Assembly (NCBI RefSeq): GCF_014696065.1
Contig: NZ_JACJPL010000015.1
Location: forward strand, 124,001-188,000
Direction: 5' to 3'
Source: Leptolyngbya sp. FACHB-261
GTDB lineage: Bacteria > Cyanobacteriota > Cyanobacteriia > FACHB-261
Length of the DNA: 64,000 nt
How positions within the stretch are numbered: position 1 is the first letter of the stretch; every line of letters starts with the position of its first letter. A program made the position numbers and the translations under genes. Under the pieces are notes generated by a model. That model was given only the letters and a program-made list of their open reading frames with translations, was not told the origin of the DNA and ran no database searches. Positions 1 through 64,000 of the stretch are shown here, one piece after another.

Positions 1-1
1 C

Positions 2-1096
2 TATCGATTCTTATCGGGGATTATCTCGCCCTTCTTTCTAACGGTTTTGGGGGCGCTCTTACTGGTTGCAGCAGCAGCGACCGGTTTGAGTCTCTTCTTT
101 GTGGAGACGCCAGCAGCACGAGCCATTTGGGAAATTCTGGCCTTTCCCTTTACGCCCATTGGTCTGATTTTTCTGTTGCTGCTCTCGTCACTGCGTCAGG
201 GCAAGTTAGGCTCACTGCTGCCAATTGCTCTGGTGCTGTTGTACCTATTTAGTAATCCGATTCTGGCGGAGCGGATGGCGGGCAGCTTGGAGCAGGAAGC
301 TGCGCGGCAACTATTGCAAGAACCCACCAGTCCTCTCAACGGTGGAGCGGCAGCCGATGCCATTGTGGTGGTTGGCAACCCGACCCGACCACCCTTGCCG
401 CCTCGTCCCATGCGCATTCCTGAGGTTACAGAGTCGGGCGACCTGCTCATTTACGCTAGTCAGCTCTACCAGGGTGGGCAAGTTCGAGGCGATGGTGCCG
501 TAGTGGTTAGCAGTGGCCCCCGCGTTGGCTTGCAAGGGCGCTTGGGCTGCCCACCAGGCTGTGCTCAGATTACGGGACAGGTGGCACCGGGCGTTGACCC
601 CGAGGCGACAGATATGGCCACCTTTTTGAGCACCTTCGGCGTTCCGGCTGACCGCATTGTCCAGGATGCCGAAAGCTCAACCCTGCGGCGCACGGCTGAG
701 CGCATTCGAGGTTTATTGACGGACCGAGGCTTAGGCAGTCGCATTCTGCTGGTAACGACGGCCCTGCAAATGCCCCGAGCGGCGGGGACTTTCCGCAATG
801 TGGGCTTCCAGGTCTATCCTGCTCCGGTTGATTTCTTTGTCAGCCAGCCCAACACAACTGAGGTCCAGCGTCGCTTTAGTCCTAGAGACTTTTTGCCAGA
901 TGCTGATGCGCTAGCGCTCTCAACCCGAGCCTGGAACGAATATCTGCTGCAATTGCTCTCGTTCTTGCTGGGTTGGCTGTCGCCGCCCTGCCCCAATGGC
1001 TGTGTTCCTGGGCCTGCGCCGACCGCTGTTCTGCCTACTTTTACGGGACTAGCTACTCTGCCGCCCAAGCTGATTTCTGACCCAATTTCCTCTTAA
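2..1096 (+). CDS. YdcF/DUF218-family membrane protein, 5' end cut by window
   Basis: The reading frame is open to the left edge. A TTG at 47 is possible, but the upstream in-frame residues (YRFLSGIISPFFLT) look like the usual N-terminus of this family, so the true start is probably just outside the window. Two hydrophobic segments (about residues 1-20 and 30-70 counted from the TTG) precede a DUF218 domain beginning DAIVVVGN near residue 104. DUF218 proteins (ElyC/SanA/YdcF group) are inner-membrane proteins linked to envelope or peptidoglycan integrity; their biochemical activity is mostly unknown. The Ser-Ser-Thr-Leu-Arg-Arg-Thr stretch near residue 210 fits the conserved ST.R.NA-like helix of the domain. 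A Pro/Cys-rich C-terminus (about residue 310 onward) follows the domain. Family call is from recognised motifs only. Confidence 0.72.
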   Translation, partial: YRFLSGIISPFFLTVLGALLLVAAAATGLSLFFVETPAARAIWEILAFPFTPIGLIFLLLLSSLRQGKLGSLLPIALVLLYLFSNPILAERMAGSLEQEAARQLLQEPTSPLNGGAAADAIVVVGNPTRPPLPPRPMRIPEVTESGDLLIYASQLYQGGQVRGDGAVVVSSGPRVGLQGRLGCPPGCAQITGQVAPGVDPEATDMATFLSTFGVPADRIVQDAESSTLRRTAERIRGLLTDRGLGSRILLVTTALQMPRAAGTFRNVGFQVYPAPVDFFVSQPNTTEVQRRFSPRDFLPDADALALSTRAWNEYLLQLLSFLLGWLSPPCPNGCVPGPAPTAVLPTFTGLATLPPKLISDPISS

Positions 1097-1208
1097 CCTC
1101 TACACCTTATAATGGGGGTTTAAGCAGGGTTTTGTCTGTCTGGCCTAATAAATCCGTTAGACTACTGATGGCGTTCTTCTGTGCGCCCTTAGTAGGTTTA
1201 GTCTCACT

Positions 1209-1853
1209 ATGATTTCCTCATCCGTCCGTTCCAGTCTTCAGGTTCGTCCCTGTACGGCTGCGGATGCTGTCGCAGCAACGCAACTTTTATTTGCAGCGGG
1301 ACCTGAGTTATTTACCTACACCTTCGCTTCGTCTGCAGAAAAAACTCTGGAGATTTTGACCAAAGCTTTTGCGAAGCCCGATCATGCCTTTAGTTACAGC
1401 CATGCTCAAGTTGCAGAGGTTGAGGGTGAGGTAGTGGGCTTGCTGGTGAGCTACAGCGGCGCACTCAAAACCGAAGCAGAGAACCGGGTCCATCAGGTGA
1501 TGCCTGGTATTGTGCCGGTCTGGAAGGTGCCAGGTATGCTGCTCAATCTCACCGACCTCAACCGGGTGAAGCAGCCAGTGCCAGTCCAGGATTACTATGT
1601 TCTGTGCGTAGCAGTGAAACCAGAGCTGCAGGGGCAGGGGATTGGCACTTGCCTGTTAAGCCAAGCAGAAACTATGGCCGCACTAGAGGGTTGTGGTGCT
1701 GTGGCCCTAGATCTCACTTTGAACAATCAACAGGCCTTGCGCTTTTGCCAAGGGCTAGGCTATCGCGTAGTGCAAAGCAGCACGACGCCTCGCTTTGAGC
1801 GGCAAACTGGGGCAGGTGGATTACAGCGCTTGGTCAAGCCTTTGGTTGTCTAG
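1209..1853 (+). CDS. GNAT-family N-acetyltransferase
   Basis: A 214-residue protein with an ATG start. The C-terminal half holds the acetyl-CoA binding signature of GNAT enzymes: VKPELQGQGIGTCLL (about residues 137-151), in which Q-x-x-G-I-G contacts the CoA pyrophosphate. It is followed by LDLTLNNQQALRFCQGLGYR, the typical strand-helix with Asn and aromatic residues after motif A. The N-terminal part is less conserved and would set substrate choice, which cannot be read from sequence. No signal peptide or membrane segment is visible. It stands alone between the DUF218 gene (112 bp upstream) and the DUF3172 gene, all in the same direction. Confidence 0.85.
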   Translation: MISSSVRSSLQVRPCTAADAVAATQLLFAAGPELFTYTFASSAEKTLEILTKAFAKPDHAFSYSHAQVAEVEGEVVGLLVSYSGALKTEAENRVHQVMPGIVPVWKVPGMLLNLTDLNRVKQPVPVQDYYVLCVAVKPELQGQGIGTCLLSQAETMAALEGCGAVALDLTLNNQQALRFCQGLGYRVVQSSTTPRFERQTGAGGLQRLVKPLVV

Positions 1854-1916
1854 GAACTACGAGTCCAGCTGTCTCACGGCATACTGGAGAAGAGTTTGCT
1901 CCCCAGATTTCTTCCC

Positions 1917-2465
1917 ATGACGCGCAGATCCCCCGCTCGAGAGCCAGCCGACCGTCGTAGCCGCACCAGTAGCCCCAGCAGTGGCGGCGGTGGCGGTGGC
2001 GGCAAAAACCCTTACACCACCCTGGCAGCTGGTGGCGCGATCCTAATTCTGGGGATTGGCATTGGTATTGCCTTCAATACGGTTAGCCCCAACAAGAACG
2101 TTGCCGATGGTAACTACATCGATAACAACGCGCCCAATAAAGAGTTTTGCATTCAGTATGGGCGTAGTGCGATGGTAATGAATAATCGCATTTATGTCAC
2201 TTGGAACCCGTTCTCAGTTTATGTAGCTCAGGCTGTGATGGAGCCCGGTTGTGTAATCCGTTCTGAAAACTGGAACATCATTCAGCAGCGCAACCTAATC
2301 AATAACGATGACGTGCGCCGCTGCAAAGCCAACATGAACACGTTTGCTTATACCGGCGATTTAGATAAGAGCCCGCGCATTGAATGCGTTTATGAAAGCG
2401 GCGAGGATCGCAACTTGTATGAGCGAGCCCTACCCAGCCCCGGTAGCAACCCGCCCCCCAATTGA
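1917..2465 (+). CDS. DUF3172 family single-pass membrane protein
   Basis: ATG at 1917 gives 182 residues starting MTRRSPAREP; a TTG at 1896 is in frame but adds nothing family-like. The N-terminus is basic and Ser-rich with a run of seven Gly (about residues 28-34). A transmembrane helix follows (about 41-60, LAAGGAILILGIGIGIAF), then a soluble domain with FCIQYGRSAMVMNNRIYVTWNPF, a Cys in PGCVIRSENW, and NMNTFAYTGDL, which I recognise as DUF3172 of cyanobacteria. Function is unknown. The predicted topology places the conserved domain outside the cytoplasm. It ends with a short Pro-rich tail. Confidence 0.82.
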   Translation: MTRRSPAREPADRRSRTSSPSSGGGGGGGKNPYTTLAAGGAILILGIGIGIAFNTVSPNKNVADGNYIDNNAPNKEFCIQYGRSAMVMNNRIYVTWNPFSVYVAQAVMEPGCVIRSENWNIIQQRNLINNDDVRRCKANMNTFAYTGDLDKSPRIECVYESGEDRNLYERALPSPGSNPPPN

Positions 2466-2605
2466 CTTCAATCAGTTCTTGAAGCAGGTTCTTCACAAGA
2501 CTTCTACCCGCTCATGATCGCTATCCTGATTGTTAACTGGTCACGGCTGAATTGAGCAGGCATACTAGACGCGGAAGTCCTTCAGCCCCTAGGAGCAGTT
2601 CCTTC

Positions 2606-2848
2606 GTGAGCCAAGAGAATTTCAGTGAGATTAAGAACACCCACCTGTACGTGGAGCGGCACGAGCAATGGCTGAAAACCAGGTTCCCTGAGCTTCGCCT
2701 TGAGCAAAGAGTGACGATGGCGATTGCCATGGCCCAAGTTTCGTCCCTTGACAGTTTGGAGCAGCGCATTTGCAAGTCACTTGCCAGTCTTAAGAAGACT
2801 GACCCTCTGCCCTTGGGAACGGCAGATTACGAGAGCTTGCGTCAATAG
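2606..2848 (+). CDS. small hypothetical protein
   Basis: An 80-residue reading frame from a GTG at 2606 (a TTG at 2552 would add 18 Ser/Arg-rich residues). The sequence is amphipathic and helical-looking (HLYVERHEQWLKTRFPELRLEQR) with no membrane segment. I do not recognise a family. It lies between DUF3172 and the convergent ggt gene. The moderate charge pattern and even codon use favour a real gene, but the start is uncertain and there is no clear ribosome binding site. Confidence 0.42.
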   Translation: MSQENFSEIKNTHLYVERHEQWLKTRFPELRLEQRVTMAIAMAQVSSLDSLEQRICKSLASLKKTDPLPLGTADYESLRQ

Positions 2849-2905
2849 TTTCAAGCTACTAGTTTGAAGCCAGTTGAGAATAGTAGTTGGCGCTAGCTCC
2901 AGCCT

Positions 2906-4489
2906 CTAGAAGCCAACTGCAGAGCCGTCTTTGCGTGGATCAGAACCTCCGGTCAGCACGCCGGTTTCTGAGTCGATGGCAATGGCTTGGTAGCCGCCAA
3001 AGGTGCGGTCACGGCTGCCGATTGCATGGCCCAAAGCTGCCAGTTGCTCGGCAACCGTTGCACCGATGCCGGGTTCTAGGGAAACTCGGTTGCCCCCAGG
3101 CAGAATCTCATGGAAGAAGCGTGGAGCTTCGCCAGCTTGCTGCGCGTCCATGCCGAATTCCAATTGGTTAAGCAAGACTTGCACTTGGCCGTGGGGTTGC
3201 AAATGGCCACCCATCACCCCAAACACTAGCCAGGGTTTGCCATCTCGGAACGCCATGGCTGGAATAATCGTGTGCAAAGGCCGTTTGCGAGGCGCCAAAC
3301 TATTGGGATGCCCTGGCTCCAACGAGAACATGGAGCCGCGATTTTGCAGGACGACACCTGTTTCGCCTGCTACTAATCCAGAGCCAAAATCATCGAACAG
3401 GCTGTTGATGAGGGAAACTGCATTGCCTTCTGAATCAACAGCACAGAGGTAAACTGTATCGCCGCGCGAGGGGGTTCCCGGTGGCACCGGTTCGGGGAGG
3501 GCGCGTTCCGGTTTAAACAATCGCCAGCGCTCTTGAGCGTAGGCTTTTGAGACCAGTTGGGTCAAAGGAACCTGGCTGAAGTCCAAGTCGCCATAGAACG
3601 CGTCACGGTCGGCATAGGCTAGCTTTTTCGCTTCGATTAAGCGGTGCAGGTAGTCAGCACTGTTGTGCTCGAAGCGGCTCAGGTTCTCGCCTTCTAGGAA
3701 GTTGAGCATTTGCAAGGCCACCAAACCATGACCGTTGGGCGGCAACTCATAGAGGGTGACATCGCGGTAGGTGGTTGAGAGTGGCTCGATCCAGTCGCTA
3801 GTGTGGGCTGCCAGATCGGACTCATTTAAAGGACAACCGACGACAGCACAGGCTCGGGCAATTTCTGCTGCCACCGCCCCTTGATAAAAGCCATCCCGGC
3901 CTTGAGCCGCTACGACTCTCAAGGTTTGAGCTAGCCGGGGCAGTTCGGCAATTTCACTGGCTTGGGGAGCGGGCAGGTAGCAGGCTGCGGCATCTGGATC
4001 CTTGGCTAACAGTGGCGCTTCTGCTCTCCAAGCCGCCGCTGCGATGGGCTGAACTGGAAAGCCTGTGGCGGCAAAGTCGATGGCAGGTTGCAAAATTTGG
4101 TCCCAGCTCAGCCGCCCAAAACGCTGATGCAATTGCCACCAGCAGTCCACCACACCTGGGACAGTGACGCTGAGTGGACCTCGCTCTGGCATTTGGTCTG
4201 CACCGATCTGGTCAATGCTTAGGCCGGCGGGGGCGCGACCACTGCCATTGAGCCCGTAGAGCTGCTGGTCCTTGGCCCACCAGACCAGAGCGAAACCATC
4301 GCCGCCCAACCCTGTAGACCCTGGTTCAATCACAGTCTGCACGGCAGCGGTTGCAATCGCAGCATCAACCGCATTGCCCCCCTGCCACAAAATCTGTAAC
4401 CCCGCAGTTGAGGCTAGAACCTGGCTAGAGCAGACCATTCCTCGCCGTGCGTAGACCGGTGAGCGCCCGATTGGGTAGCGAAAAGGCAT
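2906..4489 (-). CDS. ggt: gamma-glutamyltransferase family protein
   Basis: A 527-residue Ntn-hydrolase. The first half has the family hallmark GGNAVDAAIATA (about residues 37-48) and GSTGLGGDGF (58-66). The small subunit would begin at the catalytic Thr345 in SRGDTVYLCAVD, where autoprocessing occurs; the following EGNAVSLINSLFDDFGSG matches the substrate-binding part. GGTs transfer or hydrolyse the gamma-glutamyl group of glutathione and related compounds. Unlike the periplasmic E. coli enzyme, no signal peptide is visible (it starts MPFRYPIGRSPVYARRGMV), so this copy resembles cytoplasmic YwrD-type members. The substrate may therefore not be glutathione. The gene diverges from the 4666 gene. 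Confidence 0.9.
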   Translation of the reverse strand: MPFRYPIGRSPVYARRGMVCSSQVLASTAGLQILWQGGNAVDAAIATAAVQTVIEPGSTGLGGDGFALVWWAKDQQLYGLNGSGRAPAGLSIDQIGADQMPERGPLSVTVPGVVDCWWQLHQRFGRLSWDQILQPAIDFAATGFPVQPIAAAAWRAEAPLLAKDPDAAACYLPAPQASEIAELPRLAQTLRVVAAQGRDGFYQGAVAAEIARACAVVGCPLNESDLAAHTSDWIEPLSTTYRDVTLYELPPNGHGLVALQMLNFLEGENLSRFEHNSADYLHRLIEAKKLAYADRDAFYGDLDFSQVPLTQLVSKAYAQERWRLFKPERALPEPVPPGTPSRGDTVYLCAVDSEGNAVSLINSLFDDFGSGLVAGETGVVLQNRGSMFSLEPGHPNSLAPRKRPLHTIIPAMAFRDGKPWLVFGVMGGHLQPHGQVQVLLNQLEFGMDAQQAGEAPRFFHEILPGGNRVSLEPGIGATVAEQLAALGHAIGSRDRTFGGYQAIAIDSETGVLTGGSDPRKDGSAVGF

Positions 4490-4665
4490 AGGTTTGGCGT
4501 CTCTGATGGATGTCTGGTTGATGGCTGGTGTCTTAAAACAATGTCTTAAGTTAAGGGCTTGTGGACGGGAACCTGGGCAAAGGGCTAGCAGTCAGGCAAT
4601 GATAATATACCTAAGGCCTATGGCCTGTTTGCTCCCTGACCTTTACACTTGTGGTAACTTTTTGG

Positions 4666-5433
4666 ATGCTGCGCCACCTGCGACTGACTCTGTTGCCCGC
4701 ACTTGCGGCTACTGCCTGTGTCATGCTGCCTGTCGCAGCTTGGGCTCAGCAGCCTCCCCCTTCCCGACCGGCCAATCAACAATCTCCTGACCAACTTGAT
4801 GATCCGAGCGATCTGCGAACGCTGACTCAGCAAAACAGCATTCTGAGCTTGCAAGGTGCAGAGCGCTTGATGACTGACGCTGATTCTGCCATCAATTCTC
4901 AGAATTATGGAGTGGCAGCGACTAAGCTCCAAGACGCTCGTCAGGTTTTCAATCAGCTCTCCAACTTTTATCAAGAGTTGGGCACTAGCTTTGCTGGCAT
5001 TGACAATCGCATCAGCGAAGGCCTACGCCAGAAAGCGCTGCAAACAGCCCAACAGCGTGACCAAGCGACCTATCAACTGGCTTTGGTCCACCGCGCCCAG
5101 AACCGTCCTGAGCTATCGGTACCGCTGCTGATTCAGATTATTCGCAGCCAACAGCCGACCCGCGAATTGGGTCAGCAGGCTTACCAACAGCTTTTGGAAC
5201 TAGGGTTTGTGGAGTCTCCCTTCCGGGCACCACAGGCACGTCAGCCACAACAACCGATTCAGGGGCTACCTTCGCAACGTCAGCTAGAGCAGCAACTCCG
5301 GCAACGTCAACAACAGCAGCAACCGGCTCAACAGCAGCCAGCTCAGCCCGCTAGACCAGCCCAGCCAGCTCAACCGGCGGCTCAACCAGCCCAACCAGCC
5401 CAACCAGCTCAACCGGCAGCTCCCAGACCGTAG
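4666..5433 (+). CDS. conserved cyanobacterial secreted protein with Gln/Pro/Ala repeat tail
   Basis: ATG at 4666 (a GTG at 4651 is also in frame) gives a clear signal peptide ending AAWA-Q near residue 28. The mature protein has a helical domain (about residues 45-175) with ALVHRAQNRPELSVPLLIQIIRSQQPTRELG, which I recall as conserved in hypothetical proteins of many cyanobacteria; no function is known to me. From about residue 185 onward it becomes low-complexity, rich in Gln, Arg and Pro-Ala-Gln repeats. The tail probably spans or binds the periplasm or cell wall, which is inference. The start is uncertain by five codons. A strong bidirectional terminator lies 48 bp downstream. Confidence 0.78.
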   Translation: MLRHLRLTLLPALAATACVMLPVAAWAQQPPPSRPANQQSPDQLDDPSDLRTLTQQNSILSLQGAERLMTDADSAINSQNYGVAATKLQDARQVFNQLSNFYQELGTSFAGIDNRISEGLRQKALQTAQQRDQATYQLALVHRAQNRPELSVPLLIQIIRSQQPTRELGQQAYQQLLELGFVESPFRAPQARQPQQPIQGLPSQRQLEQQLRQRQQQQQPAQQQPAQPARPAQPAQPAAQPAQPAQPAQPAAPRP

Positions 5434-5480
5434 CGTCTGCTTGTTTAGTGCTTGTTTGGCCTATAGCGATTAAGCTTCTA

Positions 5481-5521
5481 CCAAAAGCCCCTACCTTCTA
5501 ATTTGAGGTAGGGGCTTTTGG
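5481..5521. terminator. bidirectional intrinsic terminator
   Basis: A perfect 15-bp inverted repeat (ccaaaagcccctacc / ggtaggggcttttgg) with an 11-nt loop lies between two convergent genes. The T-rich ends of the stem would give a U-run in both directions. Confidence 0.85.
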
Positions 5522-5607
5522 ATCAGGGGTTAAGCCCGTTGTGAATAGCCTGCTGTAAATAGCTTGCGATAGAAATAGTAGGCAGGGATAGTAGGCAATA
5601 TCCACTT

Positions 5608-6057
5608 CTACTTTAAGCGGCGCAAAATACTCAACAACTCGCTATTTTCACGCTTGAAGATTGGCAGAATTTCAGCATGGGCGTACTGCACAATACCTTC
5701 TCGATCGAGAATGAAATAGGCTCGACTAGTTCCAAGGAAACCAGCCACACCGTAGAGCTTGCTCACTTTTTGATCGCGATCACTTAAGAGAGGAAATTCC
5801 AGCTTGAGTTGCTTGGTAAATTCTTGGTGTTTTTCGATTGGGTCACTGCTGATACCGAGTATTTCAGTGCCCAGTTCGCGGAACTGCCGCCAGTCCGTGC
5901 CAAAGCATTGCATCTCACTGGTGCAAACGGGTGTGAAGTCACCGGGATAAAAGGCCAGCAGCACGTTGGTTTTGCCTTCGTAGCGGCTGAGGGTAATCTC
6001 GCCCCGATCACTGGGCAGAGTAAAGTCTGGCGCTTTTTGACCCACTTTAACGGCCAT
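5608..6057 (-). CDS. peroxiredoxin, AhpC/TSA (BCP/PrxQ-like) family
   Basis: A 149-residue thioredoxin-fold protein. The peroxidatic motif PGDFTPVC places the reactive Cys at residue 45, with Thr42 at the expected position and an Arg further on for the active site. A second Cys is at 51 (CTSEMQC), one residue further from Cys45 than the C-x4-C pair of classical BCP/PrxQ, so an intramolecular disulfide is possible but not assured. It reduces hydroperoxides with thiol donors, probably thioredoxin, in the cytoplasm. It shares the bidirectional terminator with the convergent gene. No partner reductase is adjacent. Confidence 0.9.
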   Translation of the reverse strand: MAVKVGQKAPDFTLPSDRGEITLSRYEGKTNVLLAFYPGDFTPVCTSEMQCFGTDWRQFRELGTEILGISSDPIEKHQEFTKQLKLEFPLLSDRDQKVSKLYGVAGFLGTSRAYFILDREGIVQYAHAEILPIFKRENSELLSILRRLK

Positions 6058-6108
6058 CTAGCAGTTTCCCCGCAGGCTAGAAATGTTGTTGAGGCTATTA
6101 TAGAACTC

Positions 6109-7281
6109 TCACTTTTGCTTGAAAGGAAGTTCTGCGTTGATGGCTTCCATTTCCTGAGCTTCCATCTGATTGACGTCCTTGATGTAGGGCTTCAAGATCT
6201 GCACCAGGCGAGGATGGTAGATGCGGTGCAAACTGGTGTTGCCGACAGCGGGGAAACCGCGACGCTTTTTATGTTGTCCGCCTGCACCGGGGTCAAAATC
6301 ACGAATGCCTTGCTGAATAGCATATTCAATAGGCGAGTAATAACAGGCTTCGAAGTGTAAACAATCGATATCCTGGTCGGCACCCCAATAGCGCCCATAA
6401 AGCTGATCGCCTTTGCGAATGCAGAAGGACATACCGATTGGATGGTCTTCGCGTCCTGCTGATTCTGCGGCAATGAAAACTACTCGATGGCGGTAGTTAT
6501 CGTGCAGCAGTTCAAAGAAACGCTTGGTTAAATATTTGCTGCCCCACATGAACTTGTCACAGGTGCTGCTGTAAAAGTTGTACATCAGGGGAAACAGACG
6601 GTGAGGAATTTCCTCTCCGGCGTACACTTTCACATTCAGTTCGGCCTGAGTCACTGCCTTACGTTCGCGCTTGATATTGCGTCGTTGGTTGGCATTGAAC
6701 TCGCCTAAATAATCATCAAAGGTTTGATAATCGCGGTTTTGCCATTGATAGCTGTGGTGTTGCCAGGCGAGATAGCCATAGTCTTCAACAATCGGTCGCC
6801 AGTCCGGATCTACAAACAAAAAGTTGCAGCCCGATAGACTATTGCGTTCGCAAAAACGGTCGATTTCGCGCAGCATTAAGTGAGTGAGTGCGGTTTCGTC
6901 TTCATCTGGATCGATCAGAAAACGGTAACCGGTAGCTGGCGTAAAGGGAGACATCCCCAGCAGTTTGGGGTAGTAGTGAACGCCAAGACGATGGGCTAGA
7001 TCTGCCCACTGGTGGTCAAAGACGAACTCGCCATAGCTGTGGCCTTTGATATACAGCGGAGCAGCAGCGACTAGAGCGCCATCTCGCCAAACCAACAGGT
7101 GATTGGGCAACCAACCTTTGCGAGCAGTGGCACTGCCGGACTGCTCAGCGTTCCACAGCCATTCCCACTCCAAAAACGGTGTTTTGAGGGGTTCAGCCAG
7201 GGCATTCCAGCGGTCGCGGGGGACTTCAGCGACGTGATTCGTCCAAGTCAGCGCGTAGCGGGTCTGGGTTTGTTCAGCCAT
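6109..7281 (-). CDS. DUF482 / COG3146 GNAT-like protein
   Basis: A 390-residue protein with an ATG start. The middle and C-terminal parts show QRRNIKRERKAV, YNFYSSTCDKFMWGSKYLTKRFF and FDPGAGGQHKKRRGF, which are characteristic of COG3146 (DUF482). This family belongs to the FemAB-like/GNAT fold and is often annotated as peptidoglycan-biosynthesis related, but no reaction is established that I know of. No membrane segment or signal peptide is seen. It lies 51 bp upstream of the peroxiredoxin gene in the same direction, so the two may be cotranscribed. Confidence 0.85.
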   Translation of the reverse strand: MAEQTQTRYALTWTNHVAEVPRDRWNALAEPLKTPFLEWEWLWNAEQSGSATARKGWLPNHLLVWRDGALVAAAPLYIKGHSYGEFVFDHQWADLAHRLGVHYYPKLLGMSPFTPATGYRFLIDPDEDETALTHLMLREIDRFCERNSLSGCNFLFVDPDWRPIVEDYGYLAWQHHSYQWQNRDYQTFDDYLGEFNANQRRNIKRERKAVTQAELNVKVYAGEEIPHRLFPLMYNFYSSTCDKFMWGSKYLTKRFFELLHDNYRHRVVFIAAESAGREDHPIGMSFCIRKGDQLYGRYWGADQDIDCLHFEACYYSPIEYAIQQGIRDFDPGAGGQHKKRRGFPAVGNTSLHRIYHPRLVQILKPYIKDVNQMEAQEMEAINAELPFKQK

Positions 7282-7331
7282 CGGAAGCGCGCGGTGGGGC
7301 GAGGGGGTGGGCTTTCCTAAGTTTATACTTC

Positions 7332-8063
7332 TTAACTTGTAAGACTGCCTTCCTCTAAGAAAGCAGCCACCAGGCCCAGAGCCACCACGGGAGCCGTCAC
7401 TGCTCGCAAAATGCGGGAACCCAGCGAAACGGGTTGAAAACCAGCGGCTAGAGCCTGTTGCTGCTCGGATTCGGTCCAGCCGCCTTCAGGGCCGGTCAGC
7501 AGCAGAGTTTCACCCCACTGGAGCTGGCTCCAGAGGCTCGGGGGCTGGCTGCGAGTGACGCAGATGTATTTTTGCTCCAGGGGCTGGGTGGCTTGGAGCA
7601 GTTCTGAGAACGACAGCGGCTCCGCTAGCTCCGGGACAACGGTGCGCTCGGCCTGCTCTGCGGCTTCCTGGGCAATGCGCCGCCACCGCTCCAAACGTCC
7701 ACTGCCGGGTTGCATCAAGGTGCGTTCTGAGCGCAGCGGCCAGATTTGGCTGGCACCCAACTCGGTGAGTTGCCGCACGACTTCATCGAAGCCACTGCCC
7801 TTGGGCAAGGCAACTGCGACGCTGACCTTCACGGGTAACTCGGCCTGCTGTGCCAGAGCTTCGAGCAACTGAGCCATTGCGGCGTTGGCCTCTAGCTGAG
7901 CCCGCCACCAATGCCCCTGGCCATCCATAGCAATGAATTGAGCCCCGGTTGCCAAGCGCAGCACATTGCCCAAATAGTGCTGTTGGGGCGCGGTGAGCCG
8001 AATGCAATTGCCCTGGATTTGCTCTGGCGCAATTACCAGGCGTTGCAGCGTCAGAGGAGCCAC
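7332..8063 (-). CDS. rsmE: 16S rRNA (uracil(1498)-N(3))-methyltransferase RsmE
   Basis: A 243-residue SPOUT-class methyltransferase that methylates U1498 of 16S rRNA. The C-terminal knot is clear: LLLTGPEGGWTESEQQ (about residues 187-201) and LGSRILRAVTAPVVALGLVAAF (about 213-234), the SAM-binding signature. The N-terminal PUA-like domain begins LQRLVIAPEQI. The start is a GTG three nucleotides after the stop of the upstream DUF3188 gene, so translation is probably coupled. Confidence 0.93.
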   Translation of the reverse strand: MAPLTLQRLVIAPEQIQGNCIRLTAPQQHYLGNVLRLATGAQFIAMDGQGHWWRAQLEANAAMAQLLEALAQQAELPVKVSVAVALPKGSGFDEVVRQLTELGASQIWPLRSERTLMQPGSGRLERWRRIAQEAAEQAERTVVPELAEPLSFSELLQATQPLEQKYICVTRSQPPSLWSQLQWGETLLLTGPEGGWTESEQQQALAAGFQPVSLGSRILRAVTAPVVALGLVAAFLEEGSLTS

Positions 8064-8066
8064 GAC

Positions 8067-8264
8067 CTAATACCGCTTGAGAACTTTGACAGCTCCGGTC
8101 ACGCCGGTGCCCAAGCCCAGGACCAGCAGCAACAGCAAGATGCCTCCAGGCAGGATAGTTAGTAGACCGACGCCCCTCAGGAACCAGAGCACCAGCATCA
8201 GGGCGAGACAAAACACGCCCACGTACAGCAAGGTCATACCGATATCCAGCGGGCGGCGGCTCAT
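8067..8264 (-). CDS. DUF3188-like small membrane protein
   Basis: A 65-residue protein with two transmembrane helices (about residues 10-27 and 31-55) and a basic C-terminus (KVLKRY). The MSRRPLDIGMTLLYVG start resembles DUF3188 proteins of cyanobacteria; function unknown. It is the first gene of a two-gene unit with rsmE, three nucleotides apart. Conservation of this pairing would be informative about its role. Confidence 0.68.
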   Translation of the reverse strand: MSRRPLDIGMTLLYVGVFCLALMLVLWFLRGVGLLTILPGGILLLLLVLGLGTGVTGAVKVLKRY

Positions 8265-8400
8265 GAGAGTCTCAAGCGCAGTTTAACAATTGCTGCTCTA
8301 TCCTACCGTTTGCATCTCTGCCCAAGTCGCAATCTGTAATTGCAAGCAGTCTAGCTGGAGGCGTTGTACCCACTCGCTTATTTATCGCTACAGATTTCAC

Positions 8401-8449
8401 CCATCTCAACTTCCCCTTGGCAGGGGGAGATGCGGTAGGCGATGGGGTA
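8401..8449 (+). repeat. dispersed repeat, copy A
   Basis: Related to the two copies near 13.05 kb: an aac(t/c)tccccttg block, a complementary purine block, then a ggc-g-tggggt end. The pyrimidine and purine blocks can pair as a hairpin. This copy overlaps the 3' end of the hypothetical gene on the minus strand. Confidence 0.65.
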
Positions 8450-8804
8450 GTGAAGAAGCTGCGGCAATTCGCAATTGGTAGTGCTGTTGTCGCCACAATT
8501 GACGCCAATATTCGATGACGGATTGGGGATAGGTAAAGCGCTGACACTCTCGACGAATGATTTCGCCTAAGCAATCGAGCACGTGCAAATTGGCGCAGGC
8601 TTGGATGCTTTGGGCGCAGGCTTCGACCCATTCGCCAAAGGCACGATAACTCACGAATTGTCCGCCTCGGTCGCTGCGATGCACAAACAGTTGGTGAGGC
8701 CAATGTTCGTACCGGCAAATTAGGTTTTCGGCAATGCCTAGAAACTTGGCAATTTGCGCGAGAGAAATGCAAAGCTGCGGCTGAAGTACCTGCGTTAAAC
8801 GCAT
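8406..8804 (-). CDS. hypothetical protein, 3' end built from a dispersed repeat
   Basis: A 132-residue frame. Residues 1-110 look like a real protein: SLAQIAKFLGIAENLI resembles a helix-turn-helix or MerR-like start, followed by RWP/HxLFVH-type and EIIRRECQRF segments. The last 18 or so codons lie inside a copy of a short dispersed repeat (8401-8449), giving the low-complexity end LPHRLPHLPLPRGS. The overlapping 231-residue frame on the same strand is Arg/Ser/Pro-rich and looks like a shadow. I do not recognise the family with certainty. Confidence 0.55.
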   Translation of the reverse strand: MRLTQVLQPQLCISLAQIAKFLGIAENLICRYEHWPHQLFVHRSDRGGQFVSYRAFGEWVEACAQSIQACANLHVLDCLGEIIRRECQRFTYPQSVIEYWRQLWRQQHYQLRIAAASSLPHRLPHLPLPRGS

Positions 8805-9097
8805 GGCCAGTGTCTCCAGAAAACTTGGAATTGGGTGAAGTAGCAGGGCAACCCATCAACGTGCATGGAATTGCCCCGTCCCGTAACCAAACCACCCACC
8901 CCATCGGACTAAGGGTTGACAGCAGCAGTGATAAACTGCCCACTAGCCACCGAGTTGCGAACAGCAACTACGGGGGTCAGTCACCTAGAGCTTGGATAAG
9001 GTTCTAGGTGGCGTCCGTGTTTAGCTACTTGGTCAAAAAGGTTACAGGTAGTGAAGGGATTACGTCAAGCTTTTGCCAGGAATTAACTCGCAGGGGT
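8805..9097. other. intergenic region with weak hairpin
   Basis: No gene is visible. An 8-bp inverted repeat (cacctaga at 8982-8989 and tctaggtg at 9003-9010) could form a hairpin; it has no strong T-run. Nothing else supported. Confidence 0.4.
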
Positions 9098-9727
9098 CTA
9101 ACGTTGTTCGGGTAGGGCTAGACGAAAGCCTAAGCCAACCAAAATGCTGCCGGTCAACCACTTTTGGAAGCGGGCAAAACTAGAGCGACCGCGTAGCCAA
9201 TGGCTGAAGGTTCCGGCGACCATTGCCAACGAGGTGTAGGCTAGAAGACTGATCAGCAACCAGGCAAAACTCAGGGCGATAATTTGCCCCAGCACCTGGC
9301 CTTTGGCAGGGTCAATAAACTGGGGCAAAAAAGACAAAAAGAACAGCGCCACTTTGGGATTGAGCATACTGGAAAGGGCGCCTTGGGCAAAGATTTTGAG
9401 GAAGTTGTCGCCACTTGAGGCCTGAAATTCAGCTCGTTCTTCGCGGCTGATCAACATGCGCAGGCCCAGGTAAACCAGATAAGCAGCTCCCACATATTTG
9501 ATGATTTTGTAGGCCAGGGCGGAGGTCATGAGCAAGGTCGATAGACCCACGGCAGCCGCAAAAATATGCACTAAGTCACCGGCACAAAGCCCTAACACCG
9601 AAACCATACCCGCCATGCGTCCCTGTCCAGCACTGCGAGCAATGACATAGAGCATATCCGGGCCTGGAGTGGCGAGCAGAGCCAGAACAGCCAAGCAAAA
9701 CACGATCAGCGTAGCGAGATCAGGCAT
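9098..9727 (-). CDS. LysE/RhtB family translocator
   Basis: A 209-residue protein with five to six hydrophobic helices. The N-terminal LATPGPDMLYVIARSAGQGRMAG segment is the family signature (normally GPN), followed by GLCAGDLVHI. LSSMLNPKVALFFLSFLPQF in the middle is the second conserved block. Members export amino acids or related metabolites across the inner membrane; the substrate cannot be predicted. A pair of TTGATCAA palindromes sits 44-65 bp upstream. Confidence 0.9.
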   Translation of the reverse strand: MPDLATLIVFCLAVLALLATPGPDMLYVIARSAGQGRMAGMVSVLGLCAGDLVHIFAAAVGLSTLLMTSALAYKIIKYVGAAYLVYLGLRMLISREERAEFQASSGDNFLKIFAQGALSSMLNPKVALFFLSFLPQFIDPAKGQVLGQIIALSFAWLLISLLAYTSLAMVAGTFSHWLRGRSSFARFQKWLTGSILVGLGFRLALPEQR

Positions 9728-9770
9728 GGAACACCCTTTGATCGCTTAAGGCAATTCGGTCAAGGCAAAT

Positions 9771-9792
9771 TTGATCAAGCAATCTTGATCAA
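9771..9792. promoter_or_regulatory. paired TTGATCAA palindromes upstream of lysE-type gene
   Basis: TTGATCAA occurs at 9771-9778 and again at 9785-9792, 14 bp start to start, in the promoter region of the exporter. The arrangement resembles a tandem operator; the regulator is unknown. Confidence 0.35.
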
Positions 9793-9847
9793 GACAGTAT
9801 AAAAGACCTGTTTAGATCTCAATGGTCTTCTAGACGACGCCTTGCAC

Positions 9848-10600
9848 CTAGAGCGGGCTATCCGCTTCCATAGCCTCAAACAACTGCTCAAACTCTGTTT
9901 TGATAGTTCGGTAACACTCGCAGGAAACGGCCTCTAAGCTCTCACGATCCTGGATTGCGATTTTGCCTCGGCTGTAGCGAATTATCCCTGCCCGTTGCAA
10001 GCTACCCGCCGCCACCGTCACCCCAGCGCGACGCACTCCCAGCATGTAGGAGATGAATTCTTGCGTGAGCGGAAACTCATCCGATTGAACCCGGTCTCGG
10101 CTCATCAGCAACCAACGAGCCAGCCGCTCTTCAATCGTGTGTTTAGCGTTGCAGACGACTGACTGAGAAATCTGGGTGAACAGCGCTTTGGTGTAGCGCA
10201 GCAGCAGGCCTTGCAAAGCAGTGCCACGACCGAACTCTGCCCTGAGTACCGACGCCTTTAGTCTGAAGGCATCCCCAGGCAGCTGGACCTGAGCTTGGCT
10301 GGTAGGAGGCAAGTTCCCCCAGATGACGGGTAGACCGACCATTCCCTCTCGTCCAACCAAACCAACCTCACCCATTGAGCCGTCTGCTAGGGTCAGAACC
10401 AGCGAAATAACGCCGTGGTTCGGAAAATAGACATATTCGATTGGCTCGCTAAGTGAATAGAGGGACTGACCTTGGATGAGCGAGACGAGTTGCAAGTGGG
10501 TCGTAAGCCGCTCGTACTCCTCTCTTGGCAGAGCAGCGAGAATCTGGTTTTGAAGACCATTTTGGGTGCTAATTTTGTAAGGCTCCGCGGTTCTAAACAT
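9848..10600 (-). CDS. Crp/Fnr family transcriptional regulator, paralog 1
   Basis: A 250-residue regulator. The ATG at 10600 has an AAGGAAGG ribosome binding site nine bases upstream; an upstream frame extension to 10645 lacks one. Residues about 30-150 form a cyclic-nucleotide-binding-like beta barrel (IEYVYFPNHGVISLVLTLADG, GREGMVGLPVIWG). The C-terminus holds a winged helix (LTQEFISYMLGVRRAGVTVA, then RYSRGKIAI) and ends with the family-typical SCECYRTIKTEF. The sensor lacks the full cAMP-binding signature, so the ligand is unknown. It is closely related to the proteins at 11033 and 13156. Two GTACG-N4-CGYAC palindromes lie 165-195 bp upstream of the start. Confidence 0.88.
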   Translation of the reverse strand: MFRTAEPYKISTQNGLQNQILAALPREEYERLTTHLQLVSLIQGQSLYSLSEPIEYVYFPNHGVISLVLTLADGSMGEVGLVGREGMVGLPVIWGNLPPTSQAQVQLPGDAFRLKASVLRAEFGRGTALQGLLLRYTKALFTQISQSVVCNAKHTIEERLARWLLMSRDRVQSDEFPLTQEFISYMLGVRRAGVTVAAGSLQRAGIIRYSRGKIAIQDRESLEAVSCECYRTIKTEFEQLFEAMEADSPL

Positions 10601-11032
10601 GAGGAAAAACCTTCCTTCCAAATGCAGTTGAGCTGAAAAAGACAACTGGCAACATCAAGAGAAGGTTGTGGAGCCTGGCTTCGATGTTAAAAGGTGAATT
10701 TTCTGAGAAATAAATTGCGAACTTGAGTCAAATGTGCAGGTTTAATAACTCCAATTGTAGTGAGGTACGTCGGCGCACACAGTACGATAACGTACTAAGT
10801 TAGAAACAATCGCTCAAGTGTGCTGTTTGTGTACTAATTTCCCAGGCTGAATTGCTGACTCCAGGCCAACTACAGGTTGATCCAAGCCTAGCGATAGATC
10901 TTGTCAATAGCTTCGCTGTCTCCTCAATCAACCCTATAGATTTTGAGAGCTGAGAGTTGAGGCGCTAAATTTTGAAGGTCTAAAAACTTTGATTCGCTTT
11001 GCTTCAACCGGTCCTCCCTTTCTTGACTACGA
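10601..11032. other. intergenic region upstream of Crp paralog 1
   Basis: No gene is seen. It contains the Crp-paralog operator-like palindromes at 10765-10778 and 10782-10795. The rest is AT-rich without an obvious terminator for paralog 2. Confidence 0.5.
10765..10795. promoter_or_regulatory. two GTACG-N4-CGYAC palindromes (paralog 1)
   Basis: Site 10765-10778 reads gtacg-tcgg-cgcac and site 10782-10795 reads gtacg-ataa-cgtac (perfect half-sites). The centres are 17 bp apart. Both fit GTA-N8-TAC or a one-mismatch version, the spacing known for NtcA. The same motif recurs upstream of the other two paralogs. Confidence 0.6.
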
Positions 11033-11746
11033 TTAGTCTGCTTCCCCCCCAGCAAACAAGCGCTGAAATTCTGTTTTGACAACCCGGTAGCACTCACAAG
11101 AAGCTGCTGCTAAACCCTCGCAATCCAGAACGTTGATTTTGCCTCGGCTGTAGCGAATCAATCCGGCCTGCTGGAGGTTACCTGCCGCGACTGTCACCCC
11201 AGCACGACGAACCGCCAGCATTTGTGAAATGAATTCCTGCGTGAGTTGAAACTCAGACGATTGGGCATGGTCTTGAGCCATAAGCAACCAACGGGCTAAC
11301 CGCTCTTCGATCATGTGCCTGCTGTTGCAGATTGCCGACTGCGAAACTTGAATGAACAGGCCTTTGGTGTAGCGCAGCAGCAAACTTTGCAAAGCCCCGC
11401 CCCGATTGAACTCCCCCTTGAGCAGCGCGGCCTTCAGTCTAAAGGCGTCCCCAGGCAACTGTACTTGAGCGAGATTGTTTGGGGGTAGGTCACCCCAAGT
11501 GACCGAGAGACCCACCATCCCTTCCCGCCCAGTCAAACCGACTTCGGCCATTGAACCGTCTTCTAGCATCAGGACTAGAGAAACGGCTCCCTGATGCAAA
11601 AAATAGACATACTCAATTGGCTTACCAATTTCATGAAGGACGTCACCCCGCGAGAGCGAGACCCGTTCAAAGTGGGAGGCAAGACGTTGGTAGTCTTCCT
11701 CAGGCAAGGCAGCAAGTAGACGGTTCTGAAGGCCAGTTTGAGTATT
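11033..11746 (-). CDS. Crp/Fnr family transcriptional regulator, paralog 2
   Basis: About 237 residues if translation begins at an ATT codon (11744-11746). The homologous N-terminus TQTGLQNRLLAALPEEDYQRL is in frame upstream of the first TTG (11705-11707), but no ATG, GTG or TTG lies between that TTG and the upstream stop. The ATT has a GGGAG ribosome binding site seven bases upstream. The nearest ATG (minus strand, ending 11765) is out of frame and soon hits a stop. Beta-barrel domain (IEYVYFLHQGAVSLVL, GREGMVGLSVTWG) and winged helix (FISQMLAVRRAGVTVA) match paralogs 1 and 3. The gene either uses a rare start or has lost its ATG by a small indel. Confidence 0.8.
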   Translation of the reverse strand, partial: NTQTGLQNRLLAALPEEDYQRLASHFERVSLSRGDVLHEIGKPIEYVYFLHQGAVSLVLMLEDGSMAEVGLTGREGMVGLSVTWGDLPPNNLAQVQLPGDAFRLKAALLKGEFNRGGALQSLLLRYTKGLFIQVSQSAICNSRHMIEERLARWLLMAQDHAQSSEFQLTQEFISQMLAVRRAGVTVAAGNLQQAGLIRYSRGKINVLDCEGLAAASCECYRVVKTEFQRLFAGGEAD

Positions 11747-11954
11747 AATAACAAGGCTCCCTCATGATTAAGCGGATATCAGGAGATATCTCTTGAAAGT
11801 CCGTCGGAGTCAGAAGAGACTACTTACAAAATCAGCAAGAGGTTTCAAAGCCTGAATTTTAATGTTAACTAAAAGGGAGCTTCTAGAACAGTTGCAAGCT
11901 CAATGAGAAGCAAAGTTTGAACAACTTAATACAGCCCAGCAGACCGATGAAAAG

Positions 11955-12014
11955 GTACGCTAACGCACCGGAGCGAAACAACCAAGAAAGTTCGATATTG
12001 GTACGTTAGTGCCT
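11955..12014. promoter_or_regulatory. GTACG-N4-CGCAC palindrome and degenerate second site (paralog 2)
   Basis: 11955-11968 reads gtacg-ctaa-cgcac. 12001-12014 has an intact left half but tgcct on the right. Centres are 46 bp apart. They lie about 210-270 bp upstream of paralog 2. Confidence 0.5.
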
Positions 12015-12351
12015 CAGTATGGAGCGCTGAACCTAGGCTAAATCGGTGAATAGGCAAACCCCAATCCCCAGACTATAAAGCTGAGCTGTGCGCTTAAACA
12101 CAAGCTGCTTTTACAATGTCTTTTGCAGATTATTTTCTACAGATGTCTAGAGCAATTTTGATTGTTAAGTTGACTTGTCGTGTAGCCAACCGTAAGAGAA
12201 AAAATATAGGCAAGGCAGCCGTACTGTATCCCGCAATTCAGATTTAACTAATTTGTCTGCGTTATGCTGCTGTAGTGCTAAGTGATTCAGACCAATCTTT
12301 TCTCGCGAGAACGTACAGAATCAACCGACAAGGTGTAAGATGCGCTTCTGA

Positions 12352-12365
12352 GTACACTGCCGTAC
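12352..12365. promoter_or_regulatory. GTACA-N4-CGTAC palindrome upstream of receiver gene
   Basis: One mismatch from the GTACG-N4-CGTAC consensus, and it keeps GTA-N8-TAC exactly. It lies 210 bp upstream of the receiver protein start. Confidence 0.45.
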
Positions 12366-12574
12366 TGAAATGATAGTCTGCATTGATTAGTATTGCTCTT
12401 ATATGCCTTTGATTCCAAGGCTCAACCCGACCCACTGGTCAAAGGCTCTGACTAGAGGTCCCATTCAAAGATTCCGGTCAAAAGTTTAAAGCCCTACTGT
12501 CGGATTGATCGAATTGTTAGCGTTCTCCAAACCTGTAGAAAACGTTGATTGCCAAGGAGGTTAGTCAGAAGATC

Positions 12575-13000
12575 ATGGACCTACAACGTACCTCCACCTG
12601 TGAGCAGTGCATCATCGGCGATCAACCTCTGATCCTGTCAGTCGATTCTCAGGAAGACAGCCGCTTTCTTTGTAACTTCGTTCTGAGCCAATTGGGCTGT
12701 TCTTATATCACTGCTGCTGATGGCAGGAGCGCTTTCGAACTGAGTCGGCTTTACCAGCCAGCGCTGATTCTTACAGAGATTGTCCTGCCCGACCTCAGCG
12801 GTTTTGAGCTGGTTTCCCTGCTTAAGAAAAACCCTTATACAGCAAGCATCCCAACCATTGCCGTCACTGCAACCGAGTTGATGGGCGGTTGGAGAGAGCT
12901 TTTGGAGGCAGGCTTCGATGGCTACCTCAGTAAGCCCTACCAGCTTGAGGCACTAGAAGCATTGATTCAACACTTCCTTCCTGTCCTGGTCACTGCCTAA
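12575..13000 (+). CDS. receiver-domain protein with Glu at the phospho-acceptor position
   Basis: A 142-residue single CheY-like receiver. ATG at 12575 is preceded by AGGAGG at 14 bases; a TTG at 12545 is also in frame. The fold is clear: LILSVDSQEDSRFL (acidic pocket, only Asp24 kept where DD is usual), ALILTEIVLPDLSGFEL, IPTIAVTATEL and YLSKPYQLEAL. The residue aligned with the phosphorylated Asp is Glu68. Thr and Lys of the switch are present. Glu mimics a phosphorylated state in some receivers, so this may be a constitutively active or phosphorylation-independent adaptor. No output domain is attached. It sits inside the Crp island, convergent with paralog 3. Confidence 0.82.
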   Translation: MDLQRTSTCEQCIIGDQPLILSVDSQEDSRFLCNFVLSQLGCSYITAADGRSAFELSRLYQPALILTEIVLPDLSGFELVSLLKKNPYTASIPTIAVTATELMGGWRELLEAGFDGYLSKPYQLEALEALIQHFLPVLVTA

Positions 13001-13030
13001 TCCCAACCCACTCTTTAATCGCTACACGAC

Positions 13031-13077
13031 CCTTCCAACCTCCCCTTGCTAAGGGAGGTGCCGCAGGCGGTGGGGTT
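13031..13077 (+). repeat. dispersed repeat, copy B
   Basis: Shares aacctccccttgctaaggg and a gcggtggggtt end with copy C. The cctccccttgctaagggagg core can fold as a hairpin. Confidence 0.75.
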
Positions 13078-13102
13078 CTGTTTTGTAGCTCTCAACATTG
13101 AC

Positions 13103-13151
13103 CCCTCCTAACCTCCCCTTGCTAAGGGGAAGAACTGTAGGCGGTGGGGTT
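13103..13151 (+). repeat. dispersed repeat, copy C
   Basis: Second nearby copy in the same orientation as copy B, 72 bp start to start. It ends five bases before the stop codon of Crp paralog 3, so the convergent 3' ends of the receiver and paralog 3 are separated almost entirely by repeat DNA. Confidence 0.75.
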
Positions 13152-13155
13152 CGGC

Positions 13156-13878
13156 TTAGTCTCCAATCCCTTCAAGGCCGAACAGGCGCTCAAACTCAGT
13201 TTTCACAACTCGATAACATTCGCAAGAAGCGTCTTGCAAGCTGTCCCGGTTTAGCACTGTGATTTTGCCCCGACTGTAGCGAATCAGCCCGGCCCGTTGC
13301 AGGCCCCCTGCCGCTACCGTCACCCCAGCGCGACGCACCCCAAGCATATGAGAGATGAATTCCTGCGTGAGCGGAAAGACATCCGCTTGGGCATGGTCTT
13401 GGGTCATCAACAGCCAGCGGGCCAGCCGTCTCTCGATCGTGTGTTTAGCGTTGCAAACCGCCGACTGCGAAGCTTGAGTAAATAGCCCCTGCGTATAGCG
13501 CAGCAGCAGGTTTTGCAGAACTTCGCCCCGTTCAAACTCCTTCTTGAGCAGGGCAGTTGGCAAACTCAAGGCGTTGCCCGGAAGTTGGACGATAGCCCGA
13601 TGGTTACTGGTAGAACTCTCCCAAATCACCGGCGTCCCTGCCATCCCTTCCCGTCCAACCACCCCAGCTTCAACCATGGAGCCATCTTCTGCGGTTAGAA
13701 CCAGGGAGATCATCCCCTTATTTAAGAAGTAGACCTGCTCAATCGGTTGGCCAATTTCGTAGAGAATTCGACCACTGGGAAGCAAGGTAGGCTCAAGGTG
13801 AGCAGCAAGTCGCTGATAGTCTTCATCCGGTAGAGCAGCGAGCAGGCGATTTTGAGTAGAAAGAGACGTTTGGGACAC
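13156..13878 (-). CDS. Crp/Fnr family transcriptional regulator, paralog 3
   Basis: 240 residues from a GTG start (AAGG a few bases upstream). The barrel domain (IEQVYFLNKGMISLVL, VVGREGMAGTPVIWE) is followed by a winged helix FISHMLGVRRAGVTVAAGG and the wing RYSRGKITVL. The C-terminus SCECYRVVKTEFERLF matches the two paralogs. The three proteins share long identical stretches, so they probably arose by local duplication. Ligand unknown. Three GTACG-N4-CGTAC-type palindromes lie 200-310 bp upstream. Confidence 0.88.
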   Translation of the reverse strand: MSQTSLSTQNRLLAALPDEDYQRLAAHLEPTLLPSGRILYEIGQPIEQVYFLNKGMISLVLTAEDGSMVEAGVVGREGMAGTPVIWESSTSNHRAIVQLPGNALSLPTALLKKEFERGEVLQNLLLRYTQGLFTQASQSAVCNAKHTIERRLARWLLMTQDHAQADVFPLTQEFISHMLGVRRAGVTVAAGGLQRAGLIRYSRGKITVLNRDSLQDASCECYRVVKTEFERLFGLEGIGD

Positions 13879-14547
13879 AAACCTTAAAAAAATACAAAGA
13901 CATTTCTGCCCGATTAGTTAGGCTTTAGAAGAGGCCTGACTGTTTCGAAGAGAGTTTTGGAAATTCGATTCTAATACCAACAGGCAAGCCTTATAAAGAG
14001 CAAGCTACTTCAGCCAATCAATAGGGCATCATTTCCCTATTATCACATACTAACCATACATGATTAGAAGCGTCTCATATGTACGCTAACGTTCTCTACA
14101 AGGTATCAAAAGCTCTGCTATTCGTACGTTACCGTACACAAACAACCAGCTTTTTTAATAAAAAGCTTCATAGGTGCATTAACGTACCGATTTAATTTGA
14201 GTTTATAGACACAATTAGAAGAGTAACGATCTAGCTGTAGACTTAGCTGCCAGTTTTGAGAGCGTGAACTCTACCCCAGTTCACAGTAACTAGCCAAAAG
14301 ACAGAGCTAAAAAGTTACAGCTAAGTGCGTAGGGTGCTATCCCTTAAGCTAACCATACAAAAACGGTTTAATCATGACCAAGATGAAAAGTGGGTTTTAG
14401 CGCCCTGCATACAGAAATACAGGTCAACGAAAACAAACATGGCCTGAGGTGCGAGGTTGTCCGTAGCCTGCCGGTAAAGAATGGCAGGCACATATTTGTG
14501 TGTCCTTTTTGTGCGTCAAAGTTTTTAAGCGTCAGGGAAATCAGCAA
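13879..14547. other. 669-bp divergent intergenic region between paralog 3 and PAS-Crp gene
   Basis: No gene is seen. The left half carries three operator-like palindromes; the right half (14220-14500) has no structure I can assign. It should contain promoters for both divergent genes. Confidence 0.5.
14081..14187. promoter_or_regulatory. three GTACG-N4-CGTAC-type palindromes (paralog 3 / PAS-Crp)
   Basis: 14081-14094 gtacg-ctaa-cgttc; 14124-14137 gtacg-ttac-cgtac (perfect); 14174-14187 gtgca-ttaa-cgtac. Centres are 43 and 50 bp apart, roughly four to five helical turns, which could place bound dimers on about the same face. Confidence 0.6.
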
Positions 14548-15750
14548 ATGACAGCTAGAACGAGATTAGAAACTTTTGATCGACAAATTCAGTTGATGCA
14601 TGGACAGTTAGCTGAGCTGTGCGAACAGGCTAGCCAAACCTCTATACAGCAACCCAGTCGATTGCCCCTTGTCTTTAGAAACTTGGGGATTGCCTCAGAA
14701 AAATTGCAAGTTGTTGCCGAGGGTCTGTGCCAGCAGAACGAGAAGCTGCTAAAGGAAAACGAAGAACTGGCAACAGCTCGGCAAGCCGCAAACGCCGAGC
14801 GTCGGCAATACCGAGAACTGCTTGAATTTGCCTCGGATGGATACTTAGAGACAACTAGCGAAGGCGTGATCCAGAGCGCCAACCGAGCCGCAGCCGCGAT
14901 CCTAGCAATCCCGCAGCAGTCCTTGGTCGGCAAGCGCTTGTTCAGCCTGGTGCAGGAGACCGAAAGCTGGACCTTCCGCTCTCAAGTGCTCCACACTGAC
15001 TGGACCGAGCCGGTACGCGTGTGGCAGATCCGTTTGCGCGCTGGCAATGGGCGCGTCTTTAATGCCTCACTCACGGCAACCGCGATCTGCAACCCCTTGG
15101 GCCAGCCAGGTGACCTGCGCTGGTTGGTCCGCGATGTCACCAGTTGGCACGACAGGCAAGCGCCAGCGATCCAGGAGCCGGAAGCCGAAGAGCAACTGGC
15201 GCAGACCTATCACAAAGGCGAGGCGATCCCGATCAAGCCGCAGATGGTTTGGCAGGTCAAGCAAGGTTTAGTCAAGCTAACCACCCTGGCCAGCAAGGGC
15301 GAAGAAATCTTGGTTGGCTTTGCCGGACCCGGCATGCCCTTTGGCTCTGATTTGACCTACCTGCCGATCTATCAGGCGATTGCCCTTTCAGATTCTGTGC
15401 AGTTGGTCAGCATGTCCCAGTCCGAAATCGACGCCTCACCCGAGGCATCGCGTCGGTTCGCCTCTCAGATGAAGCAGCGGCTACAGCAAGCCGAAGCTCT
15501 GCTCGCAATCTCTGGGCAGATCCGCGTCTCCGAGCGCTTGCAGCATCTTTTGATCTGGCTAAAGCGGGAAGTCGGTGTACCCGTGGCTGAAGGCACGCGG
15601 CTCAGTGTTCGCCTCACCCACGAGGACCTAGCGAGCGCTTGCTGCACCACGCGAGTCACGATTACCCGAGTGCTGGCCAAACTCCAGAAGCAGGGCAAGG
15701 TCAGTCTCGACGCCAAGCGTCACATCATCCTCAAAGCAGGCAACTTCTAA
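14548..15750 (+). CDS. PAS-domain Crp/Fnr-type regulator with NtcA-like recognition helix
   Basis: 400 residues from ATG 14548 (a GTG at 14500 is in frame). Order: N-terminal helical/coiled-coil part (about 1-85, NEKLLKENEELATARQ), a PAS domain (about 90-205, YRELLEFASDGYLETTSEG to DLRWLVRDVT), a short cNMP-binding-like barrel (about 235-300, KQGLVKLTTLASKGEEILVGF), a dimerisation helix, and a winged helix (about 335-398). The recognition helix TTRVTITRVLAKL is very close to that of NtcA (TRVTVTRLL), and NtcA binds GTA-N8-TAC. PAS linked to a Crp-type domain suggests direct sensing by a one-component regulator. It overlaps the convergent EamA gene by four bases at the stop codons. Confidence 0.85.
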   Translation: MTARTRLETFDRQIQLMHGQLAELCEQASQTSIQQPSRLPLVFRNLGIASEKLQVVAEGLCQQNEKLLKENEELATARQAANAERRQYRELLEFASDGYLETTSEGVIQSANRAAAAILAIPQQSLVGKRLFSLVQETESWTFRSQVLHTDWTEPVRVWQIRLRAGNGRVFNASLTATAICNPLGQPGDLRWLVRDVTSWHDRQAPAIQEPEAEEQLAQTYHKGEAIPIKPQMVWQVKQGLVKLTTLASKGEEILVGFAGPGMPFGSDLTYLPIYQAIALSDSVQLVSMSQSEIDASPEASRRFASQMKQRLQQAEALLAISGQIRVSERLQHLLIWLKREVGVPVAEGTRLSVRLTHEDLASACCTTRVTITRVLAKLQKQGKVSLDAKRHIILKAGNF

Positions 15751-16616
15751 GCCGTTTCAACACCAAGTTCACCTCGGGCTAGGACCATAACGGCCAGAAG
15801 AATCAGCAGTCCACCTAGCAACCTCAAGGGTGTAATTGCCTCGGCCAGCACCAAAGCTGCCAGCATCACCGTGACCACTGGTTCTAAGGTCGAGAGCATT
15901 GAGGCATTGGTTGGCCCGACCCGCTCCAGACCAGCCAAAAGCGCCACAATTGCCAGGACAGTTGAAACCAGAGCAATTCCCAAGATTGCAGCCCAACCCA
16001 CAGCCGTAGCGGGAAACTGTGCGCCTTGCACCGCCACCAAGCCACCAAAGACGACCGCAGCCGAGGCCATGATCACGCTGGAAGCAGGCACCGCAGCCAC
16101 CTGTTTCAGCAGCCGGTCTCCCGCTAGCAGGTAGACCGAATAGATTAGGGCAGAGGCAATTCCCAAAGCAATTCCCAAGGGGCTGCCGCCCTGATTGGGG
16201 CCAATGGTCAGCGCCGTACCCACCAACGCCAGAGTGAGGGCGCTGATTTTAGTTTTGGTCATGCGCTCCTTCAGCAGCAGCGCTGAGAGCAAGGTCACGA
16301 TGGCTGGATACAGGTAGAGCAGCAGGGCTACTAAGCCAGCTGATGCCAAAGTCAATGCGGTAAAGTAAGCCAGAGATTGCAAGACAAAGCCCAGCCCACC
16401 CATCAGCACTAAACCCAGCAGCACTCGACCACGCGGCCAAGCCAAATTGCGGCTCCCCATCACCAGCACCATGCAGACCGCAGCAATGGCAAAGCGCAAG
16501 AACAGGACTGTGGTTGGGTTGGCGCCTGCGTCATAGGCTATACGCGCCAGAATCGGCATTGTGCCAAAGGCCACCCCCGACCCAGCCACTAGCAAAGCAC
16601 CCCAAAATCGCTGCAT
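15747..16616 (-). CDS. EamA/DMT family transporter
   Basis: A 289-residue protein with about ten transmembrane helices in two EamA repeats. Repeat one starts VAGSGVAFGTMPILARIAYDAGANPTTVLFLRF; repeat two begins LGIALGIASALIYSVYLL and ends with ERVGPTNASMLSTLEPVVTVMLAALVLAEAI, the characteristic final block. Drug/metabolite transporters of this family usually export amino acids, purines or other small metabolites; substrate unknown. It diverges from a second EamA gene 68 bp away, but the two are different in sequence rather than a recent duplication. Confidence 0.9.
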   Translation of the reverse strand: MQRFWGALLVAGSGVAFGTMPILARIAYDAGANPTTVLFLRFAIAAVCMVLVMGSRNLAWPRGRVLLGLVLMGGLGFVLQSLAYFTALTLASAGLVALLLYLYPAIVTLLSALLLKERMTKTKISALTLALVGTALTIGPNQGGSPLGIALGIASALIYSVYLLAGDRLLKQVAAVPASSVIMASAAVVFGGLVAVQGAQFPATAVGWAAILGIALVSTVLAIVALLAGLERVGPTNASMLSTLEPVVTVMLAALVLAEAITPLRLLGGLLILLAVMVLARGELGVETA

Positions 16617-16684
16617 GCACCCTCCTGGCTGAAACCTCTGTACGGGTAAACCCCTGCTCCCAAATTCTCTCTCCCCGCTTGCTT

Positions 16685-17581
16685 ATGTCGCCTAGAGACG
16701 TCGCCCTCGCGGTCATGACAATGGCCATTTGGGGCTTCAACTTTGTCGTGATCAAGGTCGGTCTCGACAGCTTTCCACCACTGCTGTTTTCCGCCTTGCG
16801 TTTTGCCCTGGCGGCTGTACCGCTGGTTTTCTTTGTCGGTCCGCCACGGGTGGCTTGGCGCTACATCATCGGCATTGGCCTCGCCTTGGGGGTTGCCAAG
16901 TTTGGGCTGCTGTTCATTGGCATGTCAGCTCTGCCGGTTTGGGGTGGCATGCCCGCAGGTCTGGCCTCCCTGGTGCTTCAGGCCCAAGCTTTTTTCACGA
17001 TTCTGTTCGCTTCGGTCACGTTGGGCGAGAGGCCCCGCCTGTTGCAACTGATTGGCATGGGTGTTGCCTTCACTGGCATTGGGTTGCTGGCAGTGGAAGC
17101 TGGACAGAGTGGCCCCATCCAGGCCATCGGTCTCACTGTGCTGGCCGCGGCCTTCTGGGGAGTCTCGAATATTTTGATGAAACGCGCCAACCCACCCGAT
17201 GTCTTCCGGTTGATTGTTTGGGTCAGCATTGTGCCGCCGCTGCCGCTGTTTGCCCTTTCCTGGCTTTTTGAAGGGCCAGCCCAGATCTCTAGTGCCCTCA
17301 CCCACATCAGCTGGCGCGGCATCAGTGCTCTAGTTTATATTTCCTTCCTGTCCACTGTGGTCGGCTTTGCAATTTGGGGCCGGTTGCTCAGGCGCTACAA
17401 AGCCAACCTCGTGGCTCCGTTCTCGCTGCTCGTGCCCATCTTCGGTTTACTCTCCGCCGCACTGGTTCTCAACGAGCAATTGAGCCCGATCAAAGGCATT
17501 GCCGCACTTCTGGTGCTGGCTGGGCTTGGCCTCAATGTCTGGCAAGGTCGCCCAGTCAAGCAGGCAACCCGTCCTGCTTAG
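16685..17581 (+). CDS. EamA/DMT family transporter (YedA/RhaT-like)
   Basis: 298 residues from ATG 16685, which begins MSPRDVALAVMTMAIWGFNFVVIKVG, the family N-terminus. The frame extends 57 codons upstream, but that stretch is not family-like and overlaps the divergent gene. Ten helices in two repeats are predicted; LAAAFWGVSNILMKRAN starts the second repeat and VAPFSLLVPIFGLLSAALVLNEQLSPIKG is the conserved end. It resembles amino-acid exporters such as EamA itself; substrate not predictable. Confidence 0.9.
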   Translation: MSPRDVALAVMTMAIWGFNFVVIKVGLDSFPPLLFSALRFALAAVPLVFFVGPPRVAWRYIIGIGLALGVAKFGLLFIGMSALPVWGGMPAGLASLVLQAQAFFTILFASVTLGERPRLLQLIGMGVAFTGIGLLAVEAGQSGPIQAIGLTVLAAAFWGVSNILMKRANPPDVFRLIVWVSIVPPLPLFALSWLFEGPAQISSALTHISWRGISALVYISFLSTVVGFAIWGRLLRRYKANLVAPFSLLVPIFGLLSAALVLNEQLSPIKGIAALLVLAGLGLNVWQGRPVKQATRPA

Positions 17582-17656
17582 ACCCGGATTTCTAATTTCT
17601 CTAAGCCCTTCTCTTAGCCGTGAGATAGCAGTGAGACTCAGCAGTAAGAGAAGTAC

Positions 17657-18322
17657 TTAAGAGCCAATGAAGCGGTGATTGCGCCACAGCCAGACCAGAA
17701 AGAGCCCAGTCACTAGGCCGTAGCCTGCCCAACCTGAGCCATAAGCCACAGCCGTTGCCAGTTCGTCAGCTAGGTTGCTGCCTGCCGCTCTCGCTAGCGG
17801 TTGACAGGCCACAGCACAAACGGTTGCCCCCACGCCGCCCTGGACTGCACCGCCCAGCGCACTGGCCAGGATCCACTCGCCCGACGGTTGCAGGTGACGA
17901 CGCAGAATCAGCCATTGGCCAACCCCTAGTAATGCCGTGGGGATGGGCCGTGTCAACACGTTGAGCCAGAACACGCCCGAGCCCCCCAGCGCCGTGAGTC
18001 GGTCGATTAGCGGGTCGAGCACACCATTGACCATAATCGACAGGGTAATGCCCACAAACCAGCCCAAGCCAGTGGCCACAATCCACCAGATCGCCGGTCG
18101 GAGCAAGCGGGGCAGAAGCAATTGCAGAACCAACCACTGAGCAGTACCCAGCACGAAGCCGGTTAGGACCAGCGTTGCAAAAAACTGGAGCCCTCCGCCT
18201 TCCAAGGCACCAACCACCGCCCCTGCAACAGCATTGGCGACGACCCAAACCAACCCCAGAGCTAGGCCCCTGTAACCGCCCTGTCTCTCGCCCTGTCTCT
18301 TGCCCTGCTGCCGCTCAGCCAC
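17657..18322 (-). CDS. multi-pass membrane protein with internal repeat
   Basis: A 221-residue protein with five or six hydrophobic segments and a GTG start. Its N-terminus has a basic KRQGERQGG stretch. Two related blocks, LGTAQWLVLQLLLPRL and LGVGQWLILRRHL, each followed by a W- and G-rich helix, suggest an internal duplication. I recall similar conserved hypothetical membrane proteins in cyanobacteria but no function. It stands alone. Confidence 0.72.
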   Translation of the reverse strand: MAERQQGKRQGERQGGYRGLALGLVWVVANAVAGAVVGALEGGGLQFFATLVLTGFVLGTAQWLVLQLLLPRLLRPAIWWIVATGLGWFVGITLSIMVNGVLDPLIDRLTALGGSGVFWLNVLTRPIPTALLGVGQWLILRRHLQPSGEWILASALGGAVQGGVGATVCAVACQPLARAAGSNLADELATAVAYGSGWAGYGLVTGLFLVWLWRNHRFIGS

Positions 18323-18514
18323 ACACTGCTCCCTGCGTCCCTACACTGGCCTTTTCTACTAGCCTTTCTCAAACAGCTCTCAGACCAGCATAGTCGTCAG
18401 CCTTGGCTCAGTGAATGCAGGAGTGAATGAAGGTCGAATTTGAAGCGGATTTGACATAGCTAAACTTCAAGTCAAATCAAGTCGAACCTTCGAGCCAAAC
18501 CTTCAAGCCAAACC

Positions 18515-18928
18515 CTAATAGTCAAATTCCTGGCCAGCCAACCGATTGCACAGGTACTCAGTCAGGTCTCGGTAGCTCTTTGGGATCGAGGCGTCCCAAA
18601 AGATTTGAGTCTCTTGTCCCCGGAACACCATAATCTTCTTGCTGTCAGGCCTGGGTCGCAGTTCTAAGTAGTGCCAGACAAAGCAACCTTTTTCCGGTTG
18701 GCTGAAGTAGACATAGACATAAATCTCTTCCAAAGCCGCAATCAGTTTTAGCTCTGCCCGCAGTTGCAGAATGTCGGCTGGGTCAGTGAGCGTGGCCTCT
18801 GGCTCTGGGCTCCAGGCGGTGAACTTGACTGCATCTAAAGCCCATTCCGTCGAATCGATCAGCGACTGGGAGTCCTCGAATAAAAACGAAGCGATATTGG
18901 TTTTGAGATCTTCAACGAGGTCACGCAT
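18515..18928 (-). CDS. hypothetical soluble protein
   Basis: A 137-residue acidic protein with an ATG start. It has no signal peptide or membrane helix. Segments such as LKLIAALEEIYVYVYFSQPEKGCFVWHYLELRPRPDSKKIMVF suggest an alternating beta-strand core. I do not recognise the family. It could be a small adaptor or accessory protein, but nothing in the context shows this. Confidence 0.6.
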   Translation of the reverse strand: MRDLVEDLKTNIASFLFEDSQSLIDSTEWALDAVKFTAWSPEPEATLTDPADILQLRAELKLIAALEEIYVYVYFSQPEKGCFVWHYLELRPRPDSKKIMVFRGQETQIFWDASIPKSYRDLTEYLCNRLAGQEFDY

Positions 18929-19080
18929 TGAGGGTCTCTCTCGAAGCGTTTTTTGCTACCTAAACTTTTACCACCTAAAACTCGGTGAGCTGGCAGTTCC
19001 GGGATGTCCCAGAGCTACCAGCTCAATCGTATATTTAGCTACCAAATAGCGACTGACAAAACAGGGTTTGCAGGGCTTAA

Positions 19081-19107
19081 ACGCTTAACTTACTGCGTAA
19101 GTTAAGC
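19081..19107 (-). terminator. hairpin terminator of HLIP gene
   Basis: A perfect 12-bp inverted repeat (cgcttaacttac / gtaagttaagcg) with a 3-nt loop begins nine bases after the HLIP stop codon. The T-run that follows is short, so termination may be partial. Confidence 0.65.
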
Positions 19108-19115
19108 GCAGTGAC

Positions 19116-19598
19116 TTATGCCAAGTGCAGCAGGTCGCGGACCACGCTGTAACCAGCCAAATCCCACAGGAGGTAAGCAACGAAACCGATCATTGCGAAA
19201 CGGCCATTCCAAAGCTCTTGCTGACAGTTCCAACCCAAAATCCAGGCGTTACGGCTGTGGGCAGGATCCAAGGGGTCAACAGCGGTTTCAGCATTAGGGG
19301 TCATGCTGGGGATGATGAAGCCAAGCGCACCCAACAATACGACAACAGCCAGCACCAAGGAGCTAGGAATAGCTTGGGCATTGCCGGTCAGTTGCAGGAT
19401 GTCACGGGCGACGCTGTAGCCTGCGAAGTCCCACAGCAGGTAGGCCGTGAAGCCCAGCATGGCAAAACGGCTGTTCCAGATCTCGGCTTGGGGGGTCCAA
19501 CCAAAGCGAACGGCATTGCGGTCGTAGGTGGTTGTCAGTTGATCAGCGTTGCTGATTGCGGGAGAAGTTTTAGGTTGAGTTGGAGATTTAGTAGCCAT
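19116..19598 (-). CDS. double HLIP-type chlorophyll-binding protein with three predicted helices
   Basis: 160 residues from ATG 19598 (MATKSPTQPK). It contains two copies of the HLIP/LHC chlorophyll-binding motif: FGWTPQAEIWNSRFAMLGF (Glu39, Asn42, Arg44) and LGWNCQQELWNGRFAMIGF (Glu128, Asn131, Arg133), each at the start of a hydrophobic helix. A third, unrelated helix (about 79-97) lies between them. The predicted order, motif helix - plain helix - motif helix, is that of the eukaryotic LHC/ELIP proteins. HLIPs bind chlorophyll and carotenoid in thylakoid membranes, protect photosystem II intermediates and are induced by high light. The two halves are similar, suggesting tandem duplication of a one-helix HLIP. 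A terminator-like hairpin follows. Confidence 0.85.
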   Translation of the reverse strand: MATKSPTQPKTSPAISNADQLTTTYDRNAVRFGWTPQAEIWNSRFAMLGFTAYLLWDFAGYSVARDILQLTGNAQAIPSSLVLAVVVLLGALGFIIPSMTPNAETAVDPLDPAHSRNAWILGWNCQQELWNGRFAMIGFVAYLLWDLAGYSVVRDLLHLA

Positions 19599-19861
19599 GT
19601 TAGTAACTCGCAAATAGTGTGACGGCTTGTTATGTCCCTATCCTATTAACGGGACCCACCTGCTTTGTCTGCCTATGGGTACAACTACGGAATGTCGTGC
19701 CAACTACGTTTTTTGATTTTAAAAAAGGCGTCAATTGCTAAGGTGATCCTTCTAAAGATAGGCGGCAGAGGTTAAAGCGCTTCTTTAGCCTTAGATTCGT
19801 GAGCGCTTTGCAGAATTTTCAGAAAAAACGCCAAACTTATGGCAGATAAAAATCAATTCTG

Positions 19862-20530
19862 ATGCGTTATCTTGCCCTGGCTTCTGATTACGATGGCACC
19901 CTTGCGACTGACGGCCAAGTGGAGGAGTCAACCCTGGCAGCACTAAGACGTCTGCGTGATTCTGGACGTCAATTGATTCTGGTGACGGGGCGACAACTAG
20001 ATGATCTGTTGCGGGTCTTTGCTCAAGTCGATCTATTTGATTATGTAATTGCTGAAAATGGGGCACTGCTCTACTCGCCAGTGACTCGCCAGGAGAAGCT
20101 GCTGAGTGAGCCATCACCCAAGGTGTTTGTGCAGAAGTTGCAAGAGCGAGGCGTTGAGCCGCTGTCGCTGGGGCGGGTCATTGTGGCTACCTGGCATCCC
20201 CATGAAACGACTGTGCAAGCAGTCCTCAATGAGTTGAGTCTGGACTGGCAGGTAATTCTCAATAAAGACGCAGTGATGGTTTTGCCTGCTGGGCTCGACA
20301 AGGCCGCTGGTTTGCAAGTTGCCCTGAAGGATTTAGCGCTGTCCGCTGATGCTGTGGTGGGCGTGGGCGATGCCGAGAATGATCAGGCGTTTCTAGATCT
20401 GTGTGGCTACTCGGTGGCAGTTGCCAATGCCCTACCCATGCTCAGAGAACACTGCGATTGGGTGACTGAGGCAGCTCGTGGTGCAGGGGTTGTGGAGCTG
20501 ATTGAGAAGCTGATTACCTCAGACCTCTAA
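19862..20530 (+). CDS. HAD family hydrolase (Cof-type/IIB)
   Basis: A 222-residue phosphatase. Motif I is DYDGTLATDG (Asp9, Asp11), motif II ILVTGR (about 38-43), motif III Lys about 145, and motif IV VGVGDAENDQAFL (about 161-173). The cap between motifs II and III (type IIB) covers residues about 75-140. Small members of this group dephosphorylate sugar phosphates, phosphoglycolate or sucrose-6-phosphate; the exact substrate is not readable. It diverges from the HLIP gene across a 263-bp promoter region. Confidence 0.88.
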   Translation: MRYLALASDYDGTLATDGQVEESTLAALRRLRDSGRQLILVTGRQLDDLLRVFAQVDLFDYVIAENGALLYSPVTRQEKLLSEPSPKVFVQKLQERGVEPLSLGRVIVATWHPHETTVQAVLNELSLDWQVILNKDAVMVLPAGLDKAAGLQVALKDLALSADAVVGVGDAENDQAFLDLCGYSVAVANALPMLREHCDWVTEAARGAGVVELIEKLITSDL

Positions 20531-20606
20531 GGGGGCCGAATAAGAGGTCGAAGCGCGATGAAGACTAATGAAAACCCATTAACAAACGTTGCTTGGAGAA
20601 TTCACC

Positions 20607-20813
20607 ATGCCTTATCAAGAACTCGATGATTTGCCGGATGCTGTGAAAGATCACCTGCCCAAACATGCGCAGGAAATCTTTCTAGCTACGTTCAACCACG
20701 CGGAGGAGGAATACGCCGAAGAAGAACGCGCCTTTCGCGTGGCCTGGAGTGCGGTCAAGCGCGACTACGAAAAAGGTGATGACGGCGAATGGCACAAAAA
20801 AAGTGAACCTTGA
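20607..20813 (+). CDS. ChaB family protein
   Basis: 68 residues from ATG 20607. PYQELDDLPDAVKDHLPKHAQEIFLATFNHA and the later RVAWSAVKRDYEK are the conserved parts of ChaB, first described next to the E. coli cation antiporter ChaA. Its role is still unclear. No chaA-like gene is nearby here. It lies 76 bp after the HAD gene in the same direction. Confidence 0.88.
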   Translation: MPYQELDDLPDAVKDHLPKHAQEIFLATFNHAEEEYAEEERAFRVAWSAVKRDYEKGDDGEWHKKSEP

Positions 20814-21030
20814 GTGAATCCTGAAGGCAGACAAGACCCCAAACACACAGTCTTGAAACACTGCTCTAGAAGTAAGGCCAGAAGTAAACCCAGAAGCGAG
20901 AAAAGTTAGCCCACCCCCTGGGCTACTAATCCAATTGCATGAGTAGAGGGCAGCTCAGGGCAAAGGAGCATAGATACCACTCCCTGCCGAGCTGCCTTAT
21001 ATTCAAACTGAGACCCCAGGGAGACGAGCG

Positions 21031-21270
21031 ATGACGACAACGATTCAAGCAGTCTACGAACAAGGTGTCCTTCGTCCCACTCAGCCAATTAAGTTGGCGG
21101 AAGGAACCAGAGTTGAAGTCATTGTCATCGTCAAAGAACTAGAGGAAAACGATAGGAGCCCTGCGCAAATTCTGGCAGCAATTGCAGCCCTACCCTCTGA
21201 GAACGACGATACTGAGTTTTCAGGGCAAGACCATGACCAGGTTCTCTATGGTGAATATGGCGAACCATGA
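21031..21270 (+). CDS. DUF104-like antitoxin
   Basis: A 79-residue protein beginning MTTTIQAVYEQGVLRPTQPIKLAEGTRVEVIV, the hallmark of DUF104/AF2212-like antitoxins, with an acidic C-terminus that would wrap the toxin. It overlaps the PIN gene by four bases (ATGA), so the pair is translationally coupled. The N-terminal part forms the beta-rich DNA-binding portion in related families; autoregulation is likely but not shown. Confidence 0.85.
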   Translation: MTTTIQAVYEQGVLRPTQPIKLAEGTRVEVIVIVKELEENDRSPAQILAAIAALPSENDDTEFSGQDHDQVLYGEYGEP

Positions 21271-21662
21271 TTTTTGTAGACACTAGTGCCTGGTTTGCCA
21301 GTGTCATGCAGTCGGACGCTAACCATAAGGCCGCATCTCTCTGGCTCAGTCAAAACTCTCAACCTCTCCTGACTACTGATTACGTTGTGAATGAGACACT
21401 GACGTTGCTGAGGACGCGAAGACAAACTCCACGAGCACTTGCTCTAGGAGAAGAGTTTTTTGCAAGCACGCTTGCTCAGATTTATTATCTGAGCGAGGCT
21501 GACATACAACAAACCTGGCAAGTCTTCAGTCAATTCTCAAATAAGGAATGGAGTTTTACAGACTGCACGAGCAAAGTAGTCATGACGAAGCTCAATATGA
21601 CTGAAGCCTTTGCCTTTGACCAACACTTTCGCCAATTTAGTTCTATCAGTGTTGTTCCTTAG
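21267..21662 (+). CDS. PIN-domain toxin (VapC-like ribonuclease)
   Basis: 131 residues. The PIN acidic residues are present: Asp5 in FVDTSAW, Glu43 in YVVNETL and Asp in SFTDCTS, followed by a further Asp late in the protein (FAFDQHF). PIN toxins cleave RNA (often tRNA or rRNA) when the antitoxin is degraded. It is paired with the upstream DUF104 antitoxin, an accepted type II arrangement. In SFTDCTSKVVM a Lys stands where most relatives have a hydrophobic residue; the effect is unknown. Confidence 0.88.
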   Translation: MIFVDTSAWFASVMQSDANHKAASLWLSQNSQPLLTTDYVVNETLTLLRTRRQTPRALALGEEFFASTLAQIYYLSEADIQQTWQVFSQFSNKEWSFTDCTSKVVMTKLNMTEAFAFDQHFRQFSSISVVP

Positions 21663-21901
21663 TATTCTCAAGCCAGAGCGCCTTCAAGCTACAGGTTAGG
21701 GCTATACAAACAAAACTTGCTTTCGCAGCTTATTAAGCTAGATTACAAAGCTTAGCTTGTGTAGCTAAATTTAGGCTGTCGGGGCACTTGCTCTTTCTCT
21801 GGCGGGCTCTTGCGGGTACTACTTACTATTGTGGATCCAGCAAGTTGCAAGCAAGCCTAAAATCGTGCGTGAATTTACAGATTCAGTCACCCAAAATCTT
21901 T

Positions 21902-22060
21902 AAACGAAATCTTACAAGACTCCTCCGAAATCAAAGAACGCTGTCCTGGAATCTTGAAACACTCCTCCGGAATCTTGAAACACTTCTCCGGAATCTTGAA
22001 ACGGACCAGCGAAATCAAAGAACGCTCATCCGAAATCAGAAAACACTCCTCCAATTCAAG
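21902..22060 (+). repeat. 21-bp imperfect tandem repeat, seven full units
   Basis: Units start at 21902, 21923, 21944, 21965, 21986, 22007 and 22028, with a partial eighth at 22049. The core is ctcc(g)gaatcttgaaac or a ccgaaatcaaagaacg variant; the two variants appear interleaved. Confidence 0.82.
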
Positions 22061-22093
22061 CTTCCGCTTACCTAATTCAGCCTGCCGAACGCA

Positions 22094-22193
22094 GTAGGGG
22101 CGAGATTTCCTCGCCCTTTGAGCCATCTATCCCACCCATTAAGCGAATTGACGTAACCTCAAAAAACTAAGGGCGAGGAAACCTCGCCCCTAC
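22094..22193. repeat. inverted pair of a 25-bp dispersed repeat
   Basis: 22094-22118 and 22169-22193 are inverse copies differing at one base. Each is itself nearly palindromic (gggcgag...ctcgccc). A 50-bp unique segment lies between them. Confidence 0.8.
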
Positions 22194-22241
22194 CGGGATT
22201 TGCTGTATTTGCAGCGTCAATTAGGGTGAATTAATGATGGC

Positions 22242-22688
22242 TCATTCATCTTGCATGTAATCCAAGCGTCGCACCGCACCCACAAAACCAGCCGCCTTAA
22301 ACTGCTTCAATTGCAGAGGCGTCGGTTGGTTCTTGGGAACCGTAATGCGTAGCTCAAACGTACCTTCGCCCGGAGGCACCTCATCAATCGAACCCAGGCG
22401 AGTGCGGTTCTGCATCACCGAATCACCATTGGCATCGTAGATCCGGCCAAAGATATCGGCATTGGTAATTGGCTTACCAGTTTTATTAGTCGTCTTACCT
22501 GTGACGATGAAGCAACTCGCAGCCACCGAGGTACCACTGCTCACCGTGCCCGCCGCAACCTCCGCAGGGCACTCATGGTAAGAAATATCCGATAAAGGCA
22601 CCTGCACCGTTGCAAACGCTGGTTTGCTCCAAGTCACCAACACCAGCACCAAGGCCACAGCCAGGCTCACAAGGGGTCTGAAAGACAT
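22242..22688 (-). CDS. secreted conserved hypothetical protein
   Basis: 148 residues from ATG 22688 (an in-frame upstream extension exists). A signal peptide (MSFRPLVSLAVALVLVLVTWSKPAFA) is followed by a beta-rich domain with two Cys (HECPAEV and AASCFIVTG) that could form a disulfide, and NKTGKPITNADIFGRIYDANG, which reads like an immunoglobulin-like strand pattern. I recall similar proteins in cyanobacteria without known function. Predicted periplasmic or thylakoid-lumenal. Confidence 0.7.
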   Translation of the reverse strand: MSFRPLVSLAVALVLVLVTWSKPAFATVQVPLSDISYHECPAEVAAGTVSSGTSVAASCFIVTGKTTNKTGKPITNADIFGRIYDANGDSVMQNRTRLGSIDEVPPGEGTFELRITVPKNQPTPLQLKQFKAAGFVGAVRRLDYMQDE

Positions 22689-22739
22689 AAAGATTGGCTG
22701 AAAATGAGCAGTACCATACACCTTAGATCATTTCGGGGG

Positions 22740-25700
22740 CTAATCAAACGCCCGTCCCGTCCCCTTGGCATACTTCTGCAACGGCAGCAGAACCTTAAAA
22801 GTGCTGCCCTGATTCGGCTGAGTCTCAACCGTAATCTTGCCGCCGTGATGGTGCACAATTTGACGGCACAAGTGCAGGCCCAAGCCAATCCCTTTAGGCC
22901 GTTGCTTAGAGGGACCCAACTGGTTAAACAGCTCAAAAATAGCCTCTCGGTGCTCAGGCGCAATCCCAGGTCCCTGGTCTCGCACCGCTACCAGCGCATA
23001 AGCACCTTGACTGCTAAGGGTCAGCTCTACTCGTCCCGCAGGTGGACTGAACTTGGCAGCATTGTCTAGCAGGTTCACAACCACCTGGACCAAGCGCTCG
23101 CCATCCCCCCAAATCTGCAACCCAGGCTCCGGCAGCGAACAGACTAAGCTGAGACCAAACCGCTCATAAAGCGCTTGAGTAGCCAAGACCGAACGGGTCA
23201 ACACCGTATTCAAATCAACCAGTTCATCCTGCCAGCGATAAGTGCCTGCATCGAGCTGCGAGAAATCAAGCAGGTCATTGACCAAACGAACCAGGCGCAG
23301 CGATTCCCCGTGAGCCAGTTTGACTACCGTTTCAGCCTTGGCAGGCAGCTCCGGCAGCATCAGATTGAGCGCATCAAAAGCGGTATGCAATGTCGTAATC
23401 GGCATGCGAATCTCGTGACTAACCGTCGCCACCAATTGAGACTTGAGCTTCTCCAAGCGGCTGAGATTAGCGTTGGTAACCTGCAACTCCCGGTTGGTTT
23501 GCTCCAGCGCTTCGGTCCGCTTGCGCTCGGTAATGTCCCGCTGAATCGACAACCAGTGGGTATACCAGCCCTCAGCATCAGCAATAGGAACAAGGTTCAA
23601 CTCGACCCAGAACTCACTGCCATCTTTGCGATAGTTGAGCAGCTCGACCGTTGCTGGTTGCCAGGCTTCAAGTGCCACTCGCAGCCGGTCCAGTTCGCGC
23701 CGGTCAGTCCTCAAACCTTGGAGGAAGCGGGGCGACTGACCCAATGCCTCCGCCGCCGTGTAGCCAGTTATCTTGGTAAAAGCTGAGTTGACGAAGAGAA
23801 TGCGGGGACCCGGTGGATCGAGCGGTTCAGCCTCAGTAATCAGCACCGCATCAAGGCTTTGCTCGACCGCTCTTTGAAGCAAGCGCATCTGCTCCTCAGT
23901 CCGTTTGCGTTCTGCTTCAAGCTGCTTGGCGGCAGTGATATCACGCCCCACACATTGAACTTCGATCAGGTGCCCCTGTTCGTCAAAAATTGCTCGGTCC
24001 GTCCAGTGCTGCCAGTGGAATTCGCCATCCGCTCCTAGAACATAATGCTCGTAGGTTGAGGCAGGCTGCCCCGAACTGAGCGTTGCAACATAAGCCCGGA
24101 CGGCAGCATGCTCCTGCTCGGGAATGAATTGCAAGAAACTCTGTCCGAGCAAACTCTCAGAAGACCGATCAAAGTAACGGCAGTAGACTTCATTGACAAA
24201 GGTCAGCGTGGTATCAGGCAAGTAGCGACAGATCATTTCAGTCTGCTCTTCAACAATGGCCCGATAGCGAGCTTCACTCTGGCGCAGAGCCTCTGCCGCC
24301 TGCCGCCGCTCTGCTTCGAGCTGCTTTGCTGCACTAATATCGCGCCCCACACTTTGAATTTCGAGTAGGTGCCCCTGTTCGTCAAAAATTGCCCGGTCAA
24401 TCCACTGCTGGCAGTAAAGCTTGCCATCTGCTCCCAGAACCTCGTGCTCATAGGTTGATACAGGCCGTTGGGGATTGAAGCTGGCAATGTAGGCCAAAAG
24501 TCCCGCACGCCCCTGCTCAGGTACAAATTGCAGGAAACTCTGTCCCAGCAAACTCTCACGAGGCTGACCAAAGTAACGGCAGTAAGATCCGTTGACAAAC
24601 GTCAGCGTGGTGTTAGGCAAGTAACGGCAGATCAGCTCACTCTGATCTTCCACAATGGCCCGATAGCGAGCTTCACTCTGGCGTAGGGCTTCCTCGGCTT
24701 GTTCACGGTCAACAATCTCTTGCTTTAATTGCTGATTAATCGCTTGGGTCAGCTTCGCTTGCAGCAGAGCTTCCTCCGCTTGCTTGCGCTCAGTGATATC
24801 GATACTGACTCCCAAAATTCCTCGAATCTCATCGCCTTGGCGAACTGGAGCGAGGATGCTGAAGAAGGTCCGCAGTTCACCACGAACTGGATAAACTGCT
24901 TCATCCCACACCACTTCTCCGGCCATCGCTCGACGGTGATTGTTTTGCCATTGGACGGGAGTTTCTGACGGTTTGCCTTCCTTTTCAGAGCCTCCAGTCA
25001 AATCGCCCCAGTGCTCCAAGTCAGACGCATTTTGCAGAAGATACCGACCCTTGACATCGCAAACCCAGCAATCAAATGGCAAGTTCTCAACCAGAGTAAG
25101 TAGGCGCGCCTCACTTTCTCGCAGCGTATCTTCCAGCCTCTGACGCTCTGTTTGCTCCTGCCGCAGTGCTGTCTGGAGTTGCAGCTGTTGGCTCTGCTCC
25201 TGTTCAACTTCTGCCTGCGCCTGGCTCAAAACCCGTTGGCTCTCAGCTTGAATAAAGGCAATACCCGCTAATTCAGCTAACTGTTTAAAGTTGCTAATTT
25301 GCGCCCGCGTGCAGTGGAGCGGTTGGGCAACTTGAAACAACCCCAGCAACCCAACAAGTTGCCCTTTTGCAAAAATGGGAACTAGCAGATAGCCCCGATA
25401 CTCCAGATCAAGCGGCAACTTCAACTTTTGAGCCTGCTGCCGATGGCCCTGGAGTTGGTCTCCTTTCAGCAAATGCCGGTCGCCCATCTGGTCGCTCACA
25501 TGGAGCACCTGACCCTGAAGCAACCGGGCATAGCCCGGCCAAGGCTTTAGTTGGTGCAAGTGACAGCTAAAACCTCGCCAGGGAGGCGAGCATTCTGGGT
25601 TGTGGGCCTCCCAACGCAACAGCCATTGCTCTGCTTCCAAACACCACAACGTGCAGCGGTCAACCTTTAGCGCCTGATATAACTCCTCAGTTAGGGTCTG

Positions 25701-25772
25701 GAATAGAACATCAGGTTCTTCGCCACGATTCAGGGCAGCACTCAAATAGCGAGTACAGGTCTTCAGGTTCAT
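22740..25772 (-). CDS. hybrid-free sensor histidine kinase with GAF and four PAS domains
   Basis: 1010 residues from ATG 25772. Order: GAF domain (about 20-190), coiled coil (190-230), four PAS domains (about 230-345, 370-490, 500-620, 640-750, each with a PAC-like end such as ISVDITERK or VGRDI), HisKA with His at about residue 786 (TVSHEIRMPITTL), and HATPase with N-box NLLDNAAKFSPP, G-boxes DQGPGIAPE and KGIGLGLHL. No membrane helix is evident, so it is probably cytoplasmic. PAS domains two and three are near copies of each other. No cognate response regulator is adjacent. The GAF lacks an obvious bilin-binding Cys in a cyanobacteriochrome-type context. Confidence 0.92.
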   Translation of the reverse strand: MNLKTCTRYLSAALNRGEEPDVLFQTLTEELYQALKVDRCTLWCLEAEQWLLRWEAHNPECSPPWRGFSCHLHQLKPWPGYARLLQGQVLHVSDQMGDRHLLKGDQLQGHRQQAQKLKLPLDLEYRGYLLVPIFAKGQLVGLLGLFQVAQPLHCTRAQISNFKQLAELAGIAFIQAESQRVLSQAQAEVEQEQSQQLQLQTALRQEQTERQRLEDTLRESEARLLTLVENLPFDCWVCDVKGRYLLQNASDLEHWGDLTGGSEKEGKPSETPVQWQNNHRRAMAGEVVWDEAVYPVRGELRTFFSILAPVRQGDEIRGILGVSIDITERKQAEEALLQAKLTQAINQQLKQEIVDREQAEEALRQSEARYRAIVEDQSELICRYLPNTTLTFVNGSYCRYFGQPRESLLGQSFLQFVPEQGRAGLLAYIASFNPQRPVSTYEHEVLGADGKLYCQQWIDRAIFDEQGHLLEIQSVGRDISAAKQLEAERRQAAEALRQSEARYRAIVEEQTEMICRYLPDTTLTFVNEVYCRYFDRSSESLLGQSFLQFIPEQEHAAVRAYVATLSSGQPASTYEHYVLGADGEFHWQHWTDRAIFDEQGHLIEVQCVGRDITAAKQLEAERKRTEEQMRLLQRAVEQSLDAVLITEAEPLDPPGPRILFVNSAFTKITGYTAAEALGQSPRFLQGLRTDRRELDRLRVALEAWQPATVELLNYRKDGSEFWVELNLVPIADAEGWYTHWLSIQRDITERKRTEALEQTNRELQVTNANLSRLEKLKSQLVATVSHEIRMPITTLHTAFDALNLMLPELPAKAETVVKLAHGESLRLVRLVNDLLDFSQLDAGTYRWQDELVDLNTVLTRSVLATQALYERFGLSLVCSLPEPGLQIWGDGERLVQVVVNLLDNAAKFSPPAGRVELTLSSQGAYALVAVRDQGPGIAPEHREAIFELFNQLGPSKQRPKGIGLGLHLCRQIVHHHGGKITVETQPNQGSTFKVLLPLQKYAKGTGRAFD

Positions 25773-26028
25773 TGACCTCACGTTTAATCTCACCGCTCAC
25801 ACCGTACTGAGGGGCAAAATGCACCGTAGTCTTTTGATTCGCAACCCTAACCCCGCACAGCTCTAGCTTGTCATCGATTGCAGTTAACAGGTCGCGCACG
25901 GTGTACCCAGCTTTATGCGCATCTCCTATAAAGCCTATAAAGCCTGTCCGTGAGTATTTGTGACGATAACGCCGGAAATTCGTCATAAACTGGCTCTGGA
26001 ATCCGCGAGTGGGAATGCGAGAACCTTT

Positions 26029-26742
26029 ATGACCGAAGCTGCCGACCAAACTAAGCTGCTCAAACAATTAGTGGGCCAAGCTGCTGCTGAGCGGGTGCAA
26101 TCAAATACTGTGCTTGGGCTAGGAACCGGCTCCACCACCGCCTTTGCCATTGCCACCATCGGTGAACGGCTGCGCTCCGGTAGCCTCACCAACGTCCGAG
26201 GGATTCCCACTTCGTTTCAAGCATCGGTGTTGGCAAAACAGCATGGCATTCCGCTGATTACGCTGGATGATGTTGACTCGATTGACCTGGCCATTGACGG
26301 CGCTGACGAAGTCGATCCGCAACTGAATTTGATCAAAGGCGGCGGCGCTGCTCACACTCGTGAAAAAGTTGTCGATGCCCTTGCCAAAGAGTTCATCGTC
26401 GTTGTGGACCAATCAAAATTGGTGGACCGGCTGGGCTCTACTTTTGCCTTGCCAGTCGAAGTTTTACCAATGGCAGTCGCACCAGTGACTCGTGCCCTTA
26501 TAGCCCTGGGCGGTAAGCCGGACTTGCGCATGGGCATTAGAAAAGACGGGCCAGTGATTACTGACCAAGGCAACATGGTGTTAGATGTAACATTTGAGAA
26601 CCTTTCCGACCCTGCTGAGTTGGAGAAGACAATCAACAACATTCCTGGCGTGCTCGAAAATGGCTTGTTCATTGGTTTAGCTACTATCGTCCTAGTAGGC
26701 GAAATCAAGGATGGCCAGCCCGTCGTGCGCCAGATTCCCTAA
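26029..26742 (+). CDS. rpiA: ribose-5-phosphate isomerase A
   Basis: 237 residues from ATG 26029, the usual length; the frame is open to a GTG at 25960 but that extension is not family-like. It interconverts ribose-5-phosphate and ribulose-5-phosphate in the Calvin-Benson and pentose phosphate pathways. Motifs: [12 protein letters not shown] (phosphate loop), DGADEVD (catalytic Asp), [11 protein letters not shown] (Glu/Lys near the active site). It diverges from the histidine kinase with 256 bp between starts. Confidence 0.95.
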
Positions 26743-26772
26743 CCGTTTCTCACCCTCTTTTAGCGCTCTGTG

Positions 26773-27156
26773 ATGGATCTAAGCACCGAAGCTGCCGTAT
26801 TACAGGCCAACCAATCGTTCTACCGGGCTTTTGCTGAGAAAGATATCGAAGCCATGACCGAGATTTGGTCCAAAGGCAGCTCGGTGCGTTGTATTCATCC
26901 AGGCCGGACTTCGACGCTGCGCGGTTGGCCTGCAGTGCGACAGTCTTGGGAGCAGATTTTCCGCAACACAGACGACATCAAGATTGACCTGGAAGACGTG
27001 ATGCTGGAGGTCTACGAGAATATTGCGCTCGTCACCCTAGTCGAAAATATCCAGCAGTCGGTCGAGGGTCGGTCGGGCCGCTTCCGCACCAGCGCCACCA
27101 ATATTTTTGAGCAACTAGCAGGCCGCTGGTATCTGATTCACCATCACGGCGGCTAA
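26773..27156 (+). CDS. NTF2-like (SnoaL/DUF4440-type) protein
   Basis: 127 residues from ATG 26773 (GTG 26770 directly precedes it). The alpha-plus-beta cone of the NTF2 superfamily is suggested by ANQSFYRAFAEKDIEAM, the WSKGSSVRCIHPGR loop, GWPAVRQSWEQIF and the C-terminal RTSATNIFEQLAGRWYLIHHHGG. Such proteins are enzymes or binding proteins; no catalytic residue can be assigned. It follows rpiA by 30 bp and is probably cotranscribed. Confidence 0.82.
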   Translation: MDLSTEAAVLQANQSFYRAFAEKDIEAMTEIWSKGSSVRCIHPGRTSTLRGWPAVRQSWEQIFRNTDDIKIDLEDVMLEVYENIALVTLVENIQQSVEGRSGRFRTSATNIFEQLAGRWYLIHHHGG

Positions 27157-27370
27157 AGCAGGGGGGTTGCAATTAGAAACCTCAAACTTGTAGGGGCAGT
27201 CCTTCGTGTGCTCTCTCAACTAACTGGCTGCTAATGGGTTACCAAGCAGCAGTGGCCATTTACAAAACCTGAGACATAATTCTGAGACATGATTGAAGAA
27301 GGCATGCTGCTCAGCTTGCAACTGCTTATCTCTAAGAACTTCAAGCTAGCTGCCCAGAGTTTGTGGCCTG

Positions 27371-27421
27371 GCTTTTTGGATTAGCTTTTTAGATTGGCTT
27401 TTTGAATAGCTTTTTGAATTG
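27371..27421 (+). repeat. four tandem 12-13-bp repeats in the queG leader
   Basis: Units gctttttggatta, gctttttagattg, gctttttgaata, gctttttgaattg run to three bases before the queG ATG and leave no Shine-Dalgarno sequence. Confidence 0.75.
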
Positions 27422-27424
27422 GCT

Positions 27425-28366
27425 ATGAACCGGCCCTCGGCCCTTCAGATCAAGCAGAAAGCCCAAGAGCTAGGCTTTCACCGCGTGGGCATCGCCACAG
27501 TTAACAGCGAGCAACCGGGCCTTGCGCAATTGCAAGCTTGGCTGGCTGCTGGCCAGCAGGCAGACATGGCCTGGATGAGTGACCCACGCCGCCAAGAGAT
27601 TATCCAGGTATTACCGGGCGTCAAATCTCTGATTTGTGTAGCGCTGAATTACTACACACCGCATGAGCACTCGCAGGATCCCAACCATGCCAAAATCTCG
27701 CGCTACGGCTGGGGCCGCGACTACCACCGCGTGCTCTCCAAACGGCTCAAAGCTCTATCAACCTGGTTAGAAGCGCAAGCCGAAGACATCAAAACCCGCT
27801 TCTATGCTGACACTGGCCCGGTTCAGGACAAAGCCTGGGCCCAACGAGCGGGTATTGGTTGGGTTGGGAAGCACGGCAATGTGATTAGCCGCGACTATGG
27901 CTCCTGGCTGTTTCTGGGTGAAGTTCTGACGACCCTGGAACTGGAATCGGATCAGCCCCACACTGAGCACTGCGGCAGCTGCACTCGTTGTCTCGACGCC
28001 TGCCCCACCAACGCGATTGTGCAGCCCTTCACGGTGGATGCGCGCCGCTGCATTGCCTACCACACGATCGAGAACCGAGCGCCTGAACTGCCCAGCGAGA
28101 TTGCAGACAAAATGCACAACTGGGTGGCAGGCTGCGATATCTGCCAGGATGTCTGTCCCTGGAACCAACGCTTCGCTAAGCCCACAGATGTTCCTGACTT
28201 TCAGCCTTACGCTCAGAATCTGGCCCCCAGTTTGAGCGAACTGGCTCAGATTACCCCTGAGCAGTGGGACGAGCGCTTCCAAGGCTCTGCTCTACGCCGG
28301 ATCAAGCCTGAGATGCTGCGGCGCAACGCCCAAGCGAATCTGAGTGCCAATCAACCTGAGCACTAA
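27425..28366 (+). CDS. queG: epoxyqueuosine reductase QueG
   Basis: 313 residues from ATG 27425. It carries out the last step of queuosine synthesis in tRNA using cobalamin and two 4Fe-4S clusters. The cluster Cys are visible in [13 protein letters not shown] (about 185-197) and [12 protein letters not shown] (about 236-247). [16 protein letters not shown] lies in the cobalamin-binding domain. The B12 requirement fits the cobQ gene at 58.5 kb. The leader consists of small tandem repeats with no ribosome binding site. Confidence 0.94.
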
Positions 28367-28445
28367 ACACCCAAGCACCTGAGCACCTAAGCACTAAGCA
28401 ATCAATCTGAGACCTGCCCCCCTGCACAACACTCAAAACGCCAGC

Positions 28446-29147
28446 TTACGCCTGCACCACCAGGCAGCCCATCATGCCCACGGCCAGCGTGTAGTGAGTC
28501 GCCCGCCTGAAGCCTGCCTCTTTTGCTAGCGCCTCTTGCTCGGGTCCCGTGGGGAAGCGTTCCAGACTGGGCGCTAGATAGGCATATTCCTCCGTGAAGC
28601 CTAGCCGAGCCGCCGCCGGTACAACTACCGTGTCCAAATACCACTGTTGGAAACCGCGCACAACCTCGCTGCTGGGACGGTGCAAATCGAGAATAGCAGC
28701 GTAGGCCTGAGGTTTCAAAACCCGATGCAGTTCACTGAGACAGCGAGGAATATTCCCGACATTGCGCAGGCCGTAGCCCAAAGTCGCCGCATCAAAATAC
28801 TGATCTGGAAACTCCAAAGCCAAAGCGTCTCCCTGTTGCCACTGGATGCGCTGACCGACAGGTGAGCCCGCCAGCCGCTCACGGGCAACCTCCAGCAGAT
28901 TGCACGAGAAGTCCACACCGTACACTCGACCCATTGGGCCTACCCGCTGCGCTAGCATCTCAGCCAGATCGCCACTGCCACAGCAGAGATCGAGGGCGAT
29001 GTTTCCTGGCTCAACCTGGCTCCACTTGACCGCCATTTTCTTCCAGATGCGGTGCTGTCCCAGACTGAGGATGGTGTTGAGCTGGTCGTAGACTGGCGCA
29101 ATGCGGTTAAACAGTGCTTGAACTTCCGTTGCAGAAGGCGATGTCAT
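28446..29147 (-). CDS. menG: 2-phytyl-1,4-naphthoquinone methyltransferase (MenG/UbiE family)
   Basis: A 233-residue SAM-dependent methyltransferase. In cyanobacteria this family performs the final methylation of phylloquinone, the photosystem I quinone. Motifs: VQALFNRIAPVYDQLN at the start, IALDLCCGSGDLAEML (SAM site), DALALEFPDQYFDAATLGYGLRNV and VLKPQAYAAILDL. Its 3' end is convergent with queG. Cyanobacteria may also make plastoquinone, but the assignment to phylloquinone follows known cyanobacterial MenG. Confidence 0.9.
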   Translation of the reverse strand: MTSPSATEVQALFNRIAPVYDQLNTILSLGQHRIWKKMAVKWSQVEPGNIALDLCCGSGDLAEMLAQRVGPMGRVYGVDFSCNLLEVARERLAGSPVGQRIQWQQGDALALEFPDQYFDAATLGYGLRNVGNIPRCLSELHRVLKPQAYAAILDLHRPSSEVVRGFQQWYLDTVVVPAAARLGFTEEYAYLAPSLERFPTGPEQEALAKEAGFRRATHYTLAVGMMGCLVVQA

Positions 29148-29236
29148 AAAAAGTTAGCTTAGGATTTAGAGTGTCTTGCTCTCAGAGAGCAGCGATTGAA
29201 CAGAACCGCTCACGCCTGACCACTCACATCTAAACG

Positions 29237-29272
29237 CTCAGACCTGACTGCTCAGACCTGACTGCTCAGAAT
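29237..29272 (+). repeat. 14-bp direct repeat
   Basis: gctcagacctgact appears twice in succession followed by gctcag, upstream of the Uma2 gene. Confidence 0.6.
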
Positions 29273-29301
29273 AGTGGGCATCGTCATGTCTCGACCGATC
29301 C

Positions 29302-30102
29302 TTGACTGTAGCTGACCACGACCCTCCGCTACCGGAACCCGATAGCAGCTTCGTGAATAACCTCCAGGACTCTTCTCAGTGCATTCTCCTGACCGAGACC
29401 ATCGAACCTGTTCTGAATCGACATCATCGAGACAGTACCTACTACATTGGTCAAAACTGCGGCATCCATTGGCGTTGGAGTGAACCTCCCGAAGCAGTCA
29501 TCAGCCCAGGTTGGTTCTATGTTCCTAATGTTTTACCCAACTTAAACGGGCTGCAACGGCAGACCTATGTGCTCTGGCAAGAACTGGTCGCCCCCTGGTT
29601 GGTGCTGGAGTTTGTGGTAGGTGACGGACGGGCAGAGCGAGACCCAACTCCATTCGTTGGTAAATACTGGATCTACGAGCAGGCGATTCGCGTTCCTTTC
29701 TATGGGATTTACGACCCGACCCACTCAGACCTAGAGATGTACCACCTGATCGAAGGTTGCTACGAACCTTTGCCAATCAACAATCGCGGCCATTATCCAA
29801 TTACCCAGCTCGGTGTGGAGTTGGGTCTCTGGCATGGCTGGTACCAACAGGCAGAGTTGCCCTGGCTGCGTTATGTGGACCTGCCTTGGTTGCGCTGGTG
29901 GGACCAGGACGGCATTCTTTTGCCAACCCGTGAGGAACGCGCCGAGCAAGAGCGCCAAAAGCAAGAATTGACCCAACATCAAATGGAACGCGAGCGGCAA
30001 CGGGCCGAACAAGCCGAAGCGCTCCTGGCCCAAGAACGGCAGCGTGCCCAGCGCCTGGCAGAACAGCTCCAGGCATTGGGCATTAGACCGGATGCGGTGT
30101 AG
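29302..30102 (+). CDS. Uma2 family (DUF820) putative endonuclease
   Basis: 266 residues from a TTG; a GTG at 29353 is the other candidate. The Uma2 restriction-endonuclease-like fold is indicated by PWLVLEFVVGDGRAERD and KYWIYEQAIRVPFYGIYDP, which hold the acidic and Lys residues of the fold. The C-terminal 60 residues form a highly charged coiled coil (EERAEQERQKQELTQ repeated style). Uma2 proteins are massively expanded in cyanobacteria with unknown biology. No adjacent partner. Confidence 0.85.
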   Translation: MTVADHDPPLPEPDSSFVNNLQDSSQCILLTETIEPVLNRHHRDSTYYIGQNCGIHWRWSEPPEAVISPGWFYVPNVLPNLNGLQRQTYVLWQELVAPWLVLEFVVGDGRAERDPTPFVGKYWIYEQAIRVPFYGIYDPTHSDLEMYHLIEGCYEPLPINNRGHYPITQLGVELGLWHGWYQQAELPWLRYVDLPWLRWWDQDGILLPTREERAEQERQKQELTQHQMERERQRAEQAEALLAQERQRAQRLAEQLQALGIRPDAV

Positions 30103-30134
30103 AGGGTTTAACGAGAGGTTTAATGGCGAGAAGT

Positions 30135-31064
30135 CTAGCGGCGTCGGCTGAAGCCCCGGCTTCTGCTGCCAAAACCGCCCGACGAGCGGGCCCGTCCGCT
30201 ACCGAAGCCAGTACGGTCAGACGACCTTACCCGAGTACGGTTATTAGAACGACGCAAGTCACTAGAGCCAAACCCTGAGCCAGTGGCTCGCTCCCGCTCA
30301 CGCGCGGTTCTAGTTCTTAGGCCGCCTGAGTTGCGGATACTGGGTTGCGAGGCGCGGAAATTAGTTCGACGGGCTCGGGTCGCTAGAGGGGGAGCCTGAT
30401 AGCGACTTTGGTAGCGCTGAACCGCTTGGCCGTATGTGTTGCCGTAACCACCAATGCCTATTAGTGCGCCGCCCGGCTGATAGACCGGTGGCACATAGTA
30501 GCGAGGGGAGAAGAGCAAATTACCAACTAGTTGACCCGCTATAGCCCCTGCGAATGGAGTCCAAAAGCTAGGTTCCTGACGCACAACCACAGTTTGAGCT
30601 TGGCCGGACTGAGGATCCGTCTGGGTTTCAGTAACGTTGTGGATATACTCGATGCGGAAATCTTCAGGAATGTGCAGCGAGGGCTGACCGTTCTCGATGT
30701 TCAGATAGCCCTTTTGACCGCTCGACACCTCAGCATCGGTCAGACGTGCCATCTGGAGGGCATTGGTTCGAACGATTGGCGGCGTGCCTGCGGGCGTGTC
30801 GAGCAGAACCAGGCTGTATTGACCATCGACGTCGTTGTAGGTCACCTGCTGGACACCGTATTTGCCGTTAGGCAGCTGACTAAGTTCCGGCGCAGCTTGC
30901 GCAGCTTGGCCTTGGCCTGAATTCTGAGCGGGCCGAGCACTAACGGTGCGGTCCTGGTTTTGGTTTCCAACTGACGGCGCTCCGCAGGCTAGCGTTGTCC
31001 AGCCTAGGCTGAGCGCCATCAGGAGAATGATCAATTGGCGAGACTGGCGAGACATAGGAGACAT
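30135..31064 (-). CDS. putative lipoprotein with Arg/Ser-rich tail
   Basis: ATG at 31064 (another at 31055) gives about 309 residues. The N-terminal signal runs to TLACG, a weak lipobox with Cys at about residue 27. A middle domain (about 60-165) has NGKYGVQQVTYNDVDGQYSLVLLD, followed by a Gly-rich hydrophobic segment SFWTPFAGAIAGQLVGNLLF. The last 90 residues are very rich in Arg, Ser, Gly and Thr (RGFSRRR end). I recall similar cyanobacterial hypothetical proteins but no function. The basic tail could bind nucleic acid or acidic polymer, as inference only. Confidence 0.65.
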   Translation of the reverse strand: MSPMSRQSRQLIILLMALSLGWTTLACGAPSVGNQNQDRTVSARPAQNSGQGQAAQAAPELSQLPNGKYGVQQVTYNDVDGQYSLVLLDTPAGTPPIVRTNALQMARLTDAEVSSGQKGYLNIENGQPSLHIPEDFRIEYIHNVTETQTDPQSGQAQTVVVRQEPSFWTPFAGAIAGQLVGNLLFSPRYYVPPVYQPGGALIGIGGYGNTYGQAVQRYQSRYQAPPLATRARRTNFRASQPSIRNSGGLRTRTARERERATGSGFGSSDLRRSNNRTRVRSSDRTGFGSGRARSSGGFGSRSRGFSRRR

Positions 31065-31106
31065 CTGAGTAACACTCAAACTAAATACGAATTCAAGCAA
31101 TGCGGC

Positions 31107-31745
31107 TTAAAGCGGCACCAATTCTGGAAAGTTGTACAACAGCTGATCGGAGCTCAGGTCCTCACCAATTTGTGCAGGTGAAAAATGGACCTGAATGGCT
31201 CTTAGGGCTTCTCGCCCACGAAAACTGATAATGGCTTTTAGGGCAGAATGCAGCGCACTAGCACTCGCTAGATCAGTCTCTAATTCAGGTGCTTCACCCT
31301 CATAAGCAACCGTCAACATCACTACCAGATTTCGCGTCACTGGTAGGGACAACAACTCGTCAGCATCGGGAATTGGCTCCTCTAAGTCCGGCTCGGTCAA
31401 ATAGCGTTGTGCAGAGTCAGTAAATAACTCTTCAACGTAGTCCCCTGCCTCACCTTCATCCCAAAAAACGTTGCCTTCATTAGCTGCTGAGCGCCAATAA
31501 GGGTCGTACCGCAGCAGGCTCTGGCAAATATCTGCAAGCCCGTCTTCTAACACATCTAGATCACCATCTGCATCAACTGCTTCCCGAGCAGCTTGATTCA
31601 ACACACCCAAAAGTGGCGCAATTTCGTCGCCAGCCAAGTGTACAAATATGCGACAAACTGCGAAGCGAGTTTGCCCTGTTACTTTGTTCAATCGGTCACG
31701 CCACGAATGCATTTCTGGCTGGAGATTAATTACTCTATTTCTCAT
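31107..31745 (-). CDS. DUF1517-like protein
   Basis: 212 residues from ATG 31745, with GGAG nine bases upstream. The C-terminal part (LASASALHSALKAIISFRGREALRAIQVHFSPAQ then SSDQLLYNFPELVPL) resembles the end of DUF1517 proteins of cyanobacteria and chloroplasts. The N-terminal segment is not clearly related. Soluble and acidic. It is 43 bp upstream of the lipoprotein gene, same strand, so possibly an operon. Family call is tentative. Confidence 0.6.
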   Translation of the reverse strand: MRNRVINLQPEMHSWRDRLNKVTGQTRFAVCRIFVHLAGDEIAPLLGVLNQAAREAVDADGDLDVLEDGLADICQSLLRYDPYWRSAANEGNVFWDEGEAGDYVEELFTDSAQRYLTEPDLEEPIPDADELLSLPVTRNLVVMLTVAYEGEAPELETDLASASALHSALKAIISFRGREALRAIQVHFSPAQIGEDLSSDQLLYNFPELVPL

Positions 31746-31792
31746 TTTAGTTGGCTCCAAAAACTTGCCGTCTACCTAAGGTACGGGCAAAT

Positions 31793-31828
31793 GAAAAACG
31801 CCCTTCACCCCAGGGTAGGGTTAAGGGC
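31793..31828 (-). terminator. intrinsic terminator of the chelatase gene
   Basis: On the minus strand, a gccctt/aagggc stem with an inner ccc/ggg pairing is followed by GTTTTTC, 30 bases after the stop codon. Confidence 0.65.
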
Positions 31829-31857
31829 TAGGGCAGATGTTTTTTCCGGACTACGAA

Positions 31858-33090
31858 TTAATGATGATGACCGTGGTCATGGTTATGGCCATGACTATGC
31901 CCATGAGCATCGCTGTGACCATGATTGTGACCGTGGTGCTCGTGATGAGCATGGTCATGAGTACTGCCGTGAGCACTATGAGTGTGACTATGAGCCAGAG
32001 TAGGGTTGACTGCCAAGGCTTGTTCAGACAGCAACGCCTCAATCTGAGGGTCAGCCCAAGCGGCTGCCATCTTCAGAAACTCCGGATGATCATTGACGCA
32101 TTCCATGCGCACATAAGTCACTTCAGGGTGCTTGCCGCGCAGACGCTCGATGATGTGGTCAACATCCAGCAGGGTCTCATGGTTCTCGGTCGCAAAGCCG
32201 ATGGGCATGAACACTAAGGCAGTTGCCCCCAACTCGATCAGGTTACGACCTGCCAAGTCAGCATTAGGTTGGGTCCACTCAATCAGGGGCGTGTCGTGGT
32301 TGAGCCAGCCCACCGAAATCAGCGGATATTTGTGCATCAGCCTTTCGCGGACCCGGTCATAGAGCGCTTGACTCTCTTCAATACCCGAGACGAAACCCTT
32401 GGCCTTATGCGGGCAGCCGTGGTTCATCAGCACAATGCCGGTTTGAGAGGGCAAGTGGGCGACGGCCAGATCTTTCTTGATTTTGTCTTCGACCAAGCGA
32501 GCAAGCAGATCAATGTAATCAGGCTCGTTGTAGAAGGAGGGGATATAGCGGGTGCCCTTGACCCAATGCTCACCACCATCGCTAAGTTGGGCCAAGCCTT
32601 TGTTGACCTGCTCCACTGCAATGCCGCTGGTGAAGATCGAGTCCACCACCAACAGGGGATAGATCAGCAGGCGATCAAAACCTTGAGCTTTGATTTCAGC
32701 GAGAACCTGCTCTGGCAAAAAGGGTGCGCAGAAGTTAAACGCCTTGAAAACTTTGACCCGTTCGCCCCAGCGTTCTTGCAGGCTAGCCTCAATTCCAGCC
32801 CGTTGCTGCTCGAAGATGGCATTGTGGGGCGAGATAAATTGGCCGTGCTGGTGGCTCCACTCGTGCAGATCAAACATTGCCAATAGCTTAGCCAGCGGCG
32901 GATAGACCCAGGTTGGCACCGGCGCAAACTTGGCAGTTAGTAAATTTAAAGCCTGCTCGTTGTAGTTGGCAAAGTCGTCATAACTCTCGACCTCGCCATA
33001 GCCCATCAGCAGGACGGCTACCCGATCAGCAGCCGAGTTTGATGCACCCTGAGGGCTTTCCTGTTGCAATCGTTCGGGCGTAGCAACCAC
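31858..33090 (-). CDS. ferrochelatase-superfamily protein with histidine-rich tail
   Basis: 410 residues from a GTG start. The body (about 20-360) is a two-domain class II chelatase fold: AVLLMGYGEVESYDDFANY, YPPLAKLLAMFDLHEW, FKAFNFCAPFLPEQV, LLIYPLLVVDSIFTSGIAVE, and VLMNHGCPHKAKGF with a conserved His. I recall this cyanobacterial group as annotated ferrochelatase, distinct from the main heme HemH. The last 45 residues contain 22 His with Gly, Asp and Ser, a metal-binding tail like those of nickel or cobalt chaperones and some CbiX chelatases. It may insert or store Co or Ni rather than Fe. No other cobalamin gene is adjacent. Confidence 0.85.
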   Translation of the reverse strand: MVATPERLQQESPQGASNSAADRVAVLLMGYGEVESYDDFANYNEQALNLLTAKFAPVPTWVYPPLAKLLAMFDLHEWSHQHGQFISPHNAIFEQQRAGIEASLQERWGERVKVFKAFNFCAPFLPEQVLAEIKAQGFDRLLIYPLLVVDSIFTSGIAVEQVNKGLAQLSDGGEHWVKGTRYIPSFYNEPDYIDLLARLVEDKIKKDLAVAHLPSQTGIVLMNHGCPHKAKGFVSGIEESQALYDRVRERLMHKYPLISVGWLNHDTPLIEWTQPNADLAGRNLIELGATALVFMPIGFATENHETLLDVDHIIERLRGKHPEVTYVRMECVNDHPEFLKMAAAWADPQIEALLSEQALAVNPTLAHSHTHSAHGSTHDHAHHEHHGHNHGHSDAHGHSHGHNHDHGHHH

Positions 33091-33225
33091 GGGACTATCC
33101 TTGCACTCTGTGAGTCTGAACCCTGACTAGGTTAACATCCCCTCCCAGGGGATAGGTTCACCTCTACCAGGCTTCTATCTCAAGATAGACCTGGGCCTGA
33201 GTGATGCTTGCACCCGGCGCAGCAG

Positions 33226-33723
33226 CTAGCGTGCCACCGTGATCTCCTGTGAGCCATTGCCCTCCCTTGCCACGCGTAGCCTCACCTGATTTGCCTTTAG
33301 GCGCTCCACAATATCTTTGTTATTGAGAGCGACGGTTGGCTCATCGTCGATTGAGAGAATGACATCCCCTACCTGCAAACCAGCCTGCTCTGCCGGTGAG
33401 CCAGCGCTAATCTCTCGGACCTTAGGATAATGGCTGCCCTCATTGGCCTTGAAGCGGATACCGATGTCAGAGAATTCCTCACTCGGCTGCTGCAGAACTT
33501 CGAGCGGATTCCAGGACTGAGTTTCCGCTGGCGCTTCAGGTGAGGCTGAGGCCTCAGCCACTGGTACACCCGGGCTGGCATCTGGGTTTGACACCCGGTC
33601 AGACGACTGATTCTGGTCAGGATTCGAGGTGTTAGGTCTAGTGGAGGCAAAGGTTAGGACAAAGGCCAAGACCGTAACAACACTGGCTGCAATCGCTGCG
33701 ATGTCTTTCAGGAATTTCAGCAT
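33226..33723 (-). CDS. membrane-anchored PDZ-domain protein
   Basis: 165 residues from ATG 33723 (an upstream frame extension is not needed). An N-terminal hydrophobic anchor (about residues 5-27) is followed by a Ser/Pro/Ala-rich linker and a C-terminal PDZ domain (about 92-160): IGIRFKANEG, SAGSPAEQAGLQVGDVILSIDDEPT. There is no protease domain. It probably binds the C-termini of other proteins at the membrane. Role not known. Confidence 0.82.
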   Translation of the reverse strand: MLKFLKDIAAIAASVVTVLAFVLTFASTRPNTSNPDQNQSSDRVSNPDASPGVPVAEASASPEAPAETQSWNPLEVLQQPSEEFSDIGIRFKANEGSHYPKVREISAGSPAEQAGLQVGDVILSIDDEPTVALNNKDIVERLKANQVRLRVAREGNGSQEITVAR

Positions 33724-33841
33724 GAGCCTGAGATTGGTTGCAGTTCTTCTCGGAGCATACCAGTCCATCTGAAAAGTCTCATACAGGGTCTCAATCGGAG
33801 GTTAGGCGTATCCGAGTGGAACACGATAGCCTGATGGCGTT

Positions 33842-35038
33842 ATGGCTCTCTTCCGGTTTACTGTCATGCTGGATAATCGCTCCAAATTAGCACCCAACGC
33901 CGCTGAGCTTGGCAAGCAAGAAGACGAGGACGAAGACGAAGAGGAATATGTTGACGCCTATGCCTACAGTGAACCGGGCAGCCCGCCAGGCACGCTAGAT
34001 ATTGACGAAGATGCATCGCCGCCAACCATTGTGCTCATTGACTACAACGAGCAGCGAGCTACCCGTCTCCAGCTCAGTACACCTGAAGAATGTACGCCCT
34101 ATCTAGAAACAGAGTCAGTGAGTTGGGTCGATGTGCAGGGCTTGGGCAGCGAAGACATTTTGCAGCGTTTAGGCCAGGTATTTGAGTTGCATCCTCTAGT
34201 GCTGGAGGACGTGGTGAATGTCCCCCAACGGCCCAAGGTCGAAGACTACGATGACCAACAGATCATTATTTGCCGCATGGTCACTTCTGAAGAGGAAAGT
34301 GAAGGTTTCTTCAGTGAGCAGGTCAGCATTGTTTTAGGTCCAAACTACGTGCTGACGGTGCAGGAGGAACCGGAATATGACTGTTTTGAACCTCTGCGCG
34401 AGCGCATCCGCCGTAACAAGGGAGCTATTCGTCGGCAGGGAGCAGACTACCTGGCCTACTGCCTGATTGACTCGGTGATTGATGGCTTTTTTCCAGTTTT
34501 GGAGGAGTACGGCGAGCGGTTAGAAGAACTAGAGGAGGAAGTCGTCCGCAGCCCCAGCCGTCAGACATTGGAAAAGATTCACGATATTAAGCGCGAATTG
34601 TTGATGCTGCGTCGGTCGATCTGGCCGCAACGGGACGCTATTAATATGCTCATTCGCGAAGACTCTCCCCTTATTCGAGATGAGGTACGGGTTTATCTGC
34701 GCGACTGCTATGACCACACGGTGCAGGTGATTGACATGGTTGAAACCTACCGAGAACTTGCCTCTAGCATGATGGACGTTTACCTCTCCTCGGTGAGCAA
34801 TCGCATGAATGAAAACATGCGGGTTCTCACCGTTTTTTCGACAATCTTTCTACCCCTCACTTTTATTGCTGGGGTCTATGGCATGAACTTTGAATACATG
34901 CCTGAGTTGAAATCGCCCTGGGGTTATCCTCTAATCTGGCTGGTTATGCTAGGCATCGCAGGCGGTATGTTGTGGTTCTTCAAGCGCAAGGGTTGGCTGT
35001 CTGAAGCAGTTCCGGTTGGTCATAAGACCAGCCATTGA
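33842..35038 (+). CDS. corA: CorA-like magnesium transporter, first of a tandem pair
   Basis: 398 residues. An acidic N-terminal stretch (KQEDEDEDEEEYVD, about 24-37) precedes the CorA alpha/beta domain. The C-terminal pore has two helices with the invariant GMN motif (YGMNFEYMPEL, about 356-358) and ends in KRKGW. CorA pentamers import Mg2+ or Co2+. A second start ATG nine codons in (MLDNRS) is possible. It shares close sequence with the next gene, including PVLEEYGERLEELEEEV and VPQRPKVEDY. Confidence 0.93.
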   Translation: MALFRFTVMLDNRSKLAPNAAELGKQEDEDEDEEEYVDAYAYSEPGSPPGTLDIDEDASPPTIVLIDYNEQRATRLQLSTPEECTPYLETESVSWVDVQGLGSEDILQRLGQVFELHPLVLEDVVNVPQRPKVEDYDDQQIIICRMVTSEEESEGFFSEQVSIVLGPNYVLTVQEEPEYDCFEPLRERIRRNKGAIRRQGADYLAYCLIDSVIDGFFPVLEEYGERLEELEEEVVRSPSRQTLEKIHDIKRELLMLRRSIWPQRDAINMLIREDSPLIRDEVRVYLRDCYDHTVQVIDMVETYRELASSMMDVYLSSVSNRMNENMRVLTVFSTIFLPLTFIAGVYGMNFEYMPELKSPWGYPLIWLVMLGIAGGMLWFFKRKGWLSEAVPVGHKTSH

Positions 35039-35074
35039 GGTTAACTATTAAGGTTAATTATTGAGGTTAGCTAT
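35036..35074 (+). repeat. three 13-bp tandem repeats after first corA
   Basis: tgaggttaactat, taaggttaattat, tgaggttagctat; the first unit includes the corA stop codon. Confidence 0.65.
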
Positions 35075-35144
35075 TCAGACAAGGCGCAGGAGTAGCAGGA
35101 CTGCATTCCTTGTAAGCATCCCTAAAGCTGGGAGAGTTCTTAGA

Positions 35145-35174
35145 AGCCCTACCGAGGGCTTTCGCCTGTTTTGC
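35145..35174 (+). terminator. candidate weak terminator between the corA genes
   Basis: An agccct/agggct stem with a four-base loop precedes ttcgcctgtttt. The stem is short. Confidence 0.4.
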
Positions 35175-35258
35175 TTGCTGCTGCAGGGCTTCTTAGGGCT
35201 TGGTAGCACTAGCGCTAGGGCATGATCATGATAAAGAACAGCCAATTAGGAAAGACTT

Positions 35259-36383
35259 GTGGAAGCCTGGCCCCCATCCTCTCAGTCCGCCTCCAACCAC
35301 CACCCTTTCTCAAGCCGCTCGCCTGATGCTCTGGTCATCCAGCCTGATGCAGTGCCTACCCGGATTCAGGTCATCCAGTATTCCAAGGACAACGCTCGCA
35401 AGTTCATTGTGGAGGATCCGGAAGACCTTAAGGCTTACCTCAGCAAACCTGAGACAGTCACCTGGATTGATGTGCAGGGGCTAGGGAAAGCCGAGGTGCT
35501 CCAGTCCATCGCCCAGGTGCTGAACTTGCATCCGCTCCTACTGGCCCAGGTTGTGAATGTGCCCCAACGACCTCGGGCGGAGAACTTCAACACGCATCAG
35601 TTGATCATTACTCGCAACGTCACGCCCAAAATGGCTTCCGCCGCTGATGCTGGCTTTGACCTAGAGCAGATTAGCTTGGTGATCGGCCCTGGCTATGTCG
35701 TGACCTTTCAGGAAGAACCTGAACACGACTGCTTTGAACCAGTCCGCGAGCGCATTCGCCGCCGCAACAGCTTGCTGCATGCTCATGGGGCAGACTTCTT
35801 GGCCTATGCCCTGCTAGATGCCACCATTGAGGGTTTTTTTCCGGTAATTGAGGACTACGGCGAACGCCTGGAAGACCTGGAAATTGAGATTGTCGAGCGG
35901 CCTAAGCAGCCTTCTTTGCAACGAATTAACCGCGTCAAGCGTGAATTGTTGACTCTACGCCGAGCAGCATGGCCGATGCGAGACGCCATCAACGAGATTT
36001 TGCGGGAAGACTGCCCGTTGATTGGCGACTCGGTGCGCGTTTACTTACGCGAGTGCTACGACCACACGGTGCAAATCATTGACATCATTGAGACCTACCG
36101 AGAGGTAGCCTCTAGCCTGATGGATGTCTATTTGTCCTCACTCAGCAACCAGACCAATGAGGTGATGAAGGTTCTGACAATCATTTCTGTGATCTTCATT
36201 CCCCTAACCTTCATTGCTGGCATCTACGGCATGAACTTCAACACAGAGCGTTCGCCCCTCAATATGCCCGAATTGAACTGGTACTGGGGCTATCCAGCGG
36301 TACTCGCGGTGATGGCAGCTATCGGCGGCGGAATGACCTTTTATTTCTGGCGTAAGGGCTGGATTGGAGGACCTCGACGCTAG
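35259..36383 (+). CDS. corA: CorA-like magnesium transporter, second of a tandem pair
   Basis: 374 residues from a GTG start. It has the GMN motif (YGMNFNTERSPLNMPEL) with a longer loop than the first copy and ends in WRKGW. The cytoplasmic domain has PVIEDYGERLEDLEIE and LHPLLLAQVVNVPQRP, closely parallel to the upstream gene. It has no acidic N-terminal extension. The pair probably arose by duplication; the differing extensions suggest different regulation or ion preference. Confidence 0.92.
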   Translation: MEAWPPSSQSASNHHPFSSRSPDALVIQPDAVPTRIQVIQYSKDNARKFIVEDPEDLKAYLSKPETVTWIDVQGLGKAEVLQSIAQVLNLHPLLLAQVVNVPQRPRAENFNTHQLIITRNVTPKMASAADAGFDLEQISLVIGPGYVVTFQEEPEHDCFEPVRERIRRRNSLLHAHGADFLAYALLDATIEGFFPVIEDYGERLEDLEIEIVERPKQPSLQRINRVKRELLTLRRAAWPMRDAINEILREDCPLIGDSVRVYLRECYDHTVQIIDIIETYREVASSLMDVYLSSLSNQTNEVMKVLTIISVIFIPLTFIAGIYGMNFNTERSPLNMPELNWYWGYPAVLAVMAAIGGGMTFYFWRKGWIGGPRR

Positions 36384-36444
36384 CTTTACTTTGCGCTTGC
36401 GTTTACGGCACACTCAACTCAGCTTCAAAAACCAATAAAAGCCA

Positions 36445-36469
36445 ATAAAAAAGAGGCCTTTACGACCTC
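36445..36469 (-). terminator. intrinsic terminator of the apc operon
   Basis: On the minus strand GAGGTC-loop-GGCCTC (one G-U pair) is followed by six T. It lies about 40 bases after the apcC stop codon. Confidence 0.75.
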
Positions 36470-36507
36470 CCAACTGCACATTCAAAGAGTGACTTTCTGG
36501 GCCAAAC

Positions 36508-36711
36508 TTACAGCAGTCCCGTGTTAGTACCAGGTTTGCCAGTGGCTAATTCAACCTTGACGATTTTGCCACCCATTTTCATGATGCGTTGCTGTTCACG
36601 GAACCAGTTTTCGTAGGGAACTAGTTTGGTGAAATAAGTATTTTGCAGTTCGCGTTGTGTCCGGATGCGAGTTTGGCTGGGAACACAGGCGGTGACTTTG
36701 AACATTCTCAT
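36508..36711 (-). CDS. apcC: allophycocyanin-associated small core linker, ApcC
   Basis: 67 residues, the usual length (about 7.8 kDa linker). MRMFKVTACVPSQTRIRTQR and TGKPGTNTGLL are the family hallmarks. It caps allophycocyanin trimers at the ends of core cylinders in the phycobilisome. Last gene of apcE-A-B-C, with a 228-bp gap from apcB and a terminator after it. Confidence 0.97.
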   Translation of the reverse strand: MRMFKVTACVPSQTRIRTQRELQNTYFTKLVPYENWFREQQRIMKMGGKIVKVELATGKPGTNTGLL

Positions 36712-36939
36712 GGGTCGGCTGCTCCTGGGTGCAATAGATAGAGAGCTTAAGTATTTTTACCTTCAAGAACCGTTGATCATAAACGGCTGCTTTATAAAGG
36801 AAGGTGTGAAGGTTGGAAGTCAAAGGACGAATGTTAGACCATCAAAACCAGAGTTCGAAAACCAAGTTTTCTAAGAAGTCTCCAGTCTGCAAGGGGCTAA
36901 CATCAACCCATTGACTTCCCAACCTCACATCGCGCAGGC

Positions 36940-37425
36940 TTAGCTCAAGCCAGAGCTGATGTAGTCGAAGTAGACGCCCATTTCTTTGCCAGCATCAGAG
37001 CCAACCAAAGAAGCGGTGACTTCCTTCATGGCTTGGATAGCTTGCACAGTAGCCGCAATGGGCACGCCCAGGGAGTTGTAGGTTTCCTTCAAGCCGTTGA
37101 GCACACGCTCATCCAGGATGGAGGGGTCGCCAGCCAGCATGGCGTAGGTAGCGTAGCGCAGGTAGTAGTCGAGGTCGCGGATGCAAGCAGCATAGCGACG
37201 GGTGGTGTACATGTTGCCACCGGGACGGGTGATGTCAGAGTACAGCAGAGACTTAGCAACAGCTTCCTTGACGATGGCAGCAGCATTAGCGCTGATCGTG
37301 CCAGCAGCTTGAACGCGCAGAGAGCCAGTGTTGAAGTAGCCCTTCAGTTTCTCTAGTGCGCCGACATCCAGATATTTGCCCTGTACGTCGGAGGAGTTAA
37401 TAACCGCAGTGATTGCGTCTTGCAT
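36940..37425 (-). CDS. apcB: allophycocyanin beta subunit
   Basis: 161 residues. The bilin-binding Cys is Cys81 in [15 protein letters not shown]; Asn71 (GGNMY) is the position normally N-methylated. The globin-like fold binds one phycocyanobilin and pairs with ApcA in core trimers. It follows apcA by 49 bp. Confidence 0.98.
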
Positions 37426-37474
37426 GAGTTGTTTCCCCGTAATGATTCTTGAATGTCAGACAGCAAGCTCAGGC

Positions 37475-37960
37475 TTACTGCATTGCGCCAATTACGTAGT
37501 CGAAGTAGTAGCCTGCTTCAGAAGCGTCTTCACCAGACAGCAGAGACTGAGCAACGCTCTTCATAGCGCCGATGCCCCGAGCAACCGCCGGGATGGGGGT
37601 GCCTAGGGAGTTGTACATTTCCCGAACGCCAACGATGCCAATCTCTTCGATGGGGGTGACATCACCAGAGACCACACCGTAGGTGATCAGGCGGAGGTAG
37701 TAGTCGAGGTCACGCAGGCAGGTAGCAGTCATCTCTTCGCCGTAGGCATTGCCACCGGGAGAGACGATGTCGGGACGGCTCTGGAAGAGTTGGTCGCCGG
37801 CTTGCTTAACGATGCGCTCACGAGACTCGGTGAGGGTCTGGGCAATGCGAACGCGGCGCTCACCAGACAGAACAAAGCTCTTAATCCGATCCAGCTCACC
37901 AGGGCTCAGGTAACGGGCCTCGGCGTCTGCATTCACGATGGATTTCGTGACAACACTCAT
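37475..37960 (-). CDS. apcA: allophycocyanin alpha subunit
   Basis: 161 residues with bilin-binding Cys81 in [20 protein letters not shown] ribosome binding site precedes the ATG. ApcA and ApcB form the alpha-beta monomers of the core. It follows apcE across a 291-bp gap that carries a strong hairpin. Confidence 0.98.
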
Positions 37961-38168
37961 GGATGATCCTCCGATCTGTGAAAGGAATAACCGTGCTATT
38001 TAAAACCGGCTATTAGTTCCGGAAGTCGGTTCCTTGCCCCAAAACCCTGAGCTTGTCAAAGTCAAAGAGCACACCGGCCTTCCGAAAGTATTTTGAGGCA
38101 TTTGAAGAACATCTCTTGATGTTCTTCATAGTTTTTAATAAAACGCCTCAGATTTAGAATTGCACTAC

Positions 38169-38215
38169 AAAAAGGCGACTTGGTGAGGTGGATATCCTCA
38201 CCAATATCGCCTTTT
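38169..38215 (-). terminator. terminator or attenuator between apcE and apcA
   Basis: On the minus strand an about 19-bp stem (aaaaggcga..ttggtgagg paired with cctcaccaa..tcgcctttt) with one small internal mismatch ends in a T-run. Located 37 bases after the apcE stop. It would allow more apcAB than apcE transcript or full separation of the units. Confidence 0.8.
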
Positions 38216-38251
38216 AAAGCTAGCTTTGACAGCCGAGTTTAGCAGCTAGGT

Positions 38252-42076
<3,825 letters not shown>

Positions 42077-43285
42077 ATGACAACGCCTCAGGATGCTGCT
42101 ACCGCTCAGGAAATCACAACAGCGGTGCAAAGACTCTACAACACCTATCCGTTCCCGCCTGAACCCTTGCTTGACGAAGCACCTCCGGGTTACAACTGGC
42201 GCTGGAGCTGGCCTGCCGCTTATGCCTTCTGCACAGGCCGTGCCCCTGAGCAACGGACAGTCAAGATTTTGGATGCAGGCTGCGGCACGGGCGTCAGCAC
42301 CGAGTACCTAGCCCATTTAAATCCTCAAGCCAGCGTGACGGGCATTGATCTGAGCCCAGAAGCGGTAGCCATTGCTCGCGAACGCTGCCGTCGTTCTGGT
42401 GCTCAAAATGCTCACTTTCACACCCTCAGTCTCTACGATGTCGCCAGTCTCGGTGAAACCTACGACCTGATCAACTGCGTCGGTGTTTTGCACCATTTAC
42501 CGAATCCGGTAGCGGGGCTTCAAGCTATAGCAGCTCAGCTTAATCCCGGTGGCATTCTGCACATCTTTGTCTACGCCGAACTGGGCCGTTGGGAAATCAC
42601 TCTGATGCAGCAGGCACTGGCGCTGCTACAAGGCGAGCAACGGGGCGACTTCGAAGATGGAGTCAGCCTTGGCCGCCAGGTGTTTGCAGCTCTACCCGAA
42701 AATAATCGCCTGCGTCGCCGCGAACAGGAGCGCTGGTCCCTAGAAAATCAGCGAGATGAATGCTTCGCTGATATGTATTTGCATCCCCAGGAGATTGACT
42801 ACAACGTCGATACTCTGTTTAACCTGATTGATGCCTCCGGTTTGGAGTTTGTAGGCTTTTCCAACCCCGCCTATTGGGATTTGAGCCGCTTGCTTGGTCA
42901 AGAACCGACCTTGATTGACCGAGCTAGGTACTTGAGTAGCCGCCAACGCTACCGCTTGATCGAGCTGCTAGATCCAGAGGTTACTCACTATGAGTTCTTC
43001 TTAGGCCGTCCGCCTCTACTTCGTTACGATTGGAAAGAGGACAGCGACTTACTGCAAGCGATTGCTGAGCGTCATCCTTGTGTTGATGGATGGCCTGGGA
43101 AATGCCTGTTCAATCCGGACTACCAGGTCGTCGATCTCAGTGAGCCGCGATATGAGTGGCTAAAAGCAATTGAAGGGGGGCAACCCGTTGCTGAAGCCTT
43201 GTCTGCAGTACCGGAGATGACACCTGAGGATGTACGCTGGTTGATGGCTCAAAAGCTGATTTTGCTGACCCCAACCTCCCCCTAG
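42077..43285 (+). CDS. SAM-dependent class I methyltransferase, cyanobacterial type
   Basis: 402 residues. The N-terminal half has VKILDAGCGTGVSTEYLA (motif I, about 63-80), then VTGIDLSPEAVAIAR and DLINCVGVLHHLPNP. The C-terminal 150 residues (GLEFVGFSNPAYWDLSRLLGQ, ELLDPEVTHYEFFLGRPPLL) do not match a common methyltransferase and may bind substrate. The substrate is unknown. It lies between apcE and the atp operon in divergent orientation to apcE. Confidence 0.82.
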   Translation: MTTPQDAATAQEITTAVQRLYNTYPFPPEPLLDEAPPGYNWRWSWPAAYAFCTGRAPEQRTVKILDAGCGTGVSTEYLAHLNPQASVTGIDLSPEAVAIARERCRRSGAQNAHFHTLSLYDVASLGETYDLINCVGVLHHLPNPVAGLQAIAAQLNPGGILHIFVYAELGRWEITLMQQALALLQGEQRGDFEDGVSLGRQVFAALPENNRLRRREQERWSLENQRDECFADMYLHPQEIDYNVDTLFNLIDASGLEFVGFSNPAYWDLSRLLGQEPTLIDRARYLSSRQRYRLIELLDPEVTHYEFFLGRPPLLRYDWKEDSDLLQAIAERHPCVDGWPGKCLFNPDYQVVDLSEPRYEWLKAIEGGQPVAEALSAVPEMTPEDVRWLMAQKLILLTPTSP

Positions 43286-43410
43286 ACCCAATCACCGCCA
43301 ACTGAAATTTCTCTGATTAAGTATTGTTACTCACTCGTGATATGCTAATCGGTGATTTCAGAAAGCGGTGCTGTACCGGAAGTCAAAGACCATAAGGCCA
43401 GTATTCAGCC

Positions 43411-43857
43411 GTGACCGAACTCTCTAGTTCCGACCTCAGTCTTGAAGCAACTCCTGACTCTAGCTTTGAGTCAGAATCGGCTGCTGCTTCCATGTCTGAG
43501 TACGAGCAACTCAAATTTCAACTGCTGACGACAACCCTGATCCTAGGGGCTGTGATCTTCGTCTGTGTTTGGTTTACCTACTCACTCAACATCGCCCTGA
43601 ACTACTTGCTTGGGGCATGCGTGAGTGTGGTTTACTTGAGGATGTTGTCTAGGGATGTGGACCGCCTAGGGGTACAGAGCAGCAGTCTCAAGTCCCTTGG
43701 TTCTTCGCGTCTTGCGCTGTTCGTCGGGTTGATGGTGGCTGCAACTCAATGGCAGCAGCTTCAGATTTTGCCGATTTTTCTTGGCTTTCTGACCTACAAA
43801 GGGGCGCTATTGGTCTACCTGTTGGTCTCCCTGATTCAGAATTCTCGTAGGGCTTAA
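43411..43857 (+). CDS. atp1: ATP synthase subunit I-like protein (Atp1)
   Basis: 148 residues from a GTG. Four transmembrane helices after an acidic Ser-rich head. YLLGACVSVVYLRMLSRDV and GLMVAATQWQQLQILPIFLGFLTYKGALLVYLL are typical of cyanobacterial Atp1/AtpI-like proteins at the head of the atp operon. It is thought to help assemble the c ring. Confidence 0.88.
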   Translation: MTELSSSDLSLEATPDSSFESESAAASMSEYEQLKFQLLTTTLILGAVIFVCVWFTYSLNIALNYLLGACVSVVYLRMLSRDVDRLGVQSSSLKSLGSSRLALFVGLMVAATQWQQLQILPIFLGFLTYKGALLVYLLVSLIQNSRRA

Positions 43858-43986
43858 GTCCTAGGATTATATTCCTGATCCTTGCTCTGGCGTCAAGCGC
43901 CTAGAGGATTCGTAAGGGTTCTAAAGAAAGGCTACTCCAGCGAGTTTTAACGACTAGGAAACCGTAACGAGGTAGGGCGATTCTCA

Positions 43987-44733
43987 ATGCTTGCAAATCT
44001 GTTTATCCCAAACCATCTGGCTAGTCTGGAGGTCGGCAAGCACTTCTACTGGCAAATTGGGGGGCTGACACTCCACGGCCAAGTTTTGGTCGTTAGCTGG
44101 ATCGTGATCGGGGTTTTGGTCATCGCCTCACTGCTGGCAACTCGCAGTGTGCAACGCGTACCTGCTGGTTTCCAGAACTTTATGGAGTATGGTCTGGAAT
44201 TCGTTCAGGGAATTGCCAAAGATCAAATCGGCGAGAAGGAGTACCGTACCTGGACACCCTTTGTTGGGACACTGTTTCTCTTTATTTTCGTCTCCAACTG
44301 GCTGGGTGCCTTAGTGCCCTGGAAGTTACTCGAACTACCCTCGGGTGAGTTGGCAGCACCAACAAGTGATATCAACACCACAGTTGCGTTGGCACTGTTG
44401 ACCAGCTTGGCTTACTTCTACGCCGGGCTTAGCCGTAAGGGTCTGGGCTACTTCAAGGGTTACGCAGAGCCCACCCCAATTATGATTCCCTTCAAAGTTA
44501 TTGAAGATTTCACCAAGCCCCTTTCCCTAAGCTTCCGTCTGTTCGGCAATATTTTGGCGGATGAATTGGTGGTGGGTGTGCTGGTTCTTCTAGTGCCTCT
44601 GTTTGTACCGCTACCGGTGATGCTCTTGGGCCTGTTTACCAGTGCAATCCAAGCGCTGATCTTTGCAACCTTGGCAGCGGTTTACATCGGAGAAGCCATG
44701 GAAGAACACCACGGTGAGGAAGAGCATGAGTAG
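43987..44733 (+). CDS. atpB: ATP synthase F0 subunit a
   Basis: 248 residues; called atpI in cyanobacterial naming. The essential Arg lies in [16 protein letters not shown]. Five to six helices, and a charged [10 protein letters not shown] tail. It forms the proton half-channels beside the c ring. Confidence 0.96.
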
Positions 44734-44808
44734 TGAGCCCATCTAGGTTCACTGCCCAGTCGAGTGCGAATTGTCGCGCAACGTCCGCTTCAAGCAACGT
44801 AAACCTAA

Positions 44809-45084
<276 letters not shown>

Positions 45085-45191
45085 AGCCTCAAGCGATACA
45101 GGTTCTCTAGAGGAGGCGATTCCGTTGATTGCCTCTAGATAGGGAACCTGTCACGCTGGCTGAGCGCTTTACTTTTTGCGGGACACGCACC

Positions 45192-45689
45192 ATGACACAT
45201 TGGACAATTTTTTTGGCTGCTGAAGCCGCAGAAAAGAGCGGTGGTCTATTCGACTTCGACGCCACTTTGCCTATCATGGCGGCTCAGTTTTTGCTCTTGA
45301 TGGTGATCCTCAATGCGGTTTTCTTCAAGCCGCTGACCCGAGTCATTGATGAGCGCAACGAGTACATTCGCACGAATCAAACGGAAGCCCGTGAGCGGCT
45401 GGAGAAGGCTCAGCAACTGGCGCTGAAGTATGAGCAAGAGCTAGCGGAAACCCGCCGAGCGGCTCAGGCAGCGATTACTAATGCCCAGACTGAGGCTCAA
45501 CGGATCCGTACTCAGCAGATCGCAGATGCTCAAGCCGAAGCACAGGCTCAACTGGCAGCGGCTCGGTCTGAAATCGATGCGCAGAAAGTGACTGCCCTAC
45601 AGTCGCTGGAGGGACAGGTTGAGGTTCTCAGCCGTCAGATCCTAGAAAAACTGCTTGGGTCTGCCGCCAGTAGCTATTTCCGGTCATAG
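45192..45689 (+). CDS. atpG: ATP synthase F0 subunit b'
   Basis: 165 residues from ATG 45192; the upstream extension in the same frame is not family-like. [13 protein letters not shown] and [25 protein letters not shown] are typical of b'. A single membrane helix is followed by a long charged coiled coil. Photosynthetic bacteria carry both b and b'. In cyanobacterial naming this gene is atpG. Confidence 0.95.
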
Positions 45690-45747
45690 ATTTGGGTTGC
45701 AGGAACAGACTTAGCCTTGGTTGGGATGCAGTTAGGGTAGAGGGAGT

Positions 45748-46293
45748 ATGGAAAGTTTTTTGCTGCTGGCAACAGAAGCAGCAGTGGAAGGAGCGGAAGA
45801 GGGAGGCTTTGCCCTCAATACGGATATTCTCAGCACCAATTTGATCAACCTTTTGATCATCTTTGGTTTGTTGATCTACGCGGGTCGAGGCTTCTTGGGA
45901 AATATTCTGGGGACCCGGCGCGAAACGATCAAGACTGCAATCGAAGAAGCTGAACGACGCAAGCGCGAAGCTGCCGAGCAATTGGCAGACCAGCAGGCTA
46001 ACCTGGCCCAAGCTCAGGATGAGGCCAAGCGGATTCGAGCTGCTGCTGAAGAAAGCGCTCAAAGAGCCAAGGAAACCATTTTGGCTCAAGCACAGGAAGA
46101 AATTGTCCGCCTGCGTGAGGGTGCCCAACAGGAAGTGGGCAACGAGCAGGAACGGGTGATTGCTGAGGTACGTCAGCGAGTCGCAACCCTAGCTCTGGAG
46201 CGAGTTCAAGCTCAGTTATCCGGTGGTTTGAGCGAAGACGTTCAACAGCAGTTGATTAACAACAGCTTACAGATGCTGGGAGGCCGCTCATGA
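45748..46293 (+). CDS. atpF: ATP synthase F0 subunit b
   Basis: 181 residues with one N-terminal helix (INLLIIFGLLIYAGRGFLG) and a long Ala/Glu/Arg coiled coil forming the peripheral stalk with b'. It overlaps the delta gene by four bases (ATGA). Confidence 0.96.
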   Translation: MESFLLLATEAAVEGAEEGGFALNTDILSTNLINLLIIFGLLIYAGRGFLGNILGTRRETIKTAIEEAERRKREAAEQLADQQANLAQAQDEAKRIRAAAEESAQRAKETILAQAQEEIVRLREGAQQEVGNEQERVIAEVRQRVATLALERVQAQLSGGLSEDVQQQLINNSLQMLGGRS

Positions 46294-46850
46294 GAGGCGG
46301 AAGTGTGGTTGAGGCCATCGCCCAGCCTTATGCTGAGGCGCTGATGTCACTCGCTCAAGGCCAGAATTTGGTAGAGCGCTTTGGCAGTGATGTGCAGGGC
46401 CTTTTGGACTTGCTCACCCAATCTGAAGACCTGCGAGAATTTCTAGCCAACCCGTTGACCAAGGGTGAGGACAAGAAGGCAGTTCTGCGGTCCCTATTAA
46501 CCGAGCAAGTTCATCCTTACACTCTCAGCTTTTTATTGTTGTTAGTTGACCGGCGTCGCATCCTGTTTTTAGAGCAGATTGGCAAGCATTTCCAAGCTCT
46601 GCTACGCAAGCTTAATCAGGTAGCGCTGGCTGAAGTAACGACGGCTGTCGAACTCAATGAGGCACAACAGGGCACCATCCGCGAGAAGGCACTCCAGATG
46701 ACGGGGGCCCGAGATGTGGAACTCAACATTGCCGTTGATCCTGACCTAATTGGTGGCGTGATCATTCGCGTCGGTTCGCAGGTAGTAGATGCCAGTATTC
46801 AGGGTCAGCTTCGCCGCATTGCCACCCGTCTCAGCAGCAGCACTGTCTAG
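46290..46850 (+). CDS. atpH: ATP synthase F1 subunit delta
   Basis: 186 residues. The sequence from IAQPYAEALMSLAQ to DPDLIGGVIIRVGSQVVDASIQGQLRRI is the OSCP/delta signature. It links F1 to the peripheral stalk. In cyanobacterial naming this is atpD. Confidence 0.96.
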   Translation: MRGGSVVEAIAQPYAEALMSLAQGQNLVERFGSDVQGLLDLLTQSEDLREFLANPLTKGEDKKAVLRSLLTEQVHPYTLSFLLLLVDRRRILFLEQIGKHFQALLRKLNQVALAEVTTAVELNEAQQGTIREKALQMTGARDVELNIAVDPDLIGGVIIRVGSQVVDASIQGQLRRIATRLSSSTV

Positions 46851-46904
46851 CTAAACTAGAAAATTCCGAAACTCTAAACTCTACAAGCACCAAAGGCAAA
46901 GCCC

Positions 46905-48422
46905 ATGGTAAGCATCAGACCGGACGAAATTAGCAACATTATTAAGCAGCAGATCGAGCAATACGACCAAGAGCTACAAGTTTCTAACGTTGGTACAGTG
47001 CTCCAGGTCGGTGATGGTGTGGCTCGAGTCTATGGTCTGGAGAAGGCCATGGCTAGTGAGCTGATTGAGTTCGAAGACGGCACGGTCGGCATCGCGCTAA
47101 ACCTGGAAGAGGACAATGTTGGCGTCGTGCTAATCGGCTCTGGCCGCAAAATCCAGGAGGGCAGCACAGCGCGTTCCACCGGCAAAATCGCTCAGATTCC
47201 AGTTGGCGATGCCTTTATCGGTCGGGTCGTCGATGCGCTAGCTAAACCGATTGATGGCAAGGGCGATATCGTAACTAGTGACGCTCGCCTCATTGAGTCA
47301 CCTGCGCCTGGCATTATTGCGCGGAAATCAGTGTACGAGCCTATGCAAACGGGCATCACTGCTATTGACGCGATGATTCCCATTGGTCGGGGCCAGCGTG
47401 AGCTAATTATTGGTGACCGGCAAACCGGCAAAACCTCTGTCGCTGTAGACACCATCCTTAACCAGAAAGGCGAGGACGTAGTTTGCGTCTATGTGGCAAT
47501 TGGGCAGAAAGCCTCAACCGTCGCCAATGTGGTTAACGTGCTGCGGGACGGCGGTGCCATGGACTACACCATCGTCGTCACAGCCAATGCCAACGACCCT
47601 GCAGCTCTGCAATGGCTAGCTCCCTACACGGGTGCCTCCCTCGCTGAGTACTTCATGTACAAGGGCAAGGCAACGCTGGTAGTGTACGACGACTTGTCCA
47701 AGCAGGCCCAAGCCTACCGTCAGATGTCATTGCTGCTGCGTCGTCCCCCCGGACGGGAAGCTTACCCCGGCGATGTTTTCTACCTCCACTCCCGCTTGCT
47801 AGAGCGTGCTGCTAAGCTGAGCCCCGCATTAGGCGAGGGCAGCATGACAGCTCTGCCGATCGTAGAGACCCAAGCGGGTGACGTATCGGCATACATTCCT
47901 ACCAATGTTATTTCGATTACGGACGGTCAGATCTTCCTGTCCTCCGACCTGTTCAACTCTGGGGTTCGTCCTGCCATCAACCCTGGTATCTCAGTGTCCC
48001 GAGTTGGCTCCGCGGCGCAGATCAAGGCAATGAAGAAGGTAGCGGGCAAAATCAAGCTGGAATTGGCTCAGTTTGATGACCTACAAGCCTTCGCTCAGTT
48101 CGCCTCTGACCTGGACAAGACCACTCAAGCCCAGCTAGCCCGGGGAGCACGTCTGCGTGAACTACTGAAGCAGCCGCAGTATTCTCCTTTGCCTGTTAGC
48201 GATCAGGTCGCGATCATCTACGCTGGCACCAACGGTTATCTGGATGAGATCCCGGTTGACAAGGTTACGTCCTTTACCCGTCAGTTCCGCGAATACCTCA
48301 GTACCAGCCAACCCAAGTACGGTGAAATTCTTCGCTCTACTAAGCAGCTCAATGACGAGGCTGAAGGCATCCTGAAGACAGCCATCGTGGAATTTAAGAA
48401 GACTTTCCTGGCGGCAGCATAA
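46905..48422 (+). CDS. atpA: ATP synthase F1 subunit alpha
   Basis: 505 residues. P-loop GDRQTGKTS (about 170-178), a conserved visiting Arg in the [17 protein letters not shown] segment, and the usual beta-barrel N-terminus. Non-catalytic nucleotide-binding subunit. It overlaps atpC/gamma by one base (TAATG). Confidence 0.98.
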
Positions 48423-49366
48423 TGGCAAACCTTAAGGAACTCCGCGAACGGATTAAGTCGGTTAAGAACACTCGCAAGATCACCGAGGCTATGCGCTTGG
48501 TCGCGGCTGCCAAAGTGCGCCGTGCTCAAGAGCAGGTTCTGTTCACCCGTCCCTTTGCCGATCGTCTGGCTCAGGTTCTATTTGGCTTACAGAGCCGTCT
48601 GCGCTTTGAAGACGTTGATCTGCCTCTGCTAAGGCCTAGAGCTGAGGTGAGGAAGGTAGGCCTCCTGGTAATCTCCGCAGACCGAGGTCTGTGCGGTGCT
48701 TACAACTCCAACGTGATTCGACGGGCCGAAACCCGCGCTCGTGAACTCAAAGCCGAAGGAGTTGATTACCAGTACATTCTGGTCGGTCGTAAGGCATCCC
48801 AATATTTCCAGCGCCGCTCGGAACCGATCCAGCGTTCTTACACTGGCTTGGAGCAGATCCCGACGGCACCTGAAGCAGCCATGATCGCAGACGAGCTATT
48901 GTCGGCCTTCCTCTCAGAGGCTGTCGATCGCATCGAGCTGGTTTATACCCGCTTTGTGTCTCTTATTAGCTCACGTCCCGTCATCCAAACGCTTCTGCCC
49001 TTGGACCCACAAGGACTAGAGGTACCAGATGATGAACTCTTCCGTCTAACAACGCGAGGCGGTCAGTTTCAGGTCGAGCGGGAGAAAGTTGCTGTCGCCC
49101 AGCGTCCCTTTCCCCGAGACATGCTCTTCGAGCAAGACCCAGCCCAGATTCTGGAAGCCTTGCTGCCACTCTACCTGAACAACCAGCTCCTACGAGCGCT
49201 TCAGGAATCAGCAGCTAGTGAACTAGCTGCTCGGATGACCGCGATGAATAATGCTAGCGACAACGCCAGCGATATTGTGGACAACCTGACGCTCTCCTAC
49301 AACAAAGCGCGTCAAGCGGCAATCACCCAGGAGATCCTGGAAGTTGTTGGCGGTTCCCAACGCTAA
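48422..49366 (+). CDS. atpC: ATP synthase F1 subunit gamma
   Basis: 314 residues, longer than bacterial gamma because of a cyanobacterial insertion around 190-225. [27 protein letters not shown] and the C-terminal [29 protein letters not shown] are diagnostic. The rotor shaft. The chloroplast-type regulatory Cys pair is not present in the insertion, as usual for cyanobacteria. In bacterial naming this is atpG. Confidence 0.97.
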
Positions 49367-49382
49367 GTCCAACCCCATATGA

Positions 49383-49416
49383 AAAGCCGGTTAGGTCTAG
49401 GGACTTGACCGGCTTT
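49383..49416 (+). terminator. terminator of the atp operon
   Basis: Stem aaagccggt / accggcttt (9 bp) with a 16-nt loop begins 17 bases after the gamma stop. It ends in TTTC, so termination may be partial and ndk may be read through. Confidence 0.6.
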
Positions 49417-49460
49417 CAGTTGCCAATGTTGAAAGAACAAGAGAACTTAGGAGAAACAAC

Positions 49461-49910
49461 ATGGAACGCACATTTCTTGCGATTAAGCCTGATGGTGTCC
49501 AACGCGGTCTCATTGGTACGATCATCAGCCGTCTAGAAGCGAAAGGTTTTACCCTAGTAGGGCTCAAACTGGTAACCGTCAGCCGCCAACTGGCCGAACA
49601 GCATTACGGTGAGCACAAAGAGAAACCATTCTTTGCCGGCCTAGTAAACTTCATTACCTCTGGTCCCGTCGTGGCGATGGTATGGGAAGGGAAAGGCGTC
49701 GTTGCCTCAGCTCGCAAAATTATCGGGGCAACTAACCCGCTCAATTCTGAACCTGGAACTCTGCGGGGCGACTTTGGAATTGACATTGGCCGCAACATCA
49801 TTCACGGTTCTGATGCGCCGGAGACAGCAGTACGAGAGATTGGGCTCTGGTTTAAAGAAGACGAGCTTGCAAATTGGGAACCTAGCTTAACCACTTGGAT
49901 CTACGAATAG
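49461..49910 (+). CDS. ndk: nucleoside diphosphate kinase
   Basis: 149 residues. [19 protein letters not shown], the catalytic His in [14 protein letters not shown] (about 116) and the GTLRGDFG loop. It transfers phosphate between nucleoside triphosphates and diphosphates through phospho-His. It follows the atp operon. Confidence 0.98.
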
Positions 49911-49929
49911 CAATCTAGACTCAATTCAA

Positions 49930-49961
49930 CGGGGGCGATGTAAAAAATCGCCCCCGTTTTT
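49930..49961 (+). terminator. intrinsic terminator of ndk
   Basis: Stem cgggggcgat / atcgcccccg (10 bp), then five T. Confidence 0.9.
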
Positions 49962-50069
49962 GTTAATTCAGAATCGTTTACTGGATTGAGATGATTGGGG
50001 CTAGTAGCAACTCTAGTAGCGACTAGTAGCCAAGGGACAGCCGGAGTAACATAAGCTCCCTTGGAGCTA

Positions 50070-50783
50070 CTAGTCTCCTATTGTTCCTGACACTTCCCGT
50101 CTGGAAAAGCCCCAGGCGAATAATGCTGCAATCAGTGTGAGCATGATCCACTCAGGTGGCACCCAATCTGGCAAGAGCGCCCTACAGAGCAGCCGCAGAC
50201 CTACACCAACCACAGTCAGGTAAGCAGCATCCTGCAGATAAGTGAACTCCTTGAGCCAACGCACAAACAAGCCAGCTAGAAAGCGCAGAGTGATAATACC
50301 AATCACGCCACCCGTTAGGACTAGCCAGGTTTCATCAGAGAGGGCCACCGCAGTTGTCACACTATCTAAGGAAAAGGCGAGATCGGTCAGAGCAATTAGG
50401 GGCACAATCTGCCACAACGAATCAGGTTTACGGGGTTCAGATTCGGCACCTCCCTCACCTGCGTTGGTCTCCAGAAAACGCTCGTAGAAGTATTTAGCCG
50501 ACAGCCACAGTAGGTAGAGCGCGCCCAATAGCTCGAATTGCCAAAACCCAATGACCCAGGTTGCGGTCAGGATTAAGACAACTCGCAATACAAACGCCCC
50601 CACTAAACCCCAATTGAGCGCTTGCCTTTGATGCTCCTGGTCCTCCATATGCTGAACCAGGGCTGCCAATGCTACGGCATTGTCGGCAGAGAGAACAGCC
50701 TCCAGCGCAATCAGCGCCAGCAGGATCCCTAAGGTGTTGAGTGAAAACCCCTCGCCTACGAACTCCGAAAATTGCTCCAGCAT
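50070..50783 (-). CDS. TerC family integral membrane protein
   Basis: 237 residues with about seven helices. LIALEAVLSADNAVALAALVQH (acidic residues of TerC helix two) and PLIALTDLAFSLDSVTTAVALS are the two conserved blocks. TerC-like proteins are linked to metal homeostasis (manganese in some) and, in plastids, to thylakoid membrane biogenesis. The start is an ATG. Confidence 0.9.
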   Translation of the reverse strand: MLEQFSEFVGEGFSLNTLGILLALIALEAVLSADNAVALAALVQHMEDQEHQRQALNWGLVGAFVLRVVLILTATWVIGFWQFELLGALYLLWLSAKYFYERFLETNAGEGGAESEPRKPDSLWQIVPLIALTDLAFSLDSVTTAVALSDETWLVLTGGVIGIITLRFLAGLFVRWLKEFTYLQDAAYLTVVGVGLRLLCRALLPDWVPPEWIMLTLIAALFAWGFSRREVSGTIGD

Positions 50784-50907
50784 TCAGTTCCTTCGAGTTC
50801 CTCTACCTCTGTAACATTAGGCAAAGCTTAGACCTCTAGCTTACCTTTGCCTTCACATTTATTGATATAGGCTTTAATCTACCCGTTGTCTAATCTGGAA
50901 TACCACC

Positions 50908-51246
50908 ATGCATGCTTTGTCCTTACCGACCTGGATCATTCACATCTCCAGTGTCATTGAGTGGATCGCTGCCATCTGGCTGATCTGGAACTATGCCAGC
51001 GTCAGTGACAATGTTGGCTGGCGCTGGTTAGCTTTTGGTATGCTGCCTGCACTCATTAGCGCTATGTGCGCTTGTACCTGGCATTTCTTTGATAATGCCG
51101 CTGACCTCGAATGGCTGGTCACGGTACAAGCTGCAACGACGTTTTTGGGAAATTGTACCCTCGCACTCGGCGCTTGGGCAGTCTGGCGGCATCGCGATTT
51201 AGAACACAGAACAGCCAAGATTACGATGGAGAAGACGGATGCTTGA
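50908..51246 (+). CDS. DUF2499 membrane protein
   Basis: 112 residues with three transmembrane helices. HALSLPTWIIHISSVIEWIAAI and GMLPALISAMCACTWHFFDN are the family pattern; its homologues occur in cyanobacteria and plastids. Function unknown. It overlaps the DUF3593 gene by eight bases, so the two are probably translationally coupled. Confidence 0.85.
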   Translation: MHALSLPTWIIHISSVIEWIAAIWLIWNYASVSDNVGWRWLAFGMLPALISAMCACTWHFFDNAADLEWLVTVQAATTFLGNCTLALGAWAVWRHRDLEHRTAKITMEKTDA

Positions 51247-51544
51247 CTTTGTCTCTAAAGAAAGTCTGTTTGGTCTATCTCTGTTTCCCTATCTGCTGTT
51301 TCTGTGGTTCCTTACACGCTCGGGTCAGACTCCGAGGTTGGCCCTAGTAGGGTTCTATATGACCCTAGTCTTTGTAGCTGTGACTATTCCAGCTGGCATC
51401 TACGCCAAAGTGGCTCATCAGGCAAATCTGGCAGATATTGACTGGCTGCATGGTGGGGCTGAATCCTTCTTGACTCTGGCAAATATTCTGGTTGCCTTAG
51501 GGTTCAAGCAGGCACTTGACCAGGCCAAGCCCCCCACAGTTTAA
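51239..51544 (+). CDS. DUF3593 membrane protein
   Basis: 101 residues with two or three helices. [22 protein letters not shown] and [35 protein letters not shown] mark DUF3593, widespread in oxygenic phototrophs. Overlap with DUF2499 suggests a joint membrane complex. Confidence 0.85.
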
Positions 51545-51615
51545 GCGACGCAGCAAGAGCGGATCTCATACAATACTCAAAGTCTCAAGCGCTCCCTAGA
51601 AGATTCCAGAAGCTT

Positions 51616-52170
51616 ATGGACATCATGCAGTTTTTCCAGCAAAGTGCTGGCAGATGGCGTTCCCAACGCACCAGTCATCACCTGGTTTTTCAGAAATCAG
51701 AGAGCGGTAAATCCGAAATCCAGATCGACATTTTGCAGCCTGGCAGCCCAGAGGTAATCGCTCTGTGTGAGCAGCATGGGTTCGACCCGGCTCAAGCTCT
51801 AGGCGGTGCCAAAGTGACTTGGAGCGGCACAATGGAATGGGACCAGGAGAAACACGAAGGGTCAACCGTCCTAGTACCGATTGCTGAGGAGGACAAGCCC
51901 AATGAAGGCAAGCTCCTAAGGCAACAAGGCTATGCCGAAAAGGCGCCAGTTGCCGGCCGGTATAGCATGGGTGACGATGGCGTACTGTCTTTGATCACTG
52001 AGTACGAAACCATGTACTCCGAAGAAAAGCTTTGGTTCCCCCGGCCAAACCTGAGATTGCGCACCGGGTTAATCATTGGTCCGTCCAATATGGCTTCGTT
52101 CTGCTCAGAGATTCGTCTCTCCCCTGCAAAAGCAGAGTCGACAGAAGGAACAGCAGTCGCGGCTCAGTGA
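51616..52170 (+). CDS. cpcS: CpcS/CpeS-family phycobiliprotein lyase
   Basis: 184 residues. [23 protein letters not shown] and the beta-barrel segment [38 protein letters not shown] are typical of CpcS/CpeS lyases, which attach phycocyanobilin to Cys84-type sites of phycobiliproteins including allophycocyanin. The subclass (CpcS, CpeS or CpcU) cannot be settled here. It fits the apc genes and pcyA. It ends in convergent overlap with a small gene. Confidence 0.88.
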
Positions 52171-52433
52171 TTGTTAGCAGCATGACTTTGGCGAGGTTGC
52201 CACCAGTAGACCTGACGACAACGGCATTGAACGTAGGTGGGGGCTGTTAATCCCACCGCTCCATTGTCGGCGGTGCGTAGCAGGGACACTGGCTCTTGCC
52301 AGGAGCGGCGGGTAGCCTCCAGTGAACTATCACTGTCGCAAGCAGGGCAGCAGCCAGAGGGGCTGTGCTGGGCTTGAAAGGTCCAGAATGGAGGCAGCGT
52401 CCGGAAATCGTTGAGGTCGTAGATTCTTCCCAT
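52164..52433 (-). CDS. small Cys-containing hypothetical protein
   Basis: 89 residues from an [11 protein letters not shown] and [10 protein letters not shown] give five Cys that could bind zinc or form disulfides. [20 protein letters not shown] looks conserved but I do not recognise the family. It overlaps the cpcS 3' end by seven bases. Confidence 0.5.
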
Positions 52434-52589
52434 ATCTAAAACATTCCCCTCCTCGCGTCCGTGTTAACACAGAGCCTCACAAAAACTTTTAGGGCGTGTC
52501 TGTAGTCGTACTGGGATTCAAGAAGCAAATTTAGGAGAATTAGCTTGAAACTCAGACCCAACCCTTGCTAATATAGGTGACGTTGACGT

Positions 52590-52661
52590 TCGGGCGTCGC
52601 CAAGTGGTAAGGCAGCGGGTTTTGGTCCCGCCATTCCGAGGTTCGAATCCTTGCGCCCGAG
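52590..52661 (+). tRNA. tRNA-Gln (anticodon TTG)
   Basis: A 72-nt cloverleaf: acceptor stem tcgggcg / cgcccga, D-arm gccaagtggtaaggc, anticodon stem gcggg / cccgc with loop ttttggt (anticodon TTG), T-arm ccgaggttcgaatccttg-type, discriminator G. The U1-A72 pair is typical of tRNA-Gln. No CCA is encoded. Confidence 0.96.
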
Positions 52662-52680
52662 TCTGTAAGCGAGTTCTACT

Positions 52681-52736
52681 CGCATTGTGAGAAGCGCCTG
52701 GGATGGTTAACCATCCCAGGCGCTTCTCACAATGCG
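52681..52736. repeat. 56-bp perfect palindrome
   Basis: Two 28-bp arms are exact reverse complements with no loop. It lies 19 bases after tRNA-Gln and 33 bases before pepQ. As a transcript it would form a very stable hairpin, but no T-run follows on the plus strand. Confidence 0.92.
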
Positions 52737-52769
52737 ACAACTGATCGTGGCAATGTGCTGGTGATCCTC

Positions 52770-54089
52770 ATGCAAGCTCTAGCAGATCTTTACTTACAGC
52801 ACCTAGCAGGTCTCAAGCAGACCTACGAGCGTTTGCTAGCTCAAGAACCTGCAGGGACAGTGGCCGTATTGCACTCTGGCTCACTTGTATATCGGTTTGC
52901 AGATGACCAGCCTTACCCCTTTGAAGCTACTCCCCACTTCCAAGTTTGGCTACCTTTAAACCTGCCTGAGTGCTTTCTCGTCCTTAGACTCGGTGAGACT
53001 CCAGTGCTCTACTACTGGCAGCCAGAGGATTTCTGGTATGAGCCGCCCCAGGCGCCAGAGGGCTTTTGGGCTGCATTGTTTGACATTCGCGTAGTGCAGC
53101 AGGTGCATCAAGTCTTTGCCGACCTTAATCCTCAGCAGTGCGTTTATCTCGGAAGCAACGAGGCTTTAGCGCGCGACAAGGGATTCAAAAGCATTAATCC
53201 CGATGATTGGGTCCATCCCCTCAACTACGCCCGGACAGTCAAGAGCGCCTACGAGATTGCCTGCATTCGTGAAGCTAACGAGATTGGGATTCGTGGTCAT
53301 CAAGCGGCCTATCAAGCCTTTGAAGCCGGGGCATCAGAATATGCCATCCACAATGCTTTTCTGGAGGCTACAGGTCAATTAGAACGGCAGTGCCCTTACT
53401 CAACAATCGTTGCCTTGGGAGCCCACAGCAGCATTTTGCACTACGAGGGCAAGTGCCCGGCACCTCAGGGTTCAGCCTCGTTCCTCATCGATGCTGGGGC
53501 CAGGCTCAATGGCTATTGCAGCGACATTACCCGAACCTACGCTCAAGATTCAAGTTTGTTTTCTGAACTCATTCAGCGCATGGACCAGTTGCAGCGCAAC
53601 CTGGTTGCAGCGGTCAAGCCGGGCATCACCTTTCTGTCATTGCATGAGCAAGCTCACCAAGGTGTCGCAGCCATTTTGCAGGAAACTGGCCTGGTCAAAC
53701 TTTCCGTTGACACGTTGTTTGAGCAGGACATTACCTCTACCTTCTTCCCCCACGGCCTTGGTCACTTGTTGGGCATACAAGTTCACGATGTCGCAGGCCA
53801 CTATCAAGACGAGACAGGCCAGCTAAAGCCACCACCCAAACGCTATCCCTTTCTACGCTTTACCCATGTCTTACGGCTAGGTCAGGTTTTTACAGTAGAA
53901 CCGGGTTTTTATTTGATTCCATCTCTACTGGAAAAACTGAGGGTTTCCGAGCATGCCCAGGCAGTGGACTGGTCACTGGTTGAGCATCTGCTTCCCTACG
54001 GCGGCATCCGCATCGAGGACAATATAGCCGTCACTGCAGATGGTAGTGAAAATCTGACTCGATCCAATTTCATTGAGCAATTAATGTAA
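52770..54089 (+). CDS. pepQ: Xaa-Pro dipeptidase, PepQ-type (M24 family)
   Basis: 439 residues from ATG 52770, the length of gammaproteobacterial PepQ. The N-terminal domain has SGSLVYRFADDQPYPFEATPHFQVWLPL, as in PepQ. Metal ligands of the pita-bread fold are present: Asp in LIDAGARLNGYCSDITRTY (both Asp), His in FPHGLGHLLGIQVHD, Glu in VEPGFYL and Glu in GIRIEDN. It splits Xaa-Pro dipeptides. PepQ in a cyanobacterium is less common than aminopeptidase P; possible lateral acquisition. Confidence 0.88.
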   Translation: MQALADLYLQHLAGLKQTYERLLAQEPAGTVAVLHSGSLVYRFADDQPYPFEATPHFQVWLPLNLPECFLVLRLGETPVLYYWQPEDFWYEPPQAPEGFWAALFDIRVVQQVHQVFADLNPQQCVYLGSNEALARDKGFKSINPDDWVHPLNYARTVKSAYEIACIREANEIGIRGHQAAYQAFEAGASEYAIHNAFLEATGQLERQCPYSTIVALGAHSSILHYEGKCPAPQGSASFLIDAGARLNGYCSDITRTYAQDSSLFSELIQRMDQLQRNLVAAVKPGITFLSLHEQAHQGVAAILQETGLVKLSVDTLFEQDITSTFFPHGLGHLLGIQVHDVAGHYQDETGQLKPPPKRYPFLRFTHVLRLGQVFTVEPGFYLIPSLLEKLRVSEHAQAVDWSLVEHLLPYGGIRIEDNIAVTADGSENLTRSNFIEQLM

Positions 54090-54220
54090 CTTAAATAACT
54101 TTTCTTATATCATGGTAAAGGAAAAGACACAGAGCAGACTCTGCACAGTGACTCACCACCTCCAAGGTCTGTTCGGTCGTCTTGACATGTTCAGAACTTG
54201 CATTGAGGCTAACGTGTGTC

Positions 54221-55912
54221 GTGAGTCAGCATCCCCTCGCCAGACTGAAGCGCTACGATATCGAGAGCATTACTCGCTACTATCGTTTCCGGCCCTGGTT
54301 AGTTTTCGCTAGAGCAGTCCTGATCGTCTGGAAATTCGCTGGATTCCTGCTCGGCTTGCGAGCAGACCGCGGTCACACAAACCCGATCCGGCGGCGTCAA
54401 CGGGCCGTCCAGCTCCGGCATATTCTTACAGACTTAGGGCCCACTTACATCAAAGTTGGACAAGCTCTTTCAACGCGGCCTGACCTGGTTCACAAAGATT
54501 TTCTTGAAGAGCTGACGCGACTTCAGGACCAGTTGCCCCCCTTTCCCAACGACATTGCCTTTGCCATCATCGAGCAGGAGCTTGAGCGCTCCGTCAGTGA
54601 GGTTTACCAAACCATTTCGGCAGACCCAGTTGCAGCAGCCAGTTTAGGGCAGGTCTATAAGGCCACTCTGCATACCGGGGAAGAGGTAGCGGTCAAGGTG
54701 CAGCGCCCCAATCTACTGCCCACGCTAACTTTAGATCTGCATTTGATGCGTTGGGCTGCTAGCTGGCTAGGCCCCCATCTACCACTCAATTTAGGACACG
54801 ATCTGCTCCTGATTGTTGATGAGTTTGGCACCAAGCTGTTTGAGGAGATTGATTACCTCAATGAAGGGCGTAATGCTGAACGTTTCGCGGCTTATTTTAA
54901 AGGAGATGTCTCTGTCAAAGTACCGAGCATCTACTGGCGGCACAGCAGCCGTCATGTTCTCACGTTGGAGTGGATCAACGGCATTAAGCTGACTGATGTA
55001 GAGCGGGTCCAGGCAGCGGGATTGGATATTTCTGAACTGGTCCGTATTGGAGTTTCCTCTGGCTTGCGGCAATTGCTAGAGTTTGGCTTTTTTCATGCCG
55101 ATCCTCATCCTGGCAACCTGTTTGCCACTCTGGATGGCAAGATGGCCTACATCGACTTCGGCATGATGGACCAGTTGGAGCAGCATGACAAGGAAATCCT
55201 CATAGACGCGGTCGTCTACGCCGTCAACAAAGATTACGACCACCTGACCCAAGCCTTTGTAGAGCTGGGCTTTCTAGCAGCAGGCACTGACATTCAACCC
55301 ATTGTTCCGGCCATTGAAAGTGTCCTGGGCAATGTTATGGGCGAGAGTGTTGCCGACTTCAACATCAAAACTGTCACCGACAAGTTCTCGGAGCTGATGT
55401 TTGAATACCCCTTTCGAGTGCCAGGGCGATTTGCCTTGATTATTCGCTCAGTGGTCACTCAAGAGGGGGTAGCGCTCAGCCTCGACCCCAACTTCAGAAT
55501 CCTAGAAGTCGCTTACCCTTACGTGGCTCGCCGCTTGCTCTCCGACGAGTCCCCAGAACTGCGCCGCCGCCTGCTCGAAGTTCTCTTTAAAGATGGGCGG
55601 TTCCAGTGGCAACGGTTGGAGAACCTGATCCAGATTGCTCAGATAGATGCTGGCTTTGACTTAATGCCGACTGCCCAGCTAGGTCTGCAATATCTGCTAT
55701 CTGAGGAGGGTCAGTTTTTGCGCCGCAAACTCCTGTTAGCCTTGACCGAAGACGATCGACTACACACCGACGAAGTTCGCCGAATCTGGAACCTAGTCAA
55801 AGGGGAAATCAAACCGGACCGCCTGTGGGGAGCCGCTTTAGGTGCCTTAGCAACCGTTTGGCCATCGGCAACAGCTCTGGTCACCGCCTTCACGCCCTCA
55901 GAGCAACTTTAG
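54221..55912 (+). CDS. ABC1/UbiB-family atypical kinase
   Basis: 563 residues from GTG 54221 (a TTG at 54182 is the other candidate). Kinase-like motifs: KVGQALSTRPDL (KxGQ), AAASLGQVYKA (Ala-rich loop), VAVKVQRP, EEIDYLNEGRNAERF, FHADPHPGNL and YIDFGMM. A C-terminal hydrophobic segment (WGAALGALATVWPSATALV) may be membrane-associated. ABC1 proteins regulate quinone and prenyl-lipid metabolism in plastids and bacteria. Several copies per cyanobacterial genome are usual. Confidence 0.9.
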   Translation: MSQHPLARLKRYDIESITRYYRFRPWLVFARAVLIVWKFAGFLLGLRADRGHTNPIRRRQRAVQLRHILTDLGPTYIKVGQALSTRPDLVHKDFLEELTRLQDQLPPFPNDIAFAIIEQELERSVSEVYQTISADPVAAASLGQVYKATLHTGEEVAVKVQRPNLLPTLTLDLHLMRWAASWLGPHLPLNLGHDLLLIVDEFGTKLFEEIDYLNEGRNAERFAAYFKGDVSVKVPSIYWRHSSRHVLTLEWINGIKLTDVERVQAAGLDISELVRIGVSSGLRQLLEFGFFHADPHPGNLFATLDGKMAYIDFGMMDQLEQHDKEILIDAVVYAVNKDYDHLTQAFVELGFLAAGTDIQPIVPAIESVLGNVMGESVADFNIKTVTDKFSELMFEYPFRVPGRFALIIRSVVTQEGVALSLDPNFRILEVAYPYVARRLLSDESPELRRRLLEVLFKDGRFQWQRLENLIQIAQIDAGFDLMPTAQLGLQYLLSEEGQFLRRKLLLALTEDDRLHTDEVRRIWNLVKGEIKPDRLWGAALGALATVWPSATALVTAFTPSEQL

Positions 55913-55957
55913 ATCCCAGCGCTGGTTCTAAGGACGTCACCTTCTAGATGTCAAGTT

Positions 55958-56000
55958 AACCCTAGGTAATTCTGCCCTCGCGCATTACTAACCTAGGGTT
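55958..56000. terminator. inverted repeat between convergent genes
   Basis: aaccctaggt (55958-55967) and acctagggtt (55991-56000), 10 bp with a 23-nt loop. It probably terminates one or both genes, though T-runs are weak. Confidence 0.5.
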
Positions 56001-56005
56001 CTGCC

Positions 56006-56362
56006 TTATCTGAGTTGTACTCTGCCGGGTGTAATGCTAACAGTATTGCTCCTGCACAGGTCTACATTGCGTTCGCTTACATCGCGCCCATTGGCAAACA
56101 CAGCTCTGACATCGTAGTTACATGAGCTGGCGTTGGTGCGGAGGGCGAACGTTCTTTGAGCGCGGCCGGTGAGGGTACCCTGGTCGAGCAGGTCCGGCCC
56201 CCAATCGTTGCGGCTCGAATCGGACACATACAGGTATTGAATTTCGACATCGCTGTCGTTTTTGATTGTGAAGTTATTTGGACCGGCTAGAGCGGCCTGT
56301 GCAGTTAGCGGCAGTACGGCAGCAATAGCCAACACAGCCTTAGTCAAGGACCCAGGGAACAT
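56006..56362 (-). CDS. small secreted protein with two or three Cys
   Basis: 118 residues from ATG 56362. A signal peptide ends at QAALA-G. The mature part, FTIKNDSDVEIQYLYVSDSSRNDWGPDLLDQGTL and SCNYDVRAVFANGRDVSERNVDLCRSNTV, has a pair of Cys likely to form a disulfide. I recall a widespread family with this WGxDLL and CxYD pattern, of unknown function. Predicted periplasmic. Confidence 0.75.
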   Translation of the reverse strand: MFPGSLTKAVLAIAAVLPLTAQAALAGPNNFTIKNDSDVEIQYLYVSDSSRNDWGPDLLDQGTLTGRAQRTFALRTNASSCNYDVRAVFANGRDVSERNVDLCRSNTVSITPGRVQLR

Positions 56363-56566
56363 CGTTAATCTCCAGCTTTCGAAAGACCTTACTTCAGTTC
56401 TACGAAGTATCCTATTGCTGACGCAAGTCAAGTTAAACAAGTTCCTTAGAAGTTATTAAGGCAATTTTTGAAGTTGCTTTAGAGTTAGGCCAAAAGTACC
56501 CGACGGGGTGATGCTTAAAACTGATTCACTTAGCAATCCTGGATTGGTAACTCTCTGGGGAGTGTC

Positions 56567-57268
56567 ATGGATTTTGTCAGCCTTGTTTTGTTAATTGCCC
56601 TGGCTGGATCCTGTGGAGGACTGACCTCTGCTATCGCTGAGAACCGGAAAGACAGCTCCTACACGGTGAAAATTCCTTTTCAGTTTGACCAGAAAAGGCA
56701 AGAAGCCCGCTCAGTCCCTCTAGGCTGTCTAGGCAATATCCTGATTGGCGCAGCTGCCAGCATCTCAATCTTTTTTGTTGTTGGTCCCTTGTTTAACTTA
56801 GAGCCTAAAGCACCCGCTAAAGACGCTTTGCCAGTCGATCAACAAGACTCTTGGCTATCAATTCCGCCCAGTGAAACAATCCTTTACGCTAAGCTTTTCT
56901 CGTTGTCCGTGGCCTCTGGTTTTGCAGGTATCAGTCTGCTACCTACAATTGCAGGCCAGATTATGCGGGCAGTTTCTAAAGGCGAAGAAGAAAAACCAAA
57001 GCAGCAGCGAATAAGACTGGTATCTGCTCGCCAACGACGCCTTAAAGTTCTACTGAGGACACAGAAGATTTCTGCAGAAACTATGACCACTGAGAAGATC
57101 TCTGCTGAGACTACCACCACAGCCATAGGGGTCACAGCTCACGACAATTTGCCCCCAGCCCTAATAGAGCTTCCAGCAGTCGCCTCGCCGTCAAAAGACC
57201 TAGCCAAAGCATCCCTAGAAGCTAGCCCTGAACCAGCTATTCACTCGGTAAATCAAACAGCACCGTAG
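56567..57268 (+). CDS. hypothetical membrane protein
   Basis: 233 residues from an ATG. Three hydrophobic stretches (about 3-20, 52-75, 106-130) are followed by a Lys/Arg-rich and Thr/Ala-rich cytoplasmic tail with a short internal repeat ([20 protein letters not shown]). No family recognised. The 3' end overlaps pcyA by 32 bases, convergently. Confidence 0.6.
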
Positions 57269-57983
57269 TCATGTAACGCTCTGCCCACTCAGTTCCAAAA
57301 GCCTTCTCCAGGATGCGTCGAGTCTTGTCATTGAGCTGCTGTTGAGTGCAGTAGTGTTTCTGCCCTGCCAAGATAGCAGCGCGATCTCCAGACGTTGGTT
57401 GAGCAGCCTGTGACTGTTGCAGATGAAGTTCAAGAAAGCGAGTGGCTTGCTCAAGAAACCTCTGCTCCTCCACTTCACCCTCGGGACGCACAAACAGACA
57501 AAAGCGAGAGAAAATATCGCCCCATTGAGGCAGATCGCGTTGTTGGCTAAAGCTGAGCGGGACTAGAGCTTCTAGGGATGCAACATAGCTTTGGTCAAGT
57601 GCACGGCTGTGACTGGCAGGATCAAACACTGGAGACAGGTCAACAATTGCTGCACTGATCTGACCCCGGCCCCCTACTAGGTCCGCACCAAACATGGGTA
57701 GTGCATATTCTGGGCGAGGAAACATGACGCAGTGCAGAATGTCCAGGTTCTTACCAACTCTCGCTAGTTCCAAGTGCATCTTGCGAAAAGCACGGGATTG
57801 GTAACAACGGTTCTCAATCATGAGCCGTTCACCTTCCAATCGTCCCTCCACATAGCCCAGATCCTCAGGCAAGCTATAGGGAGCCAAATCAGGCAAGTAT
57901 TGCTGCCAGAGCACTTCAATACGGTCTGCAAGCTGGTTGATGAGAGGGTGTTGAGTGCCCCGAATCGAGTCTGAGGTCTGCAT
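57237..57983 (-). CDS. pcyA: phycocyanobilin:ferredoxin oxidoreductase
   Basis: 248 residues. It reduces biliverdin IXalpha to phycocyanobilin with ferredoxin electrons. The residues matching the catalytic Glu76, His88 and Asp105 of the Synechocystis enzyme are present as Glu72, His84 and Asp101 (constant four-residue offset). Signature [26 protein letters not shown]. It supplies the chromophore for the apc genes. Confidence 0.96.
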
Positions 57984-58467
57984 GGATTGCTCAATAAGAT
58001 ATTGCTAAAAGGAGCCGGACCATAAAGCCTATTGAAGCAGCTTTCGTATCTAGATTACGATTATTTCAGTAGCGTTACACTTATTGAGGTTACTAGTGGG
58101 CATTCAGCATAAATCATCAACCATCAATCAATGCCTAGGTATGGCGGTATGGGATGAGAAAAATTTGAATTTCCCGCAGCCCTGATTGTAGGAAAGTTAG
58201 TTGTTTACTCAGCCTTGATGAGATAACAGGCTCAAAATCAGGAATATCACTCACCAAACTTGTGCCAAGTGTCAGTCTACCCCTTCAACTTTGCAATCTG
58301 AAACTCAGTCTTTCTATGTACAGCCTAGATGACTCCAAGATTGCAAGCTAGAACTACACGAGCACAAATCGGCTCCATGCTTTTATGCATCATCTAACTG
58401 AGACAAGAAAGCCCATGTAGTTCTAAACTTGATTGCATCAACCCTGCTTAAAGACTTGCCTCTAATA
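57984..58467. other. 484-bp region between cobQ and pcyA
   Basis: No gene is seen. A 10-bp inverted repeat (tagaactaca at 58349-58358 and tgtagttcta at 58416-58425) brackets 57 bases and could fold into a structured 3' region of cobQ or a small RNA. Confidence 0.45.
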
Positions 58468-59928
58468 TCACAGCAACGAGGCCAGATCCAAATGTTTTTC
58501 AATAACGTCAGCAAGTTGGTTCAGCATCGCCTCTCGCTGCTCACGATAGTTAGGAACGCCAGTCGGTAACGCTCGAAGTCCTCGTTGCTGACGCAAGCTG
58601 TTTAGCCAAGAGCGACGCCAAGGACCATTGTCAAAGAGACCATGCAAATAGGTACCCCAAACCTGTGTGTCCGTCCCTACAACACCTAAATTGGGATCAT
58701 CAAACAAAGGATTGACTGTACTGCCCTCGGCAATACGCGTACGGCCTTGATGAATCTCATAGCCCGTCACTGGCAACCCTTCTTGTGGATAGTTAGAAGT
58801 GACTTGACGCTGACGAGCCACCTTCTGTCCAGCGATCACGGTGCGCAGGGGCAAAAGCTCCATGCCCTTGTAGCGACCCTCTTGTCCCTCTAACCCTTCA
58901 GGATCAGCAATTACCTGCCCCAGCATCTGAAAGCCCCCGCAAACGCCAAGGACCGTACCACCCGCAGCTACATATTGCTGAATCTGCTCGACCATCCCAG
59001 TTTTACGCAGAAACTCTAAATCTGGAATGGTGGCCTTAGTCCCAGGGATGATCAACGCATCAGGATGGTCCAGCGATTGTTTAGGACCGACATAACGCAG
59101 CTTGACTGTGGGTTCAGCATCTAGCGGATCAAAATCAGTGAAGTTTGAGATGCGTGGCAAACGGAGCACAGCAACAGTCAATTCACCCTCACCCACTGTT
59201 TGACGATCAAGCAAAGACAGCGAATCCTCGGCGGGAAAATGCCCTTCTAGCCAAGGAATCACTCCTAATACTGGAATACCAGTGCGCTGAACAAGCCAAT
59301 CAATACCCGGTTGTAGTAAGGAACGCTGGCCCCGGAATTTGTTAATTACCACACCCTTAATCAGAGCTCGCTCTTCAGGGTCGAGCAACTCCAAAGTGCC
59401 CACCACGTGAGCAAACGCGCCCCCGCGATCAATATCAACAATTAGCAAAGTCGGGGCATTGAGGTACTTAGCAACTCGCATGTTGGTCAGGTCACGGTGC
59501 TTCAGGTTAGGCTCAGCCGGGCTGCCAGCGCCTTCACACACCAGGACATCAAAATTCTCCTTGAGCCGTTGTAAGGATTCAGTAATAGCTTGCCAACCAG
59601 GCTCAAAATATTGCTCATAGTATTCAGCTGCCCCAGCTCGGCCCACAGCCCGCCCCTTCAAGATCACTTGAGAAGTCATATCTCCCTGAGGCTTTAGCAG
59701 AATTGGATTCATTTCCACCAAGGGCTCTATGCCAGCCGCCCATGCCTGCACTGCCTGAGCATGGCCAATCTCGCCACCGCTGGAGGTGACATAGGCGTTG
59801 AGCGCCATATTCTGTCCTTTGAAGGGAGCAACACGAAAACGCCTCCGAGCTAAAACCCGGCAAATCGCCGTACACAGTAGCGATTTACCCGCATGAGAGG
59901 TTGTCCCAACGACCATAATGGCTTTCAT
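58468..59928 (-). CDS. cobQ: cobyric acid synthase CobQ
   Basis: 486 residues from ATG 59928, which has a GAGG ribosome binding site; the frame continues upstream but is not family-like. The N-terminal dethiobiotin synthase-like domain has MVVGTTSHAGKS (P-loop) and APFKGQNMALNAYV. The C-terminal glutamine amidotransferase has the Cys in VLGVCGGFQMLG and His in YLHGLF. It amidates four carboxylates in adenosylcobyrinate a,c-diamide. Cobalamin or pseudocobalamin is needed for QueG in this window. Confidence 0.95.
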   Translation of the reverse strand: MKAIMVVGTTSHAGKSLLCTAICRVLARRRFRVAPFKGQNMALNAYVTSSGGEIGHAQAVQAWAAGIEPLVEMNPILLKPQGDMTSQVILKGRAVGRAGAAEYYEQYFEPGWQAITESLQRLKENFDVLVCEGAGSPAEPNLKHRDLTNMRVAKYLNAPTLLIVDIDRGGAFAHVVGTLELLDPEERALIKGVVINKFRGQRSLLQPGIDWLVQRTGIPVLGVIPWLEGHFPAEDSLSLLDRQTVGEGELTVAVLRLPRISNFTDFDPLDAEPTVKLRYVGPKQSLDHPDALIIPGTKATIPDLEFLRKTGMVEQIQQYVAAGGTVLGVCGGFQMLGQVIADPEGLEGQEGRYKGMELLPLRTVIAGQKVARQRQVTSNYPQEGLPVTGYEIHQGRTRIAEGSTVNPLFDDPNLGVVGTDTQVWGTYLHGLFDNGPWRRSWLNSLRQQRGLRALPTGVPNYREQREAMLNQLADVIEKHLDLASLL

Positions 59929-60582
59929 CGACGCTTCCTCGTCTTCCAGCATTAAGCGGCTTCCCCATTTAAGCAATTCTCAAGCTGAGGGGCGACTTTC
60001 TCTCGTGCCCAGACAGCTCTTGCTAAAAGCAGCAGAATCAGGTCAACCGCGACAAGTGGTACCTGACCTACACAGCTAGCCGCATGACCAAATGCATATT
60101 AACTAGTACAAACACTTAGCAAATTCAGTTTCGAGCTGAATTCATGCTCACGCTTAGCTAAGCCTAGATCTCATCATTTGCCTCATGGAAGCACTGGTCA
60201 TAATCTGTGCAACGCAACACGGATTCAAGCTTGAAGTACGGACTCGATATTTTTAGAGACAAAAGGGTACCTTCAAAGCAATGGGGGTCAAACCAACATC
60301 TGCTGAGATATATCGGGCATTTAGCTTATCAGTCTAAGTCAAAAACCAGTGTTGACGCTCCGTCTCCTAACGCTAAGCTTGAGAAATAAAACGGTATTCT
60401 ATATCTCTTAAAAAGGAGAAACGACTAAAGGCTAGCGCATCAGTAGAAACCAGGAAATTAAATAGTGATACCAGCAAACAGGTTCAAGGCTGGTCAGCAG
60501 TTGAAGATTGAACAATGATATAGACATCACAAAGAAGCTAGTGCCGACAACAGATGAAGGCCAGACAGGGAAGGGAAACAGC
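59929..60582. other. 654-bp region between cobQ and the PatA-like operon
   Basis: No convincing gene; a 60-residue frame at 60207 has no family look. A tcaggt/acctga inverted repeat near 60.04-60.07 kb is within the cobQ leader. No cobalamin riboswitch consensus was recognised. Confidence 0.45.
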
Positions 60583-61773
60583 ATGACTACTGCAGAACGC
60601 AACGCTACTGATACTTTTGTCCAAAAGCTTGTTGATTTAAAGCAGAAGCGCTTTAGTGGGCAGCTGTCACTGAGAGATCCACTGGGACATGAGTGGACTC
60701 TTTACCTATGTCTAGGCAGAATCTCGTACGCAACTGGAGGCACTCATCCAGTAAGAAGATGGCAACGCAATTTAACTGCCCATTGTCCTGAGATGGATCC
60801 ACGTCAACCCAAGCTACTCTCTGAGTTCTCGGAAGCTTCCTCTACAGCTCCTGAGGTTTATTGGGAGTACCAAGTGCTATGCACATGGTTAGGACAGCAG
60901 CGAATTGCCCGTGCACAAGTAGTGGCCATGATTCGGGCCATCGTTGCCGAGGTGCTACTAGATATTACTCGAGCTGCACAAGTCACCTGTGAAGTCAAGC
61001 GGGACAATGCATTACCGACACAAATAGTGTTGATCGATATTGAACAGGCTCTCCTGGAAGCGGAACAGGCGTGGCAAGCGTGGCGGGCAGCGAAGGTTGC
61101 CGATCGCTCCCCCAATCGGGCACCAGTGATTAAGCAACCCGAGCAATTGCAGCAACAAACCTCCCCCACCGTTTATCGCGTTCTCAAGACACTTCTAGAC
61201 GGACAACATACTCTACGAGATATTTCTGTTCAGATGAAGCGGGACGTGGTCGAAGTTATACGTTCGCTCCTTCCTTATATTCAGGCAGGTTTAGTTGAGC
61301 TAACCAACATCCCGGACTTGCCAGCTCCAATTTCACCGCCTACCTCTTCACCATTGCCTACTCCTAGCCCTTCTGGGCCATTAATTGCTTGTGTAGATGA
61401 TAGCCCTGTGATTTGTCAGGCCATGGAGGGAATCTTAACTACAGCAGGTTATCGCTTCGTCGCAATTCAGGACTCTCTACGGGCAATTGCCACATTGCTA
61501 GCTCGTAAACCCGATTTAATCTTTTTGGATCTCGTGATGCCCAACACGAACGGCTATGAAATTTGTGGTAGCTTACGCAAACTCTCCAGCTTTAACAACG
61601 TGCCTATCGTAATCCTAACTGGCAATGATGGCATTGTTGATCGAGTCCGGGCTAAAGTCGTCGGCTCATCTGACTTTCTAGGCAAACCCCCAGAAGTTGA
61701 AGCAGTATTGGAGGTAACGCGTCGACACTTAGCCAAGAGCCAGTACAAGAAGACTTTTGGTAGTGGACACTGA
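60583..61773 (+). CDS. PatA-like response regulator (PATAN/DUF4388 plus receiver)
   Basis: 396 residues from ATG 60583 (GGGAAGGG upstream; a TTG at 60508 is also in frame). The N-terminal PATAN-type region (about 10-255: FVQKLVDLKQKRFSGQLSLRDPLGHEWTLYLCLGRI, a helical DVVEVIRSLLPYIQAGLVELT) is followed by a Pro/Ser linker and a C-terminal receiver (about 270-390: LIACVDDSPVICQAM, FLDLVMPNTNGYEIC, VILTGNDG). The acceptor is Asp in LDLVMP. PatA/PilG-like proteins control heterocyst pattern or pilus motility. Heads an operon with CheY, CheW and MCP genes. Confidence 0.88.
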   Translation: MTTAERNATDTFVQKLVDLKQKRFSGQLSLRDPLGHEWTLYLCLGRISYATGGTHPVRRWQRNLTAHCPEMDPRQPKLLSEFSEASSTAPEVYWEYQVLCTWLGQQRIARAQVVAMIRAIVAEVLLDITRAAQVTCEVKRDNALPTQIVLIDIEQALLEAEQAWQAWRAAKVADRSPNRAPVIKQPEQLQQQTSPTVYRVLKTLLDGQHTLRDISVQMKRDVVEVIRSLLPYIQAGLVELTNIPDLPAPISPPTSSPLPTPSPSGPLIACVDDSPVICQAMEGILTTAGYRFVAIQDSLRAIATLLARKPDLIFLDLVMPNTNGYEICGSLRKLSSFNNVPIVILTGNDGIVDRVRAKVVGSSDFLGKPPEVEAVLEVTRRHLAKSQYKKTFGSGH

Positions 61774-61909
61774 AGCTCTCATTTTTTTGTTAACACTCTA
61801 GCAGAAGCCATGCAAAACTAAAATTCTGCTCATTGATTGGCGATTGCTGTTCTTTTTGACAGCTTTGAGTGTTCAACTGTGTTTTTGATTTATAAGTGAG
61901 GTCAACATC

Positions 61910-62275
61910 ATGAGTACTGCTTTAGTCGTAGATGATTCTCTAACCGACATGGAGGTTGTCAGTCGCTGCCTACAACAGGGAGGCTTTAATGTGATTAAAG
62001 CAAGCAGCGGGGAGGAGGCACTGGCAAAAATCAGTGCCCATAAGCCAGACATTATCGTCCTAGACGTTGTCCTACCAGGGCGTAGTGGCTTTGAGCTGTG
62101 CCGCGATTTTAAAGCGGAAGCTGGCACCAGTAGCATTCCGATAGTAATGTGCTCAACCAAGGACGGCGAGATGGATAAATTCTGGGGCAAGAAGCAAGGC
62201 GCAGATGCCTATTTAGCTAAGCCGATCGACCAGGAGGAGTTGGTTCGCACTGTCAAGCAATTAGTTAAGAACTAA
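61910..62275 (+). CDS. CheY-like single-domain response regulator
   Basis: 121 residues. Acidic residues VVDDS, acceptor Asp in IIVLDVVLPGRSGFELC, Thr/Ser in VMCSTKDG and Lys in LAKPI. It corresponds to PilH or HmpB in related operons. Confidence 0.92.
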   Translation: MSTALVVDDSLTDMEVVSRCLQQGGFNVIKASSGEEALAKISAHKPDIIVLDVVLPGRSGFELCRDFKAEAGTSSIPIVMCSTKDGEMDKFWGKKQGADAYLAKPIDQEELVRTVKQLVKN

Positions 62276-62328
62276 GAATTGAGAGCTAAGAGCAAAGAAC
62301 CAGCTTGGTGCATTAGTGGAGGCAGATA

Positions 62329-62910
62329 GTGTTATCTGAGTTTGTGAATAAAATAGCCTTGCCTGCTTCAATGGCCGCACAGGCTACAGAATCATCAGAA
62401 GCAGAAGAACAGTTTTTGCGATTCCAGCTTCTCCCTGATACTACTGCTCTCTTGCCAGTACATCAAACAACAGAGGTACTAGCGGTTACCAGTAGTCAAG
62501 TTATTCCTATTCCTCACATGCCAGCTTATATCTTGGGGATTTATAACTGGCGAGGTGAAATTCTATGGATGCTGGATCTAGGACACTTACTGGGGCTAGC
62601 CCCTAAACATCAGAGGCTAAGCACATCTCTGGATTATCCAGTTCTTGTGATTCACGACTCACGGCGGGCGCGAGGTCGGAAGAGAACCAGCGGTCAGGCT
62701 ACCGGCGAGAAACTGCTGGGTCTGGTTGTAGATCAAGTTGAAGACATGGAATGGCTCAATCCAGAACTAATCCAGTCTCCTCCAGTCTCTGCTGTAACTC
62801 CCGAGCTAGCACCATTTTTAAGTGGATATTTTGTGCAGCCTAATGGTGAATTTTTAATGGCTTTAGATGGCGACTCTATTATCGCCAGGATGACTAAACC
62901 AGAGGTTTGA
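62329..62910 (+). CDS. CheW-domain protein
   Basis: 193 residues from a GTG with GGAGG six bases upstream. FRFQLLPDTTALLPVHQTTEVLAV, YILGIYNWRGEILWMLDLGHLLGL and LLGLVVDQVEDMEWLNPE are the CheW core. Couples receptor to histidine kinase (PilI/HmpC type). Confidence 0.93.
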   Translation: MLSEFVNKIALPASMAAQATESSEAEEQFLRFQLLPDTTALLPVHQTTEVLAVTSSQVIPIPHMPAYILGIYNWRGEILWMLDLGHLLGLAPKHQRLSTSLDYPVLVIHDSRRARGRKRTSGQATGEKLLGLVVDQVEDMEWLNPELIQSPPVSAVTPELAPFLSGYFVQPNGEFLMALDGDSIIARMTKPEV

Positions 62911-62996
62911 AGCCATGCTTTAGCATCCGAGAAGATTTATAGACTTCCACCTTCCAGCAATTTGCAAAGACTTGCTCATTCTAAGAGGCTTCTCCC

Positions 62997-64000
62997 ATGA
63001 CTCAAACTCCTCCTAAGCCTGGCGATTATGCCGCCACGAATGGACATAATCCTAAGCCCTCCAAGGATCTTCACGCCTTTGAGCGCAGTGCTCATTTGTC
63101 TTCCAAAAATCTCGCTAACTCATCTGCCTTGGACAACGCAGGGCCTATACCTAAACGACAAAAAGCTCAAACGGGATCTGCGTGGAAACAGCTTTATCAG
63201 AGCTGGGGAAACCTTAGAATTCGCTGGAAGCTAACGGTTCTTTTGGTTGTTACAGCTGCTATACCAACGGCAGTCGTGACCGAAGGAATTATTGAAACTG
63301 CTCAAAAAGATTTGTCGCTTAGCTTACAGCAACGACTAGCAACCGGCATGGGCCAGCTAGAGGAGAACATTACTGAAGATACGGTACAAGCAAGTAAGAT
63401 CGAGGCAAACACGATAGGCCACCTTGTAGAGACGTCTAGGGTTGATTTGAGCAATCCTCAGTCAGTAGCAGCCTATCGTGGTCTACTGCAATCCTTCCTG
63501 ACCGATCCGGACATTTTGGAAGCTGGATCTAAACAGAGCTTTTTATTACTTACTGATGCTCAGGGTAAAGTAGTTGCCCAGAGCGCTGAAATTCTGGCAG
63601 ACGATTTTTCAAACTATCCACCTCTGCCGACTGAAGAGAATCCCATTGCTCGTCTTAAATACCGTCCGACATCCATCGCAATAGGAACCTACTTAGGTGA
63701 TATCCCGATTGTTAAAAATGCTATCAGTGGCGGGCGCTTGCTGGGTGGCACGGAACTGTTGAAGGGAGACACCCTCAAACGTTTAGGTTTAGAGCAGCAA
63801 GCTAACATCGGTCTGCGTCCCCAAAACACTCAAGGTCTTCCTGAGGCTAAGAAGCCCTCGCCAGAAGGGCTTTATGACATTGATCAGGGCAGAGCTGGTT
63901 TAGTTTCGATGGCCGTTCACCCCCTGGAAGTTAACAATCGCTTCGTAGGAACTGCGATTGTAGGGACATTGTTGAACCGTAATTACCAAGCGGTTGACGA
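62997..64000 (+). CDS. methyl-accepting chemotaxis protein, cut by the right edge
   Basis: The frame from ATG 62997 (AGAGG upstream) is open through position 64000, at least 334 codons. About 70 polar residues precede a transmembrane helix LKLTVLLVVTAAIPTAVVTEG-like segment (near residue 80), then an extracytoplasmic sensing region (QQRLATGMGQLEENITEDT..., TDAQGKVVAQSAEIL). HAMP and signalling domains would lie beyond the window. It matches PilJ/HmpD in the operon order and the call rests on that context plus layout. Confidence 0.85.
   Translation, partial: MTQTPPKPGDYAATNGHNPKPSKDLHAFERSAHLSSKNLANSSALDNAGPIPKRQKAQTGSAWKQLYQSWGNLRIRWKLTVLLVVTAAIPTAVVTEGIIETAQKDLSLSLQQRLATGMGQLEENITEDTVQASKIEANTIGHLVETSRVDLSNPQSVAAYRGLLQSFLTDPDILEAGSKQSFLLLTDAQGKVVAQSAEILADDFSNYPPLPTEENPIARLKYRPTSIAIGTYLGDIPIVKNAISGGRLLGGTELLKGDTLKRLGLEQQANIGLRPQNTQGLPEAKKPSPEGLYDIDQGRAGLVSMAVHPLEVNNRFVGTAIVGTLLNRNYQAVD

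Follow-up and report, generated by a model that had tools for sequence, protein, structure and literature searches.

In canonical NtcA-activated promoters, a GTA-N8-TAC site is located at -41.5 and is accompanied by a TAN3T box, while the NtcA sites found in ChIP data tend to carry T at position 4 and C at position 5 (PMC3898017). Two further described systems are close enough for comparison: E. coli CRP, with its TGTGA-N6-TCACA site, and the Crp-Fnr regulators of the FixK/FnrL/DNR type.

The locus analysed here is an island at 9.8-14.5 kb of a 64,000-nucleotide stretch from Leptolyngbya sp. FACHB-261 (the window, meaning the whole stretch), with three paralogous crp genes and eight palindromic sites. 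It resembles NtcA class II promoters in having regulators of the Crp superfamily, a 14-bp palindrome register, a predicted operator position of -41.5 and a predicted TAN3T -10 box. However, the CG at positions 4-5 of the operator hardly varies and its centre is TA, the Crp proteins score far below the NtcA model cut-off, the predicted targets are the regulator's own locus and not a nitrogen regulon, and the operator also occurs outside cyanobacteria. The register (TGTAC-N6-GTACA here), a helix-turn-helix with an Arg equivalent to CRP R180 and the predicted class II geometry recall E. coli CRP, whereas Glu181 is replaced by Ala/Ser/Pro/Thr, site positions three and four differ, and the cAMP-contacting Arg82-Ser83 pair is not conserved, as judged by eye. 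The FixK/FnrL/DNR-type regulators share the superfamily and the HTH_Crp_2 domain, but the island proteins match their models only weakly and have a different C-terminal CECY motif.

Results

The genes of the island and the neighbouring PAS-Crp gene are as follows:

crp1: 9848..10600, minus strand, Crp-family regulator (Pfam HTH_Crp_2) with recognition helix GVRRAGVTVAAG
crp2: 11033..11756, minus strand, Crp-family regulator; start approximate, with no ATG, GTG or TTG at the paralogs' start position
receiver gene: 12575..13000, plus strand, stand-alone CheY-like receiver (Pfam Response_reg)
crp3: 13156..13878, minus strand, Crp-family regulator
PAS-Crp: 14548..15750, plus strand, regulator with an NtcA/PtrA-like helix, TTRVTITR

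The three crp products are 63-67% identical, and the key positions of their recognition helices are the same. All three match the Crp-type winged helix-turn-helix PF13545 with 53-56 bits (cut-off 27). The cyclic-nucleotide-binding-like domain PF00027 is matched by crp2 and crp3 (30.8 and 31.4 bits, cut-off 27.5), with crp1 below the cut-off at 24.5. Against the NtcA model TIGR03697 (cut-off 244.95), crp2 and crp3 score 21.5 and 25.5 bits and crp1 gives no match. Crp1-3 are thus members of the Crp/Fnr superfamily but not NtcA, and the closest solved structures are those of generic Crp/Fnr regulators. In alignments judged by eye, the cAMP-contact region reads S/N-Q/L-A-Q-V, not R-S-A-x-V; with the Arg82-Ser83 pair not conserved, cAMP is not the expected signal.

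A sequence-only reading of the window had listed eight 14-bp sites, and a check of the sequence found all of them in place:

10765..10778, minus strand: degenerate, predicted proximal operator of crp1; GTACGTCGGCGCAC, minus strand GTGCGCCGACGTAC
10782..10795, minus strand: predicted main operator of crp1, 12/12, predicted centre -41.5; GTACGATAACGTAC, minus strand GTACGTTATCGTAC
11955..11968, minus strand: predicted operator of crp2, 11/12, with no TAN3T at N22; GTACGCTAACGCAC, minus strand GTGCGTTAGCGTAC
12001..12014, minus strand: degenerate, predicted distal operator of crp2, 46 bp from the 11955 site; GTACGTTAGTGCCT
12352..12365, plus strand: predicted operator of the receiver gene, 10/12; GTACACTGCCGTAC
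14081..14094, minus strand: predicted proximal operator of crp3, 11/12, predicted centre -41.5; GTACGCTAACGTTC, minus strand GAACGTTAGCGTAC
14124..14137, minus strand: predicted middle operator of crp3, 12/12, 43 bp upstream of the 14081 site; GTACGTTACCGTAC, minus strand GTACGGTAACGTAC
14174..14187, no strand assigned: predicted distal operator between crp3 and PAS-Crp, 10/12; GTGCATTAACGTAC

Either of the divergent genes, crp3 or PAS-Crp, could be the target of the last site. The additional copies at crp2 and crp3 lie 43-50 bp further upstream. Confinement of the sites to the island, as first claimed, is not strict, since a sequence at 40893-40906 has one mismatch. The NtcA-like GTA-N8-TAC noted in the same reading holds for the spacing, but the strict pattern fits only three of the eight sites (10782, 12352 and 14124).

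The sites are better described by the sharpened motif (T)GTACGNTANCGTAC(A) than by the loose GTACG-N4-CGTAC. With up to two mismatches, the loose pattern was found 18 times in the 64-kb window against 10.6 expected, a modest excess which makes the raw pattern alone weak evidence. The sharpened GTACGNTANCGTAC proved rare in a count over the whole 6.95-Mb genome: both of its exact copies are within the island. Allowing one mismatch gives seven places, four in the island, one each in C30 and C18 and one elsewhere on C31, and six of the seven adjoin genes of the same Crp subfamily. The C30 match is upstream of a fourth close paralog of the crp genes, and that in C18 precedes, by about 105 bp, a second receiver gene, which adjoins two more distant Crp paralogs; the C31 match has no evident relation to the Crp family. 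Over their whole length, the sequences preceding crp1, crp2, crp3 and the receiver gene could not be aligned, so the sites were not simply copied along with the genes. The only pair with extended similarity is crp1 and the C30 paralog (76% identity over 201 bp).

To follow the motif beyond this genome, a search of named genomes gave 63 loci encoding Crp relatives, and a class-wide search added genes to a total of 218, corresponding to 197 non-redundant upstream regions. The motif is present at 11 or more of its 12 positions in 38 of the 197 regions, whereas 59 permuted half-sites average 0.05 regions and never exceed 1; the dataset includes at least one locus found through the motif itself (L101) and four from the window's own genome, and the conclusion is unchanged when they are removed. 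An unbiased scan of the same 197 regions for palindromes with all 5-bp half-sites and all spacings from 0 to 12 returned GTACG-N4-CGTAC at the top, with 28 regions (shuffle maximum 4). In second place was TGTAC-N6-GTACA with 15 regions, which has the same register and is one base wider. Sites are densest, at about 5 per 10 kb, within 400 bp upstream of the genes, and the first 600 bp of coding sequence contain none. In the sites upstream of family genes, conservation is 97-100% for the C and G at positions 4-5. The palindrome stands upstream of Crp-subfamily genes across cyanobacteria, and beyond them it precedes such genes in Rhizobium, Microvirga and Rubrobacter: the match is 12/12 in Rhizobium sp. 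LC145 and 11/12 in Microvirga, Rubrobacter and an alphaproteobacterium. Receivers of the CheY type similar to that of the island adjoin Crp relatives in many genomes, and in many relatives the operator is placed in front of a receiver gene located ahead of the crp gene or together with it.

Exact copies of the motif fall mostly at family loci (11 of 12) in the nine named genomes with matches, which were chosen for having such a locus. An unselected survey of the phylum found exact copies in 9 of 291 genomes; leaving out the window's own genome, about 6 of 10 copies lie at a family gene, full or partial, or in its vicinity, and at least two others fall inside unrelated coding sequence. A survey of Rhizobiaceae placed about 4 of 11 exact copies near a family gene, including one (L271) that is flanked by a family gene and a divergent receiver gene; two copies paired before a TetR-type gene are probably unrelated.

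We classified the recognition helices by the residues equivalent to CRP 179-180, and the operators as type A (GTACG) or type B (GTTAG-N4-CTAAC, GTTAGNTANCTAAC). Relatives with Arg-Arg (n=172) have 34 type A sites and no type B site, as opposed to no type A and eight type B sites of the form GTTAGNTANCTAAC for relatives with Asn-Arg (n=10); P=8e-9 in a test which ignores shared ancestry, the Asn type being a single clade of Nostoc and its relatives. This covariation of operator and recognition helix implies that the Crp family itself is the probable reader of the palindrome. On general grounds of protein-DNA recognition, Arg at the CRP-179 equivalent would be a fitting partner for the G opposite C4, as would Asn for A4. 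Eight copies of the 16-bp type B site occur in the ten Nostoc-type genomes with type B loci, six of them preceding family genes. One of these six genes is L261, an Arg-Arg paralog in N. flagelliforme, which is best read as a putative target in trans of the Asn-type proteins.

A close match within 450 bp was not found for about 80% of the Arg-Arg family genes. For some of these the site precedes a receiver gene further upstream, or a variant is present (GTCCNGTTTCGTAC, GTTCG or TACCG); for many neither was found. The variants TACCG (four upstream regions in three genomes) and GTTCG (three regions) are too few for a claim. Upstream of the Pro-Arg and His-Arg helix groups no shared palindrome was seen.

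The position of the sites relative to candidate -10 boxes is distinctive: TAN3T follows the site at exactly N22 in 14 of 62 oriented contexts, against 1.85 expected, and at any other offset in at most 5 of the 62. Three of the predicted boxes are in the island:

-10 box of crp1 (predicted): 10754..10759, minus strand, TACAAT, 22 bp after the 10782 operator
-10 box of the receiver gene (predicted): 12388..12393, plus strand, TAGTAT, 22 bp after the 12352 operator
-10 box of crp3 (predicted): 14053..14058, minus strand, TATGGT, 22 bp after the 14081 operator

TAN3T at N22 is absent for crp2 and for the C18 receiver gene. The N22 spacing would centre the operators at -41.5, where NtcA acts as a class II activator (PMC3898017). 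Scanning the region for sigma-70 promoters showed no excess (3 found, 3.7 expected), the outcome to be anticipated of promoters without a proper -35.

Discussion

We consider it likely that the palindrome is the Crp subfamily's own operator, through which the paralogs would activate themselves and each other. A dimer of Crp1, Crp2 or Crp3 would bind (T)GTACGNTANCGTAC(A) about 41.5 bp upstream of the transcription start and, in the mode of class II Crp/NtcA activators, would activate its own gene, the sister crp genes and the adjacent CheY-like receiver gene. The outcome would be a local positive loop of auto- and cross-regulation, not a genome-wide regulon. We infer that the proteins physically bind the sites, that the paralogs regulate one another and that the inducing signal would not be cAMP; that the effect would be activation instead of repression is suggested only by the geometry. 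The small local regulon with autoregulation envisaged in the sequence-only reading is supported by the conservation of the motif upstream of relatives, its covariation with the helix and its activator position.

The family could instead bind the sites and mainly repress its own transcription. Many transcription factors regulate themselves negatively, several of the promoters have tandem sites, and in some relatives (L101, L145, L147 and L158) the site is near the start codon, with about 80-95 bp between it and the conserved domain, yet we regard this arrangement as unlikely: the only enriched geometry is N22-TAN3T, which corresponds to a class II activator site at -41.5, and there is no enrichment of a box that would put the site on the -10 or further downstream. 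That the sites are functionless, as duplicated sequence or chance matches, is hardly credible. The crp genes are indeed paralogous, and crp1 and the C30 paralog have upstream sequence in common, but copying of upstream sequence with the genes is rejected for crp1, crp2, crp3 and the receiver gene, as these regions are otherwise unalignable, and conservation across phyla, the permuted controls and the fixed -10 spacing exclude chance.

The remaining alternatives assign the sites to another protein. PAS-Crp, which adjoins them, is itself of the Crp type and has an NtcA-like helix, had been proposed as their dedicated regulator. This is most improbable, and we rejected it after a scan of 24 PAS-Crp homologues in other genomes: none has the motif upstream. 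Furthermore, PAS-Crp is not a conserved neighbour of the Crp-family genes, and its helix is unlike the one that covaries with the site. We also judge it very unlikely that NtcA, the universal cyanobacterial nitrogen regulator, binds the sites and has the family genes as its targets; the flanking bases, the distribution over taxa and the existence of the GTTAG variant all speak against it. The motif precedes family genes in Rhizobium, Microvirga and Rubrobacter, which to our knowledge have no NtcA; the Nostoc variant GTTAG-N4-CTAAC is incompatible with GTA-N8-TAC, and the 12-mer is nearly exclusive to family loci. The combination of GTA-N8-TAC at -41.5 and TAN3T does match the canonical NtcA-activated promoter (PMC3898017), but the nearly invariant C and G at positions 4-5 stand against the tendency of NtcA sites to T and C (PMC3898017).

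A search of the open-access literature returned no published description of the operator or of this Crp branch, which is weak evidence of absence. What is new is the operator, its link to an unstudied Crp branch and the natural change of specificity, while the mechanism is a known one. More speculatively, the Crp subfamily may be a widespread self-activating and possibly bistable switch module of Crp and receiver with a private operator. As paralogs multiply, helix and operator might change together (GTACG, GTTAG, perhaps GTTCG and TACCG), giving new insulated circuits within one genome.

GTA-N8-TAC sites in cyanobacteria should not be assigned to NtcA by their spacing, as their owner here is most likely not NtcA. 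A large and apparently unstudied branch of the Crp superfamily gains a predicted DNA target and promoter layout, and the natural residue-to-base swap, from Arg to Asn and from GTACG to GTTAG, makes its DNA recognition directly testable.

The operator upstream of genes of this Crp subfamily, the palindrome GTACG-N4-CGTAC, also has a GTTAG-type form (GTTAG-N4-CTAAC), which is present in the Nostoc flagelliforme genome (contig C315, locus L261) at a family gene of the Arg-Arg type, as defined by the recognition helix residues equivalent to CRP 179-180. This arrangement suggests that the Arg-Arg gene is under trans control by Asn-type paralogs. Two possible additional operator variants of the family are located upstream of family genes at other loci (L203, L213 and L216; L021, L025 and L026): candidate GTTCGNTGGCGAAC goes with Gly-Arg or Arg-Arg-Pro helices, and candidate TACCGCNAGCGGTA with helices that have the sequence TEAA.

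Among the 62 oriented contexts of sites upstream of family genes, nine have AGAC directly after the operator on the gene side (for example L054, L101, L130, L131 and L158), and this tetranucleotide may be what is left of a -35 element. In the Rhizobiaceae genome G629 (L271 and L272), one exact operator occupies the gap that separates a family gene from a divergently oriented receiver gene, and a second is about 50 bp upstream of a putative ECF sigma factor gene that adjoins a family gene.

In the window, crp2 may use a rare start codon or may have been shortened, because none of ATG, GTG and TTG occurs at the point within 11700-11770 that corresponds to the paralog starts, and its earliest listed start is an internal TTG. 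The gap between the receiver gene and crp3 contains two near-identical copies of a CCTCCCCTTGCTAAGGG...GGCGGTGGGGTTC repeat (13035-13155).

The three Crp proteins (genes at 9848-13878) and their relatives were also compared for cysteine motifs. Of 218 relatives, 156 have a C-x-C-Y motif, mostly CECY, near the C-terminus, and 163 have Cys-Asn (A-C-N) in the region of the dimer helix. A role for these residues in redox or metal sensing is possible.

Follow-up and report, generated by a model that had tools for sequence, protein, structure and literature searches.

The window, by which we mean the whole 64,000-nucleotide stretch of DNA analyzed here, carries on its minus strand a gene for a three-helix HLIP fusion (19116..19598), as judged from ORF, motif, Pfam and hydrophobicity evidence. 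The reading frame extends from an ATG at 19598 to a TAA at 19116-19118 and specifies a product of 160 aa; the strand was assigned here, since the sequence-only reading of this locus had named none. The gene is single, with a HAD-type phosphatase on one side and an unrelated 137-aa ORF on the other, and lies deep within a 533-kb contig of a 6.95-Mb genome in 36 contigs. By our interpretation of the ORFs, the window also contains apcE and an atp operon.

The protein contains two complete ExxNxR motifs, E39/N42/R44 and E128/N131/R133, exactly where the sequence-only reading had placed them, and all ligand residues are intact. Each motif forms the start of a hydrophobic HLIP-type helix. Motif and hydrophobicity locate the first chlorophyll-binding helix at residues 39-63 (EIWNSRFAMLGFTAYLLWDFAGYSV; 19410..19484, minus strand), a region whose conservation was seen in an alignment with about 190 HLIPs, and the second at residues 128-152 (ELWNGRFAMIGFVAYLLWDLAGYSV; 19143..19217, minus strand). 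Kyte-Doolittle analysis gave hydrophobic peaks at residues 45-63, 81-99 and 135-153, the strongest (2.63) being that at 81-99. This plain segment (LVLAVVVLLGALGFIIPSM; 19302..19358, minus strand) is the most hydrophobic part of the protein, lacks common chlorophyll-ligand side chains and lies between the motifs, in agreement with the earlier description of two motif helices flanking a plain one. A junction and stromal loop (residues 99-128; 19215..19304, minus strand) follows, as defined by alignment with a separate second gene whose start aligns near M99. In the same genome this separate gene (C27g2, described below) has AGAGGAACTGGGAC upstream as its ribosome-binding sequence, whereas none was found upstream of the internal Met99 in the fusion gene; therefore, one polypeptide is expected.

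The Pfam profile PF00504 (Chloroa_b-bind) matches the fusion with 50 bits (E 6.3e-13), and the match is one stretch in which residues 19-143 correspond to profile positions 16-158 of 162. The score is well above the cut-off of 22.3 over nearly the full profile and therefore is not due to chance; with two motifs, it places the protein in the extended LHC superfamily (PF00504). As a control, ordinary tandem HLIP pairs were artificially translated across their stops and scored 45-46 bits against the same profile, so that the two motif helices account for most of the score of the fusion. The Pfam score thus proves the two motif helices, and alone is no proof of a middle helix.

The existence of the middle helix is supported by its hydrophobicity, by a homologous second helix in the paralogue C27g1 and by the AlphaFold helix prediction. 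Two AlphaFold runs, one with the single sequence and one with an alignment that contained tandem HLIP pairs translated across their stop codons, each returned three helices, with mean pLDDT of 59 and 61 and pTM of 0.31 and 0.32. That alignment has intergenic DNA in its middle columns, which so carry no information on the plain helix. The chain has the motif, plain, motif order of LHC/ELIP architecture, with a helix prediction of low confidence. It was proposed earlier that the two motif helices share one orientation; this holds if the plain helix spans the membrane, as its hydrophobicity indicates; the distribution of charges gives no clear answer on topology. The residues for a crossed Glu-Arg pair between helices 1 and 3 are present (AlphaFold pTM 0.32). 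A Foldseek search with the low-confidence model gave no PDB match, and with models of this quality the helix packing therefore stays predicted only.

Besides the fusion, nine other places in the same genome encode an HLIP domain, including ordinary HLIPs and a ferrochelatase fusion with a CAB domain. Two of the arrangements are tandems. The C27 tandem consists of a 102-aa HLIP with a plain helix (C27g1), 230 bp of intergenic DNA and a 72-aa one-helix HLIP (C27g2), and the C22 tandem, arranged like the C27 pair, has two one-helix HLIP genes, so that this genome shows 1+1 (C22), 2+1 (C27) and fused three-helix states. C27g1 and C27g2 are colinear with the fusion halves, in the same order: the N-half is identical to C27g1 at 52 of 95 positions, plain helix included in the alignment, and the C-half to C27g2 at 42 of 62. 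A DPLDPxHSRNxW signature within residues 99-128 occurs in the C-half and also in the second gene of each tandem, C27 and C22. The plain helix of the fusion likewise resembles that of C27g1 (AIPxxL...LLxxxG), with 28 of 5000 layout-preserving shuffles scoring as high. The C22 pair (G000:C22:258227-258810; L187:4219-4814) lies downstream of a gene that reads as purT-like from its sequence, and its first HLIP is strongly diverged.

Codon comparison with the paralogues gave dN 0.34 against dS 2.4 for the N-half, and pN 0.20 with a saturated pS of 0.87 for the C-half. The plain helix is less conserved than the HLIP domains (9 of 30 residues identical to C27g1, pN/pS about 0.7). At the level of codons, the HLIP domains are thus under purifying selection, and the constraint on the plain helix is looser. 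The same data bear on the possibility that two genes, or a pseudogene, have been taken for one through an assembly or annotation error or gene decay. We consider this very improbable: the fusion is carried by one assembly only, but the gene sits deep in its contig, the junction retains no trace of intergenic DNA, which rules out a single-base error as the source of the fusion, and few protein changes stand against saturated synonymous sites, with every ligand residue intact. On these sequence features, the fusion is real and unusual, and it is known from one assembly.

Both halves of the fusion have their closest relatives among cyanobacterial HLIPs and fall in the cyanobacterial HLIP clade, with support of 100/100 around WDLAGYSV-type HLIPs, in a domain tree of 52 columns that is mostly unresolved and was built without eukaryotic sequences. 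LHC chains in the PDB match the halves only weakly. Both observations speak against a descent that the fusion would share with eukaryotic LHC/ELIP and not with HLIPs. From its sequence relationships, the fusion most likely originated by joining of a copied two-helix plus one-helix pair; in this process, a duplicate of the pair would have lost the stop codon and the intergenic DNA between the genes. The order may also be reversed, with an older three-helix gene (e.g. an HLIP joined to a plain-helix-HLIP) and the C27 pair produced by fission, which would leave the function unchanged. The 52-column tree is short and so leaves this direction undecided. Fission would accord with the absence of a partner domain after the C27 plain helix and with the one-helix HLIP gene followed by a plain-helix plus HLIP gene in genomes G090 and G028. 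Nevertheless, we regard it as unlikely, as the plain helix of the fusion matches that of C27g1 (about 0.006 of shuffles) and not those of G090 and G028 (0.09-0.32), fission needs a new start, a ribosome-binding site and 230 bp of intergenic DNA, and tandem separate genes are the common state.

Protein relatives were sought among 84,980 species genomes, which yielded 78 loci; two motifs in one ORF were found in none of the 78, and tandem separate HLIP genes were the common state among the loci. The same 388 class genomes were then covered by three scans (protein, two-motif DNA pattern and Pfam profile), which agree in that none turned up a further prokaryotic protein whose chain has two motif helices. 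In the profile scan of these 388 cyanobacterial genomes, 16 places matched at both chlorophyll-binding ends, and only the fusion lacks an internal stop; the other 15 are all broken by stop codons and are tandem genes. The ortholog search suggested by the earlier reading thus returned no orthologous three-helix protein in 388 genomes, a sample that is part of the cyanobacteria and takes in the available genomes from the orders to which G033 and G052 belong. A two-helix protein with a C-terminal plain helix occurred only in the genome of the fusion among the matches listed. The scan of genome contigs was confined to a few peptide patterns. Viral contigs gave five HLIP matches, all of at most 30 codons, and no two-helix form.

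At 33 of the 63 neighboring HLIP pairs across all loci, the second gene is in frame with the first after a short gap, so that only stop codons separate the HLIPs. In Nostocales (L009-L058), near-identical HLIP genes stand in tandem, two to five in a row. The tandem HLIPs closest to the fusion halves (77% and 79% core identity) are those of L115 in G093, a genome taken for Anthocerotibacter-like, where their order is swapped.

The literature describes the cyanobacterial members of this superfamily as HLIPs and ferrochelatase only, two-helix SEPs being absent (Engelken 2010; PMC3020630), and restricts members with two or more chlorophyll-binding helices to eukaryotes (Sturm 2013; PMC3750529), a rule against which the fusion runs. 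Sturm 2013 mentions one two-helix fusion in Synechococcus (Kilian 2008; PMC3750529), and a 2025 paper identifies the Kilian 2008 protein as Psb35 fused with HliA/B (PMC12130749). The earlier statement that cyanobacterial HLIPs are one-helix proteins or ferrochelatase fusions was therefore nearly right, but a two-helix fusion is also known (Kilian 2008, as cited in PMC3750529 and PMC12130749), and two-helix proteins of this general kind were seen here in other genomes. The sequence-only reading would have lost its point had a three-helix form already been well described in cyanobacteria; none appeared in the literature searched, from which subscription journals were mostly missing.

HLIP dimers bind 4-6 chlorophylls and 2 carotenoids and act in quenching, and a stable site requires two ExxNxR helices (PMC8617258). 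HLIPs form homo- or heterodimers (PMC8617258, PMC11449106), and HLIP pairs or heterodimers shield photosystem II assembly intermediates (PMC11449106). The fusion would keep such a pair together in a single polypeptide, with the plain helix turning the second motif helix back into the proper orientation, which is the principle of LHC and ELIP. We consider it likely from the sequence that the fusion is a natural single-chain HLIP pair, a self-paired, pigment-binding quencher within one chain that is convergent with LHC/ELIP. In this model, helix 1 would insert with the N-terminus in the cytoplasm, the plain helix would return and helix 3 would lie parallel to helix 1. Crossed Glu-Arg contacts would then join the two ExxNxR helices within one chain, in the manner of LHC and ELIP, and the pair would take the place of the HLIP dimer that two polypeptides normally build. 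The unit would be expected to carry about 4-6 chlorophyll a plus 2 carotenoids, and by dissipating excitation it would protect chlorophyll-proteins while photosystem II is assembled or repaired under stress.

Alternatively, the protein may have three helices of which the motif helices each pair with other HLIPs, so that it bridges or scaffolds two HLIP dimers. HLIPs usually homo- or heterodimerize (PMC8617258, PMC11449106), and the nine other HLIP places of this genome are possible sources of partners. AlphaFold, moreover, shows no confident intrachain packing. On the other side, an intrachain pair is favored by effective concentration, and the fusion halves resemble adjoining genes, a common arrangement for partners. 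In LHC and ELIP, which have the same layout, the helices pair within the chain. We therefore judge the bridging arrangement quite improbable and retain the self-paired quencher as the preferred model.

Comparison with known systems delimits what is new in this protein. Each half is a full HLIP domain with cores up to 77-79% identical to one-helix HLIP/SCP proteins (HliA-D), but the fusion carries two domains and a plain helix per chain and so departs from the one transmembrane helix per protein of HLIPs with its three hydrophobic helices. With the eukaryotic ELIP/LHC proteins it shares the order of motif, plain and motif helix and a PF00504 span of 16-158; the motif spacing is 89 residues in the fusion against 68 in one Chlamydomonas ELIP (table in PMC9916820). 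It differs from them in being a bacterial gene within the cyanobacterial HLIP clade, with a plain helix without chlorophyll ligands. Eukaryotic two-helix SEP/LIL3 proteins have the layout of C27g1, a motif helix and then a plain helix, but SEPs are reported to be absent from cyanobacteria (PMC3020630), and their sequence link to C27g1 was compared by Pfam only. The ferrochelatase with a CAB domain likewise joins an HLIP helix to another part, although with one motif helix on a soluble enzyme. The Psb35-HLIP fusion of Synechococcus (Kilian 2008) also joins a cyanobacterial HLIP to a second transmembrane helix (PMC3750529, PMC12130749), but has one motif helix only, and its probable examples in the genomes studied here carry the plain helix at the N-terminus.

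How HLIPs gave rise to three-helix LHC proteins is a long-standing question that has so far been argued from eukaryotic sequences. In the Engelken 2010 model, LHC arose from doubling of a two-helix SEP (PMC3020630), whereas the fusion resembles an adjoining pair of two-helix and one-helix genes and suggests another route, namely the joining of such genes. Since both halves lie within the cyanobacterial HLIP clade, the fusion most likely, on sequence grounds, evolved independently and in parallel with LHC/ELIP instead of giving rise to them. Its relevance to LHC origin, claimed earlier, thus holds in the sense of a parallel and not of descent. We lean towards regarding it as the first protein from a bacterium to have the complete transmembrane layout of LHC/ELIP, a plastid-independent, self-paired quencher with the presumed steps 1+1 and 2+1 in the same genome. 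As a bacterial example, it indicates that an LHC-like layout can arise in a cyanobacterium, and it offers a minimal natural LHC-like protein that is comparable with its unfused paralogues.

A 16S gene was not found in the contigs of this genome and ApcE was used in its place. The comparison genomes all belong to the same class and include no close relative. ApcE is 78% identical to that of G024, the nearest, and 55-56% identical to those of G013 and G093, which we take to be Gloeobacterales partly from their grouping with named loci. As ApcE is far from the Gloeobacter-like genomes and nearest to G024, the organism likely belongs to a normal thylakoid lineage. An HLR1 (RpaB)-type high-light box was not found near or upstream of the fusion gene in the window searched, and a sigma-70 promoter scan of the fusion region found none. 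Directly past the stop codon lies a 13-bp hairpin (19081..19109, minus strand; z -3.4), from its sequence a possible transcription end, although the T run behind it is short.

Plain helices also accompany HLIPs elsewhere. In G090 (L199:1711-2019) and G028 (L201:1768-2076), a one-helix HLIP gene precedes a gene for a 102-aa protein of plain helix plus HLIP, by sequence a probable case of the fusion described in Kilian 2008; if joined, the two genes would yield the LHC layout by another route. A relationship between the plain helix of the fusion and the Psb35-type plain helices was considered and rejected, as they are not detectably related (shuffle fractions 0.09-0.32). Finally, two 1.7-Mb genomes of family f2 share conserved 84-aa proteins that combine a plain helix at the N-terminus with an HLIP helix (L213, minus strand; L216:1477-1731, plus strand), and two-helix HLIPs may be common in such genomes.
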